Assembly: GCA_022497155.1 (NCBI GenBank)
Contig: MU385760.1
Coordinates: 332,428 to 396,427 of the forward strand
Source of the DNA: Whalleya microplaca
Taxonomy: Eukaryota > Ascomycota > Sordariomycetes > Xylariales > Xylariaceae
DNA: 64,000 nt
Reading direction: 5' to 3'
Shown: piece by piece, positions 1 to 64,000 of the stretch
Position numbering within the stretch: the stretch's first letter is position 1
Layout of the letters: every line of letters starts with the position of its first letter
Position numbers and translations under genes: made by a program
The notes under the pieces: model-generated
What the model saw: the letters and a program-made list of their open reading frames with translations, nothing else
What the model was told of the DNA's origin: nothing
Databases searched by the model: none

Positions 1-1232
1 AGGATCGAGGTTCTTCGCCTGTTCTAGAGCTCGGATCGCCGCCGTCTCCTTCTCGTTCTGTGCCTGGGCGATGCCAAGCTGGACCCAGGCGTCTATGTGC
101 TGGGGATCCTTTTGCGCCGCCGCCTCAAACGCCAAAGCGGCCAAGGAGAGATTGCCGCCCTCGTCCATGATGCGCATGCCCTCTTCGAAGGGATTTGCCG
201 TATCTTTGAACAGATTGTCGTCTTCAAACAGATAATTCTCGACCTGAGGGTCGCCCATGAGTCTGCTGTGGTTGATCCCGTCCCAGTTTTCGAAAGGTTC
301 GGCCCATTCAGGATTCCCCAGTTGATCGATCCATTCTTCCTCGTCAACACCCTCTTTGGCGGCCGCTCTTTCTGCCTGTATACCTCGCCAGATGGACTCG
401 AAGTCGCCAAACTCGTTGGTTTCCGATTCCAAGATCTGCTCGTCCAACTTGTTTAGCTCCGGCTCTAGTGCTGCGGCTTCGTCCTCGCCCTGCCCCTGCT
501 TGTCCTGCAACTCCAGCTGTTTGAACTGCTCCTCCCATTGCTGGTCGTCGAGCTCCACCAGCTTGCCCTTCCCTTTCCCCTGGTCTGCCCGCTCTAAAGG
601 TTGCTGCGCAGGGCGATACATGGGGGCGTTGTGCATACCAGCCATACCGTAGTTCATGCCCATACTGCTGCCCATATTGCTGACCATGCCCACACCCATC
701 ATCGGACGTTGAAACGCCATGGCAGACGGCATGGGACTTGACCGCGAGGAGGTCGCCTGGCCGGTCATCCGTTGGAACTTGGCATAGTCTTCTGGGCTGA
801 ACTGTGTACCTTGCGGCACCTTGAATGCGGACTCCATAGCAGCCTGCGGGTTATGTTGGAATTCGTTGGCCCACGAGGGGGAAGTCGAGTTCGCTCGTAA
901 GTGGATGCCATGCGCGGGATGATCTAGTCGTATCTGGTTCATACCCTCGAGCGGCATGTCGGGCAACCGGCCGTTTTGCTGCAAGAAGCCATTCATCATC
1001 TGTAGACACCGGTGGTTAGTCACGGAGATATCGCCGGTAGCGTAGCCAATAAACAAACCTCATCCTGCGGGCCGTGTTGCGCAGCGGTGCGGAAGCCACC
1101 CATACCACTCTGAGGGGTTCCATTCCGGAGGCGGTCTCTCTGCAGACTGTTGTCTTCCTGGGTGTGCTTCGTGAACTGACTGAGCGGGTTGCCCGCAGTC
1201 GAGCACTCCGGGCCTCCACCGAGGAAAGACAT
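1..1232 (-). CDS. PEX5: PEX5, peroxisomal PTS1 import receptor (N-terminal part; truncated by window edge)
   Basis: Cycling receptor that binds C-terminal SKL-type signals in the cytosol and docks cargo at the peroxisomal membrane. Exon 1 is 1232-1059 (58 codons) and exon 2 runs from 999 off the left edge; the 59-nt intron (GTTTGT...CTACAG) lies between codons. The N-terminus MSFLGGGPEC fits the conserved PEX5 start, with Cys10 at the place of the cysteine that is monoubiquitinated for recycling. The disordered N-terminal half has several W-x-x-x-F pentapeptides (WANEF near residue 101, then WEEQF and WAEPF), which in this family bind PEX13/PEX14. The part nearest the edge (AALAFEAAAQKDPQHIDAW) is the first TPR repeat; the other TPRs that hold the cargo peptide lie outside the window. 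Two other genes here encode proteins ending in SKL. Identification is secure; the C-terminal half cannot be judged. Confidence 0.95.
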
Positions 1233-1329
1233 GACGATGGCGTTGAGACCGGACCGGGGTAAGTGAGAGGAAGTAATGCGGATGCAGTAGGTATAGTAGG
1301 AGATATAGTGGTAGCTATAATAGAGGTAT

Positions 1330-1370
1330 AGTAGTTATAGTAGTTATAGTAGTTATAGTAGTTATAGTAG
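1330..1370. repeat. 9-bp tandem repeat (TAGTTATAG)n
   Basis: Four to five near-perfect copies of TAGTTATAG, about 100 bp upstream of the PEX5 start codon, within an AG/TA-rich tract. Confidence 0.85.
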
Positions 1371-1997
1371 GTCTATGAGGTAGTCAACCGTGTGAAGTGC
1401 GAATGCTATGGTGTAGCTACTCTGCAGGTGGACGGGTGGAACAGTCGAGGACGTCGTTGTCCAATATTGCGATAGCACGTGGCGGAGCTACAGCTAATAA
1501 GAGATGATGATGCACTGGCAACTCTAAGCTCTCTCTCGAAATACACGGAGCCGGTATAGCTGGTGGCTGGTGGCTGGTAGCTGGGCCTTTGCGTTGGGTA
1601 AGTATGTATGTAGGAATGTCAAGTTGGCCTGTGATGATATTACAAAGCCGATCGGGGGAGCAGGTGTTGTACGAATTGCGCAAGTTGCGTCGGCTAAAAT
1701 GCCGAGGGACCTGGCCTGCCTGGATCGGGGGAGGCCAATTCTGGGTACCGATGCTCCGAGGTCCCCCCAGTCAGCCAGTCACGCCCGCCCAGCCCTGCCA
1801 GCCACCACAGCGGCACAACTACTACTATATATATATAGGTATGGGAATAGGCATACAACGCATATATAGACCATATTGGAACCTGCTTTGGCGAACAACC
1901 TGAAGTATAATCATATACACAAAATTGTATATACAGGATACTCTCGTCAATCCAATCAGTCACCATGAGTGTAGGAAACAATACTTAGTCTATGCGG

Positions 1998-2000
<3 letters not shown>

Positions 2001-2035
<35 letters not shown>

Positions 2036-2093
2036 TATATATATATATATATGTATATATTTGTATGTGTGTGCGTGTGCGTGTGCGTTTACA
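2001..2093. repeat. Compound dinucleotide microsatellite (AC)n-(AT)n-(GT/GC)n
   Basis: A pure AC tract (2001-2033) runs into an AT tract (2035-2052) and then a GT/GC alternation to about 2090. All three are alternating purine-pyrimidine sequence, of the kind that can adopt Z-DNA. Confidence 0.9.
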
Positions 2094-2458
2094 TATACAT
2101 ACCGACGTAGAGACACGGGAAGAAATCACCTTAGGTCTGCAACTGACTGGCTCATCGGCATCATTAAAGGAAAGTAGAGATTTTACATTCAGATGGCCGT
2201 CGATGCCGACCCCCGGAACGGAGTAAGATGTCTGTTCTACACGTGCAATATCTCGTTACATATACAGAGGCCAAGTCTTTCTACCAGACGAGACTTATGC
2301 TTCCATGACATATCGCACATTCAGCACGCGGCGAATATCCATGGATATGGGAAGCGACAGTGTCATGCTTTTTGCCATTGCCCTCTCCCGACTCCGGAAC
2401 ATTCAGCCCCAGCCCAGCCCAGCCCAGCCCAGTCCAGTCCTGCCCTACAAAGGCGCCT

Positions 2459-3439
2459 CTAAGAGTCATTAGTTTGTCGTCGTCGCTTGTTCTCCCGGGA
2501 GAAGTCGACACGCAGCGTGCGATCGCCTATAGTCGTCGCCGAGAGCTTCTCATGCGCGTTCTTCGCACTTTCTACGTCGGCGAAGTCGGCATGGGCAAAC
2601 CCACGAGGCCAGCCGGTGTTGCGGTCCACGGCCACGCGAACGTCCACGACGTTGTCCAGCTCCCGGAAGAGGCGGTTCAAGTCAGAGTCCGACGTCTCAT
2701 AGGGGATGTTGCCGATGTAGAGCGAGCTTGTCGGCTCGCTGGGGCTCAGGGGCTCGCCACGCTCGCTGGCTCTTTCCTCAGGCGTTCTGGGAGCCTTGCG
2801 GAAATCCACATTGATGCGGCGACCGTGCCAGAATGACTTGTGCGCTTCCTGGACGGCCTTTTCGGCCCCCTCCTTGTCGGTGTAGCTGATGAAACCAAAG
2901 CTGCGAGGCCGTTAGCAAACATGCATAAATCATACGTGCGCAGGTACTTGATTTTCTACGAACCCTCTGCTCAAGCCACGGGCATCTCGTCCTATGTTGA
3001 TCGAGACGATCTCTCCGTACTGGCTGAAAGCCTCTCGCAGGTGCGCCTCGGTAGCATCAAAAGTGATGTTGCTGATGAAGATGCTGGTGTCATTATTATC
3101 AAACGGATTCGCAGCAGTTGAACCAGTCCCTTGGGCAGAGGCTACGGCCTCCTCTACTGCGGCGTCCTTGTCCTCCTCCTCCTGGGCAAAGCGCGAGGTC
3201 TGGGAGAAGTGGCGGGCAAGGGGCAGAGTGGTAGCAGCTTGACGCATGTTGGCTTTGCTGATTTGCATGGCAAAAGAGGCAAGCTGCTGTCGGGGAACAG
3301 CAACGGCCATTGAAGAAGAGAAGACTGCTCTGGCAGCAGCGCGACGTACAGACTGCCTATTGCGGATTGTCAATTGATTGTCCTCGTGTAGCCGAAAGTC
3401 TGGCAGAAACCAGGCAGATATTCATGGCCAAGCTTACAT
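2459..3439 (-). CDS. Two-RRM RNA-binding protein with likely mitochondrial presequence
   Basis: RNA-binding protein, probably organellar. The proposed model has the start codon split by an intron: AT at 3439-3438, intron 3437-3357 (GTAAGC...CAATAG), exon 3356-2964, intron 2963-2901, exon 2900-2459, giving 278 residues. It starts MQSVRRAAARAVFSSSM, which is rich in Arg, Ala and Ser as in a mitochondrial targeting peptide. Without that splice there is no upstream in-frame ATG, and the first would be Met16 of the model (MAVAVPRQQ). RRM1 shows RNP2-like IFISNI and RNP1 (RGFGFISY, assembled across the second intron). RRM2 shows LYIGNI and RGFAHADF. The two RRMs are joined by an acidic/Pro linker, and the tail is basic (ENKRRRQ). 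I cannot assign an orthologue. The main uncertainty is the N-terminus. Confidence 0.85.
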
Positions 3440-4826
3440 TTTGGCGGGTAGGGTGGTCTGCTTTATAAGACTATTAATAAAGAAGGATTGATGTCGACAA
3501 TTGTCGAATTGAATTCAGATGGGAGTGTCTGAATGTGTGTGTATGTAGGTAGAAAAAAGTGCAAGGCGTTGAGAGGAAAGAGAAAAAAAAATTTAGTCCG
3601 ATAAACCTGATAGGCGAGAGAATTCCCTGCACTATGATACGATAAGGTAGAGAGCACGCGTGCCCGTGCCCGTGCCCGTGCCCGTGCCCCAGGCTGCTTT
3701 AGTAGGCCAATGCGCTAGTCCAAATAGGTACGTACTATTCCCACCAAGGCCTAGTCTGCACCTACTTTGCCTTCCTACCAAACACATAGATACCGAGAAA
3801 ACCTACCAGTCTTGGGAACCTCAAACTTATTATTATAACCTATCGTAGCTTTGGCTTTGCAGACTTTGCAATAGGGGTCACGACAACCTCCAGCCCTGAT
3901 ACAGATAGTAGTTGCGGTCGACCACGGATCTGTAGATAGGGTTGTATACATATATTGTAATGAAGCCACACAAGCCACACAATCAAGTATATATATATAT
4001 CTGTAAAAAATGAAATTGCCTCACCAATATTGAAGTTGTTAGGAACTTGTCAGGAAGTTGTCAAAATGCTTACTTAACATTAAGGACTTATATGGACATG
4101 ACGTCGAGTATATATAGTAGTACACTCATCATAAAACACTGTAACCTAGTTTTCATCGCGCGACGCTGTGTCCCATCCCTTCCCTTCACTCGAAGCTATA
4201 TCATCGTCTATCCGTGACCGTTTGAATCCTCCGAGCATTGCGCACGCTAGATTCCCCAATCATCGACCTCCTTACATGCCAGACGTATTCCTCGTGGTCA
4301 CCGACGTTCCGACTTTTCAAACAACCGCTGATACAAAGTGGCGGGTATATACACATACATTCTCCCACAGAGCCCCGATGCTGGGGAGGATGAAAAAACA
4401 GTCCCATCCCAGTCCGCTGATTTTCGAAACCGGGCAACCAGCCCGCCAATTATTGCCTCCAGATTACACCTTGCACAGTCTCTTCCCAAAGCCGCCACTT
4501 GCACAGTTTCGCCAACGCCAAGAAGCCAAACACTGGTAACCTTAACCCGACTTGGTATCCCCTGTGCCCATTCCGAGCGCGTTTTTTTTATATTGTCTTG
4601 GTACTCGCCGACAGAGAACCGCACAATGTAAAGACGTGCAGTTGTCGTCGGTCCGCACGGGGGTATCGATAAAACGCGTTCGAGATTCTAGTTTTATAGC
4701 TGCCACGCTAAGGCAACGGTCGTAACAAATGAGAATTGTGGACTACAAAAAAATTTGAAAAAAAGGGAATAAGATGGTTCGGATGAAAATAAGAAATATG
4801 GGTAAATGATCGTGATCGCAGGCGGC
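3440..4826. other. Intergenic
   Basis: No supported gene. It separates the RRM gene promoter from the 3' end of the bHLH gene. Apart from a short hexamer repeat near 3660 I see only AT-rich stretches and scattered non-conserved ORFs. Confidence 0.55.
3659..3690. repeat. Hexanucleotide repeat (CCCGTG)n
   Basis: About five copies of CCCGTG, some 220 bp upstream of the proposed RRM-gene start. Confidence 0.85.
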
Positions 4827-6416
4827 TCAGAACCGTTCCGACCCATAACCATTCGGTCGCTGCCCCTCGTACTGTACGCCGGTCATGGACTCGGGGCCAT
4901 TGGGGTGGCTGCTGCTCAGGTTCCGCAGCGGCGGCAGCTCCGGGCGCTGCGCTCTGCTATACGGGTCTTGCGGGTGCGGATAGGGGTCGGCACCCAGCTG
5001 GGCTGGCACGGGCTGGCTTGCCGAGCCTTGGGGTGGTGCAACGCCGCCTGGTATGGCGCTCCGCAACTGCGCATTCTCCATGCGCATCCTCTCTAATTCA
5101 CGACGCAGAAGTTCCGTCTCCTGTATGTTGTTATGATAATGATTTGATAATGATTTGATAGCATCTGACTGCTTCTGATGTTCCGCGATCGCTATGAAAG
5201 ATATTATTAGCACAAGCGCAAACGGCAGAGCATCCATTCATCGACATACCTTTCGTTAAGATCTCCCACTTCGAGGCCTTAGAACCACGTTCCTGCGGCA
5301 TCAGATCGCGGAGTTGCTCAAACAGCTCCTTCATTTCTGTCCTCCGCTTCCGCTCCGCTAACTTGTGACTTTGCCTCAACTCGGGCGTCCTACTATAGGG
5401 TTGGTTACCGTTATGCGGGCTGGACTCTTCACTGTGTAGATCGGATAGCTGTTTGTGCTGCAGGGTGTGGTGATGAATTGTCTGTAGATCGGCCGAGGCG
5501 CCGGACAAACGCTGGAAATCCGGACTCATCCCCTCGTCAAGCCGCCGCTGACCGGGGGGCAGCCGAGACTCTGTCGTAAATTGGCTGCTGGCGATCGAGT
5601 CCGTCACACTGCTTCGCCTCGAGTCGAAGAAAGTGTGGCCGCCAGGCGGGAGCCGCATCTCCTCCTCCGGGAAAGCCCATGCCTGACCTTTGGTCGGTTC
5701 CGCAGCCCTCGCAATCGTACTGGTAGCAGGTCCAGTAATAGCAGGCGCCGTGCGAACAGCCTTGGGATGCCCCTCGGGAGTTCGCTCGACGCTCGGTTGG
5801 TATCCATTTGATATCCTGTGTATGGACAAGTGGTCCTGTCCTGTGCGAGGATTCCGCTGGTGAGCCAAGCTGGCCTGGATCGAGGTCGTCGACTGGTTTT
5901 GGCTGGCGTATGGCGAATTGCTCAATTTCAGATCGTTGAAGTTCTGGTTAATCCTGCTATCCACACTCTCCCGTCGCGAATCCGGCCCGGCGCTTGCTGT
6001 TCCTCCTAGCAGCGAACTACCCGGTATAGAATCCAACGACTGAGGTCGGTCGAAGCGACTGCTGCCGGGCGTTGTCGACACCATGGACGCTACACTCATC
6101 GTACTCGTGGGAGAGACCAGCGGCTGGGTGTTGAGAGTCGTGTTCGTGGGAGACGGCGTCTTGTCCTGAGCGGCGTGGTATACATGGAAGCCAATGCCTG
6201 ACGCGGCTGACGTGTCTGCATTGTGCCAGTTAGCACCGAGGTTACTCACGCTCACACTGACCGCAAACAGCGACTGGGTAAGGGCGGTTACATACGCTTG
6301 CTCGACGCATCTGTACTCGAGTAATATGCCGAATCACGGTGGTCCTCCGGGTTCAACACGGTGGCCAGCCCCGCCGGGAACTTCTGCACGGCGGACGAGT
6401 GGTGTTCATTCGCCAT
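4827..6416 (-). CDS. bHLH transcription factor
   Basis: Predicted nuclear DNA-binding regulator of 483 residues. Exons are 6416-6296, 6215-5250 and 5191-4827, with introns of 80 and 58 nt that start GTATGT and have CTAAC/CTAAT branch sites. The start MANEHHSSAVQKFP was chosen as the first ATG whose frame joins the splice. The middle is Ser/Thr/Pro-rich and low in complexity. The basic helix-loop-helix lies around residues 325-385: basic region HKLAERKRRTEM, helix 1 ELFEQLRDLMP, then a loop and helix 2 crossing the second intron (WEILTKAIAEHQKQSDAI). The E and R residues of the basic region match E-box-binding bHLH proteins. A leucine-rich coiled coil follows (ELLRRELERMRMENAQLR), then a Pro/Gly/Gln-rich tail. 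The domain call is firm; its target genes are unknown. Confidence 0.9.
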
Positions 6417-6673
6417 GCTGTGACGTTGGAAAACAAATAGGCCGAGTCCAATATAGATCAGACTACAGAAAAAATAAGGATGACCCAAGAATAGACAGCG
6501 GTCGACGATAAATAGAAGAGACGTTTTTTAGTTGGAAGGGATCATTGGGGCCAAGGGAAAACGAGCGTGCGTAAGAGAGTTGTTGGTGGTTGCAGAGTAA
6601 GTAAGGCTGGCTGGCGGCACTGCCTCGAATAGAAGAATAAGGATGGGTGGGTGGATGGATGGGATAGATATTT

Positions 6674-6686
6674 GGGGGGGGGGGGG
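6674..6686. repeat. Poly-G tract
   Basis: Thirteen consecutive G on the plus strand (poly-C on the minus strand), about 260 bp upstream of the bHLH start. A second G-rich run lies near 7001-7020. Confidence 0.85.
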
Positions 6687-7377
6687 TGAGAGGGCAGGAT
6701 GCGAGAGCAGGATGCCAGAGCAGGATGCGACTTTCAACCACGATTCACTTTAGACGGTAGATCAGAACATTGGCGCCAACCCTCCAATTGCAATTACGCG
6801 CAACCGGAGCAGAGAAAGACTTAAATTTAGAAAGGAATGATGGGGAAGGCTAGAAGACTAATAGTGGTTTGTAGTTGTAGTTGTAGTTGTGATTGTAGTA
6901 GCAGCAGTAGTAGTGGTGGTAGAAAGGCAGGCTGGTTAGATAGGTAGACAGATAGGTGAGTAAGTATAGGTCGTTTCGGGGGGGAGAAGAGGGAGACGGA
7001 AGGGGGGGGGGGAAGGGGGGTCTGTCAGAATGTATGCCGTCTGATTTGGTACCAGCACCCGCAACCCGCGAACATATACTGCGTACAGTACAGTAGTATG
7101 AAGATTTGGATTGTATGTATGGAATTATTGGGACAGGCAGACAGGACGGGTTGACGGGTTGGAACGGAAGGTGGAAAACTTTAAGGTTAGCAGGATAAAA
7201 AGAGATCAAAAAAGAGAATAGCCCCCGTCCCAAAAGTTCCAAATCAGCGCAGGGCTCCCTAGGGGTCGAAGAAGGAGGGACGGGGAGACCTCGATGGCTT
7301 GAATGGTCTCTCGTTAGGTCGTTAGAGGAGGGCGTTTAGGGGGGCCGGGCAGGGGGGAGGTGGAGGGCTTTGTGGAG

Positions 7378-7420
7378 GGACTTGCAGAGACTTGCAGCGA
7401 CTTGCAGCGACTTGCAGAGA
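7378..7420. repeat. Imperfect 11-bp tandem repeat (GACTTGCAGMG)
   Basis: Four successive copies of GACTTGCAG followed by AG/CG. The array is open in several frames, which explains the long but unconvincing ORFs around it. Confidence 0.75.
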
Positions 7421-8721
7421 ATGGCAGGTGAAGAAGACTCAGACGACGGCCATTCCAAAGTACCGCGACATAGGGCCGTACTCTGTAGGAAGCAACGTCT
7501 GCAGCCACATGTGGTCATGCCTATCAGACAATGCGTCGGGCTTTTGGCCAAGTGTGCGTCGCATGGCTATTTCCAGGAAGATTGTCCGAGAGTCTACGCC
7601 GGCGGCGGGTACCGGGTACTTGCCAGGCGATGGATTTGCATCTAGCGTGCCACGTTGGAGGGGCAAGGGCGGGCGCATTACTACGCACACTGCTGGCCGC
7701 AACTGCCAGCTAACTGGTAGTATGCAGTGCCATGCCGCCATCGTTTCTTATTCCTCGTGGCTGACCGAGTACTCAGCACCTGAGCGCCAGGTCGCGCCAG
7801 GGATCCTCCCTGACCATGTGCCACAAGTGGGCCGCCAAGCCGAACTATGGGCGGCATCGTGGGCAGGTAGAGGTACGCCATCTGATGTACTCCATCTACC
7901 ACACGCACCTGCGCAACTACCACATCCACTAGATATACCTACTTGTTATACATAGTACATACATATACGCAGTAGGTAATAGTATGTAGTAGCGCCGCCC
8001 GACTACGAATACTTACTACATGGGATATACAACTTCCATTGCCCCCAAAATCCTACCGGAATAGGTTGGTTGGATAGGATCGAGTGTCAGCAACACGTAC
8101 ATATCATTCTGTGACGACACATCTGCCTTCTCTCTGTCTGTCTCTCTCTTTCTCTCTTTTTTCTCTTATAGCTCGGAAGGGCCGTGGACATGGGCTGATG
8201 CGAGGGAATTTGATGCCTTCCTTCTGACGGCCTGCTCGAAAGTTCGAACTGTGCAGTGTGCAGCGTGCAGTTGGGAAGTTTGTCACCTCGGGTCTTCCGC
8301 CTGGACCCAAGGCTTCGGTCGTCTCTTTTAGAACTACTGCAAGGACAAGAGCCTTCAATAGACATTGCGTATGTTGGCCAGGAGTCTACCGTAAGGACAT
8401 GAGACGGACATGGACAAGTTCGGGGCAATTGAAGCAATCATACTATAATAAGGAGAAACGCCTCCGCGACCTATCCTTATTAAGCAGGAGACAAGATAAT
8501 TTACATACTAGTATACGTACTCGCAGTACTCTCCATTAGAGACTAGTAGACTACCTCCAAATAGTATTAGTATGTGAGTACGCAGTAATAAGTTCTTTTG
8601 TCTCCCGCTTGCTTCCATGTAAGTGGTCTACCCACTATGCGTAGCAGTATGTACGCAGTATGTATGTACGGAATACGTACACACTACTACAGACGCACGA
8701 GTAATACGGAATCCGCAGCAG

Positions 8722-8748
8722 TATTATTATTATTATTATTATTATTAT
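8722..8748. repeat. Trinucleotide microsatellite (TTA)n
   Basis: Nine uninterrupted TTA/ATT units in the gene-poor region. Confidence 0.85.
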
Positions 8749-10554
8749 GGCTTGTGCATAGAGTTGAGGGACATAATATTGCACATTTTATCGCGGCTTA
8801 AATCGTACCGCAAGAGCCCACCTATCTAACCAACATACCTAACAAGAAACACGCGTTGGTTGGCAACCGTCGGCAATTCAATGTCTGGGCGAAGCATGGC
8901 AGGGCTGCATCCACTCTACCACCTTGGAGCCTGTCGAGATTGTGGCCATGTTGCAGTGTTCCAACTAACAGATGCCTTCAAGGGGGGTGATAACACTCAG
9001 CGAGTTCGCCATGTGGCCACAGGTCGGCCTGACAGCCTATTACTATAGTATGTACGTACATACATATAAGCAGAGTATGCGTATATAGGTAGTGGCTACG
9101 TTACCTTCGGTGTCTCTGCGAAGAAGTGATGTGACGGGCGTATAAGTTCGCCAGGATCCGCTGCTGTGGGAAGTCTGTCTACTTTACTGCGTACATAGTA
9201 TCTTTCTGTTGCTGCACTTGCAGATTCGACTCTCTGTGCGCTGCGATCTTCCCGCCGCCACGTGAGCCCTACTGGCGGCTTGGACTGCACCCAGTCCAGT
9301 GCCACATTGTGCTAGCTGACAAGATTGGCACTATGCATCACGTCCAATCAAGTATGCGGGGTGCGTTCCCAACGGAAGGCTTCCGGCAGACCTGTCAACA
9401 TTGATCGTACGGTTAACAAGGCTACTACATAGTACAGTACCATGGACATACATGATTCCTATTCGGCAGGATTCGTAACATCTCCAAATGCCCACAAACG
9501 ATAAGCACTCCAACAATCAGTCTATGTACGAAGAATTGTTAGCTACAACTTGTCTCCTTGTGTTCTCGTTACGGGGATATCCCTTGTGACAGGGGCAGGG
9601 GGTTCCCTATGACAAGCAAGCATACTATCCTATGTATTTGCATACATAGGCAGTGATAGGTAAAGAATCACATAACAGAGACAGACAAATCAAAATCAAT
9701 AACTAGGTATAGGTAAGTAGTCTCCCGAATCGCTAGGTCGGTGTAATGATGCAGCGCAATCTCGAGGGCTAGCAGCAGCAATCTTACATGGCCCTGATGA
9801 GGTGTAACTTGTTCTGCCGGCAATGACTGTTTCGTTGATGATTATGGGGATACAAAGCGGCATTGTCCAAATTGTGCCCCGAATCTCAGTTATCTGTATG
9901 CTAAGATGATCTGCCGTTCTCGACTCGTTTAGTGTGGGCAGCTAGATCTGGTTATGTAAGGTATTGTGCAGGAAGACCACATATAGTAGGTATGTAGTAA
10001 CAACATTCCTAAACTGTACTTTGTATGATAAACTGCCTCTCTGGGTCCTTGGGTAAGCCATTCAATTTTATTATACATGTATGCACAATCCCCTCTTGTG
10101 CCCGAGCGTCTTACATACGCAGTACATCCTTTGGGACAAACTGACATTGCCGGGTTGCGCCAAGGGTACAAACGCACGTCACACGATTGACCAGGCTGTG
10201 CCGCCCATACTGCGTACTCCTTTCACACACACATACTTGTACGGAAAGTACATACAATACATAAGACTCGACCCGTCGCTGGCAGGCTGGTCACTCTTAG
10301 TCAGATGCAATATCCACCATGTAGCTAGCGCCTAAACCGACTCCGACGGGCCGCTCGAGTTCTATTGGTTTCTGCTTGCACGGGAGTAGTTACATATGTA
10401 GTAAGAAACACACAGGTGACGACAGGTTGGGACGAGGTTTCTTATAGAATTCAGTGCCTCATGCAAGCCAGGCTCGGGAGAGCTTATCCAGGCTTTATAA
10501 GTTACACAGTACGTGTCCCCAACCAGTCAGCGAATCGAAGAGAGGTGTGTGTAC

Positions 10555-10584
10555 TATGTATGTATGTATGTATGTATGTGTGTG
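10555..10584. repeat. Tetranucleotide microsatellite (TATG)n
   Basis: About six units of GTAT followed by GTGTGTG. Confidence 0.85.
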
Positions 10585-13500
10585 GAGGCGCCCAAGCCAC
10601 CCTTTCTTACTAGTCAGCTAGTCAGCTATCATGCCTTTCTCCGCTTTATTTGACAGTACTAATGCTTACATAGTACTTAGTAGGTATGGGATTGTGTACT
10701 AATGCAGATGAGGTTCGAGCCTGAAATCCACGTGGTTGACGGCGTTCCACATTGATCCAATATTGTATTGCTCCTACGCTCCATTCGAGACAAGACATTC
10801 TGTGTTCGTTGAGGCGAATCGTACATGCGTCGATATACTACGATAAGGCTGCACTCCAACAATTGACATATCTGCCAACCTACAGAGACCGTTGGCCTAC
10901 GGTAACATGTAATCGCCGAGCCAAGTCGAGACTGGACCAATAAGAGTCCCTCATATACATACATATTCGGAATCACACCTTCTGCACTGCAAGGCGGATA
11001 ACGGTGATCTTACGGGCTCCCACCCACCCCTTATTACCCCCATTATCCCCCCCAAATGCTCCCTTGTGTGTGTGGTAGGCAAGGCGTGCCACGTTCCAAA
11101 AACATACTACGTCCTCTGTACCTACATCCCCTAACGGATTATAGTCTAACCTGAGGATTTTCCCTTTGTTAGCGCACCCGCCACATCCCAGCTGATTGCC
11201 AAAGCCTGTGTACTGTTATATTTGGCTTTTCTTCTATTACTATATACCATGCAGTTACTAACTAGTATGATGTCTTTGTTTTTGCGGATGGAGCGAAAGC
11301 TAATATTCAATACCATGGAAATTATCTGCTTCAGATAATGGGAGTACTCTGTATCTTGTGCTGTCCTAAAGTCAAAATCCACTGGCTTTTAGTAGTAACA
11401 GTATAGCAGTACTATGTAGTGTTAGCAAACTCCACGAGTACCTCTTTACATACAAAAATGCATAGACCCTTCTAGGTTAGTTAAATTGTTTAGTACGGAG
11501 TACATAACCTGGCGAGCTGTTCGGTGGTTCTCCTCATTTCGGGTGGGAGATCCAACTTTCCAAAGCCCTGGCAATCCTGGCAGCTGCCTGGGTTCGGCCG
11601 TTCCCCATCTTTTAGGCCTAATTGTTATTCGATCACAGCTAGATCTGATATTGGAGAGACAGGCCCATGCCTCTCTATGGCCCACCCTCCTTGTTAGTCT
11701 CAGTCAATAAGGTGGGCTTGCCGTCTAGGGTTAGGCAGAGTCAGGTACCGAAGGAGTCCCGCTCGGTCAAATTTTGAGCTTGGGGTACTACGCCTGTGCC
11801 TTACAGAACATCCTGCAAACTCGCAGTGATGTATTCATCGCAATTCCTTTGGCCCTGCTGCTTACTGTATTTGTATAAGCGTTCGGGGGGCCCTGCGATG
11901 ATCGAGCGACTAGGTAGTACAGGACCGCTCGGCAGCTGTTATAAGGACGGCATGCAATATCTACGTATCGTGGATAAATATACGTAGTATGTCTGTCTGT
12001 CCACCCGCGTACATATAATATGTATGTACGGATACACCACACAGGCCACAATAGATCTGTTGGTAACATCAGATGAAGGCTTATGTATATCTTACCCCAT
12101 AAAATCACGTCAGCTGGAGAGGGTCCCGCGGTTCGTTCATGGCTCTCTTTGGATCGTGGCCGGGAGGAGATCATGCTACCTCACTCACGAGTTTGATATA
12201 GGGTTTCCTAGCCAATATCGATTGATACCTGAAGATCTAAACTATGCAGGCTAGTGATCCCGCTGCTATCTACATGTTTGTCCGTAACCTGTAAGTATGC
12301 GCATGCCCGAGTAGTTTGTCTAGCTTTGAGCTATGATCTTCACATGGCACGAGTCCAATCGTTCAATCATCGAGTCACCAGAGTGAACTAGTTACAAACT
12401 ATTACAGTACTGACAAGAAAAGGAAATATGACAAAGGGGCCACTCGATGGGGCCTTTGTCTCACTTTGACTTCTGATCTGGGGCATATGACTGAATCGTC
12501 GGGTTTTCGTCTAAGACTCCTACTTGCTTTTGGGTTGAGAGTTTCCGCGACGCACATGATCAGAGCATCAGTTGCCAATGATAGTAGGTGAATATGCTTA
12601 GGCAGAGACACTTTCACTTGCAGGTCGCTACTGTTCTGTTATAATTCAGACCTTTGTCAACGTAGGTAGGTATAATATGTATGTATTGTACAGACTGTGT
12701 ATGTAGGTACTGCACATTCATTCCTTTTCAAGTTGCGGGGATTCAGATCTAGCTCATTAGTGCATACAAAGTTGGTTAGACATATGGAAGTCAAACCCTT
12801 GTTCGGAGCTAACTCACTCGGATGAAAGCGCCGAAAGCTCAGCCACAACTCTTATTCTACTACGTAGCCTGTACATGTGGTGCAAAAAGAAAAGAAAAAA
12901 CGGAATGATTCCCGTAGGCTCGCAGATTAGCCGGCGAGGCAAGTAGCCCTACTGAGCCCCTGACACCTGGCGTTTGCCGCAAACCCCTGCCCATGCCTAT
13001 GTCACTATTCACGTCGCCGAACTACACTACAAACAGACCGGAATCTCTTGGATGATTACAAACCGTGACTATCATTGCACCATCTAATATATCCCAACTA
13101 ACAACTCTTCCTCGCCTATGTCTATATACGCAGTACAGCTTGAACTTCGCATATGAGTATCTTCCACCGGACCTGATCGAGCAGGAAGGATGTCCCCAGA
13201 TCCGAGTTTCGATATGGAATGGCTCGGCGTTGTTGAATACCGCCGAAGGAAGAGCGATCGACACGCCGCTCACGCGGGGCCTTCCCGTTGTCGAGGTTAT
13301 ACGCCGGCAGCAAGTCAAGTAATAGATCCTGAAAGGACTATTCAAGTGTTATTTAGTCGAGAACCACCAACGTCATTGTCAGCCGGAGAATTACATGTCT
13401 GATAGCCAAGCCCTCGCCAAGATTCATGGGCCCTGTGTGGTCTCGCGGTTAGTTCATGAGGCCCGGAAGCTGAATCACCTATGAGGTCCTATCCAACCCA

Positions 13501-16500
13501 TAGTCAAATCCCAAGGTTCATGCGTGTCTCATGTTGCCATGCTTGGGAATTTAGGCGATATGATCTGTCAATATAACTAAAAGACAAAAGCTATGTCTAC
13601 AAGATTTGAACGTTCGGAGACAGAGCGATACATATCTAACGTAATACGGCCCACTTCACGAAACACATAGCTTGAAGAAGATGGCTACTTTTACAGATGT
13701 AGTATGCATCAAGTAGGTATACGCGCTATTCTCGGATAGAGTGGCATCTCTTCTAGACGATGAATCAATATTGTCTTCGCCGTTACACTCCATGAGTTCA
13801 TACTCCCTTCTGGCAGTTACCTCTAATTACCGAGCTAGTACAGGTCCGTGTCTTTATTCAGGTCAGATTAGCATTGTTCAGCCTTCTCGCTTCTTGGGAC
13901 ATCGGTCCCCTCTCGATCTACATTATTAAAGATTGGTACCAGAACGCTGGGACCGCGTCTGTCGTCGAGTTGGCGACGCATTCGGTCCCCTATTCTCTGG
14001 AATAGTTCAGTATGTTTCGATATGAACTACCCATCATGACTATGCCTAAACCTAAGCAAATTATACTTTCGGTTCTACTTGACTCCGATATGTAGAACAA
14101 GAAATTTTATTTTATGAGGGACTTTTCATATACAATATCAGCGAGGACCAGCTATCTTGACCCGGAAGCCTTCCACAGCCCAGAAGTTTTCCAGAACGAG
14201 GTACAAATGTGTCCAAACCCATAACGACGATCATCGATTCATACTCGAGGCCTTACCATATGAAAGGACATCGCTTTGGCAACATGTGCAACCTAGGATG
14301 TACCACACGATCCTGTATATTTTTCCTCATGAAGTAGACGCTGGCGAAAGCTTCCTGATTCTCATGTTATGGGAATCTTGATTGCTTCATGCGTATGATT
14401 ACATATTCGGGTTTGCCCCTAGTAACCCATCCCAATGAGTCTGTTTCTAGTGCCTGGAATGGCAACCGAGACATCTGATTGGGAAGTGAGGAAGAAAGCG
14501 ATGACACGACAGCCAGCCGTACGTGCTTTCGTGCTCTCAACTCCACGTTTCTAGACCCCGAAGTATCATGCCGGAACCCGGAAACGGCAACGTCTGAGAC
14601 CCGTCTGTCTCGGGTATGGACATGCAAAACTGATCGTTTGTTCAAGCAACCACTGCTAGGTCCCGTATCCCTCGACATACCGCTTGACGGCCGAATCTAG
14701 ATCTATAATAGGCAGGATTTCGCGATTGACCTCTAATCAACAAGTTGTGGTCGATTGGCTAGAAGGTCTCTGGGGGATAATAGGTCCTACGCAGTTGTAA
14801 CGCAACAGGGCTCGGGTCATGTCCTATTAGCCAAGTCAAAACCTTTGTCCTACAGTCAACTCTCTTGCCGACAGTCAACAGCCAATCCTTGCTAGACTTC
14901 TTTAGCTGCTGAAATAATGGTACCTTTCTGGAGTCACATCATCCCCTAGCCATGACGCCAATAAGGTGACATATGGATCGGATCTAGTGTAGCACTCCAA
15001 GGGGCGATGGTGTTCTTGCATTACCTTCAAGCCAGTAACGGACGTTACCAATAGTGTGAGGCACCAGTATAGTCAGCCTGGTGATATGGTCAATGAGAAT
15101 GATATTAGGAAGATATAAAATGGTTAGTGTCAATTATACCACGTGTCACCTCACGAACTGACGATACTTGTTGTGCAGCCACCAGTATCATATGCCATTC
15201 CCTTCATTCGGTTCAATTCAGGGGAAAAGGTCGAAGCTGTGTAGTACTGGACACGTCGACTTATCATGGCATGATCCTTGTTGGATTACATACAACGAGT
15301 AACGTCTCTCTCAAAGTGACGGCGTTCAACCCCTATTCACCGCAGTGACGGTTTATAAGGATACCTAAACCTAGGGCAACTTTGTCAGCTAATGGCTCGG
15401 AGACGGCTCGGAATTGTAAACAAGCCACATTACTGGTAAGTCGATGTCGCTGTACTGCTTGATATATACCAAGTTATTTTCCAGGACCATACTATCCATG
15501 CCATGCCGTATTCCCCGGGCCATAAATCTTGCCTCCCTTGGTAGATATGCCACTTGTCATACTCTCCGCTAAACCAATACTACTAGTAACCTTGAAATGA
15601 TCTATACCCACTAGCAGGATAAATGGACAATTTTTCATAGTGCCGAATATCTATGCACCAATAAGAAATGAATCATAGAATGGGAATGTATACTCTTCCT
15701 TGAAGCATGTGCCGGGCCTTCGGACATCAGCATTTCGGCAAGTACGCCTTGTCCATTACTAATAACAGACATCCTTCTATGTTGAGTCTTCTTATTACAG
15801 TTGGTTCCAACTGAATAGGCAATTTCCACTGAGTTATGTGCCACCAATCCCAACTTATTAACTAAGAAACGCAGACCTATTGTCACAGACATAGATTTTA
15901 TAGCAATGGGTCCCTCTATAGCCTAACGAACAAGGACCTGGAGTCCTTAATTAAGCCCGTCATATAGGTGAGGCTTCCGGGGATCTCTCAATTTCCAGGG
16001 GAATTACTATATTCCTAAGATTTATCATCTTCGATATATTGTTTTCTCTCAACTCGCTGGGGAGACCCTGGAGAACCCCTGGGCCGATGGTTCGCCAAAT
16101 ACCGGAGTGCTGGGATATCTTCCTCGCTACCAAGTTCGGGGCTATCCAGTCAAGTGGTGTTGACAATTCGGCTTCCGGTGACGCAGGTACGTACGTGAAT
16201 CTTCCAAGACGAACTTAAAGCGCCTGGGAGATGGTCATGTTGACTTATGATGCCCACACCGACTCGACGGAAGTCCATTTGCAGAGGATACTGCAGTTAA
16301 AATCGTCTAAACAGAGGAGTAATAGCCCGAAGAAACGACATGAATAAAATACTCTTGAATGTGTACCCAAAGGCAGAGGAAGATACGCTACTTTAGCTTC
16401 TGCGAGGTACCGTATCAGTAGCCACACGTCGGCATGCATATGTAGTACACTCTATCACTGTAGTGTAGTGCAAGTCATTTAAAGCCCCTTTACTACAGGC

Positions 16501-16554
16501 ACCCAATGCCCCAGTGATACACTCCCGAAAGCGTGTAGGGAGTTGGGAGTAACG

Positions 16555-16683
16555 ATGGTAGCGGAGTCACCGGTGTCGCGCGGCTTGCCAAGTGGCCAGA
16601 TCAAGAGCCGCATCGACCCCAAGCCCAGCGGTGTCGACCAGTTCTACCCACATTTCTGGGACGAGGACTTCCCGAAAACATAG
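16555..16683 (+). pseudogene. Short coding-like relic (42 codons)
   Basis: An ATG opens 42 codons (MVAESPVSRGLPSGQIKSRI...FWDEDFPKT) ending at TAG. Third positions are strongly G/C, unlike the AT-richer DNA around it, which is the signature of real fungal coding sequence. Beyond the stop, the +1 frame carries on with plausible sequence (ENIVVFYELGEIAALKMP). This suggests the 5' end of a gene that has suffered a frameshift and then decayed, or a first exon whose remainder is lost. I do not recognise the family. Confidence 0.25.
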
Positions 16684-17245
16684 TGGTCTTTTACGAACTG
16701 GGCGAAATCGCTGCGCTGAAAATGCCGACCAGGCGGTTATATCCCCAGTTGGCCGAAAGCTCACGACCCTTAGAAGGTTTTATGAGTACGAAAAGAGACA
16801 TGCTCTTCTCTCAGTAAAAGGATAAAGCCTAGGTTCGACATATGTAATCCGTCTGACATCGGATATGATGCGACACAATGCCTATCATGCCCAACACCCT
16901 AGCCGGAAGCTTCCTTGGAACGTGGCCATCACATGCAACCAATCTATTTCTCCTATTCATATCTATAGAAGTCAGAATTCACACTCGAAGCTTTCTGAAT
17001 ACAATGGAATTATTATTATTGTGATTACAGTACAACTCATCCTTGTCAGCTTAGTGATGACTGCACGTGAAGTCTCTCATAAGTAAAACACAGGAAGCTT
17101 CTCCGTCCTGTCATACTCTAATAATTTGGCCCAGTATAATCCGAATACACTTTGGAGATCTGATATTGCATGGATTTAGCCCTTAACTGTGTAGGTTATG
17201 AGAGGTCCACCTATTCTAGATAGCATTTCATTCCACAACTGGTGT

Positions 17246-18391
17246 CTATGGGAGACATCCAATCGGGAAACCGATGTCGTTCGCAATCGCTTGCCCAATA
17301 TTGATGTCGACACTCTGATTCGATGCCTTCAGTGCATCCGCAAAATATGGTATCGGCTGACCATTGTTTATCACAGTCTTGCCGGCAAGCTGGAAGGGAA
17401 GAGTCCCGTTTCGCTCGCAGTAAGGTTTCTGAGTCAGGGCAGTGACTATAGGTCCCTGTTGGATGTCGGCCCAGATGAAATAGTCATTAACTCCAGGATA
17501 CAACACCAGGTTCAAGATGTAAACGGTGCCAATATCAGAACCGTTGAAGTAGTTGGTGAAGGTTGTATTGCCCTAGCGATGATTTCAGTTATATACGTGC
17601 TATTATCTTTGGAACATAGACAAGAACTCACGATGTCTAATATCAACACTGATGGGTTAGGGATCTGCACCGTGGCGTTGAAGTTGTTATACTGATCAGT
17701 GTTTACTTGCGGGTTCGTCACGGCCAAGCCGGCCAAGCCATTGAGGCCTTTGAGGGGAACGGTCTTCCTAAAGGCCACAGGATAGGTACGGGATATACCC
17801 TTCACATGGATATGCGTATCCCCTTTCACCAAGATATTGACATTTTCCCTTTCTATAAGGTACTTGTTGAAAGTCGTGAATGCGTTTAGATCTGTGATAG
17901 GAACTTCTTGGCTGATATTGACCGTTTGAAGGGTATCCGATGTCGTTTCGGGAAAGTTGATCTTTGCAAATGCTAAGGGAGGATCAACGTCTGCCAAGTG
18001 CATCGTGCCTTCAAACCCGTCAATAGTGGCACGTTGATCGCCGCCCGTGGTGATTGTTGAATTAATGGCCATATTCAGAGAGTCGGTCTGGGTGTTGCTG
18101 ATAATGATTCCATCGATGGTCAGTGAAGCCTCGTCGAGTTTCCTTTGAGCCGTCCTCGGAACTGCTTGCAATAGTCTAAGTAATTATTAGCTGACTCTCA
18201 TCCATAAAGTCAAACTCGGAGACTTACACGCTTGGAACAACAGCCACTGCTATTATAATGATCAGTAATAAAACGTGGATCCACCAATACCGCTTGCAAT
18301 GTGTCTTCACGCCTTTGCCTCCTGTCTTTCTGTTTGATCCATCCTCAATAGCCGAACTGGAAGCACCACCCTCCTTGGCCACCCCTGGCAT
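17246..18391 (-). CDS. DUF3712-type single-pass membrane protein
   Basis: Protein of 344 residues with unknown biochemical role. Exons are 18391-18228, 18175-17632 and 17572-17246, with introns of 52 and 59 nt (GTAAGT...TTAG and GTGAGT...CTAG); all phases agree. A basic, Ser/Gly-rich cytosolic N-terminus (residues 1-36) is followed by one transmembrane helix (IHVLLLIIIIAVAVVP). The rest is a long extracytosolic beta-rich domain of the DUF3712 / LEA-like kind seen in many ascomycete membrane proteins (DEASLTIDGIIISNTQTDSL, VTNPQVNTDQYNNFNATVQI). Such proteins are usually placed in vacuolar or plasma membranes. It is the only full gene in a 15-kb gene-poor stretch. Gene structure is secure; the family assignment is from memory. 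Confidence 0.85.
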
Positions 18392-21300
18392 CTTGAAGAT
18401 TGCGGACTGTGCCTTTCTTTCTTCTGTTCAGGGGATGAAGAGATCTGACTAGTGGAGACTCAATTGGCCCGAAATTGTCAAGCCAACACTGAATCAGACG
18501 TCGAGCAAACGCATGATATATAAAGTTAGTTGCGCAATGGGGAGGTAGGAGACTAGGGAATCTGAAAGGGCTTTCCTAACGTTAAGAAGACAGTACGGCG
18601 ACAAGATCGTCACTTCCCTAACGACTACAGAGTTGTGATTGTGCTACGTATTCACGGTCCCATGTTAGGAACGATCTATAGCAGAGAAGCTTTTGCAAGT
18701 GCGGCAGGCGACCCGGACTATCTGCCAGACTACCTGAGCGTCCTTTCTCTCATGGGAGAGTTCACCAATACGATAACAATCCTATGATGTAATTCCTGTT
18801 CTGCTATATCTTGGATCTGTTCAGCTTCTGTCCCGTAAACGACAGGAGCAAAGGCATAGGGATGTCATTAGGGCCCCTGTAACTATATTATCATCAGAAG
18901 TCAGTGCTATTGCGTACTCGATGTAGTGAGTATGGAACCATACAAAATTTATCCTTTTATATTTCTAAAGGAGCCGAGCTACATATAATTGGTACGGATT
19001 ACAGAAAGCCTCAAGAGGTTGAATAGATGCTTCAGTTTGGCGAATTAGACTAACAAGTAGGTGGTTACCAATTGGACACCAGCCCGGTTTCTCCTTAGGA
19101 CCCAGGCTGCCAGGTACCTAGGAATTATGCGGAGAAAGTCTGGGGAAATAGGGACATGTGAGTTCAATACTTGGCCCATGGATACAGGTATGCCTCTTTG
19201 GTGGCTTTTGATTTGTCAGGCTACATCAACTTCGAATTAGACGACTACACATGCAACACAACGGCTAGGTACTAAATAAGGGACGAAAAGTCTAGACGTA
19301 TGCAAGTTTGTAGGAACTTATAATCCGAAATAAACAATGCTACTCAAGAAATTTGCAACTTTGATCTTAAGACTGTCAGCCAGGTAGTATATGACATCCT
19401 TGCTGCTCACCGAAAGCCTTAAGTGTGTCTTTATTCACTTTCGTGGTGACCCTTGACGGCACTTGAGACCCATATCATATCTGATATAAAATATATTAAC
19501 ACTATTTATAAGTGCCAATTGAAGCCCCATAAACTATCTCACATCAGACTTTAGCTCACAGACCCTACCGTAGTACGTGTATGACATCGGTTAAAAGCTG
19601 CGAGTGAGGTAGCAGTCTGACGGTGGAGGTGGTGTGCAGATTGTCTCAAAGCTGATTATTTCACTGGCTACAACACCGAGGACCGCGCAAAGAGAGGATG
19701 CAATCGTGAAAATAAGCCACATCAACCAGCCATTGATCGGATGCCTGTATTGTGTGGTGGCTGTGACGATGCCAGGCGGATGCTGAACCGTTTGTCACTG
19801 TCTCAAGGTTCATGTTGTCCTTGATATCAACTATCAAATCCGAGTGGTTGGTAAGTTTACCGCATTAAGCTACTTGGTACCTAGGACCTATGTATTGGTA
19901 CCTAATACATGATTGGTTATTCGCACGCAACGTGGGAAGACAACTAATTGCTATGATTGCTGTATAAGTACTAACCTGGCTTGAATAGCCTGACATCCGG
20001 ACTTGGAGAACTTGCTTTATGTCGTGAATGTTGGCCGCCTGTGCATACTCATCATTGCACGATACACATTGTATCAATAAAGACTAACCAATGAATAATT
20101 ACCGGTAACTTTATCTAATTATTAAATACGCATGTGGCAGTTCGTATGAGGCTAAGTCCCCATTCCGTGAAACATCTATTTGCCGAATAAGACTCAGTTG
20201 AAGATAGCGAAGGCAAGCCTCATTGACCCATGCAGTCATGTTCACATAGACAAGGGCAGCCGATTATTGTAACGCTTGCTAAGACTGATGCACAGACGAT
20301 TTGAGTGAGTCGACGTTCTGTTAACTTTGGTAATCTCCTTATCCAATTTCAGCAGGTTATGATCGATGATATATCTCATCTTCACAGGGACACAGAAGGA
20401 TCGATTAGCTTAAGCGCCCACATCATGCTACCAGCCCTACCACCAATAACCCTCAGGGCAGCTGAGAGCCGGCAATTGAACGTTAACATAGAGAGGGTGA
20501 GTGATAATTGAGATGATAAGAGGACATATAGTGAATGTGCAAGAAGCCGTCATCTTGTTCTTCTAAAAAGCTATGCGAGACACACCTAAGGACTACCCTT
20601 GTACCGAGAGGACCTACTATAATCCCAACGAGTAGTTTGCTAATGTAATCAGTGAGGTAACATGTCATTCCGTCTGCCGGCAACCCTTAGTGTCATAGGA
20701 ACTCAGTTCACCCTGATCGTATCTATAGCTGACGTAGCTTGATGTTATTACGACACCGTTACTCGAGTATGGTAGACTTTGGTGAGCGACCTTCTGAAAA
20801 CTACTGCTTCCAAAGTATTAAGCATGGGAAGTAGAGAGTGATGTCATGTAGGTAAGCTCTACTTGCATTACCGCATAAGGCATAGGGAACATTTAGAATT
20901 TGGGTACATAGAGAAGGCCACGGCGTTTCCTTCGAAGGGTACCCATATCCTGGTTCTATACGGGTTGATGGAGCTTGCTATTCGAGGATCTTGCATGAAC
21001 GTACCGAAGCTAGATATCTCGTACGAACAAGAATAGACCTATGAGAACTGAGGATCTGACCTCTAAGTATACAGCTTCTATAAGATTTTTACATATGAAC
21101 CTCGGCAATATTTGCAAACTGGGCTCATCATGGGCAAATAACACCCCGATGGAGCTAGCTGTGGCTTCAGGCGAATGTGAAAGGGTGTTTAGGCCTCGGA
21201 GGCCTCTTGTGAGCCGTCTACAGTACATGTTCAATGACCATGTCTCGTTGTATTTCATGGTCATTGTGTTGAAGGGAATCGATTATGAGTCACCTATTTA

Positions 21301-21540
21301 ATATACCTATGTGCTCTTTGCCTTGCAGCCACCTCTTTAAGGCAGAGAGGCACGCATAGTTCGATGATGAGAGACCGATAGTTGCTGCTTTAATATTGCA
21401 TGCACATTGATGCTAGATGACCCTCTAAGCCTGAACCTTTACAAGACGTGAATGGTAAGGCAGATGGATGAATACAGTCTACGCCAAGGCTAATTATTAC
21501 ATACATACACCCTCTCAGACGAGCACTATGCCCTATGTAC
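18392..21540. other. Intergenic, gene-poor
   Basis: No supported gene in about 3.1 kb. ORFs are under 90 codons and overlap on both strands without recognisable domains. Confidence 0.5.
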
Positions 21541-23252
21541 TCATAATTTCGACTGGATCTTGTCCCAGAGCCCGAACGTTTCCAATCCCGCCCCTCCATC
21601 GAATATATCTCTCTCGACCTTCCTGGAGTTAATCTGCAACATGTATGTCAGCTAGACAGACTATCGAAGCCTCGGTGGCTTAGAGCCTGTGTGGGTGGGT
21701 TGCACTTACATGTCTAGGGCCCAGCTGGCTTATTTTTTCGACCCCCAACAGCCTCATACAAGTTTCCGTTTCTGCTTTTAGAACTGCACATGTGCGTTGC
21801 ATTGTCAGTTGCTGCGCCTCGCTACCTAGACTACTAGAAGGTCGATGATGGATAAGATAGGATAGACTTACTCTCCAGCGTCCGTTCAACTCCCTGCTGT
21901 CCGCCAGCACCGAGACCAAATAAGGCGGCGCGGCCGATGCCGACGGCTCGCGCACCTAAGCAAAGTGCCTTTACGACGTCCGTCCCACGCTTGATCCCAC
22001 CGTCGACCCATACCTCAATGTGGTTGAATACGTCAGGGCAGTACTTCCGAATCTCCAATAGTGTGTGGACGGCCGGCGGTGCCGTATCTAGCGCGCGGCC
22101 TCCGTGGTTGGATAGAATCACCGCCTTCACCTGCGGTGCGTACTTGGCAGCTAGGTACGCATCCTCGTGCGTCTGGACGCCCTTCAGCACGATGGGCAAG
22201 TCGGTGTGCTTCGCCAGCCATGCCAGCGTGATCTTCCACGTCAGATCGGCGGCGGTGCCGAAGAAGAGCTGCTGGCCCACGCCACCGCCGCCGGGGCGGT
22301 TCGGTTCCTCCTTCGTCTTGACGCCGGACGCGACGGTGACGGCGTTCTTGAAACTCTGCTTCTCGTCGAGCTCGCGCTTGCCGGGCACCGGCGCATCGAG
22401 TGTCAGCACGATGCACTTGAATTTGTCGGACATCTTGTTGATGCGGGCGAGCATGGCCTCGCTCTTCGCCCGGTCATTCTGGACATACAACTGCCAGCCG
22501 AATATCTGGCCGGGCTGCGCGTCCGCCACGATCTGCTCGGGCGTCATCGAGGCGTTGTTCGAGATGACCTGTAGAGCGCCAAATCTGCTGCACGCGCGAG
22601 CAATGCCTGCCTCGCCGTCGGGATGACCTAATCTCGCCATAGCGGCCGGGGCCACGAATATGGGTATATCGACTTTGTGGCCTAGCAACGTTGTGGAGCT
22701 GTCGCACTTCGTGCAATCGACGAATACTCTCGGCCTTAGGAGAATGTCCCTATAGACCTTGCCATTGAAGGACTTAGAGAATGTGTCGTCGCTGGATGAG
22801 TAGTAGTACGCCCAAGCTTTCTCCGGCATCTGCTTCGTCGCCACCTCCTCTATCTCATCCAAATTTAGTAAACTCTCCATAGGAGGCGGTCCCTCTGCGT
22901 CCTTCTTCTCATCCTTAGCAGCCGGCTCACTTGTCTGGGCCAACGCTTTAGGATCAACCTTTCCTAGATTATCCTCCGGCTTCAGGTTCTCTTCGAGTAG
23001 GCCCGGAGGATGTATGGGATCATAGTCCTCCGTTGCATCCTGGCCGGCCAGCTGAAGAATGATTTTGGAACCTCCAGGATGTGAAGGGAGGAATTCGGTC
23101 ACGTCATAAACATTGCCATATAGAACCACCCAGCAGCTCTCGGCCGTGGTATGTTTGACAACTGCGGACACCGTTTAGTTTAGCTTGCCCCCAGTAGACG
23201 TGGGATTGGTGGTCAACATACGTTCTTCTGCGCTGATAAGCTTCTCTGCCAT
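21541..23252 (-). CDS. CYB2: Cytochrome b2-type L-lactate dehydrogenase (FMN- and haem-dependent)
   Basis: Oxidises L-lactate (or a related 2-hydroxy acid) to the keto acid and passes electrons through FMN and haem towards cytochrome c. It has 495 residues in four exons (23252-23222, 23161-21872, 21783-21710, 21633-21541); introns of 60, 88 and 76 nt all keep phase. An N-terminal cytochrome b5 domain has axial ligands His38 (SHPGG) and His61 (DPIHPP), spaced 23 residues as in yeast Cyb2. The FMN domain has the KAWAYY tyrosine segment, [13 protein letters not shown] (Asp and Arg), IVLKGVQ (flavin lysine) and SNHGGRALD (catalytic His and Arg). The protein starts directly at the b5 domain ([14 protein letters not shown]), with no room for the long mitochondrial presequence of yeast Cyb2, so it may act in the cytosol. 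The substrate is inferred. Confidence 0.93.
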
Positions 23253-24029
23253 CTTCGTATTATAACATCACCTTACCGATTGGGGCATTGGAATTGAGCA
23301 ATAGCAAATCTTCACCGTTTGACAGCCGATGAAGTTCACCCGGACTTGAATGGTGAGTGAGAGAGAAGCTTCGGTGGTATTTAACCCGCCGAAACCCGGA
23401 GATCAATCGGTAGTGTCAGCCAAGCTTAGCTCACGATGCATACCTAAATTGCTGCAGGACGGGGCCCCGGCCCACTAGTTCCCTGGCTCATTACCATTTC
23501 GATAACTAGCATTGGCTGGATTACCTGGAATCTGGAGAAGCGTTGAATTCCCCAGTGGAGAGAATAGGCAATTTTCGCCGACCACAGCTCTTTTGGTGAC
23601 GACGACTATAATCCGTAGTACGTAAAACTCTTTATATTGATTAATTTTATAACAAGGTACTACTCATAAACTCATAATTTGATATTGAAGCTTCTACTCA
23701 TTATACCGTAAGGTCACACCAAAACATGTGGTAAAAATTCCAAATGCTGTTCTCAAAGCCACAAACATGACGAGGAACTTGACGATCGGCCTGTGAGGAT
23801 CATCGTAGAATCAAAGCGCTTCAATTATCATTCCACCTAATCTTCTACACTGAAAGAAACTAACAGAAAAGCATGCATCGCTCGTCATCGGATATCCATC
23901 ATGACACCAACCACCCCTAGAGCTGCATATAATCGACACAATGAGAAAAGGGAGCGGTAGATTACATATGCGAACACTTTGGTCGCTGGCAGACTACGCG
24001 CAGACGCGATCCCCGGTTATAGAAACCAA
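23253..24029. other. Intergenic
   Basis: Upstream region of the cytochrome b2 gene and downstream region of the poly-Cys gene; no ORF or repeat that I can support. Confidence 0.55.
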
Positions 24030-24347
24030 CTAACAAAATGTTAATATGTTGCATATGCCGTCCAAAAGGATGCCTAAGCAGCCACAATCTCCGGCAGACT
24101 CGTAGCAGCAGCAGCAACAACAGCAGGCGCCGTTGTTCACTGCCGTTTCGAGACAGGGTGTCGGGTTTAGGAACTTGGAAAAACGGGAATCAACATACTT
24201 GAGTAGTCGACGAAACCGCCTGCAAGGAAACTCAGTGTTAGCGAACAATTTCTCTATTCGTCGATGCTGCTATCATCAATCCTTACCTCCTTTTCCCTTT
24301 GCTTTGTTGGTCTTTACCCCCTTGGACTTCGTAGTCGTAGCTGGCAT
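24030..24347 (-). CDS. Small poly-cysteine protein (63 aa, CYSTM-like tail)
   Basis: A three-exon gene too fragmented for ORF callers: 24347-24287, 24219-24199 (only 21 nt) and 24139-24030, with introns of 67 nt (GTAAGG...TTGCAG) and 59 nt (GTATGT...GGCAG). The spliced frame reads MPATTTKSKGVKTNKAKGKG, then GGFVDYSMNNGA, then seven consecutive cysteines (CCCCCCCYESAGDCGC) and a hydrophobic, Cys-containing end (LGILLDGICNILTFC). A Lys-rich polar N-terminus with a C-terminal Cys-cluster and hydrophobic segment resembles the CYSTM / small Cys-rich membrane proteins linked to stress and metal tolerance in fungi and plants. Both introns have canonical ends and phases close exactly. The function is inferred only by resemblance. 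Confidence 0.7.
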
Positions 24348-24651
24348 TGCCTCGCTGCCTGCTATGCTCAGTGTTGCCTCGAAGCACCTCGTGCCGTGTT
24401 TGAGTTGCGGCACTCTTTGTTTTGCCTTTGGGATCCGAGGCGTTGCTCCCAGTCTCCAGTTTCGAGTCATCTAGATCGCTGAGTGAATCGTAGTTGAGCG
24501 ACCCCTGCCGCTCTGCCGGCGACGCCTCTAAGAGATTACGAGCTGATCCCGCCGTGGTTCCGGTTGAGACGCACAAGGCATGCGTTACGGTAATCTGAGA
24601 AGCGTTATGAGTGTTAGGAGCCGCACCTTGCACGCTTGGCTCCCCGCGCTC

Positions 24652-25506
24652 CTAAATTGGATGAAGCCGGTCCATCTGATGCCGCCACAAAGCCCTCCGA
24701 GCCTTTTTGCGGCGCTGGCGTTGAGCTTCCAAGATTGTCGAATTATATTCGTTGCCCAAGGCCTGGGGCGCGTCCGGTTCCCTGATCACCATGGGTTTCT
24801 GCTGTGGTGGCTTCCCAGTGAGTGGCTTTAGCGGTAGCTTTGGATCGAAGGTTGTGCATCTCTCCACTTCGTTTGCCTTTCGAGTACTCTCTGGTTCTGG
24901 CTGCCGTCGATTATCACTGTCGGTACTTGTGCTGCGGCTTGGGATACTGCGTACCGTTTGATCCGGGTCTGGTGATTCGATTGGTGTAGATGGCTTCAAG
25001 CTCTCGTTTATAGGCTGTAAGCCGCTATTTAGATCGTCCTTGACGGAATTATGTTCGGATATAGAAATCTTTGGTATGATTAGCTCAGGGCCCTCATTGG
25101 TGACGTTGTTGATGGAAACATTTCCGGTTGCGATATCTGCTGTTATAGGAGGCTCCGATTCTTCGTTCGTAACGTTGCTGATGGAGCTGTTACCATTGGT
25201 GGAGATACTATCGTTGGTCGACTCCTCGGTGTTCATGGAACCATTTTGAATTGTTGGATCTTCAGATATAGAAGAAGGCTTGGAGCTCACATCTGTATCG
25301 TTCTTGGTAGAATTATTGTGGGATTCAGCGCTGACATAAGTGGACTCTGAGTTATCCTGAGCCTCAACGATCTCACCATTCTGGATGGATTGGCTCGACG
25401 GGGACTTAGTAACAGTCCTCGAGTGGCTTTCGGTGTCTTCATCCTGTGCCTGATCTCCTGCATAAGCGGCAGAACGCTTCTGATGAAAAAAGGGAGAAGA
25501 ATCCAT
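24652..25506 (-). CDS. Hypothetical Ser/Asn/Thr-rich protein
   Basis: A single-exon frame of 284 codons that starts at ATG (MDSSPFFHQKRSAAYAG). It is mostly low-complexity Ser/Asn/Thr/Glu sequence with a loose internal repeat (ISNVTNEESEP and INNVTNEGPEL) and ends in a strongly basic helix (EAQRQRRKKARRALWRHQM). No domain is recognised. The basic tail could be a nuclear or nucleic-acid-binding segment, and the rest is probably disordered. It lies 304 bp upstream of the poly-Cys gene on the same strand. Length and the absence of stops favour a real gene, but composition makes it less certain than its neighbours. Confidence 0.6.
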   Translation of the reverse strand: MDSSPFFHQKRSAAYAGDQAQDEDTESHSRTVTKSPSSQSIQNGEIVEAQDNSESTYVSAESHNNSTKNDTDVSSKPSSISEDPTIQNGSMNTEESTNDSISTNGNSSISNVTNEESEPPITADIATGNVSINNVTNEGPELIIPKISISEHNSVKDDLNSGLQPINESLKPSTPIESPDPDQTVRSIPSRSTSTDSDNRRQPEPESTRKANEVERCTTFDPKLPLKPLTGKPPQQKPMVIREPDAPQALGNEYNSTILEAQRQRRKKARRALWRHQMDRLHPI

Positions 25507-26100
25507 AGTCTCGCGTCAGAGTGACGAGCGAAGGTTGGAATTAAAGAGTTTAACGAATGTGTAAGTCTTTTCTCCCAGATATCTCCTGGCAATGGTAACG
25601 ATGGACAACGATGATCTATTCCGAAATATAGTATGCAAGTGATGGAAACGCGATAATTATTGTCTGCCCTCGGGGCTGGTTCATGTTTGCGTTGGGAAGA
25701 CTGAAGTCATAGATATTCCGAGAATATAGGAAGTAGTTAAGCTTACTGTCGAGCCCAGGAAGTTACTAGCTAACCTAGATTGGGAGAGAAGTGGTAGCCT
25801 ACTTCCATTAAAGAAAAGAGTGGCATGTCTTCCAGAAGAAACGAAGGAGCGAATATAAAAGCTTCCGGGCCTATTTTGGAGTAATCACAGTTTGTGAGAC
25901 GAGAATCATCAACGTTATTCATATGCAACATAATCATTATCTATGTCCACTAACTTGTATCAAGTGATCCTATTCTGGTAGAGCCCAGGCCATATAAAAG
26001 GTATCGGCCTCAAGGGTCCTTAGCTGCGACTTAAAGCTCTAAAAACATCTAAAGCAGCGATATCATACATGGTTCCTCGCTCGCAAATGACATGAGCTTT
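25507..26100. other. Intergenic
   Basis: Space between two minus-strand genes; nothing recognisable. Confidence 0.55.
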
Positions 26101-27987
26101 TCAGAAGCCCATCATTTTGGTCCAGGCTGCTTTCTCCTTGTCCAATACTGCACGGTCTTGTTCTAGCATCTCAGATAGGCTAAGGCGTCTCTTGGAGCCC
26201 GCTTGTGTAGTCGTATGGGTAGTAGACAGCGAGTAGTCAGACACTCTGCCTTCATTGGCACCAGGAATGCCGACCAAGGTGACAAGCTTAGCTTGTAGTG
26301 CTACTGGGTCCGAAAACTTTCGATGATTGACAAGAGATGATATGTCAGATCCACGGCGCTGTCTCCTAGCCCTGTTGTTCTCAGCAGCTTCTCTACGAAT
26401 AGCTAGGCCATTCCGTGCGCCGAGGAAAGATGTTCTGCGAGAAAGACCTGCCTAAGGCTCCGGCGCAGGTATCACTGTCTCTTTACGAGATTGACCCGAA
26501 AACTTTGCCCGATGGGAACCATGCACTTTATTCTTCTGCTCCTTGTCAGAAACAATGGCACCACACATGGAATCGGGCGTTGTTGGTCCAAAGGTTGGGG
26601 AGACTCTAGGCACAACCTTCGGGGTAAATTTTGGGGTTCGCGGTCCTTCAATGGGAATAGGTAAAGGCGCCTGACTAGAGCGAAGTCGCTGAGCCTTTTT
26701 GGTGTAGAGCGTAGGCGAGTCTTGAGTGAATGGATCGGCGAAGAGCGGTTCTAGAGAACCCTGTAAGCCGTCGGTCCACGAAGCACATCTGGTCTCCTGT
26801 ACAGGCCCTCTCATCACTGAAGCGGAATTCACACCATCACTCTGATTCTTCATTTCAGGATCCTCACCTGAGTTCTCGAGCAGGTGGGACATGAGTGCCC
26901 CAGACATGAGATACTTGTTTTCCGTATTCCTCCGCGACGTCCTCCGCGACGCGGAAGGTTTATCGTAGACGATAGGAAAATCGTCAATGTGATCCTTCAC
27001 AATGTCGTCAATTCGACGTTGCCGTTCCAATTTCTCAGCCAGATCCGTTGTCTGGGTGCCCTTGTGAGAAGAGGCAGATTTCTCCGATATTGTAGTTTCA
27101 TCCCTAGTTGAATATCGATGACCCCGCTGCTTGGATTTTAACAACTGTGTACGAAGATCTTTGCGATTCTTTAGTTTCTCACGAGCATTGGTCGACGAGC
27201 CTTCCATTCCTCTGGGCTTGGGATTGTGCGGAGCAACCATCGGATCCAACATCTTCTAGCTGTCGTTATCTTGGGCTGCCTTGTCCGACACCTCTGTTGC
27301 CTTAGTGGGGATCGAGATGGAGGTCTGTTCGTCTGGTAGATCCAATTTGTGTTTTTTCTTCGAGGTGCCGTCTCCATTATTAGCCTTCTCATCCTTCTTT
27401 TTTCTCTTCTTGCTGGCGGATTTGTCACCAACGGAGGAGGAATCAGTTGAAAAATCGTTGGCTATTACATCCCGAGCAGCATGTTTGACTCTGTTGCGGC
27501 GGTTGGTCCCCTTCCCGTGCACATTTTTCTTGTCCTCGGAGCTCATTTCTACCTCGTGCTTTCCAGGCAGGATACCGCACTGGAAGTCGGAGCCTAGATG
27601 CCTCTTTAATCTCCGGAGAAGTTTTCGGATAAGGCTACAATCGCTAGCACGCTCAGGTCTTGGGTCGAGCCTGTGATATCTTTCTCGCCGAGTCAGTTTT
27701 CCTGATCGCTTTCTGATATGGCGTCGCTTTCGCTTTTGTAGAAGTCTCTGCCGTCGAAGTAGCTGGTGATACTCCTGACTACGCTCATTACTCACGCGTA
27801 AAAATTCCTTGTCGAGTTCCCTCTGCTTTACTATCAATCTGTTTGTCTTATCTGTAATGATATTGCGCGCTTCTGTGGATAAAGGGTTCGGAAGCTCAAG
27901 CTTCAAGGAGGGGTCAACATCACGACGAATCTTAGACTTGCGCCTTCCTTTGGCATCGGGAAGCTGAGTTGCAGAGATGCCCGCCAT
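26101..27987 (-). pseudogene. 1.9-kb reading frame interrupted by two in-frame TAG codons (basic coiled-coil protein, unknown)
   Basis: From ATG 27987 (MAGISATQLPDAKGRRKSKI) one frame runs to TGA at 26101, broken only by TAG at 27258-27256 and TAG at 26454-26452. The three open parts are 243, 267 and 116 codons. Part 1 has a charged, Arg/Lys-rich helix (EFLRVSNERSQEYHQLLRRQ) and a lysine-rich signal of nuclear type (KKRKKKDEK). Part 3 has no start codon of its own but reads as clean coding sequence (SEMLEQDRAVLDKEKAAWTK) up to the natural stop. Either the gene carries two nonsense changes (each is one C-to-T step from CAG, Gln), or very short introns of about 36-39 nt remove the stops, or parts 1 and 2 are separate genes. 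No domain is recognised. Confidence 0.6.
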
Positions 27988-28712
27988 GATCGGTATCAAC
28001 CTGGAAGAAGTTGGTGAATGGGAAGTACGTCCAAGTAGGTAGGCCGGCTAGACAGGCGCATGCAGTGCACCTATTGTACCCACGTAGCAGAGGGCCAGTG
28101 TACTATGACACAACAGTGAGAATTAGAAATTGATGTCCAATCACCCTGGGAGAGGAATCCCAGACATATCGTGGTGTTCCAATGGATACCCTGAAGTGTC
28201 TATGGAAACGCATACAATGGATTATCCCAGCAATCACATCTCCATGGGCGACTATGCTCATACATGTATAAGTAACGCTGAAGTAAATCGCACGATACTT
28301 AGGCACCTACGTCATTTATTGATGTTGTTCTGGCAGAATAAGAGGAGTGGGGAGAGTCGGTGCTGTGAAATGCCGGCTTTCCAATGGGGTAGGCGGTGAG
28401 AGCTCCCTCTGGTACATATGTACATATACTAAGTAGACCTGCGCGTACCTAGGTACCTATCGTAATAGGACAGAGCTGTGATGATTAAACAACCTAAGCA
28501 TCCACTCCATATTTCTTATTCCGAACCTCGGCACGAGGAGCCAAAGCCAGGGATCCAGGTGGAGCGGGCAGGTGTTTTGCGCGCAGGCGTTGGGAGCTTC
28601 TATAAGCTTCAATTCTCTGATTCCAGAGTCCAATTGATTGTTTCCGGCGATCAACGATTATCTTATCTGAAAAATCTCCATATTATAGCCAATACCAGGG
28701 ACAGAAAGGAAA
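27988..28712. other. Intergenic, divergent promoter region
   Basis: Lies between the interrupted minus-strand frame and the plus-strand dehydratase gene. It contains one TACCTAGGTA palindrome (28446-28455). Confidence 0.55.
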
Positions 28713-29755
28713 ATGAGTGGCCCAGGAGCTGGTTTTGAATACCCTCCCACCCCGGTATCGTGGACGAAGCGTGATATTCTACTGTTCGCTAACACTGTCG
28801 GCTGCACGTCTGACGAGCTCAACTTCCTCTACGTGAGTATTTCGAAATCCACCAGAAAAAGAAAACCGTCGTCTAATAAAGCTTAGGAACTTGACCCGAA
28901 CTTCTCGGTATTTCCAACCTACCCGGTCGTCCTACGTAAGATGCGCCATCTCCCCTCCTCTCACCCCCACCACCAGGCTCTGACGGCCGTACAGCTTTCA
29001 AAAAGGACGCGCAAGATGTCATAGACTTCTACGCCGCCCAGAAGGCGATCAGGATTCCCGGCGTACCCGAATTCGATGCGCGCCGAGTCGTCGACGGCCA
29101 GCGACTGGTCCAATTCCTCAAGCCCCTCCCCACCGAATCGGCCGGTAAGAAGTTCGAAATCCGCAGCAAGGTCCTAGGCGTATACGACAAGGGCCGTCCG
29201 GGCACCGTCGTGGAGATCCAACAAGACCTAGTGGACGCCGGCACGGGCGAGTTATACTCGCGCGCGATCGGGAGCTCGTTCTACGTCGCACAGGGGAACT
29301 GGGGTGGTCCCAAGGGCCCCGCGACGGAGAACTTCCCGCCACCCCAGGGCAAGACGCCCGACGTCGAGTTCGAGGACCAGACCAACAAGCAGACGCCGCT
29401 GTTATACCGCCTCAATGGCGACTACAACCCGCTCCACGCCCACCCGGAGCCGGGCAAGAAGATGGGCTTTGGAGGCGTCATCATCCATGGCTTATACTCG
29501 TTCAACTCGGCTTGCCATGGTCTGTTGCAGAAGCTCGGCGGCAGTGACCCCGCCAATATCAAGGAGTTCCAGGCTCGTTTTGCCAGCCCTGTGAAACCCG
29601 GCGATAAAATAGTCACCTCCGTCTGGAGAACTGGCGAGAAGAAGGGCGAATGGGAGGAGATTAGGTTTGTGGTCAAGGTTGCTGGCGGAAAGGTCTGTTT
29701 AAGCAACGGACGGGCGCTCATGAAGGTGGTGGGAGAAGCTAAGAGCAAGCTGTGA
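28713..29755 (+). CDS. Peroxisomal MaoC-type enoyl-CoA hydratase 2 with PTS1 (-SKL)
   Basis: Hotdog-fold dehydratase of 315 residues that hydrates 2-enoyl-CoA esters in peroxisomal beta-oxidation. Exons are 28713-28832, 28887-28935 and 28977-29755; introns are 54 and only 41 nt. The N-terminal half has the usual start of the family (WTKRDILLFANTVGC, LDPNFSVFPTYPVVL). The C-terminal hotdog holds the hydratase-2 motif YRLNGDYNPLHAHP (about residues 199-212) with catalytic Asp and His, followed by GFGGVIIHGLYSF. The protein ends KSKL, a perfect type-1 peroxisomal signal, so it is cargo for PEX5 at the left edge. It corresponds to the hydratase portion of fungal FOX2 but is free-standing. Some free-standing homologues serve in secondary metabolism; no such cluster is visible here. 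Confidence 0.93.
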
Positions 29756-30092
29756 GCGATTTCTTTGAATTAATATGCGCGGAATATCCCAATGGGAGTT
29801 ACATTTCGAATTATATATAAAACAGAGTAAATACGCATCGAATGTTCAAACTTATAAATATCGATTTCCCTCGTTTCTGGTTCGTTGAGTTGAACCCATT
29901 GTAATCCGTATGTATAATAAGTTCAAACCAGTAACGGGGCTTGTGACGCGGTAACAATTGCTGCCTATAATCTGTAAATCCCGTTACTTGGCATTTGTTC
30001 TCCCAGGCACCTTCTTTTCAATCTCAGTGGAACTACCTACGCAGACAACTCATACTTTATGTAAATGAGTTAATAGTAGCAATTCCGTACCA
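29756..30092. other. Intergenic
   Basis: Short AT-rich spacer between two plus-strand genes; probably the 3' UTR of the first and the promoter of the second. Confidence 0.5.
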
Positions 30093-31935
30093 ATGGATAC
30101 CAGTCCGAAGGTCGGCGATCGGCTATCTTACGATGGAGCTGTCTGCACTGTTCGATACGTGGGCGAAGTCGCTGGCACATCTGGGCGCTGGCTCGGCGTC
30201 GAATGGGACGACCCAGGCCGAGGAAAACATGACGGCTCTTATAAGGGAGTGAGCTATTTTAAATGTAAGTGAGATATCTGATTAATTTTCATCGAGTGAA
30301 CGATTCTGTCCTAATTATGAGAAGGCCAATCGAGAGCATCGACCGCTGCGTCCTTCGTGCGGCCAACCCGGCCTGCCGGAAAGGCACAGAGCTTTGTTGC
30401 GGCATTGACTGAGAAGTACGCCGCGGAACTGTCAAATGCGAGTGCAATACAGTTCTCGGGCAAGATAGCAGAGGAAGTCGGGTTCGAAAAGATCCGTCGT
30501 AAGCAGGCTCAATTATCCGAACTGAAGGTCGTCATCCTCGACGATTCACGTGTTGCGTCGGTCTATGCCGATGGCGACAAACCTATCAGTGAGATATGTC
30601 CTAAGGTTGTCGAGTTGGACCTCAGCCGTAACCTCTTCCAGAGGATTGGCACGGTCATAGCCATCTGTTCTGAGCTGCCTGGCTTACGCAACTTGCGCTT
30701 GAAGTGAGTCACAGCCCATTTCGCTCCCCAGTTACATCTAGTTACTCAACAGAACTAGTGGCAATCGATTTCAAGATATCCTCAGTGATGAAGGCCTACG
30801 AGGTGCTGAACAATTCTTGGAAAATACCAAGGATCTGTGGCTTGAGGCAACACTGATGAGTTGGGAAGAGACGTGCCACATCGCGACCAAATTTGAAGCA
30901 CTTGCACTTCTCTCAGCTAGCACGAATCAGCTGTCCTTTCTCCCGCCGGTTCCTCTAGGATCATTAACCTCAACTCTGGTATCTTTGAACCTAGAGTTCA
31001 ATGATTTCACCGCTGTAGCCGATGTTGCGCGGCTTGCCGAGTTGAAATCGCTTCGCAATCTCTACCTCAAAGGCAACCGCATTTCCATGATTACGCAAGA
31101 CCCGTCACATGGATCGCCGGTCTTCCCAATAAGTCTAAAGTATCTCGATGTGTCATATAATCAAGTATCATCATGGGCGTTCGTCGACGCACTCCCGACC
31201 TGTTTCCCCGGCCTAACCTCTCTTCGCTTTTCCCATAACCCTATCTACGACAACCCGGATCCTGAATACTCCATCCACTCTAAGACAGTCGCAGAAGAAG
31301 CGTACATGTTCACAGTTGGTCGCCTCGCTACTATCCAGAGCCTCAACTTTGGCACAATCTCTCGTAGCGATCGCCAGGATGCCGAAATGTTCTACCTAGC
31401 GCGTATTGCCAAGCACCTAGCTGCAGTACCGGAGAGTCAGGAATCAGAGATCATCAAGCATCACAAGCGTTATGCTGAGCTGTGCGGGCTGTATGGGCCG
31501 CCAGTAGTCAACAGGCAAAAAGAGATAAATCCTGCTTTCCTGGAAGCCAGACTAGTAGCTGTTCACTTCGTTTTCCATCCAGCAGATGGCGGAGACACCA
31601 TAGAGAGGATCACCAGGATCCCAAGGAGTTTTGATATCTACACCGTTAAGGGGATTGCTGGCAAGCTGTTCGGCGTTAGACCGCTTGGTCTGCGTTTGAT
31701 CTGGGAAACGGGAGAGTGGGACCCTGTTGCCGGGTTTGACGATGAAGTTGAAGACAGCAGTGACGAAGATATGGAGGAGCAAGTGGAAGAAGCCGTACAC
31801 CTAGGTGAGAGCTCGCAACCGGAAGGCAGGGCTGGTAAGTGGGTCAAGCGAGAGGTTGAGCTGCAAGACGGGCCACGGCAGCTTGGATTCTGTGTTGATG
31901 GCCTAGAGGCAAATATCCGGGTTGAAACCCGGTGA
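30093..31935 (+). CDS. PAC2: Tubulin-specific chaperone E (tubulin-folding cofactor E)
   Basis: Cofactor E binds alpha-tubulin during assembly of the tubulin heterodimer. It has 577 residues in three exons (30093-30264, 30325-30703, 30753-31935) with introns of 60 and 49 nt. An N-terminal CAP-Gly domain (residues about 7-58) has the conserved GRWLGVEWDDPGRGKHDG segment. Leucine-rich repeats fill the middle (VVELDLSRNLFQRI, LVSLNLEFNDFTAV, LRNLYLKGNRISMI, LKYLDVSYNQVSSW). A ubiquitin-like domain forms the C-terminus and is interrupted by an acidic insert (DDEVEDSSDEDMEEQVEE). The domain order CAP-Gly, LRR, UBL is diagnostic for TBCE (Pac2 in budding yeast, Alp21 in fission yeast). Confidence 0.95.
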
Positions 31936-32338
31936 TGCAGATATCTTTACTGTAGCTTATTCAAGCAGTTCACAAGCTGGTATGTATGTCTTCCCACTGT
32001 ACATACTTCAGTTACTTAAGCAAGCCTCTAGATCCAAGAAAGTTCTATTGCGGAAGAACGAATGTGAAATTTACTATAGATTCTACGAATGTCTTGGGTT
32101 GTCTGACAAAGTTTGCTTTCATTGGCTATCCAACAGCAATATACAAACGCATAGCAACACTAATACGGAATAAACCACCAACAACTATAAGCAAACAGAG
32201 AGGCTACCAACTCAAACGATGCAACAAAGCCTACCTTCTTAAGAAGACTCATCAATGACACATGCAACTTATGACTCTTTACTAGCGATGACTAAAGTCG
32301 TCATAACCTGAACCCTACAACCACCTGAATCTCAAGAA
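31936..32338. other. Intergenic
   Basis: Spacer between two plus-strand genes; only weak, unconserved ORFs. Confidence 0.5.
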
Positions 32339-34042
32339 ATGGTTCAGAGACCAGCACCACCAACGTCATCAAGCTCATCTAGTCTCGGGCATAGCCAGAG
32401 TCTCCCGACAGCAGAAACGATGAGCCTAAATCAGAAACACGCCACCAACAGCGGGGGCAGCACCAAGTCTGCGCCACCGAATCTGCCAACCCCTAACCAC
32501 CAGATCCCCTTACCACACCACTTCCTCGTGCGTCCCGGGGCAACCAGACACACGGCCTCGGGCACGGTGACGATCCCAGGTCCCATCGTGCCGCTCGTGG
32601 CCGTCGACCAGCTTCCCGAGTGGCTCGATCTGGTCGGAGTCCCGCGCGAGCTGAGCCTGGAGCAGACAGTCGGGCTCTCCAACTTGGGCACCGTGATCAG
32701 GGACCCTGAATACTATGAAGTCGCGCAGACATACAGCGGCTACAAAGATGACGACGATGGTGAAGTGCAGCAGGGCCCGGACACATCAGTGGGGAACAAT
32801 TGCAGACATCAGCAACGACAGCGTCGTGACGACACCGCCGACAACAGCAGCAGCACGAATCGAGCAGTGAACCCACCATCCACTTCCTCCTCGTCAGCAA
32901 CCGTGGCACCAACGAACTCGCGCATGGATCCCGCCGCCAAGTCCTTCACCAGCACCAGCGCCAGCACCAGCAAACCCGGTCTCGGCAGCAGCAAGCATGC
33001 CCCCGGTACCACCAACAACAGATCCAACGCCAACGCCAACAACACACTCAGCAACACCAACGCCACCGAGCCGCCCACGCTCATAGGCCTACACCCGCGT
33101 CTGCCCTCGCCCACCGTCACCGGCAGCACGCCGCCCGGAAACCCGTATCCGGTGATCCGCGCGCCGGCGGCGCCGGCGCACTACGCAAGCTACGCCAATG
33201 CCTCCCCCTTGCACCCGGCGGACCGCCTGCTCGCGCACAGCTACACACCTCAGGCGCCGCACGCGCACGCGCACAAACCCAACAACACCACCTCCTCAAA
33301 CCCCAACCACGGAGGAGGAGCGGGACGCGCGAGCACGCACCAGCAGGGCACAAGCAGAGTGTACTGCCATCACTGGTGCCACCACGGGACCTGCAAGTGG
33401 GGGCGGACGTGCCGGTACGCGCACGCGATGCCGGGGACGGTCGAGGGCCTGCGCGAGGTCGGCCTGCGCGAGTTCCCGGCCTGGTACATGGCCGCCATGG
33501 CGTTCGCGGGGCCCCACCACCACCCCCTGGGGCTAGGAGGGCTGCCGCTGCACCCGCACCAGATGGCGATCGGTGGTGGTGGGGGGGTGTGGTATCCTAC
33601 CGTCCCTCAAGGTGGCGCTGCTGGCGGTATGCTGGTTGCTGCTGGTGGAGGAGGAGGTGGTGGTGGGGGTAGGAGGGCTAGGGAGCGCGAGCGGAGGGAG
33701 CTGATGAATGCGATGGCTGGTACGGCGGGCGGGAGTGGAGGAGGGGGAGGGAAACAGCAGCGGCGGGAGGGCGGTGGCGAGGGTGAGGGTATCAAGGACG
33801 CGGAAAGATCCCAGCGCCAGCACCAGCAGCGTAACCGCAAGGGAAAAGGGGTCGACAAGACTAGCGCCGGCTCCGGTGGCAACAATGGACCCGAGTCAAG
33901 AACCAAAGCAGAGGCTGTTCGCAAGCAACCCGACCAGCTGGAGAAGGAGAAGGCGGAGGCCGCTGCGGCTGCTGACGAGGAGAAGAGAAAGCTGAAGGAG
34001 CTCGCTGATGCGCAAAAGGACCAGAAGCTGGTTGATATTTGA
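32339..34042 (+). CDS. CCCH zinc-finger protein with low-complexity arms
   Basis: Single-exon protein of 567 residues, probably RNA-binding. One C3H1 finger (CX8CX5CX3H, from CHHWCHHGTCKWGRTCRYAH) lies at about residues 343-362. A conserved-looking N-terminal block (PGPIVPLVAVDQLPEWLDLV, then PRELSLEQTVGLSNLG) precedes long Ser/Thr/Asn-rich and Gln-rich stretches. After the finger come a Gly-rich tract and a charged C-terminal helix (EKEKAEAAAAADEEKRKLKE). The start at 32339 is the first ATG of the frame; a second Met lies at residue 28. The gene is convergent with SDH2. Its target RNAs are unknown. Confidence 0.85.
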   Translation: MVQRPAPPTSSSSSSLGHSQSLPTAETMSLNQKHATNSGGSTKSAPPNLPTPNHQIPLPHHFLVRPGATRHTASGTVTIPGPIVPLVAVDQLPEWLDLVGVPRELSLEQTVGLSNLGTVIRDPEYYEVAQTYSGYKDDDDGEVQQGPDTSVGNNCRHQQRQRRDDTADNSSSTNRAVNPPSTSSSSATVAPTNSRMDPAAKSFTSTSASTSKPGLGSSKHAPGTTNNRSNANANNTLSNTNATEPPTLIGLHPRLPSPTVTGSTPPGNPYPVIRAPAAPAHYASYANASPLHPADRLLAHSYTPQAPHAHAHKPNNTTSSNPNHGGGAGRASTHQQGTSRVYCHHWCHHGTCKWGRTCRYAHAMPGTVEGLREVGLREFPAWYMAAMAFAGPHHHPLGLGGLPLHPHQMAIGGGGGVWYPTVPQGGAAGGMLVAAGGGGGGGGGRRARERERRELMNAMAGTAGGSGGGGGKQQRREGGGEGEGIKDAERSQRQHQQRNRKGKGVDKTSAGSGGNNGPESRTKAEAVRKQPDQLEKEKAEAAAAADEEKRKLKELADAQKDQKLVDI

Positions 34043-34354
34043 GCAAGAAACACACGGAAATGTATTTTGATCTGGTATTAGTAGAGATTGGCACTTCACA
34101 GGGAGGAGCACTGGTGATGTCAACTTCGAGCTGCTTGATCAAGTGATAGTAGGTAGAATTCACGACTACTGTTTACTTTAACCACCTAATAACTCCGACC
34201 ATGCTCTCAGACAAAGGGACACACGGCTTAAGGACGTACACAACTAACTGAGACACGATATTCCCATGGCACATACATAACTCGTTGGATTTTTTGTACA
34301 GTCGTCTCCTTTTACACCACCACATCTCTAACGGACTCCAGCCTATGATTTAGT
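34043..34354. other. Intergenic, convergent 3' ends
   Basis: The CCCH gene and SDH2 end here facing each other; the span is mostly 3' UTR in all likelihood. Confidence 0.55.
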
Positions 34355-35326
34355 TTAAAAGGCCATCGTCTTCTTGATCTCCGCGATAGCCAAACCGGGG
34401 TTCAGGCCCTTCGGGCAAGTTCGCGTGCAGTTCAGGATAGTGTGACACCTGTACAAACTCATCGAGTTCTCGAGGGCGGCCTTGCGCTCGGCCTTGCGCT
34501 CGTCTCGGGAATCGGCGAGCCAACGGTAGGATTGAAGCAGGATGGCGGGTCCCAGGTACTCCTCGGCGTTCCACCAGTAGGACGGACACGATGTCGAGCA
34601 GCAAGCGCAAAGAATACACTCGTATAAACCATCCAGCTTTCGGCGGTCGGCCTTGCTTTGCCGGTATTCTTTGTTCTAGAGAAGAGAGCAGCAGTTAGCG
34701 CGACGAATGTAAATCCGACCTGGGGCGGCACCTTACGTCTGGCGCAGGGGTATCTCTTTGCAGATACGGCTTAATTGACTTGTATTGCTTGTAAAAGTGC
34801 GTCAAATCCGGGACCAGGTCCTTGACGACATATGTGTGAGGCAAAGGGTAGATCTTCATCTCGGCGCCAGTGTCGGTAGGAATTCGACCTGGGAGGCGCA
34901 TGAGCTACCAAAACCTCGAAACATTGGCGACAGAGTGCGCCATCACGACTTACATAGGCAGGCTAATGTATTTGTTCCGTTGATGTTCATGGCACAGCTA
35001 CCGCAGATACCCTCTCGGCAACTCCGGCGGAATGTTAACGTCGGGTCCAGCTCGTTCTTGATCCTGACCAGAGCATCGAGAACCATAGGCCCCGTCTTGT
35101 TTAGATCTAATGTGTATGTCTGCATTCTTGGCTTCTCGGTCGGGCTGTCGGGGTTCCAACGGTAGATCTGGAAGGACTTCATGCGCGAATCGCTGCTGCC
35201 CTTGGGATTTGCGTCGATCGTCGCACTGCCGAGGGACGCCATTGATCGCGCGAACATTGTCGGCTGCATTGCTGTTCGCGACGAGGCGGCCAGGAGCCGG
35301 GTCGAGGTAGAGCGGAGGGCTGCCAT
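34355..35326 (-). CDS. SDH2: Succinate dehydrogenase iron-sulfur subunit (complex II)
   Basis: Carries electrons from the flavoprotein subunit to ubiquinone in the mitochondrial inner membrane. It has 281 residues in three exons: 35326-34954, 34888-34737 and 34675-34355, with introns of 65 and 61 nt. The first acceptor was set at CCTCCCAG because it restores LACLCRIPTDT. A Ser/Arg/Ala-rich presequence ([17 protein letters not shown]) precedes the mature protein. The 2Fe-2S ligands lie in [10 protein letters not shown] and the later TLACLC. The 4Fe-4S and 3Fe-4S ligands lie in [16 protein letters not shown] and [17 protein letters not shown]. The His in the last motif is the residue often changed in carboxamide-resistant fungi; here it is the wild-type His. 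The assembly factor SDHAF3 is encoded 25 kb away. Confidence 0.97.
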
Positions 35327-36332
35327 CGTGGGCAATCGGTGGGTAAGGTCAGTCAATCAAGATCGGGATAATCTGGATAATCTCTCTCTTTCTCCCTTGT
35401 TTGGAGGGGGTGTTTAAGCGACAGAAAGAAAGTAGTATGTAGAAAGGGAAAAATGGCCAAGACTACAAGATGCTGGAGGTGTCGATATGTGAGTACAAAG
35501 GACCAATTAAGGTTCTGTTCTAGGACTCAGACTAGGGAGCAATTTCGTAATTAGCAGCAGTGTGTTTGTATGGGAATAGTGGCAAAGAGTTGAGAGAGAA
35601 TGCCTTCATCATCGACCTTTCCGATCCCATTAGCCCTCGGTTATTGGTCTTGACCTCTTCCGCCAATCATGTGCTTTCAATTAATCAACTCACCCGGGCC
35701 CTGAGTTATTTCCGCCTTCCTAATTCCCGGAGTCAGATGCCCCCAAGCCCCCGACCCACCTGCCTACCTTAGCGACATAGGCAACCGATCCATTCCGGGA
35801 CAAGGTCAGTACCTATCCACAATATGTAGTTAAACGGCATTATAGCACTACTGGTCAACGTCTGTCTGTCGGTTAGTAAGATATAGTAAGTATGTATATG
35901 TAGGTACGCATAAAATGTGCTAAGCGTTTGTTTGCTCTCACCATGACTTCAAGGTGACGATAGCCCCATGAAATATAAAAGGGTCATTCAGTGACGGGCA
36001 TACATGTACACACACATATATATACTTCAAATATGACCCCTATACATATAGTCATTCAATATGAAGTCAACTAGGTACATAACTGCGCCTAGCACATGAA
36101 TCTCGGATCATGTCGCCCATTTATGTAAATGAAGATAACGCACTGCGCTGGTATAACATTCCTCGGACCCCCCAAGCATTACAGCTCAGCCTACATACCT
36201 CTAGATAACAAAGATGAATCAGAACCCCTCTCCCTTCCTCGAGTACGCACTCATCTCACCATAGTTTTAGTCCCTTTTAGCCTTTGGCAGCTATAAATTA
36301 GTTGCAAATACATGTTTACCTGTCGACAACGC
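35327..36332. other. Intergenic
   Basis: SDH2 promoter side and 3' side of the F-box gene. No gene seen; contains TATATA-type simple sequence near 36015-36025. Confidence 0.55.
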
Positions 36333-37972
36333 TCAGAACATGTGGTAAAAAGCTGCGTGCATGTCGAATTCCTGGTCGATCTCATTCATTAAATCTCCGT
36401 ACTCATCACCAAATTCATCCATCTCTCCATCCAAGGGCCAAGCGTCATCGTCCTCGTCCTCGTCCTCGTCATGCTCGGAGTCATTGTTTGACCAGACTTC
36501 CCAATAACCTCCGAGCACATTTGCTATCATTGGTTAATCGCCGTCATCGAGGGGGCGTCAGTCATATGGTCTAGCTTACCTGTCCGGTCTACAGATATCG
36601 ATATTTTCTTAGGAAGGCTTTCCAACTCGCTTCGGATGTCTGGGCCCATGTAGGAGAATTCCTGAACAAATCGATTATCCCTAGTTTCGAAAGCTATAGC
36701 ACGCGGATCGCCGCGAGCTCGCCGGTTCAGCTCGCTAAAATGGATATCCTCGAGATTGCCAGCAATTTGAGACAGCGTTGTAAAGAAATCGCCCCACATG
36801 TAGGTAATAGAGTGGTGGGACGGCGCTTTCTTTTCATCGACGTATAGCGACACTACATGGAGGCGTAGCTTCTGCAACGTCGCCGAACACTTCCCAATTA
36901 TGGCAAGCAGATGTTGGACGGCAATCGGGCTACACGTAAACCCAAGCTCCCGGAGTCCGGTCAATGCTGGAGACTTCGGTGGCTCTAATTCTGGAGGGCC
37001 GTTGTAATCCTCGCTTGGAACAGGAGCGGCTAGCCACTCGAAGAAGCCGTCGAAGTGGCTACTGTAGCTCAGGTGCAAGTGGCGGAGCTGGGTCAACGAT
37101 CCAAGGAATTTGCGCAGGTGATAAGTCCTGGCCAAATAGGGCGCCTGGCCTTTAGGTGCGATGAGGCGCATATTTTCTGTGAGCTCCCCGCCGACTCCAA
37201 TAGACAACGTCTGTAGGTCCGACAGTATAGGTAAGGCTGCCTGTTGCATAAATCGGGGGATGTTGAATGCTGCATCGGGTAGCAAACATTTTCGCAGGCC
37301 GGTCTCGATCCTCTTCGGCCTCGAACCAGACTTCGCAAGCGCATAAAGAAGGCTGCGGAAACAACTAGCATTTGACACGTCATTGCCATAAGTTAACACC
37401 TCTCGAGCAGTTCTCAAGTCGATTGACGTCTCTTTAAGGATCTTGGCAGCTCCACAGCTTAGACTACCTTCCCCGGCATCATGGGGGTAAAGCTTTCTAG
37501 ACTGAAGACCGACTGTATCAAGCTGGAGATTACGGAAGGCCTCGGTCAGCATCTGCTGGTCTTGGCCAAGATCGATGAAAACCTGCTGGTCGATGCACAT
37601 TTCTTCGAATCTGTTATACCTGACTTTTTCCTCCAGGTTATCATTGGGATTAGCCGGTCGCTGCCGATTAATGGTTCTCGCTCCAGCCATTGTATCCTGG
37701 AGGTAGTCAGAGTGCAGGGTTTCCACCCCGATGTCCACGTGTCTCAGATACGAGGACAGACGAGACTGAGATATGTCAACGAGGGCCTGGAGGCTGAATT
37801 CGGTGCGCATGAATTGCATTCTGGAGAAGAATTGCCGAGCAAAAAAGGGGAAGAGCGAGGCTTCACAAAACCTGCTGGTTAGACGAAGGGCTCCATAGTC
37901 TGGTGTAGAAAGATAGGAGGTGATCTGGACCAGAATCTCTAGAGGAATTGCATCAAGGTTTGGTGAAGCCAT
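36333..37972 (-). CDS. F-box protein with acidic C-terminus
   Basis: Likely substrate adaptor of an SCF ubiquitin ligase, 527 residues. Exons are 37972-36580 and 36523-36333 with a 56-nt intron (GTAAGC...GATAG). The F-box lies at residues 5-45 (LDAIPLEILVQITSYLSTPD, then LRLTSRFCEASLF). The middle holds leucine-rich segments typical of these fungal proteins (LRHLHLSYSSHFDGFFEWL). The short second exon encodes an acidic stretch (NDSEHDEDEDEDDDAWPLDG) and the end AAFYHMF. The start is the first true ATG (MASPNLDAIP). The substrate is unknown. Confidence 0.88.
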
Positions 37973-38601
37973 AGTAAGAGTACACAATCAGATTCATAAC
38001 AAAAGGTGGTATTATGATAGGTTACTGGGATAGGATCTTGAGTGGACGCAGTTCAAAGGCGATAGATATCGAGAATTGCAAAGGTTTTACGCGATGCATG
38101 CAGGAGGTAGTATGCGTAAGAGCTTACAGGTTACGTATATTTATCGCGCCGCTCGACTGGACAGTTCAAACGGTGCGATGAGCTGAAAGTCTGAAACAAA
38201 AAGTGACGTTATGTGGCTGGTGCTACAGTACATATGTACACACCCGTAGATGTATAGTGGCTGATGATGCGCGACAGCACGTGTTTTGGGGATCCAAGTT
38301 GACACCGGCCGCCATTAGCCGCCGATTCTTTATGCATTAGATACCTTAGGTAAGGTATGGACACAGTACGAATGGACGTACCGGAACCCGGTCGGAGCTA
38401 CTCCGTGCTACTAAGATAGTAGTGGTACTTCCATACACAATGGATCCTATACATAGTACAAAAAAAAGTTATACTTGAATGATCCTCTACCGTACCTATG
38501 TAACATACTTGCCTCACTTATAGCAATGCCCATAGCAGTATCTAGATCACCACGACCTGTGGTAACTCGATGGAACGCCACCACTTCAACGTAACATCAC
38601 C
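37973..38601. other. Intergenic, divergent promoter region
   Basis: Shared upstream region of the F-box gene (minus) and the phosphatase gene (plus). No clear regulatory motif beyond AT-rich stretches. Confidence 0.5.
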
Positions 38602-39804
38602 ATGCTTTCGAAGGCGCATAGCAGGGCATTTCTAAAGTCGTCCGTAACGTGTCTTCAGTGCCAATTGAGATCCTCGTTGCGTCGAGACCAGCATGTCCGT
38701 GCCTTTTCCACCCACCCCATCCTTCGATCGCAAGACGTCGATGCGGAAGCGCAACTAGAGTCAATGCGCAAGTTCACCTACCACGCTGCTGCCTCCTTCT
38801 CGGCCAAGAACAAGAGATTCGACCCTGCCACCAATGTCTTCCACTTCAACCCCTACAACCGCATCCAGACCCAGAAGAAGCGACCGAAGTCGAAGAGACC
38901 AGCCAGTGGCCAGGATGCCTTCTTCATAAGTCGGGTCAACGATACCAGTGCCCTTGCGTTCGGCATCGCCGACGGCGTCGGGGGCTGGGAGGATAGCGGT
39001 GTCGACCCGGCCGATTTCTCTCACAGCTTCTGTGACTACATGGCCTCGGCCGCCTACGAGCACAAGCCAGACGCCGCCGATTCTCGTCACTTCACTGCCA
39101 GAACGCTGATGCAGAGGGGATATGACGATGTCTGCCAGGACAGGACCATACATGCAGGAGGCAGCACGGCATGTATCGCCATCGCGAATGAGGATGGAGT
39201 ATTGGAGGTAGCGAATTTGGGCGACTCGGGGTTTATACAATTGCGACTAAACGCAGTACACAGCTATTCAGAACCCCAGATTCACGCCTTTAACACCCCG
39301 TATCAGCTGTCCATCGTGCCGGCCAGTATGCTAGCTCGGGCTGCTGTCTTTGGCGGGGCGCAGCTATGTGACCATCCTAAGGATGCAGATGTCACGCAGC
39401 ATTATCTCCAGCACGGCGATATACTCGTCTTCGCCAGTGATGGCGTCTGGGACAACATGTTTAACCAGGACGTCCTACGGATAGTGAGTCGGCTGATGAC
39501 CCGCATTGGGGCCTGGAAAGCTGGCGACGGTGGGATACAGGTTGCCGATAATCTCAACCCATATACAGAGGCTAAAGACTCACTCCAAAGACCGATACCA
39601 CTTCAGAGCGTATTAGCAGTAGAGATCGCTAATGCTGCTAAGATAGCCAGTATGAACCAGCGAGTCAACGGCCCTTTCGCAAAGGAAGTCCACAAATACT
39701 ACCCTCACGAAAACTGGCACGGCGGCAAGGTCGACGACATCTGTGTCGTCGTCGTTGTTGTGTCTGAAGATGGGAAGTCACCCGCTATCGGAAGCAAACT
39801 ATGA
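38602..39804 (+). CDS. PTC7: PP2C-family phosphatase, PTC7/Azr1-like, with presequence and terminal SKL
   Basis: Metal-dependent Ser/Thr phosphatase, 400 residues, one exon. The N-terminus (MLSKAHSRAFLKSSVTCLQC, then RSSLRRDQHVRAFST) has the look of a mitochondrial targeting sequence. The catalytic domain shows the PP2C metal-binding segments FGIADGVGGW, GGSTACIAI, VANLGDSGF, LVFASDGVWDN and a late VDDICVVVV. The family (yeast Ptc7) acts in mitochondria on coenzyme Q synthesis. The final residues are AIGSKL, a canonical type-1 peroxisomal signal, which is unexpected next to a mitochondrial presequence and suggests dual targeting. The alternative is that the SKL is masked or fortuitous. Confidence 0.92.
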   Translation: MLSKAHSRAFLKSSVTCLQCQLRSSLRRDQHVRAFSTHPILRSQDVDAEAQLESMRKFTYHAAASFSAKNKRFDPATNVFHFNPYNRIQTQKKRPKSKRPASGQDAFFISRVNDTSALAFGIADGVGGWEDSGVDPADFSHSFCDYMASAAYEHKPDAADSRHFTARTLMQRGYDDVCQDRTIHAGGSTACIAIANEDGVLEVANLGDSGFIQLRLNAVHSYSEPQIHAFNTPYQLSIVPASMLARAAVFGGAQLCDHPKDADVTQHYLQHGDILVFASDGVWDNMFNQDVLRIVSRLMTRIGAWKAGDGGIQVADNLNPYTEAKDSLQRPIPLQSVLAVEIANAAKIASMNQRVNGPFAKEVHKYYPHENWHGGKVDDICVVVVVVSEDGKSPAIGSKL

Positions 39805-41534
39805 TACTAGGTATAGACCACAACTTTTGGGGAGCCACATAGAACTTGCATTCGTCAGGCGTTTGGAGGCGGGCTTCGTACTTGTGAGCATTGTGCATAT
39901 GGCGGGAGGACGGCCGGGCAGACGGTCGATGTGGTCTTTTAGTACATACGATTAGTATCAGCGATTCATCCTTTTCTTCGCATTTTTGTCTAGCAACTAG
40001 GCAGGTAGATCCTTGCGCTCACGCTGAGAATCCATATGACAATAACTCACTAAAGACTTTACCCGTATCCTAAAGCTAACTACATGTCTAGTTTCCTCTC
40101 CCTCTAAGCTCTTAGCCAATAGTCATATCATTGGACGTAACCCTTGAAAGGGCCAGGGTCATTCGGGCCCAATTGGGTCTACTCGAGCCTCTATCAAAGG
40201 ACGGCGAGATACTCAATTTTACCAACAATCTTCGACCAATGCTATAAACTTGCTAACTCACGTTTTCTCGTCCTTGTTCGTTCTCATTCCTTCATTAAAA
40301 CCATTCTATGTATAAGTATTGATATAAATTTCATCAACACTCCTTCCATGTTACTTGCAAGCAGATCCGATATAGGCCCGCTAGAAACTTCTGACGTCTT
40401 TGGCCTCTTTAAGTCACCACGGCACCGAGGGGCGGTCCGGTGTTGCTACTGGATAAAATACGACAAGAGGTAAACGGATCCCGTTAGTGGTCTTTTTAAC
40501 TCGTATGCAACTTTGCCGGCAGTCTACTCCCATAAAGCCTAGAATTGATAGAATTGAAGGAGATATGATACAGAGGTGGGCTATATACCAACGATGTTCG
40601 GATTACTCCCCTGCTTCATACCAAAGATAAATGCTTCTTTGTTTGCCAAAGCCAAACTTCAAAGCTCTAGGCTTTGTACATCTGGCATACTCGGTGGAAC
40701 ATAATGAAATGAGCAATAACATGATATGAGATAATGAACGGCCTGATTCGTCAGTGGTGTAAGAAGAGTTTCAAAATTGTTTCCCGATGTGAACGTTCCT
40801 CAAGTTCTGACTCATGTGAGCATAACACAGACATGAGACCATTCTCATCTTAACTCCATAACTTTCTTAATGACGTTATAGGAACAAACATTGCTAGGTG
40901 ACATCTAACTATGACAGGTATGGATTGCTATTGTCAGATGATCAGTGCCAGCTTTTCCATACGTCTGCCCCTGAACTCCGAGTCACCGGTCAAACTGCAC
41001 CGTACTCATACTTCTCTGGACACCCTCGCACCAGCATTGGCGACAGTGTAAAGTAATTTCCTGCGTCAGTTCCCCAGTGAAGGAGGTCACCATCAAAGCA
41101 CCTACCAACATGAGGTGTGAATCAGGCACTCCGTGTAGGTGACGAGGACAAAGTGAGTCGACACCTAGTTTGATGCATTGTTTCCCTATAAAAGACCAAC
41201 ATCAACCTGCAAAAAAAAAAAAAAAAAGGAAAGCTGTCTCAATAGTACCTCAGGTAGTATATCCCCAATACGCAACCTACTCCGCCAAGTACGAAGAGTA
41301 GAGTATATATTTACGCCTTGTCAACACGCTTAGACTTATCTGTTGTAGGATCAATATCTGCTTATTATATTCACCAGCATCATCAGCATCCGCCATTCGC
41401 CCCTTGAGTCTCACCAAGCTCCGACTGCATGCCAATATAGCATCGGCGTTGATAATTCACCAACATCCTCTAGCCAAATCAGCCTTGCAGTTTGCACTTC
41501 ACCTCAGATATTACAGCTCCAGCTGCCAGACATT
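39805..41534. other. Intergenic
   Basis: No supported gene in 1.7 kb. A 17-nt poly-A tract lies at about 41211-41227. Confidence 0.5.
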
Positions 41535-41789
41535 ATGTGTAAACAGACCAATCTCAAGTGCAAAAAATGCGAACGCATCTATTACACGTCCCTCGCGGCA
41601 TGCGATTATGCTCCCTGGTGCATTCCAGATCCCCCGGTAGACGAAGAGCCCCCGTATTCTGAGTACTGTCACAACTGCAAACCCAAGGACACCGTCGGGT
41701 GTGATAAAAAGGAAGACTGTACTGAGAAGAAACCGGAAGACAGTCCTGAGAAGAAACCAGAAGACGCCGAAAATACTGCAAATGCTTAA
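41535..41789 (+). CDS. Small Cys-rich protein with charged Lys/Glu/Pro repeat tail (84 aa)
   Basis: ATG-initiated 84-residue frame. The first 55 residues have paired cysteines (CKQTNLKCKKC, AACDYAPWC, YCHNCKP), arranged as in a small zinc-binding or disulfide-rich fold. The tail is a short repeat (EKKPEDSPEKKPED). There is no obvious signal peptide, so a secreted effector is unlikely unless an upstream exon is missing. Similar short Cys-rich ORFs are common as lineage-specific genes in Pezizomycotina. The gene stands alone in a sparse region; expression evidence would decide it. Confidence 0.45.
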   Translation: MCKQTNLKCKKCERIYYTSLAACDYAPWCIPDPPVDEEPPYSEYCHNCKPKDTVGCDKKEDCTEKKPEDSPEKKPEDAENTANA

Positions 41790-44193
41790 TTGCCAGAGCA
41801 TTCATGTCTAGAGTCAAGATGCGTTACAGAAAGTTGGCTCCCTTCTTAGACATGAGGTCATTGTTGGTATTATAGGACTGCATGGTGACGGTAAAGAGGA
41901 ACTGTCGCCCAATTTGAAAAGATCCCGAGAGTAAGGCTGCGGGAAGGGGATCCCTTGCTCTAGAAGCCTCGAGCTCACTTACCAGCGTTATTGCTTAGCT
42001 TATGCTGGAGTACAGAGCCTTATCTATTGAGCAGCGTTGAATCCAAGCATGCGCTACCTCTACCTCACAGTGATGAAGCTCAAGATTGCCGTATTTTGAC
42101 GTGTCGGTTCTTGGCTTGTCACCTATGCCTATAGTTCGATGTCCTATTTCGTTACATAACGACTTTATACAGGTTCAATTGGCATATTATCGTAGACACT
42201 GTTTGATAACAACCCCTTCAACCCCGCTGTAATGGATTCCTGATACCAAATCATAAGTATAGAAAAGAGTGACAACAGCTGTTGATTTCCATTATAGTTG
42301 TGTCACGATAATAGGGGTATTAAAGATCTCTTTTAAGCCTATGGATCTCGGAGCAATTATTCTAAGTAACTAGAAGATCCTTCGGATCTTAGACCTTTAC
42401 ACAATTTTACGAGAGTGATCACGGCAGCACCTAAATGATCATTGCACACACTGTAACTGTGATAAGTTGTTTCAAATCCATCAAGTCAGTATGTAGTATC
42501 CTCTAAAATATTCTTCAATATGGATTTAACTAGCTCGGGCTGCGTTATGTAGTCAAATCTTTACACACAGGACACAAAGGCCATTTTATTGGTGTATTTT
42601 ATTCACAAGTTCCAAATATAACGGCCAAATACTCTGCTAGCTTCGATTTGACCTTTAACATCACAGACAGATTTAGCTGTACGGTCTAAACCTCTTGTGC
42701 CAGCAAACATGGCTAGGTCAAACAGTTGCAGAGGAAGAATCTATCTAGCAGTAATCTCACCCTTTAGATGAACGAAGTCTATGTACAATAAGGTGCAGAT
42801 ATGTATACTTCATACATCTCTTATATGTGTTTGAATACCCTGGACTTGTAGCTCTTAACAAGCTCGGAAATCGTATTTTGCTATGCGCTTTCTTATACAG
42901 TAGCCAAGCCCTTACTATACGTCGTATATCTCCCTGTCCATCTTTAATACAATACATTCCGGGCCACACCGAAAAGAAAAGCATGTTCTCATCAAAAGAT
43001 CTAAATATTTAGGCAGGTGGCTATCAAGCAGAAGATAGCTTTCCCTTTTCACCGCTTCTGAGCAAGAAAAACACGTTCTTCTGTCTTTATATCTCGTAAA
43101 AATATACGTATCTAACTGGCTACCCAAACGCATATAACTTACAAGCTCTGGCAGCAACTACTCCGTTGCATTTCAACTGTGCAGCCTCAAATCGGCGCCA
43201 ATCGCACTCGTATGTATAGCTTTCTCTCAATAGACGCCTCCGCTGTGATTTAAAACCCCAAATACCAGTTTTCCAATGACGACATCATATTCCAAGGTAC
43301 GAGGCCAGCACAGGTGGAAGGCTTATAAACCATTGTAACAACGCATATTCCTAACCGGCGCCACCTGCCTCAACCAAAAGCAGCATTGGTCAATGGGTCA
43401 GTTACTCGGCCAGAAAAATCTCTACGGGAGTTTTTCGAAGGTTCCGGAGTTCAAGCCAAGCTGCAAGAGCTTGAAAATCGCGGTTCTGAGCTTTTTCGTC
43501 AAATTCTTTTGGAAAATTGGAAGAAATATAATATTTTTTCTTCTTCTCATTTTAATTCTTCTTGATGTCAAAGTTTCCACCTTAATGGAAGCTATACGGG
43601 CATTCTTTGACCATGCTCAAAGTTGATCATTGGTGTATTTATGCTTATTCACAGTGATGACTGCCGCTGTGGCTACCCGTGGACTCGGTCCATTCATAGG
43701 TCACAACCTACCTATCAGTAGGTAATGTGCCTCGATGTCCAGAGTTGCGTTACACGACATCGAGATGTCGATGCTACAAGACCTCCAGCTTTGTAGGTAG
43801 GCAGTTACCTACCTTTCCAAGGTTCCATTTTACAGGCCGCGCATGATCCGAGTATGACTAATAAGCTTACCCAATAAGCGTAAATCTTGAGCATTTCCCC
43901 CACGAAACAGTCTACCAGTCACAACACAATGTAGACGGCTGAGCACCGATTGTACTAATATCGATTTTGATTACATACATGTATAACTAAGCTACCCGGT
44001 ACACCATTTCATATATCATGTACCTACGAACGGTGTCGTTCGTTCCCTTGAGACGCATTCATCCGTTTCCATTAAGCGTCAACTGCTGCGGAATTACATC
44101 ATTGTACAGGATAAAAAAAGGGGGTATACTATGCAACAACTAAGTCCCAAGACCATGCTACTATGTATAGAGTAGTAGGAAATGTCCAAGTGC
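41790..44193. other. Intergenic, AT-rich
   Basis: No supported gene in 2.4 kb; only short overlapping ORFs without coding character. Confidence 0.5.
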
Positions 44194-45012
44194 TTAGAGA
44201 AGCACGGCACCGACGACAGCCAAGACAGGCGCCACAAAAGGCACAACGGCGCTCTGAGCACCGTTGGCGTTTGGTAGGCTGGTCTGAGAAGAGGTGGCCG
44301 AAGAAGTCCTGGATGCGGAGGAAGAGCGGGCTGCATCATGTTAGCCTGATTGTCTATCATATATTAGCGAACATTGACTCACTAGTGCTAGCACCAGAGC
44401 TCGTCGCGGCTGAGCTGCCAGAGGAGGTTCCAGAAGAGGTGGCAGGGCTGCTGGAAGAACCAGTAGTCGCAGCGGAGGATCCAGAGGAGGTGGCGGCAGA
44501 CGACGAAGCGCTGGCAGCGCTGGAAGAAATAGTGGCAGTCGAGTAAGAGCTTCCAGTGGCACTGACGGCGCTGCTCAGGGATGCAGTGTAGCTAGCGCTA
44601 GTAGCACTAACAGCAGAGCTGCTGCCGGAAGCACTACCACCAGAGATGGGAAACTGCTGGCTATAGTTGACGTTGGTTCCATCGCTGATCTCGAAGGCGT
44701 ACTGCCCGGACGCCAACGAGGTAGCAGGGGTCCAGGTGAAGCTACTGCCAGTGGCACCGGCTGCGCATTCTTAGTATCATAACAGCAAAGGGATTCCAAC
44801 TCGAGAAGCATACTTGTGATTTGTGCAACCGTGTTAAGGTTGTTGGCAGCACCACTCTTCAAGGTGAGGGTGACTGGGCCTGTAGCCTCATCCCATGTGA
44901 TCTCGAAAGGTTGACCGGCCTCGATACCATCGAAGTTGCTGTTGGTGATGATGACCGCATTGGCCAGACCCGAAAGGGCGGCGAGAAGAGCAGAGTATAT
45001 AACCGACTTCAT
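44194..45012 (-). CDS. GPI-anchored Ser/Thr-rich cell-surface protein (Kre9/Knh1-like domain)
   Basis: Predicted cell-wall or plasma-membrane protein of 237 residues. Exons are 45012-44814, 44760-44383 and 44330-44194, with introns of 53 and 52 nt that both have CTAA-type branch sites. A signal peptide (MKSVIYSALLAALSGLANA) leads into a Kre9/Knh1-type beta-sandwich (ITNSNFDGIEAGQPFEITWD, then GSSFTWTPATSLASGQYAFE). A long Ser/Ala/Thr tract follows (about 120 residues), likely O-mannosylated. The C-terminus (SLPNANGAQSAVVPFVAPVL and a hydrophobic end) is a classic GPI-attachment signal, with the Asn-Gly at its start as a likely omega site. These proteins belong to the abundant Ser-Thr-rich GPI family of ascomycetes. 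Confidence 0.92.
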
Positions 45013-47844
45013 TTTGGTGATGTTGAGTATGATCAATCGTAGTTAAGTAGTGACCTTTGAACGGCTAGATGGAGTAGTGAATCAAAGTTAGCAAAGTAAC
45101 ATCTTAGAGTAGACGAGAGGGAAATGTGAGCTGATTTATCGAGGCGCAAGTGATATTGCTCAGAGACACACAATCAGCCGCGACGACTCAGTCCAACAGA
45201 TTGCGACTTCGACTTCGACCTCGACTTCTCCAGTCCCCAATGGCAATGACAATCGCGACCTCGTCGACCCCTGTGACACGACTGACTCATGGAAGTAGCT
45301 CTCATTGTGTACAGTGAGCGAGTTGTGTTAGGTAGTTGTAGTTGACTTACCAAGCTTTGAATACCCGCTTGAAAATTATAAGGTTATACTATATGTGAAC
45401 TTGAACGGCGATGAGGAATGAACGAGTGTGACAGCCGCAGTGAGGAAGGAGAAGAAGTTTAATAAGTCGGGTATCAGAGAGAGACAGCTGGATCGAGAAA
45501 AACAACATCTCCTAGAGCCTGCCAGCCCTGCCTCTTGGCCGCCTGGGAAATTGGACAAACTTGGAATGGCACACCTTCAGACCTTGCATTGAAGCCGGTA
45601 CTACTGCCACTATTACGCAGTAGTAGCCTAATCCGACTCGATCCAGTTTAGCCTGGGGGATATGTCATTATAATTTGCAATTAAGCAGTGTTTTAGTTCT
45701 AGATCGGTCGTGACCTGTCGTGTTTTTCCCCTTAAGAATCAGAGAGAGAAAGGAGTCCGATCTGGGGGCTTATTTATTGATGTGACGCTAGGTATACTGT
45801 ACATATGTATGTATCGAGTACCTATACTACTACCGAGCCCACTATATCGTTTCTGGTAGATCTAGCCGCGACGATCTTACCAGTTGTTGATGTGTCTCAT
45901 TGTGTCTTTCCCACCTTCATGCCAATCCTATTTACTTTCAGATATGCGATACATACATAGTAGATGAGAGACGCGCCTTCAAAGTCCAAGAGTAATACAT
46001 TGATCCGCCTTTGCGTCTCTTTCCGCGTAGCTTCTAACACTGCTATTTTATGTAGTGGGCTATGACAGTAGGTTGCAGGCATTATTCGTCATATGATAGC
46101 ATGAATCGCCATCAAGACCGAGGTTCTAGCCCGTACCAAAACTCGGACAGGGGCTGACGGGATCGCCTATGCGCCAGAACAATTCCCTAACGATTAAGCA
46201 AGGTGGCACGTCTATAGTGCTGTTCTAATCCTACCTACAGTAGTGTAGATTCAGCCTCATCAGCAGTTAAGACTGCTTTGTTTGGGTTGCCTCTTGAATT
46301 GGAGCTTCGAAAAACAAGTCTCAGTATTCTGGTCAACTCGGCTTGCGACAAGATCTGAAATTACAAAGAACCTCCTATGCGGTTGTGGCACAAGATGGAG
46401 TGGGGCATCGCAATCTCGCGGGATACCGCGCTAATGTAAGGTATGTACTTTGACTTCTTTATTATTATAGGTACCTCTGCGTAAAGTGACATGGATGTTT
46501 TTCTCCTTGGGTTCCTGCATCAGCTGGCCTCGGCAGCGACAATAGAAAAAAGAAGAGAGAAAATCAAGGGAGATACACAGCCACAACAACCAAGCGTAGT
46601 GTGCATATTAAGTATACATTGTACGAGTGTTCACAGGTTCCTGTATCTCATTGTTGATTTCATACATTAGCGCTCCAAAGCCGTAAGAACTCAAAACTTT
46701 GACAGAAGTTTAGTAAGAGTATTTATCTAAAGTTATACTGGCACTTCTAACTTTAATGATTCTGTTGTAGCCATTGTCCAAGATAGTCAACGGTGAAGTT
46801 CGCCCAGTATACCAACCATTAACTGCGCTGCTGCGTACGGAACACATCAACTCAATTGATATCGATGTATGCAATATAGTGGTTTTGTTTACCTAATTCA
46901 AGCTTCTTCCGTGATTTCCGTGACGCTACGTAATAGTCGATCAAAGTGGCGTCAGGAACAACGAAGACCGGGAATAACCAATCAGGAAAACTGCTCTGCG
47001 GCTCGTCCGCGCTACAGCTAAACGCGTTGGCCCCTGCACGTAGGTACCTGTGCTTCGTCTCGTATTTGACGATGATCTCTTGTTCAATAGGCAATTCACC
47101 AGTCTTGGCCAACCGATTCATGACCTTCATGACCACACCATACCTAGCAGCTGAACGAACGCTATATGCGTACCTCACACGAGGGCGACTCGCTCAGTTA
47201 AAACGCCAGCAATGTTTTCAGGCCATGGCTCATGGTACTATCAAGAATGACGCGTTCGGTTCAACTTTAACCTACATTACGAATAAGTCTACTATCCGCG
47301 CTACCCCAATGAGCGGAGACAAGTGGACTGAATGGTACATATGTAGTAGAAGGGTGTAGATACTAGGTTGGGTATTCGGATACATACAGTAGGTATTTCG
47401 ATTGAAAGCCTGATGCCTGGATGGCCGGGGGTATACTCGCCGCCTCCAGTTATAGCCAAGACTGAAGTTGGATATCTTTTGAATAGTTGCTCAGGCGACG
47501 ACCGTGCCCACTTCTACCAAGCTGATCTCCAGTGTCGATTTTATGCATGGACATACCACGTGGAGCCTGCTCTCCGTAGGGTGGCGATTCGGTCGGTTCA
47601 ACTGGGCTGTCAACCATTCTCGGCTGTTACAGCGTGTCTCGGGGCAATACCAAACATCCGCCTCCGTATGTGTTTGCCGGGTTCGGTGTATGTGTGCTCT
47701 GCAGTTTGTGTATGGCGAACCAGACATGAGAAGACGTTTCACCGACCACTGCAAGCAGCGAATCTGTTTTTAGGCTCCCAGTCATGTTGTTTTCACCTGA
47801 CAATCGTACTGGTGCGACATTTACCAAGGACTTACTAGTTTCTC
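45013..47844. other. Intergenic
   Basis: About 2.8 kb without a gene I can defend. The strongest frame (46852-47178, minus) lacks an ATG at its start and matches no family I know. Confidence 0.45.
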
Positions 47845-49007
47845 CTATGTTTGAGGGAGATGACAACGAACCACACCCCGACGGACGCCGTCTGTTTCTT
47901 CGCGAAGTTGTTGAACATGAGCGCCCAATCCCTTGGCTTTGGTGATGAAGTCATCTAACGAGCCCCCTACGCCGAAATAGAGCTTTTTGGCACCGACCAG
48001 GGCTTCGGCAGTATTACCCTGTGCTCTCTCCTGCTCCATCAGCGTGAATATAGTCTGCGTGAAGGCATTGAGCGCAAAGGGAGAATAGATGGTCTCAGCA
48101 CCAAGTATGACGGTTTGTCGTCTAGACGAGTTTCCTACTCCAGAAGCATTACTGGGATCAATAAGGTCGACAAACTCCGTCGACCACCCGCCAGAAAAAA
48201 AGGAAAGAGATATGTGTCGATCAGATAGACAATCTTCAAAGGCTTTTAGAATCTCTGGTGCTAGCTCCAGCTCGCCTTCTGAAGAGAAAGCGTTGTCTAT
48301 CATTGGCGACACCGCTCGTTGATGGTGAGCCCAGCATAGGATGAAGTTCGGCAACGTGACCAACTGCAGGACTGTCGGATTATAGTCGGCCAAGATTATG
48401 GATAAAGCAGAGCTGTTATCACCAGATCCAACTGACCTTCCACCGAGGGCCCACTGGAAAAGGGCCAATGAAGGGAGGGCCGTGCCGCAACCTAGCTGCA
48501 AGTTTCTAGTTGGGATTTATGCTGACAAAGTCCTGCCTATTGATGACAACTTACCTCAATCACTCTGAAATCTTTGTCAACGAGAAATCTGGTTCCGAAG
48601 AGGACTTTGACGAGGTCCACACTACTTTCCCAGGACTTGAATCCGCCTTCGTAGACTCCGGTTTTCACATCGTGATCGCCGAGTCCGGGCTCGGTATCGG
48701 CGCCATTGTCTTCTGCCATCAGCTGAACTCGGACATCCCATAGCTCCCTTCGAGGTAGTTGGATCTTCCCACTGCCGTCCATGTCGACGTCCAGGATGCT
48801 GTAAGCGATTTTAGAGGGCAGCTGGGTCAACATGTGCTGTAGGTCGTGGCTAGTTGCAGGAAGTAAAGGTCTGCCAGCCACAGGAAATGCGCTGGCCGAG
48901 GCATGCTGCTGCGCGGGAGTGTTGGCTTTGGGAGCAGCGGAACTAGACTGCTCTTCATCGTCTACAATATCATCGCCGGAGAATGAGAAGGAAAAGTGCT
49001 CAGACAT
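47845..49007 (-). CDS. HPM1: Protein-histidine N-methyltransferase, HPM1/METTL18 family
   Basis: SAM-dependent enzyme that in yeast methylates a histidine of ribosomal protein uL3 (Rpl3). It has 367 residues in two exons, 49007-48555 and 48495-47845; the 59-nt intron (GTAAGT...TTGCAG) falls between Glu and Leu of the sequence VIELGCGTALPSL. That is SAM-binding motif I. Upstream are family features: the region VYEGGFKSWESSVDLVKVLF, and downstream DYNPTVLQLVTLPNF, FFSGGWSTEF and ILGAETIYS. Length is close to yeast Hpm1 (377). The N-terminal 60 residues are acidic, Ser/Ala-rich and probably disordered. Confidence 0.92.
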
Positions 49008-50056
49008 GTTCAGCTGCAGGACTTCGGCCCCAAAGTCTCACTTGGCAGAAAAAGGTAGGTAGTGACCGAAGGAATTACACAATGTGCAAGGTTGATCAGT
49101 GCTGCACCGTTATGTAGCAGACCCTTGAAAACGTCGTACATACACGTACAGAAAAAACCTTGATGATCATTTTGGCTAGGCGCGGGGGATCTTCGGGTCT
49201 GAGATCTTTTTCGGTGGCCCAAGCCTCAAAGGGTCAACCCTCCAATCAACAGTTCGGCAGAACGAAGCTGTTCGTTCACCGTCTCTAGTAAGCTAATATA
49301 TTCATATCTAGATCAAACTCTTCAAGAGCAGCTGGCTGCACGATTGGGCTACCTCACCCGGAGATCTCGGAATTAGACAAGCGCCTCATTGGGACGAACG
49401 TCTATCTTGAAGTGCAGTGCAGCACATACATATCATAGACCCCTCAACTACAAGGACGGATTTTGTGGAGTTCGCTGTGGTTGGACGAAATACGATATGG
49501 ACTTCCAGCCCCATATGATGGCTAGCAAGACAACGTATCCTTGCGAGTGGTCATTGGCCCCAAGAGGAGGAACCTACCATCCGATGCTGGGTTACGGGTT
49601 GATTTCCCGTGGCAAAGGGTGACAATAAATGTATCATCTATCAGTCGGGACCGGCCGCAGTTAGTCACCCTCGTTTGGAAGCAAACATCAGCCATAGACG
49701 CAATCTAGCATAGTATTTAGGTAGGGAAATGAAGAAAATACATACCTAGGTAGTGAGTGTCCCGAACATATACTACTCGGGGACCCTTTCTCTGTAATGG
49801 TAGGCTGAGATACGCTGCTTCCCGTACCTTGACTTTACGATATCCCGTTCTTCCTGCCTCTGCCATCTGGTTGGTCTTTCACCTAGACCGGCTTTCAGCT
49901 GAAGCTAGGGATGCTGAATGTGCACTTTCCGCCTCCGGATATTACCTACTCACGGGCTAAGCTCCGAGTATAAAGCATAGTGCCTCAAGCAAGACAGATA
50001 CGATGGCTGAACACACTTCACAACGTTGAGTCCTTCCATTTCTCATTGCAATAATT
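49008..50056. other. Intergenic, divergent promoter region
   Basis: Shared upstream space of HPM1 and the monooxygenase gene; includes a TACCTAGGTA palindrome (49743-49752). Confidence 0.5.
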
Positions 50057-52087
50057 ATGACACGCCATAGGGTTTCCCATGTGCCAAATTACCATGCAGT
50101 GAATTATAAGGATGCTGACTCCCAGTCAACTACAGCAAAAGCGCCCTACTCTATTCTAGAGAAACCTCTAGGGACGCCCAAACATGTCAGAGTCGTTGGA
50201 ATCGGAGCCGGAGCTAGCGGCATCAATATGATTCGGACCCTTCGAAAGAACATGGCCACTTACGAACATGTCATCTACGAAAAGAACGACAAGACTGGAG
50301 GAACCTGGTTTGAAAACCGTTACCCGGGATGCAGATGCGATGTACCTAGTCACAACTACCAGTTCTCCTGGCGGCCGAATCCAGAATGGTCAAACTTCTT
50401 CTCAGCGGCGACAGAGATCGAGGAGTACCTCAACCGCGTATGCGAGGAGGAGCACATGGCTGGCGTAATCAAGACACGGCGCAAGGTCGTGGGCGCCTGG
50501 TGGGACGAAACTCAAGGGCTTTGGGATCTCAGTATCCTAAACTTGGAAACGGGTGAGACATTTAGGGACCAAGCCAATTTCCTCGTGGATGCGTCAGGAA
50601 TTCTGAAGTAAGACAGAAAAACAAAAACAAAAAAGGGCTCGGACGAGTTTGCTATGGGAGAATAATGTTAACCAAATGTTTCAGCAACTGGAAATGGCCG
50701 GATATTCCGAATCTGAAAAGCTTTCAGGGAGACTTGATACACACTGCCGACTGGCCCAAGGGTTTCGACTATGCCAATAAGACCGTCGCTGTGATTGGAA
50801 ATGGCTCGTCGGGTATCCAACTCCTACCGACAATCCAGCCAGGTGAGCTCGTCCATCTCCCTCTCCTGGCAATGTGAACTAACATTTCGCAGATGTCAAG
50901 AAGTTGTACCATTTCATACGCACGCCTACATGGATAATCCCTCCCCGAATAGTGACGATGATGGTGATGGGAGGTCCAGCTAAGAGTGTGCTCAGCGAAA
51001 TAGAGCTCGACGAAAAGGAGAACTTCAGCCAGTCTCAGATTGAGAGATTCAAGAAGGACCCGGCGTTCTACCGTAAATTCGTTAAGGCCATCGAGCAGGA
51101 TAGCAACGGGGCTTTTCCGATTGTGAGTGAATATCTTCAGCCGCCACTTACATCATTATTGGCTGACATTTGCACCTGCAGATCCTCAACGGCGGCCCGG
51201 TACAGGCTTTCGCACAGAGCAAGGTAGTGGAATATATGACAGCGGCGCTCGGCGGAAACGAGAAGCTCTGCAAAGCTTTAATACCGCAGTTTCCCCTGGG
51301 GTGCCGCCGAATAACTCCGGCTCCGGGGTACCTCGAAGCTCTCACTGCTCCGAATACCGCAGTGATCTCAGAGGGGATCGCCACGGTCGTGCCCGAGGGA
51401 ATTCAGCTCCAGTCGGGCAAGATAATCAAGTTGGATGCTATTATTTGCGCCACGGGCTTCGATAATTCTTTTGTCCCGCGGTTCCCCATCTTAGGCCGAG
51501 GCGGAAATGTCCAGGACACAATGAAGGCTGAGATTCCGAAAGGCTACATGTCTTGCGCACTCCCCGGCGTGCCGAACTATTTCAGTAAGTCGGCTTCCGG
51601 CGGCCCCCCGACGAAAAAAAAAGTAATGTCTAGGTAATAATCTGACTGCTTCGACATAGCCTTCCTGGGTCCCAATGCACCCATCGGCCATGGCAGCGTG
51701 TTCACCTTGAGTGAGCACATCGCCAAGTACATCACACGGATCATGGTCAAGTGCCAGAAAGAAGGCATCAAGGCGATCACGCCCTCGGACGCCGCTGTGG
51801 AGGACTATAGCCAGCACATTGCGGCGTTCATGCCGCGAACGGCGTGGGCGTCGCCGGGCCGCTCGTGGTTCAAGGGCGGCAAGGAAGACGGGCCGGTCAC
51901 CGCGTTACATCCCGGCAGTCGCATCCACTTCTTCCACATGCTCGAGCAGTTCCGCGCCGAGGACTGGGACTACGTATATGACAACCCCGCGCAGAACCGG
52001 TTCCAGTATCTGGGTAACGGGTTCTCGACCAAGGAGCTGGATCCCAACGTGGATTCCACGTGGTACCTGGATGATGAGGAGAGCTAG
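50057..52087 (+). CDS. Type I Baeyer-Villiger monooxygenase (FAD/NADPH)
   Basis: Flavoenzyme that inserts oxygen next to a ketone to give an ester or lactone. It has 589 residues in five exons (50057-50607, 50685-50842, 50893-51122, 51182-51584, 51660-52087), with introns of 50-77 nt and closing phases. The FAD Rossmann motif GIGAGASG is at residues 48-55, the NADPH motif GNGSSG at 222-227, and between them sits the full BVMO fingerprint FQGDLIHTADWP (197-208, F-x-G-x3-H-x3-W-P). A third conserved stretch is CATGFDNSF. There is no signal peptide or membrane segment. Such enzymes often work in secondary metabolism, but no synthase gene is in the window, so the substrate is unknown. The gene ends about 0.9 kb upstream of the NLR gene on the same strand. 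Confidence 0.94.
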
Positions 52088-52996
52088 GTAGTGAGTTACG
52101 AATTTGTGAGGACCGGCGTTAGTGGATTTACTCACTTTTGTTGGTCCGGAAGTATCATGCCGCTATATTGGAGCTTTAATGAAACATGCGCATGATTTGA
52201 AAACCGGTATGGCTCCCTATCGTGATTTCCAGCATCCCCGAGTGAACGTGGCCCGGTGTATTACTAGTCCGTCGATCCGTTATTAGAGAGCTTGGTGTAT
52301 AGCTGCGGGGCGCGGTCCATCCCGATTTGGGAGTCCCAAGGCCCTGGCTGCGAATCCCAATTCCCTAACTGTGATACCTACGATTATCCAGCAACGTTGA
52401 ACTCAACTATCCTATATCACGGTCAAGCTTGCCGGGTTGCAATTGACCTCAGATACTTCGCAGGCTATATATAACATGCTTCAATGGACGGACATGGCGA
52501 AGCGACTCGATTGATCAGCAGATAGGTAAGGCGATCGAAGCAGCCTGCGCCTCCGAGGCATAGTCACCAGACGAATGAAGCAATGAATCCTTGAATGAGC
52601 AAGAGGTGTCCAGTATTGTATTTTCGGGTCGTCAGGGAATTCTGCATGCTTCTTGCACCAACATGTTCTCTAGGCGCTTAGCCGTGAGACGCTCATTGGC
52701 GTATTGATCGCCAGCTTGCATGGGTGGGTTGTACTGGCATACTCTAACCTAGACATAGCCCTCAGGCGACCCTCGTACTGGGCTGTGAATTTCGGCCATA
52801 TCCTCTTGCGCTGCCTCACTTGTGGTTGCTGCCTCCTGCTTTCTCTGTAGTTATTTATTCTACTCAAGTCCTGTTCCCGGTATCCTCCCTGAGTTTAGAC
52901 TTGATGAGTTGAATCGTTAAGCTTGTTCTAATTTTTTTATACAATACTCCATCGTAAACATTATAGACCCAGCCAATAGAGCGCTAGACAAACCCG
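52088..52996. other. Intergenic
   Basis: Spacer and probable promoter of the NLR gene; no supported ORF. Confidence 0.5.
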
Positions 52997-55900
52997 ATGG
53001 CTAAGAACGACGGTACACCTGTAAATTTGTTAGCTTTAGGTATGCATGATCATCGCTATCTAAAGCCTGAAGCTGACAAGGGCTAGACGGGGGTGGGATC
53101 AGGGGAATATGTGAGCTTAGGGTCCTTGATGAGATCATGAAGAGAATTCAGAAAGAGCAAAACCTCACCGAGCTGCCGAGACCATGCGACTATTTCCATC
53201 TCATGGCAGGAACCAGTACTGGAGGGTAAGTTTGTTGGTGGGATTCAACTTAAGGATACACTACATTGACGCGCGACATAGGCTCGTTGCCATTCTACTC
53301 TCCCGATTTAAGATGACGACGAGGGATGCCATAGCGGCCTACTACGACTTTTCCAGAAAGATATTTTCTAAGAAGAATAAAAAATTGGTCACCATTCATG
53401 AGTACGGCGTGGCAGTCTTCGAAGAGATAATTCAAGGTATGGTTGCAGCACATGGTATCGGCGAACTACTACTGGATACAAACCCATCCGCCCAGTCCAA
53501 GGCATTCGTCTGCTCCCAACGCGGGCACAATCAAGGGCCGGTTGTACGGTTTCGATCGTACGAAGCACCAGCGAAACCTAACGTGGTAAATTCTGAAGTT
53601 CCTCACGCAGAGGTATCGCATACTAGCTCGTCCATATCGAATAACTCGGTCATGACGAATGGCTCGACTATGACAAAGGGCTCAAATTCGAGGACGATTG
53701 ATACATGGGGTAATTTTGATGATATTAAGATTTGGGAGGCTGCTCGCGCAACAACGGCTGCTCCGGGGTACTTCAAGCCAATGGAGCTGGGTCGCGACGA
53801 GAACAAGATACCATTCATCGAGTACGTGTTCCGTAGTCTTTTCTTCCCTATTTTCCGCTGGTCTTGGGAGCTACGTCTGCCTGATTCAAATACTTTCTGG
53901 GTTGGATCCGAAGACCTAGCTTAAGACTCCTGTTATTGCAAGAACAGAGTATTTGCTAACTCCGGATTGTGTACAGCGGAGCAATGGGCTGCAATAATCC
54001 AGCATATGAGCTAGTTGATGAAGCGACGGCCCTTTTCGGAACGGACTGTGTCCTTGGCTCTCTCCTCAGTCTCGGGACTGGATATTCCGGGCCCAAAACG
54101 ATAGGACAGCGAAAGGGCATATTAGGGAAGATGGACCTTTTGACGAATGTAAAGAAGATAGTTACAGATACTGAAAATGTCCATCTGGGTCTAGCGGCAC
54201 AGATACGGCCTGACTTAGTACGCATTTCGAACTTCTTTCTTTCTTATTCCACCTTACATTAGGAGCCACGTCTGCCTCTTTATAACGTTTTGGGGCTTGG
54301 GCACCCGAGCTTAGAATCCCTCGATATATCTAGAAGAAGCTTTTACTAACTCCCGGCCGTGTACAGGATACCTACTTTCGGTTTCAACTACCCGCTGGAG
54401 CGGAGGATGTTGACTTGCAAGATTACGAGAAGTTAGACTACTTATCGCAGCTCATGAAAGAGTATATTGAGACAGAATCGTTGCAAATCGACAAAGTTGT
54501 CCATATACTACTTGGGAAGGCAAAACCGCGAGGCGTCACACTAGGCCAGATTGGTGAGTTAACCAACCTATTGTTTCACAACCATCCTCCTATTTTATGG
54601 CGTTGAGCTAATTTGTCTTCAAGTTCGGTCTGATCATGGCCAAATTTGCCCGTCCAAGGTGGAAACACGCGGCAGGCCATTTGTCAGCGATTTCTTCGTA
54701 GGGAGAGAGGAGATTTTAGAGAAGCTCGCTGAAACGTTCAATCCAACTTCGCAGCGGCACAATCGTAAGCGACAGCATCTTCTTCACGGCCAGCCAGGTG
54801 CTGGAAAGTCTCAGACGGCCGCGAAATTCCTGGATGACTACGGCCACTGGTACGTTTGCAGCCCCATCTTGATCCATCTTCTTATATCTCTACAGGTTTG
54901 ATATAGTCCTCTGGGTCGATGCTAGCAGCAAACAATCGCTTGAGATTGGCTTTAAGAATATTGAGGGTTTCTCTGAATACGGCTATAGCGGCGGTGGTTC
55001 TATAAAGGCACTGCTTAGATGGCTCGAGATGACAGAGCGACCCTGGATCCTTGTACTAGATGATGTGCGGGGCGACGTATCCGAGTATATTCCGCGTGGG
55101 AACAAGGGTAATGTGCTTTTCACAAGCCAGAATATGTCAATGAGGCCAAAGCTGCGAAGCCAGTCGATCACGAAGATCGAAGTACTGAACGAGATTGAAG
55201 CGGTAGAATTACTCCTATGCTGTGCCCGCCTCGACGTAGCCGATAAGAAGAAAAGGGCAGAGGCTCTAGAATTGTCAACAGCGCTAGGGTATCTGCCCCT
55301 GGCGCTCGAGCAGGCTGGCGCGACCCTGCGTATGAGGGACTACGAAATCTCAGAGTACGCGGAAATCCTCGAGAACCACCGTGACGACTTACTGAAGGCT
55401 TCAGGTTCTGAGGATATCCCCGCCGGCCTTCAGGCTGTATATGCGTCGTTCGATGTCACCTACAAGGTGCTTAATTCACGAGCTCACGATGCTTCGAGCG
55501 ATGAGCAGTCCAAAGCTGCCAGAAGCGCTCTTCAGTTACTTAGCCTGTTTTCCTTCTTCCATTACAGCGGCTTGATGGGCGCAATACTTAGGAGGTCATT
55601 CGAGAATCGCCCATCAGATAGAAGACCAGATGATCTTGGAATAGGGATTCAGTCCTTCAACGATCTTCTCAGCGCCGGCGAATCCGGGGAATGGAGAGAT
55701 TCTCAGTGGCGCAGTGGTGTGGACTTGTTGATCGAATACTCGTTGGTCAAGCCTAATCAAACCAAGCAATTCTTCTCCATACACGAATTGGTACATACTT
55801 GGGCGCGGAACAGGATGCCTGTCTACATTCGTCGCGTGCAGGCCGTGGCTGCTAGGCTGGTCTTGTTTGATTCTATTCTCTATTCTCCACAGACGGCTGA

Positions 55901-56969
55901 AGATCACCTATACAATGTGGAAGTGATTCCGCATTGTATAGCTGCCCTGACGAACACAGAAGACATTGAAATCGGCAATCCACGACTAGTGGCAATTCAG
56001 TATTTTAAATTTGGAATGTTGTTGAGTATGGTAGGCTTCATTACCAACGCCAGTCATCCGCTGAGAAAAGCCATTTCGGTCTGGAACGACGGAGTTGATT
56101 TTTTCACAGATGAATATGGCATGATGCTTAATGCTTCCGCTGATGTCATGCAAATTCAGTTCAATCCATATGGTGCCTATAAAATGAAAGACCTGGCTGG
56201 GCGTGTATTCAAAATGATGTATGGTCCTGTCAGTTTGCCTGTCTTTCGCCAGCTTATAGAACTTGCGGCATTAAAGACATTCATCGGGAGGTACAACGAA
56301 AGCGAGTTCCTGCTACGGTCTTTTCTATATATCCAGAGAATGATATGGCCGAATCATGAAAGATTGACGGCCATGACTAAGTATGCCGAGTGCCTCTTTT
56401 ACCTTGACCGACTAGATGAGGCTAGGGACCTCCTGATTGATGTGGTCCATGGAACCATCAACATGGTCGGCGATCGACATCCTCATACTCTCAAGGCACT
56501 TAACAATCTTGCGGCAGTCCAGGCTAGTTTAGGAAGCTGCGAGGAGGCAGAGGAGATGCTTCTCCTTGTGTTGGAAGCAGATGACAAACTCTATGGGTCT
56601 TATTACCGAGACCGGTGCTGCACCTTACACAACCTCGCAATCGTGCGCTTCTACCAAGGAAGATTTGATGAGGCGGAAGAGCTCTTTTGGCAGGCGCTAG
56701 AATCAAACTCGGGTGTATGGGATGGGCCTAACCACTGGTATCTACTCCACATCCAGGGTGTTTCGATAGCGGTTTATCGAGGAGGAAAACGGTCTGATGC
56801 CAGGAATCTCGGTGGCTTATACCATAAGCTGATAAAGCTCACGCTCGGCAGAGGACATCCCTTCGTGCAAGCGGCCCGATGGCAACTAAATTGCTTGATA
56901 TATGAGGACAACCGTGATCTGCCTATGCTGGACAGCACTGCTACCCAGATACATCCTATATTTCGATGA
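52997..56969 (+). CDS. Patatin/NB-ARC/TPR NOD-like receptor (PLP-1-like), candidate allorecognition and cell-death gene
   Basis: Multidomain NLR of 1149 residues in seven exons: 52997-53039, 53087-53225, 53282-53821, 53977-54217, 54367-54553, 54624-54849, 54896-56969. All phases close without a stop. The patatin-like lipase domain has the oxyanion loop DGGGIRG (15-21), nucleophile GTSTG (Ser58) and catalytic Asp241 in DGA (usually DGG). The NB-ARC domain has P-loop GQPGAGKS (439-446), kinase-2 ILVLDDV (510-516), GNVLFTSQN, and GYLPLAL (590-596). An IHELVH element near 754-759 takes the place of the MHD motif. TPR-like repeats fill the C-terminal part (LNNLAAVQASLGSCEEAEEM, LHNLAIVRFYQGRFDEAEEL). 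The order patatin, NB-ARC, TPR matches Neurospora PLP-1, which triggers death when it meets an incompatible SEC-9; SEC9 lies about 4 kb downstream. All catalytic elements are intact, so a working receptor is likely. Specificity is inferred from linkage. Confidence 0.93.
53822..53976 (+). repeat. NLR intron 3, related to intron 4 (introner-like candidate)
   Basis: 155 nt, unusually long for this window. It shares with intron 4 the 5' end GTACG, an internal block GGAGCYACGTCTGCCT, and a 3' end CTAACTCC...GTGTACAG. Confidence 0.6.
54218..54366 (+). repeat. NLR intron 4, related to intron 3 (introner-like candidate)
   Basis: 149 nt. Similar to intron 3 at both ends and in the middle, in the same orientation and spacing, as expected if one arose as a copy of the other or both from one element family. 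Confidence 0.6.
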
Positions 56970-57350
56970 TAACAATAGAGTAGTGTACTTTCTATCTTTT
57001 TAACTTAGATTTCAACGCGCTGCTAGAAAAGGGATGCCCATAAAAAAACTCGCTTTTCGTACAATAGGCATACTGACTGATCAGTGCGACTCTTTAATCG
57101 CCTTCGAAAAGTTGTCATAAACTGATTATTTTCTATTTCTGTCTTTATAACAGCCAGCATAGTACATGCTATTACATATAAGCGTCACTGCCGCATATTA
57201 AATTAATTACATGTTCTGATTAGGACTTAGCGAGTGCGGCGGCGTGAAATGTTCACAGAAGTGTGGTTGCTAACTGTAGAGTCTAGGATGACATGGCATC
57301 GTATAATATTTGTCCATGGGCGCCAGCTAATTCAACGTATGCTTCTCATC
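56970..57350. other. Intergenic, convergent 3' ends
   Basis: Lies between the stop codons of the NLR gene and DHR2; AT-rich, nothing else seen. Confidence 0.55.
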
Positions 57351-59612
57351 TTACATGACCTCCAAGATCCAGTCAGCCTGGATAGCACTGACTTTCTTAG
57401 CGTAGTTTTTCTGCGTAAACACGTGCTCTAAAAACATGATCGCCTCCTTCTTCTGGCCATGCAAGACGCTGGAGGGATGGATGGCTACGACGTGTTTGCC
57501 TTGTATCGTGACATAACTGGAGTCTGGTGCTAGAAGCGCACACTTTGTTCCAAAGCCCTTCATGAAGCATTTCAACAACGCTGCAGCTCTTTCTGGGGAC
57601 ATTGGCACAAATGGCTGAGGATCTGGCGCCGGCACTTCCGGAAGCATCCTTCCCTTCAGACAAATACCTCGAAGCTGCTTGCGGATATTGAGAGCTTGCT
57701 TCATGTTTCGGATGTTGATCTTTCGTTTCTTGCACCATTCAATTCGATCAGAATTTTCCGCCGTGTATCGCTGCATAGTAGTCAAATATGTGAGAATGTC
57801 CCCTTCTCGACGGTATAGTTCTCTGCGATACTCTTCCACCTCTTCTTTCACTTCTTCCGACAGAAGTTGGTAAAATATGTTTTCCCCGGACGTAATACAA
57901 GAAATGATATCAATAACCTCGAGAAGGCAGTCGTATTGAGGCTCGCTAGCAGCAAGTAGCACTCGCCCGTATGGTGCAGAGATGGGAAAGAGAGCCAACT
58001 TCTTCCCGATTTGCGTAATGGTGCCGTCATCTGCTAGGGCGCCGAGGAAGTGAAGATGGATCAAGGCTTTCTCAACGGATTCGATGCCAGGGAAATCCAT
58101 TAACGGAAAAGAAAGGATATCGTTGATACCGCGGGTTTTCATCGTCAGAATTGCACCTAAAATGTCGTTGCGTAAAATTTCTGGTAGATCAGCTTCTTGG
58201 AGCGAGTCATACGTCTCTGACGTATACATTCTGTAGCATTTCCCTGGCCCTACACGTCCAGCTCGCCCAGTGCGTTGAATCGCAGAAGACTTTGAGATAG
58301 CTTTCGCTAGTAAAGACTCCATTCCTAGCCGTGATCGGAATTGTTTTACTTTAGCCTTGCCACAATCGATCACGTAACGCACGCCAGGGACAGTGACAGA
58401 TGTCTCGGCAATATTTGTTGCCAGTACTACCTTTCTCGTGAAGCTCTTTTTGGCAGGCCGAAATACATCCTGTTGTGCTTGAATTGATAGTTGGCCGTAC
58501 AGAGGACAAGCTAGCAGCTTAGGCATGTCTGAAGCCAATTTGGCACAGTACTCTTCGATAAGCCGTTGAGCGGCCTCAATCTCTTCTTGGCCAGTGAGGA
58601 AAACTAGTATATCGCCCGGGAGTGGTTCATGCAGATGAATTGTGAAGATTTGCTGAAGAAGTGCTTCTTGTATGTCCGGGATAGGGTTGTCCGTATATTT
58701 GACCTCAACGGAATACTGCCTCCCTTTGATTTGAAGTAGCCGAATGGGATCATTCGACTCTTGAGTCCTGAAGAAGTCTTGGATTTTCTTGACATCTGCA
58801 GTCGCGCTCATGACCACAACCTTCAAGGGTATGCCCCCACGGCCGGATTTATCACTCGACAAGATCTGTTTTAGAAACCCGGCAATCAAGTCGACGTCTA
58901 CACTTCTCTCGTGGATCTCATCGACGATGATAGCACTATATTGACGAAGGTTCGGGTCTCGTAAGAGCTCTTGGAGAAGCATGCCTTCTGTAAGAAACTT
59001 GATTTTCGTACTCTTTGGAACACTGTGGTCGAATCGAACCGAGTACCCAACATGTCCATCCCGTGAAGACCCAAGTGGCGTCCCCATCTCACGAGCAACT
59101 CGACTGGCTAGTGTCGTTGCTGCAACGCGGCGCGGCTGGGTCACTGCAATCATTCCGCCCACGCCGACTACCCCAGATTGCACTTTGACCTTCTTCCTGC
59201 GACACCAAGGTTCATCACAGAGGAACTGGGGCACCTGTGTACTTTTTCCTGAACCAGTTTCGCCGACAATAAGTAGCACATCATTATCATCCCGCAAACC
59301 AGACTTTATTTCCTTCTGATGCGCCCATATTGGCAATGCTTTCCGGAAATCTAACAATGTCGGGTTTTGGCTGCTTGTGTGTCGCTTTGGGGTGTCATAT
59401 CTGTGAGTCTCTGGTTTTACTTCCTTTGCAGGTTGCTGCTGAGATTCTGCTGCTGCGGTGCTCTGTGTATCTATTGACAATCGCTCTGGGGCATCCTTCT
59501 GAGGCTGCAAGTATGCAGATAAGGAAATTGTCTTGTCTCCAATTTTGACGACGGACGCATCGTTTGTTGCCTTGATTTTACGCCTCTTGGGCCTATGTCC
59601 AGCTTCGGCCAT
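57351..59612 (-). CDS. DHR2: DEAH-box RNA helicase DHR2 (ribosome biogenesis)
   Basis: Nucleolar helicase needed for 18S rRNA maturation in yeast. One exon, 753 residues (yeast Dhr2 has 735). Motifs in order: I GETGSGKST, Ia TQPRRVAA, II DEIHER (DEIH variant typical of DEAH helicases), III SATADV, V ATNIAETSVTVPGV, VI QRTGRAGRVGPG. Winged-helix/ratchet and OB-fold regions follow (LYRREGDILTYLTTMQRY and YVTIQGKHVVAIHPSSVLHG). The basic N-terminus (GHRPKRRKIK) is a likely nuclear signal. It ends facing the NLR gene. Confidence 0.94.
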   Translation of the reverse strand: MAEAGHRPKRRKIKATNDASVVKIGDKTISLSAYLQPQKDAPERLSIDTQSTAAAESQQQPAKEVKPETHRYDTPKRHTSSQNPTLLDFRKALPIWAHQKEIKSGLRDDNDVLLIVGETGSGKSTQVPQFLCDEPWCRRKKVKVQSGVVGVGGMIAVTQPRRVAATTLASRVAREMGTPLGSSRDGHVGYSVRFDHSVPKSTKIKFLTEGMLLQELLRDPNLRQYSAIIVDEIHERSVDVDLIAGFLKQILSSDKSGRGGIPLKVVVMSATADVKKIQDFFRTQESNDPIRLLQIKGRQYSVEVKYTDNPIPDIQEALLQQIFTIHLHEPLPGDILVFLTGQEEIEAAQRLIEEYCAKLASDMPKLLACPLYGQLSIQAQQDVFRPAKKSFTRKVVLATNIAETSVTVPGVRYVIDCGKAKVKQFRSRLGMESLLAKAISKSSAIQRTGRAGRVGPGKCYRMYTSETYDSLQEADLPEILRNDILGAILTMKTRGINDILSFPLMDFPGIESVEKALIHLHFLGALADDGTITQIGKKLALFPISAPYGRVLLAASEPQYDCLLEVIDIISCITSGENIFYQLLSEEVKEEVEEYRRELYRREGDILTYLTTMQRYTAENSDRIEWCKKRKINIRNMKQALNIRKQLRGICLKGRMLPEVPAPDPQPFVPMSPERAAALLKCFMKGFGTKCALLAPDSSYVTIQGKHVVAIHPSSVLHGQKKEAIMFLEHVFTQKNYAKKVSAIQADWILEVM

Positions 59613-60012
59613 TTTTCGTGGTTATTCTGGCTGAAGGGTTCGGGTTAAGAAGCCGAAACAAAACTTTTGGAGGTGTAAGTACGGGGTACTTCGCTATAAG
59701 AGTTTGACCCCATATAATCACGTGACATTACAGTGCTAAAGGCACTTTATCAGCATGCACCAGGTACGTAATCCGTAGTCGCAATTGGATTCGTCCTCAC
59801 GAATATCCGGGCTGCGATTTGTCCAGCCTTGGACGTACATACATGATTTTATTCATATAACTCTGATATTTGGACTGCTAACCTTGAAATAGCTGAATGC
59901 TGTAGTTTGACTTAGTAATGCACCAGGCCTATCTTGTAATTGGTAGGTTTCTTGCTACGAAAAAAGTCGTGACCTAATGCATTCATGTGGTAACTTGATG
60001 GTCATGTATCTA
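59613..60012. other. Intergenic
   Basis: Upstream region of DHR2 and downstream region of the SDHAF3 gene; no ORF supported. Confidence 0.5.
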
Positions 60013-60504
60013 TTATTCCTGGTGGCCACTTTCATGTCTCTTTCGAATGGCTGTCATGAGCTCGTACATCTGCCCTATTTGTTGATCTGGATGGGTTCAT
60101 GTCAACATCTGGATGTACAGCAAGGGGAAACGGCGGACAAACCACTCATCTTCTCGACCTTTGCCGGGTCTAGTTTTTCGCCGACCCATGAATCGCCTTC
60201 GATCTTTTGGGCATAGAGTTGCCATTCTGTGAGAAAGCCAATCTTGGCCATAGTTAGCAATCAAGCCAACTTCAGAGTGAGAATGCTGCCTCACCAGATG
60301 TGCTGGGTTGTCGACGTTCCTGTGTGCGCGGAACTCGGCTTTGATATACTCGTCGCCCAATAAGCGCATCTCAGCTGGTAGATGCTTCCGATGAGCTCTA
60401 AATAAACGACGATAGAGCGGGATCGGTGGCAATAAGGCCATTGGCGCAGGCTTTAGGCCACTACCCGCCGTCGCTGTGGCTAAAAGTCTAGGTGATGGTT
60501 TCAT
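60013..60504 (-). CDS. SDH7: SDHAF3/ACN9, mitochondrial complex II assembly factor (LYR protein)
   Basis: Matrix LYR-family factor that protects the iron-sulfur subunit SDH2 from oxidation during complex II assembly. The proposed model has 123 residues: exons 60504-60295, 60242-60143 and 60074-60013, introns of 52 and 68 nt. The start MKPSPRLLATATAGSGL looks like a short presequence. The LYR motif is in PPIPLYRRLFRAHRK, followed by the family block LGDEYIKAEFRAHRNVDNP and, across the first intron, HLIGFLTEWQLYAQKI. The second intron (GTTTGT...AATAG) restores the conserved end KMSGQMYELMTAIRKRHESG. Without it the frame would end in an unconserved Cys/Ser tail. The first intron is firm; the second rests on homology. 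Confidence 0.87.
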
Positions 60505-61136
60505 AGATAATTCAATTCGATAGGGATGGACTCGGAAGGTTGTCGGAAGGTTGCCATAGACGGTGCACATGTGTGTACCTAGGTAGTATGATGTCCTGGG
60601 GCTTACTGTACATATAAACAATTTACTGAACTACACACTGTATAATTGACAAAACGATGGCTACCAGGTAGGTAGGATGTAGATACCCAAATTACTGAGT
60701 ATTAGCCAAGATAAAATATCTCAACTTGACTGCTTAACTAAGCCCTCAGAGGTAATTTATTAGAGGAATAATTAGTAAACCTCCCATTATCACAATGATA
60801 GACGCAAATTTCAGCTTCAAAATGAGAACGAGAATTACAAGTACTAGATAACTGTCGAAACAAAAAGCACGTAGAATTTAAAGCAAGCATGTGCCCAGAC
60901 ATATTCAACTATGACATAATTTAGTGTTCCCTTATACATAGTTAAACTCTTTTTACTGATCTGTTGATGAAATAGTCGGTCTGTCAGAGACAAAGCATAG
61001 GCATTCTACACTAGATCGTCTAAACTAAGCATCACTTGAGTATTAAAGGAGGCGAGACCACTGGATATTATTCATTCCTCCTCGGTATCAACCAAGCCAA
61101 CGTAGTCTATATGGAATGCATTGTACAGCTTGTCTT
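60505..61136. other. Intergenic
   Basis: Between SDHAF3 and SEC9; contains a TACCTAGGTA palindrome (60576-60585) near the SDHAF3 start and otherwise AT-rich DNA. Confidence 0.5.
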
Positions 61137-62529
61137 TTAAACGTGGAAATTGTTCTTTAGTATTTGGGTGTTCGCTTTGAGGGAGTCGTCAAGTGGATCG
61201 GCCTGTGTGTCATGGTCAGCTTGACTTACATGTGAAAGGCAATGATAGTATAGGTGTTTTGCATACCTTGTGGCCAATCCTTTCAATGACTTTGTTGCTT
61301 TGGTCGAGCTCCTCACCCATGGCTCGCGCAATATGGTTTAACGTCTTTAGCCGACCATGTGTGGCATCAAGGTTGTTCTCAATGATTTCGTTTTGCTCTC
61401 GTCGAACCTTGGCGCCCTCCTCGTCAGAATCGTCCAGAAATAAATATTTGGATATTTTGTCGTCATTGGGTCGAGAAAAAGACTCAGGAACCTGATCTCT
61501 GTTCAATTCTCTGAATTTGGACTCCATGCGAGCATTCTGAGCAAACTTGTCTCTTCTGGTAGCCTCACGTATCTCCCTGTCAGCCTTGTTCTGAGCGATG
61601 ATCCTCGCTTCTGCTTCAGCGGTCCTGCGCTTCTCAGTGAAAGGGTTTTTGACATGAACAGCAAGCATGCTCCGGTTCAAACTCTTCAACTTCTTCGTAG
61701 ATGCTACAGCTTCATGCTGCTGCTGAGTTGCAGCGTCAAGATGATGCTCGGCATTATGAAGACGCTCACTCTGAGCACCAAGCCTTGCGTACGTCGCCAA
61801 AGCAGTTTCAATTGATTGATCTGCTATATTGAGCACATTTGAGGAGGTACCAACAGATTCGCCGGTGAGCTTGTCGACCGTCTTCTTCTTCGCCCGATAC
61901 TCCTCCTCTTCTTCCTCCTCTGCCGTGAGCTCGCGTTGTTCTCCGTAGCCACCGTATTTACTGGTGTCTGAATTGGCACCAGAAGCCCCGTAACCTCCGT
62001 TTTGTTGATTCGGTAGACTTTGGTCATGCCGCTCTCGAGCACCGGAGAATAGAGCATCTCGGTTCACGTCTGTATTATTGCTGTCGGTCCGACCAAGTCC
62101 ACCGTAGCCCCCAGGCCGACTGGCGCCCAAGGATGGAGCACTGCCATAGTTGTTGGAATTGCCGTATTTGCTGCTTCCGTAGCCCGATGCTGTGCCGTAT
62201 TTGTCATTGGCGTAGCCAGCAGATGCTGGTCCATTCGGGTAGGCAGGCGGGGCCGTCGCAGAAGAAGAATGGCTGTCATTGCGGGACAACGCAGGAGCAC
62301 CGTATCCGCTCTGAGGCCCCGGACCGCTGGGAAGGCCCTTCCGAGCCTGCTGGTAGGGAGTCATATGGGCATATTTGTTGTTATCGCCAGCATACGGATC
62401 ATTCGCAGCTTGAGGTTGTGCATAGGGATTGTCGTTGGATGGCGCTGGTGAGCCTCTCTTTCCGAACAGGGCCGATCGGTTGGCGTCGTCCCCATCGGCT
62501 GGCTTCTTGCCGAATCCGAACTTCTTCAT
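61137..62529 (-). CDS. SEC9: SEC9, plasma-membrane t-SNARE (SNAP-25 family)
   Basis: Qbc-SNARE for fusion of secretory vesicles with the plasma membrane, 442 residues in two exons (62529-61267 and 61202-61137; 64-nt intron). The N-terminal half is Gly/Tyr/Ser/Pro-rich (GFGKKPADG, repeated KYG/GYG units). SNARE helix 1 spans about residues 225-295, with the zero-layer Gln in LGAQSERLHNAE. SNARE helix 2 spans about 370-440. By gap-free alignment to SNAP-25 its zero-layer Gln falls on Ser in MGEELDQSNKVIERI. The intron lies late in helix 2, and the last exon encodes ADPLDDSLKANTQILKN and the end. An acidic run (TAEEEEEEEYR) precedes helix 1. In Neurospora, sec-9 is tightly linked to the NLR gene plp-1 and the two determine compatibility. 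Here the NLR is about 4 kb away. Confidence 0.94.
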
Positions 62530-64000
62530 GTTGTCTATGGCCTATGTGGGATAATACGCAGTTGAAATACGCAGTTGCAGTAAGAAAGGGAATACTGGTA
62601 GAGTCTGAGATGAGGGGAGTTGGTCCGAAGGCAATTGTGTTGAAGGAAAAGGACGGGAAGTCTGACAACTCTGAAGGTGGTGAATTTATGGGACTGAAGG
62701 TGGGAGATGTCTTAGGTTGCGTTTCGAAAAGGAGGGTACCGGATGGCAAAGAGCCAATGTGCCCAGCTGATCAGCCTACTCTGTTCTTTTAATACCTTAG
62801 GTAAGTTATTAGCTTCAAACATTCGTCAGTTCCAGGCCGCAGCAGTTGATCTCATTATTAGGAGGGAGTGGTGTGGCAGGGACAGCCAGACCGCCCAACC
62901 TCATCCTTTAAGGTACCTACCTCCTACCTGGGATGGAGGGATAGAGGGTCTGTTGGGAGGTATGTACCTAGGTAGGCAGTAAAGCGGCTCTAGTGGCAAC
63001 CTTACAAAGTAGGTAGAGACTGCCTCTTCCGTTTTTAGGTTTCATTGTGCATACTTACCTACCTAGGTACCGTGCTACTTCCAAGGTTATCTAGGATGCT
63101 ACCTACATATGTATGTATGTACATGCCTAAACCTACCTACCTGGTACCTAAGGTAGGTAGGTTCCAGGTTAGGGCCTTCCGCTGCGCTGGCCTATACAGG
63201 TTGTATGTACTGCCACTGTGACCTGGAAGCAAACCTGCAACCTTGGAATTGTGGAAAACAGTCAATACATCCAGTGTATCCGAGCTGAGGTCTACCGCGT
63301 ACATGCGTGCACATTCTGCTGATCTACATGTATAAGGTGGCTGAGACCTAGGTAAGGTTTACACGTACTGTTCTCGCAGTAGCTTTCATCGGTTCTTCGG
63401 AAGGATTGAAGGTGAAACTACATCAATCTATGGCTTAAGAGCCATTGAGCATTAGGGAAGCTATTGTAGAGTCCTGTCCGACTCTACCAAATACTTTTAT
63501 TGTATTATCTAATAGACGGATGGTCAATTGAGCGGGAGCAACTTATCTCGTGCCTACAGTATGGTACCCGGGCAAGGTATAGCAGATGCCTCGTGTACGA
63601 AGGTACATACCGGCTTAATATTCTCCATTAGGTAAATCAAATATCGGTGCGTGCAACCATTACCTGCCTAAGTACCTGTACCTGAAAAGACTCGGTACAT
63701 GAACCTAGAATTATGTATGCACTACATACAGTTCCTTATGTACCTGAATACCTCTGTAGGTACCTACCTAGGTAATTGAATATCTGAGGCATCCCGTCCC
63801 ATGAATAGCGCTACTACCGAAAGTACTTGCGTAAGTACCTACCCGTGCCACGCCCCATCTTTTTCTGGCTTCGAAAACGTACACCAGCTAAAGCTGGTGC
63901 TTACTAGTAATTCACACACATCAGTAATTCACACACTGGCTAAAATTCTACAAATATATAATTTAAATCGTTCAGTCTATAGTTTCTCAAGTTAGGATAC
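62530..64000. other. Intergenic, rich in TACCTAGGTA palindromes
   Basis: No supported gene. Full copies of the 10-bp palindrome lie at 62965-62974, 63060-63069 and 63765-63774, with many partial ACCTACCT/AGGTAGGT words. Confidence 0.6.
63131..63162. repeat. Perfect 12-bp inverted repeat, 8-bp loop
   Basis: ACCTACCTACCT (63131-63142) and AGGTAGGTAGGT (63151-63162) flank GGTACCTA; could form a cruciform or a hairpin in RNA. Confidence 0.8.

Follow-up and report, generated by a model that had tools for sequence, protein, structure and literature searches.

Gene content of the locus

The window analysed here, i.e., the terminal 64 kb of contig C51 (396,427 bp) in the 48.1-Mb, 114-contig assembly of Whalleya microplaca, carries a patatin/NB-ARC/TPR NLR gene (52997..56969, + strand) and a SEC9 gene encoding a SNAP-25-type t-SNARE (61137..62529, − strand). 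The two are convergent, with the TPR end of the former opposite the SNARE end of the latter. A sequence-only reading of this DNA had placed SEC9 about 4 kb from the NLR, in agreement with the 4.2 kb measured from stop to stop. Two genes intervene, both inside the presumed haplotype block: a DHR2-like DEAH-box helicase (57351..59612, − strand) and an SDHAF3-like Complex1_LYR (LYR-motif) protein (60097..60504, − strand); their domains are consistent with DHR2 and SDHAF3, names taken from that same reading. Upstream of the SEC9 start, a further 1.47 kb remain before the contig terminates, which bounds the visible region. Only three short repeat pairs flank the NLR–SEC9 pair, and no tandem array was found near it.

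The NLR (model P0002; 1149 aa) comprises seven exons with GT/AG introns (53087 being the exon 2 acceptor in this database model), at 52997-53039, 53087-53225, 53282-53821, 53977-54217, 54367-54553, 54624-54849, and 54896-56969 (+ strand); the protein search matched it to a database entry of the same source, W. microplaca (Xylariales). Patatin, NB-ARC, and TPR were all above the Pfam cut-off. The patatin nucleophile Ser58 (GTSTG) lies at 53215..53217, the P-loop GQPGAGKS (residues 439-446) at 54788..54811, and the catalytic Asp241 (DGAMG) at 53820..53977, its codon being split by the intron 53822-53976 and joined at the splice junction (all + strand). The complete receptor with a Ser58/Asp241 dyad and P-loop, as first read, is thus borne out by its Pfam domains, its intact gene model, and the residues present; at the level of sequence, dyad and P-loop are intact. 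The C-terminal TPR half (residues 791-1149; 55890..56969, + strand) is the variable half of the protein and faces SEC9. An AlphaFold2 model built from 23 sequences (mean pLDDT 80.9, pTM 0.60) predicts a superhelix of 15 helices in hairpins across residues 821-1132, and its first Foldseek matches were a STAND protein with TPRs, CapV, Apaf-1, plant NLRs, and a patatin. The TPRs were checked for excess variation on helix A, but the reverse was seen: conservation is higher in helices A than in helices B, which does not favour the simplest groove-binding picture. Paralogy within the genome was likewise set aside, the other own-genome matches being fragments with 26-47% identity.

SEC9 (442 aa) has a single intron between its exons 62529-61267 and 61202-61137. 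Its Qb SNARE motif (residues 216-282; 61684..61884, − strand) keeps the ionic-layer Gln253, and its Qc motif (residues 376-437; 61155..61404, − strand), split by the intron 61203-61266, has Ser411 at the ionic-layer position and faces the NLR. No Pfam match to SEC9 was obtained at 1e-3; the best solved-structure match of exon 1 was a yeast-type SEC9 chain (E 4.5e-17). A single SEC9 match was found in the 48.1-Mb genome. Whalleya SEC9 is absent among database proteins in the best 120 of the SEC9 matches and, since a full match would top that list, the public proteome probably lacks an annotation of this gene.

Linkage and descent of the pair

The linked arrangement described by the sequence-only reading recurs in Xylariales, Coniochaeta, and Colletotrichum, as judged from contigs of identical length. 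The two hit lists have 14 named strains or species in common (W. microplaca not counted), of which 13 had NLR and SEC9 on such contigs: nine are Hypoxylaceae and three Coniochaeta, the thirteenth being Colletotrichum falcatum; the exception was Daldinia eschscholtzii, with hits on two different contigs from possibly two assemblies. No equal-length contigs occurred between different species in the same tables. The contigs concerned span 0.2-4.4 Mb (smallest 198 kb), which shows linkage, not adjacency, and the product of contig/genome fractions is ~1e-21 at assumed 45-Mb genomes, a figure that, the species being related, should not be read as the probability that independent events coincide. Contig matching used 51 of the 71 NLR hits, and the NLR protein search scored just the 7995 candidates with most shared words, such that the lack of a hit is not proof of absence. 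As a side observation, the CI-4A locus tags 317916 and 317918 hint that its NLR and SEC9 lie close together.

An NB-region tree (36 rows, quick method) placed the W. microplaca NLR in a 22-row Sordariomycete clade (SH-aLRT 93) comprising Xylariales NLRs, the Neurospora crassa protein P0020, the SEC9-linked Coniochaeta and Colletotrichum NLRs, and other Sordariomycetes, nested within a 24-row parent clade that includes two lichen fungi (SH-aLRT 97). Three of the seven own-genome matches, all NB-ARC genes, fell outside on long branches; the patatin tree gave no clear order of the deep branches. P0020 is a patatin-NB-ARC-TPR protein that may be PLP-1 or its neighbour PLP-2 (NCU09244, NCU09245; PMC8982394). 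It aligns with the W. microplaca NLR at ~31% identity, and in the NLR hit list the only entries ranked above it are Xylariomycetidae, a single lichen fungus, and a single Coniochaeta. The NB-region tree, in which linkage is established for a minority of rows, would fit descent from one linked Sordariomycete ancestor among the members sampled; in a 2025 review, recurrence of NLR/SEC9-type pairing is regarded as apparently independent (PMC12881547).

SNARE divergence and shared haplotypes

The SEC9 set comprised 93 of 215 listed proteins (named strains, mainly Xylariales, Colletotrichum, and Coniochaeta), six outgroups, and the window sequence, with proteins drawn from the best 120 of 176 and best 120 of 1074 matches; among SEC9 and NLR rows, unnamed metagenome and bacterial ones were dropped, as were some basidiomycete and most Hypocreales/Leotiomycetes ones. 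Carriers are the nine strains with the NLR on a contig of the same length as that of SEC9, plus D. eschscholtzii, counted as such though its two rows come from different assemblies; five further Daldinia SEC9s of ambiguous NLR status were kept outside this set. Families are those we presume from genus names. The eight-strain Hypoxylaceae group without an NLR hit omits Hypomontagnella, H. trugodes, and Jackrogersella, which have a diverged SNARE and no NLR hit. Hypoxylon argillaceum, Xylariaceae-like by sequence, was treated as Hypoxylaceae in the consensus comparison (37 Xylariaceae rows) and as Xylariaceae in the pairwise ones (38).

Of 45 carrier pairs, 43 had a larger distance in the SNARE motifs than in the N half (94 of 105 once the other Daldinia join). 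Among strains lacking an NLR hit, this held for 12 of 28 Hypoxylaceae pairs and 16 of 703 Xylariaceae pairs; 13 of the latter 16 involve Durotheca, which we take to be Hypoxylaceae, yet which was placed in the Xylariaceae group. W. microplaca showed the same excess in every comparison (10/10 with carriers, 8/8 with Hypoxylaceae, and 38/38 with Xylariaceae). Relative to the nearest N-half neighbour, the SNARE/N-half ratio was above 1 for 12 of 15 carriers and other Daldinia, 1 of 8 Hypoxylaceae, and 4 of 38 Xylariaceae. At N-half distances of 0.25-0.36, 186 non-carrier pairs had a mean SNARE distance of 0.107 (maximum 0.38), whereas W. microplaca lay at a SNARE distance of at least 0.55 from the five non-carriers in that band. 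As cases that fit less neatly, three Hypoxylaceae without an NLR hit also have diverged SNAREs, and C. falcatum, despite its linked NLR, has a SEC9 SNARE distance to six relatives of just 0.02-0.08.

Among 37 sequences from Xylariaceae and Biscogniauxia strains with no NLR hit, no part of SEC9 is better conserved than the SNARE motifs: identities to the group's own consensus are 0.93 and 0.91 there, versus 0.84 and 0.79 in the N-terminal parts. Identities to this consensus were 0.43 and 0.36 (SNARE motifs) and 0.63 and 0.60 (N-terminal parts) for the ten carriers, 0.49 and 0.37 versus 0.63 and 0.58 for W. microplaca, and 0.50 and 0.38 versus 0.54 and 0.54 for 12 outgroup sequences; since the outgroups are also less alike in the SNARE motifs, consensus identity alone is not carrier-specific. 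W. microplaca had the longest end branch (0.82) in a 24-row SNARE tree, compared to 0.031 for Biscogniauxia FL1348 and 0.025 for Xylariaceae FL0804, and an ordinary one (0.18) in the N-half tree. Tajima counts, small throughout, only half supported plain acceleration of Whalleya SEC9: Qb showed an excess for W. microplaca when compared with three outgroups, though not when Colletotrichum was the outgroup, and no excess appeared in Qc; the non-carrier SNARE is also derived relative to the outgroups. The pattern is thus better read as SNARE lineages that diverged long ago, one of which is frozen in non-carriers.

Across ten linked NLR/SEC9 pairs, W. microplaca included, TPR and SNARE distances were correlated once N-half distance was removed (partial Mantel r 0.69, p 0.0005; leave-one-out r 0.59-0.73, p <=0.015), and remained so upon removal of both N-half and patatin distance (r 0.62, p 0.0005). 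The expectation that NLR TPRs and the SEC9 SNARE region co-vary thereby finds backing. No clear correlation was detected between TPR and N-half distance with SNARE removed (r 0.28, p 0.065), nor between the NB region and SNARE (partial r 0.33, p 0.09). The patatin region correlates with both SNARE (partial r 0.62) and the N half (r 0.68), and residues 641-790 behave like the TPRs (partial r 0.89); the split is thus a gradient along the NLR as opposed to a clean two-part division.

In Daldinia, this regrouping could be followed between species. D. vernicosa and D. childiae share an identical Qb and lie 0.03 apart in Qc, with N halves 0.17 apart, whereas D. vernicosa differs from its N-half neighbour D. 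loculata b by 0.12 in the N half and by 0.30 and 0.56 in the SNARE motifs. Likewise, EC12 and D. eschscholtzii SEC9 differ by 0.08 in the N half and by 0.30 and 0.54 in the SNARE motifs. Patatin and TPR identities of the NLRs were 0.94 and 0.34 for EC12–eschscholtzii, 0.90 and 0.36 for decipiens–vernicosa, 0.82 and 0.81 for EC12–caldariorum, and 0.73 and 0.65 for eschscholtzii–vernicosa. EC12 joined D. eschscholtzii in the patatin and SEC9 N-half trees and D. caldariorum in the TPR and SNARE trees; D. eschscholtzii grouped with D. vernicosa in the TPR tree and, in one five-row set, in the SNARE tree. The swapped groupings were rejected in 8 of 8 AU tests (p 0.006 to 3e-54), for clades chosen after the matrices and trees had been seen. 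For EC12, D. caldariorum, and D. vernicosa, NLR and SEC9 each lie on one same-length contig; those of D. eschscholtzii may derive from different strains. In sliding windows between EC12 and D. eschscholtzii, NLR identity drops past residue ~450, to 0.16-0.48 from 785 on, and SEC9 identity drops past residue ~205, to 0.17-0.80, except for one window of 1.00 at 271, the conserved linker start. The inward halves of NLR and SEC9 would thus share an old genealogy discordant with that of the outward halves, as in recognition haplotypes, and from these sequences trans-species haplotypes clearly appear to span both genes. The trans-species polymorphism proposed as a check on the locus is therefore seen in Daldinia relatives.

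A probable allorecognition haplotype and its alternatives

We consider it probable, by sequence comparison and analogy, that the W. microplaca locus is an allorecognition haplotype of the PLP-1/SEC-9 type. The candidate cell-death locus originally proposed is supported in relatives, namely by recurrent linkage and trans-species TPR/SNARE co-variation; that W. microplaca itself holds a working allele pair is what we infer from one genome. Its mechanism may be carried over by homology together with the divergence and co-haplotype patterns. The TPR half of the NLR would read the SNARE half of SEC9, the pair being silent inside one haplotype. Upon fusion with a cell of another haplotype, foreign SEC9 would engage the NLR TPRs, the NB-ARC would then oligomerise, and the patatin phospholipase would damage membranes and kill the fusion cell. 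In this scheme, the binding and oligomerisation steps, the lipase activity, and the resulting death are predictions, as is the presence of different alleles in W. microplaca.

The closest counterpart is N. crassa plp-1/sec-9, where a patatin-NB-ARC-TPR NLR is likewise paired with a SEC9 t-SNARE; the reaction to SEC9 is that of N. crassa, for which trans-species polymorphism, balancing selection, and death when alleles mix are reported (PMC7159315, PMC12881547). By comparison, W. microplaca has two housekeeping genes between NLR and SEC9, and the function of its pair is a prediction. In Podospora anserina het-Z and Cryphonectria parasitica vic2, likened here by their published descriptions, a Sec9-type protein is partnered by an NLR or a patatin-like protein (PMC12881547, PMC11138114, PMC10324583). 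In Botrytis cinerea Bcvic1/Bcvic2 and Aspergillus fumigatus hetC/hetE, NLR/patatin proteins partly tied to SNARE/exocytosis genes act in incompatibility (PMC11138114), but with other domain architectures or partners. Bacterial CapV, a cGAMP-activated phospholipase, shares the patatin effector fold and matches the patatin part only, its activation by a nucleotide signal being unlike the model for the NLR. The W. microplaca pair probably belongs with the known PLP-1/SEC-9 (het-Z, vic2) systems, to which co-haplotype evidence in relatives is added. For this lineage, no incompatibility-locus genetics were found in the literature searched, among the matches listed; for D. eschscholtzii, a gene-family count of 'heterokaryon incompatibility' proteins has been published (PMC4650942).

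Other explanations for these patterns were weighed. Linkage could be incidental, with the NLR having another ligand and sitting in a conserved gene neighbourhood; conserved gene order is common within fungal families, yet the linkage extends to Coniochaeta and C. falcatum, and the TPR–SNARE correlation persists beyond N-half and patatin distance (part of which hitchhiking in a linked block could give), making this very improbable. Less credible still would be relaxed constraint or faulty gene models, with no selection behind the SNARE divergence. Annotation is imperfect, given that Whalleya SEC9 is missing from the database proteins listed, and four NLR models lack the Ser58 position; however, a single SEC9 copy was found in the genome, and in carriers the layer positions of the SNARE motifs are still better conserved than the remaining positions (Qb 0.68 against 0.56, Qc 0.59 against 0.49; 16 sequences), as also in non-carriers. 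The identical Qb of D. vernicosa and D. childiae, despite a 17% N-half difference, is not what decay would produce.

A guard without allorecognition, in which the NLR watches SEC9 against parasites, SEC9/TPR diversity reflects a host-parasite arms race, and allelic fusion death is at most a by-product, seems to us unlikely. SNARE diversification in NLR carriers would suit such an arms race, and a guard origin is proposed in reviews (PMC12881547, PMC10197012), but discrete trans-species haplotypes, with TPR and SNARE halves together, fit frequency-dependent recognition, and polymorphism of this kind is reported for N. crassa sec-9/plp-1 (PMC7159315).

Beyond allorecognition itself, we tentatively raise a broader possibility, held at somewhat less than even confidence: that the locus is a single ancient Sordariomycete supergene as opposed to a set of convergent pairings. 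Matched TPR/SNARE blocks would outlive species, and perhaps genera, and balancing selection would extend to the rRNA-processing helicase and the SDH assembly factor trapped inside them. Loss of the NLR would fix one SNARE haplotype and freeze SEC9, whereas under its retention a SNARE that is essential and as a rule almost invariant would be driven to diverge by about 50-65% inside a single order.

Ultimately, the question of guard versus allorecognition becomes testable in a lineage rich in public genomes. There, relatives with an NLR hit have diversified SEC9 SNARE motifs and those without have near-frozen ones, affording a natural contrast, and the two unrelated housekeeping genes between NLR and SEC9 are predicted to hitchhike with incompatibility haplotypes.

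Additional frames and the annotation of SEC9

Within the window, an open frame of 576 codons (32312-34039) with a below-threshold match to a Torus domain in the domain search adjoins the frame of an LRR protein (30742-31932) and lies in a G+C-rich region (G+C 0.606 across 32001-34000). The same search found cytochrome b5 and FMN-dependent dehydrogenase domains in the open frame at 21837-23174, suggestive of a flavocytochrome b2-like protein.

No W. microplaca SEC9 protein (window 61137-62529) was among the matches listed in the database protein search with SEC9; because a full match would top that list, the gene seems to be absent from the public annotation of this species.

SNARE divergence among relatives

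Two Colletotrichum SEC9 proteins (P0139, P0153), those of C. sojae and C. plurivorum, are separated by distances of 0.18 over the SNARE motifs and 0.02 over the N-terminal half, with low sliding-window identity from residue 331 onward; SEC9 haplotype polymorphism is thus possible within this genus, judging from these sequences. Coniochaeta ligniaria is separated from three congeneric relatives (P0164, P0193, P0194, P0197) by SNARE distances of 0.57-0.63 and N-half distances of 0.18-0.20. This genus also carries a SEC9-linked NLR.

The Qc ionic layer

We aligned 100 SEC9s, comprising 93 database proteins (mainly Xylariales, Colletotrichum and Coniochaeta), six outgroups and the window gene. Residue 411 (codon 61297-61299, minus strand), which we take to be the Qc ionic-layer position from the layer spacing of SNAP-25, is Gln in 47 rows, Gly in another 47 and Ser in six, W. 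microplaca included. Gly/Ser occurs in Xylariaceae-type, Biscogniauxia, Annulohypoxylon and some Hypoxylon sequences, whereas Gln is retained in Daldinia, the remaining Hypoxylon, Jackrogersella and every non-Xylariales row. This split perhaps reflects two ancient SEC9 classes that cut across Hypoxylaceae.
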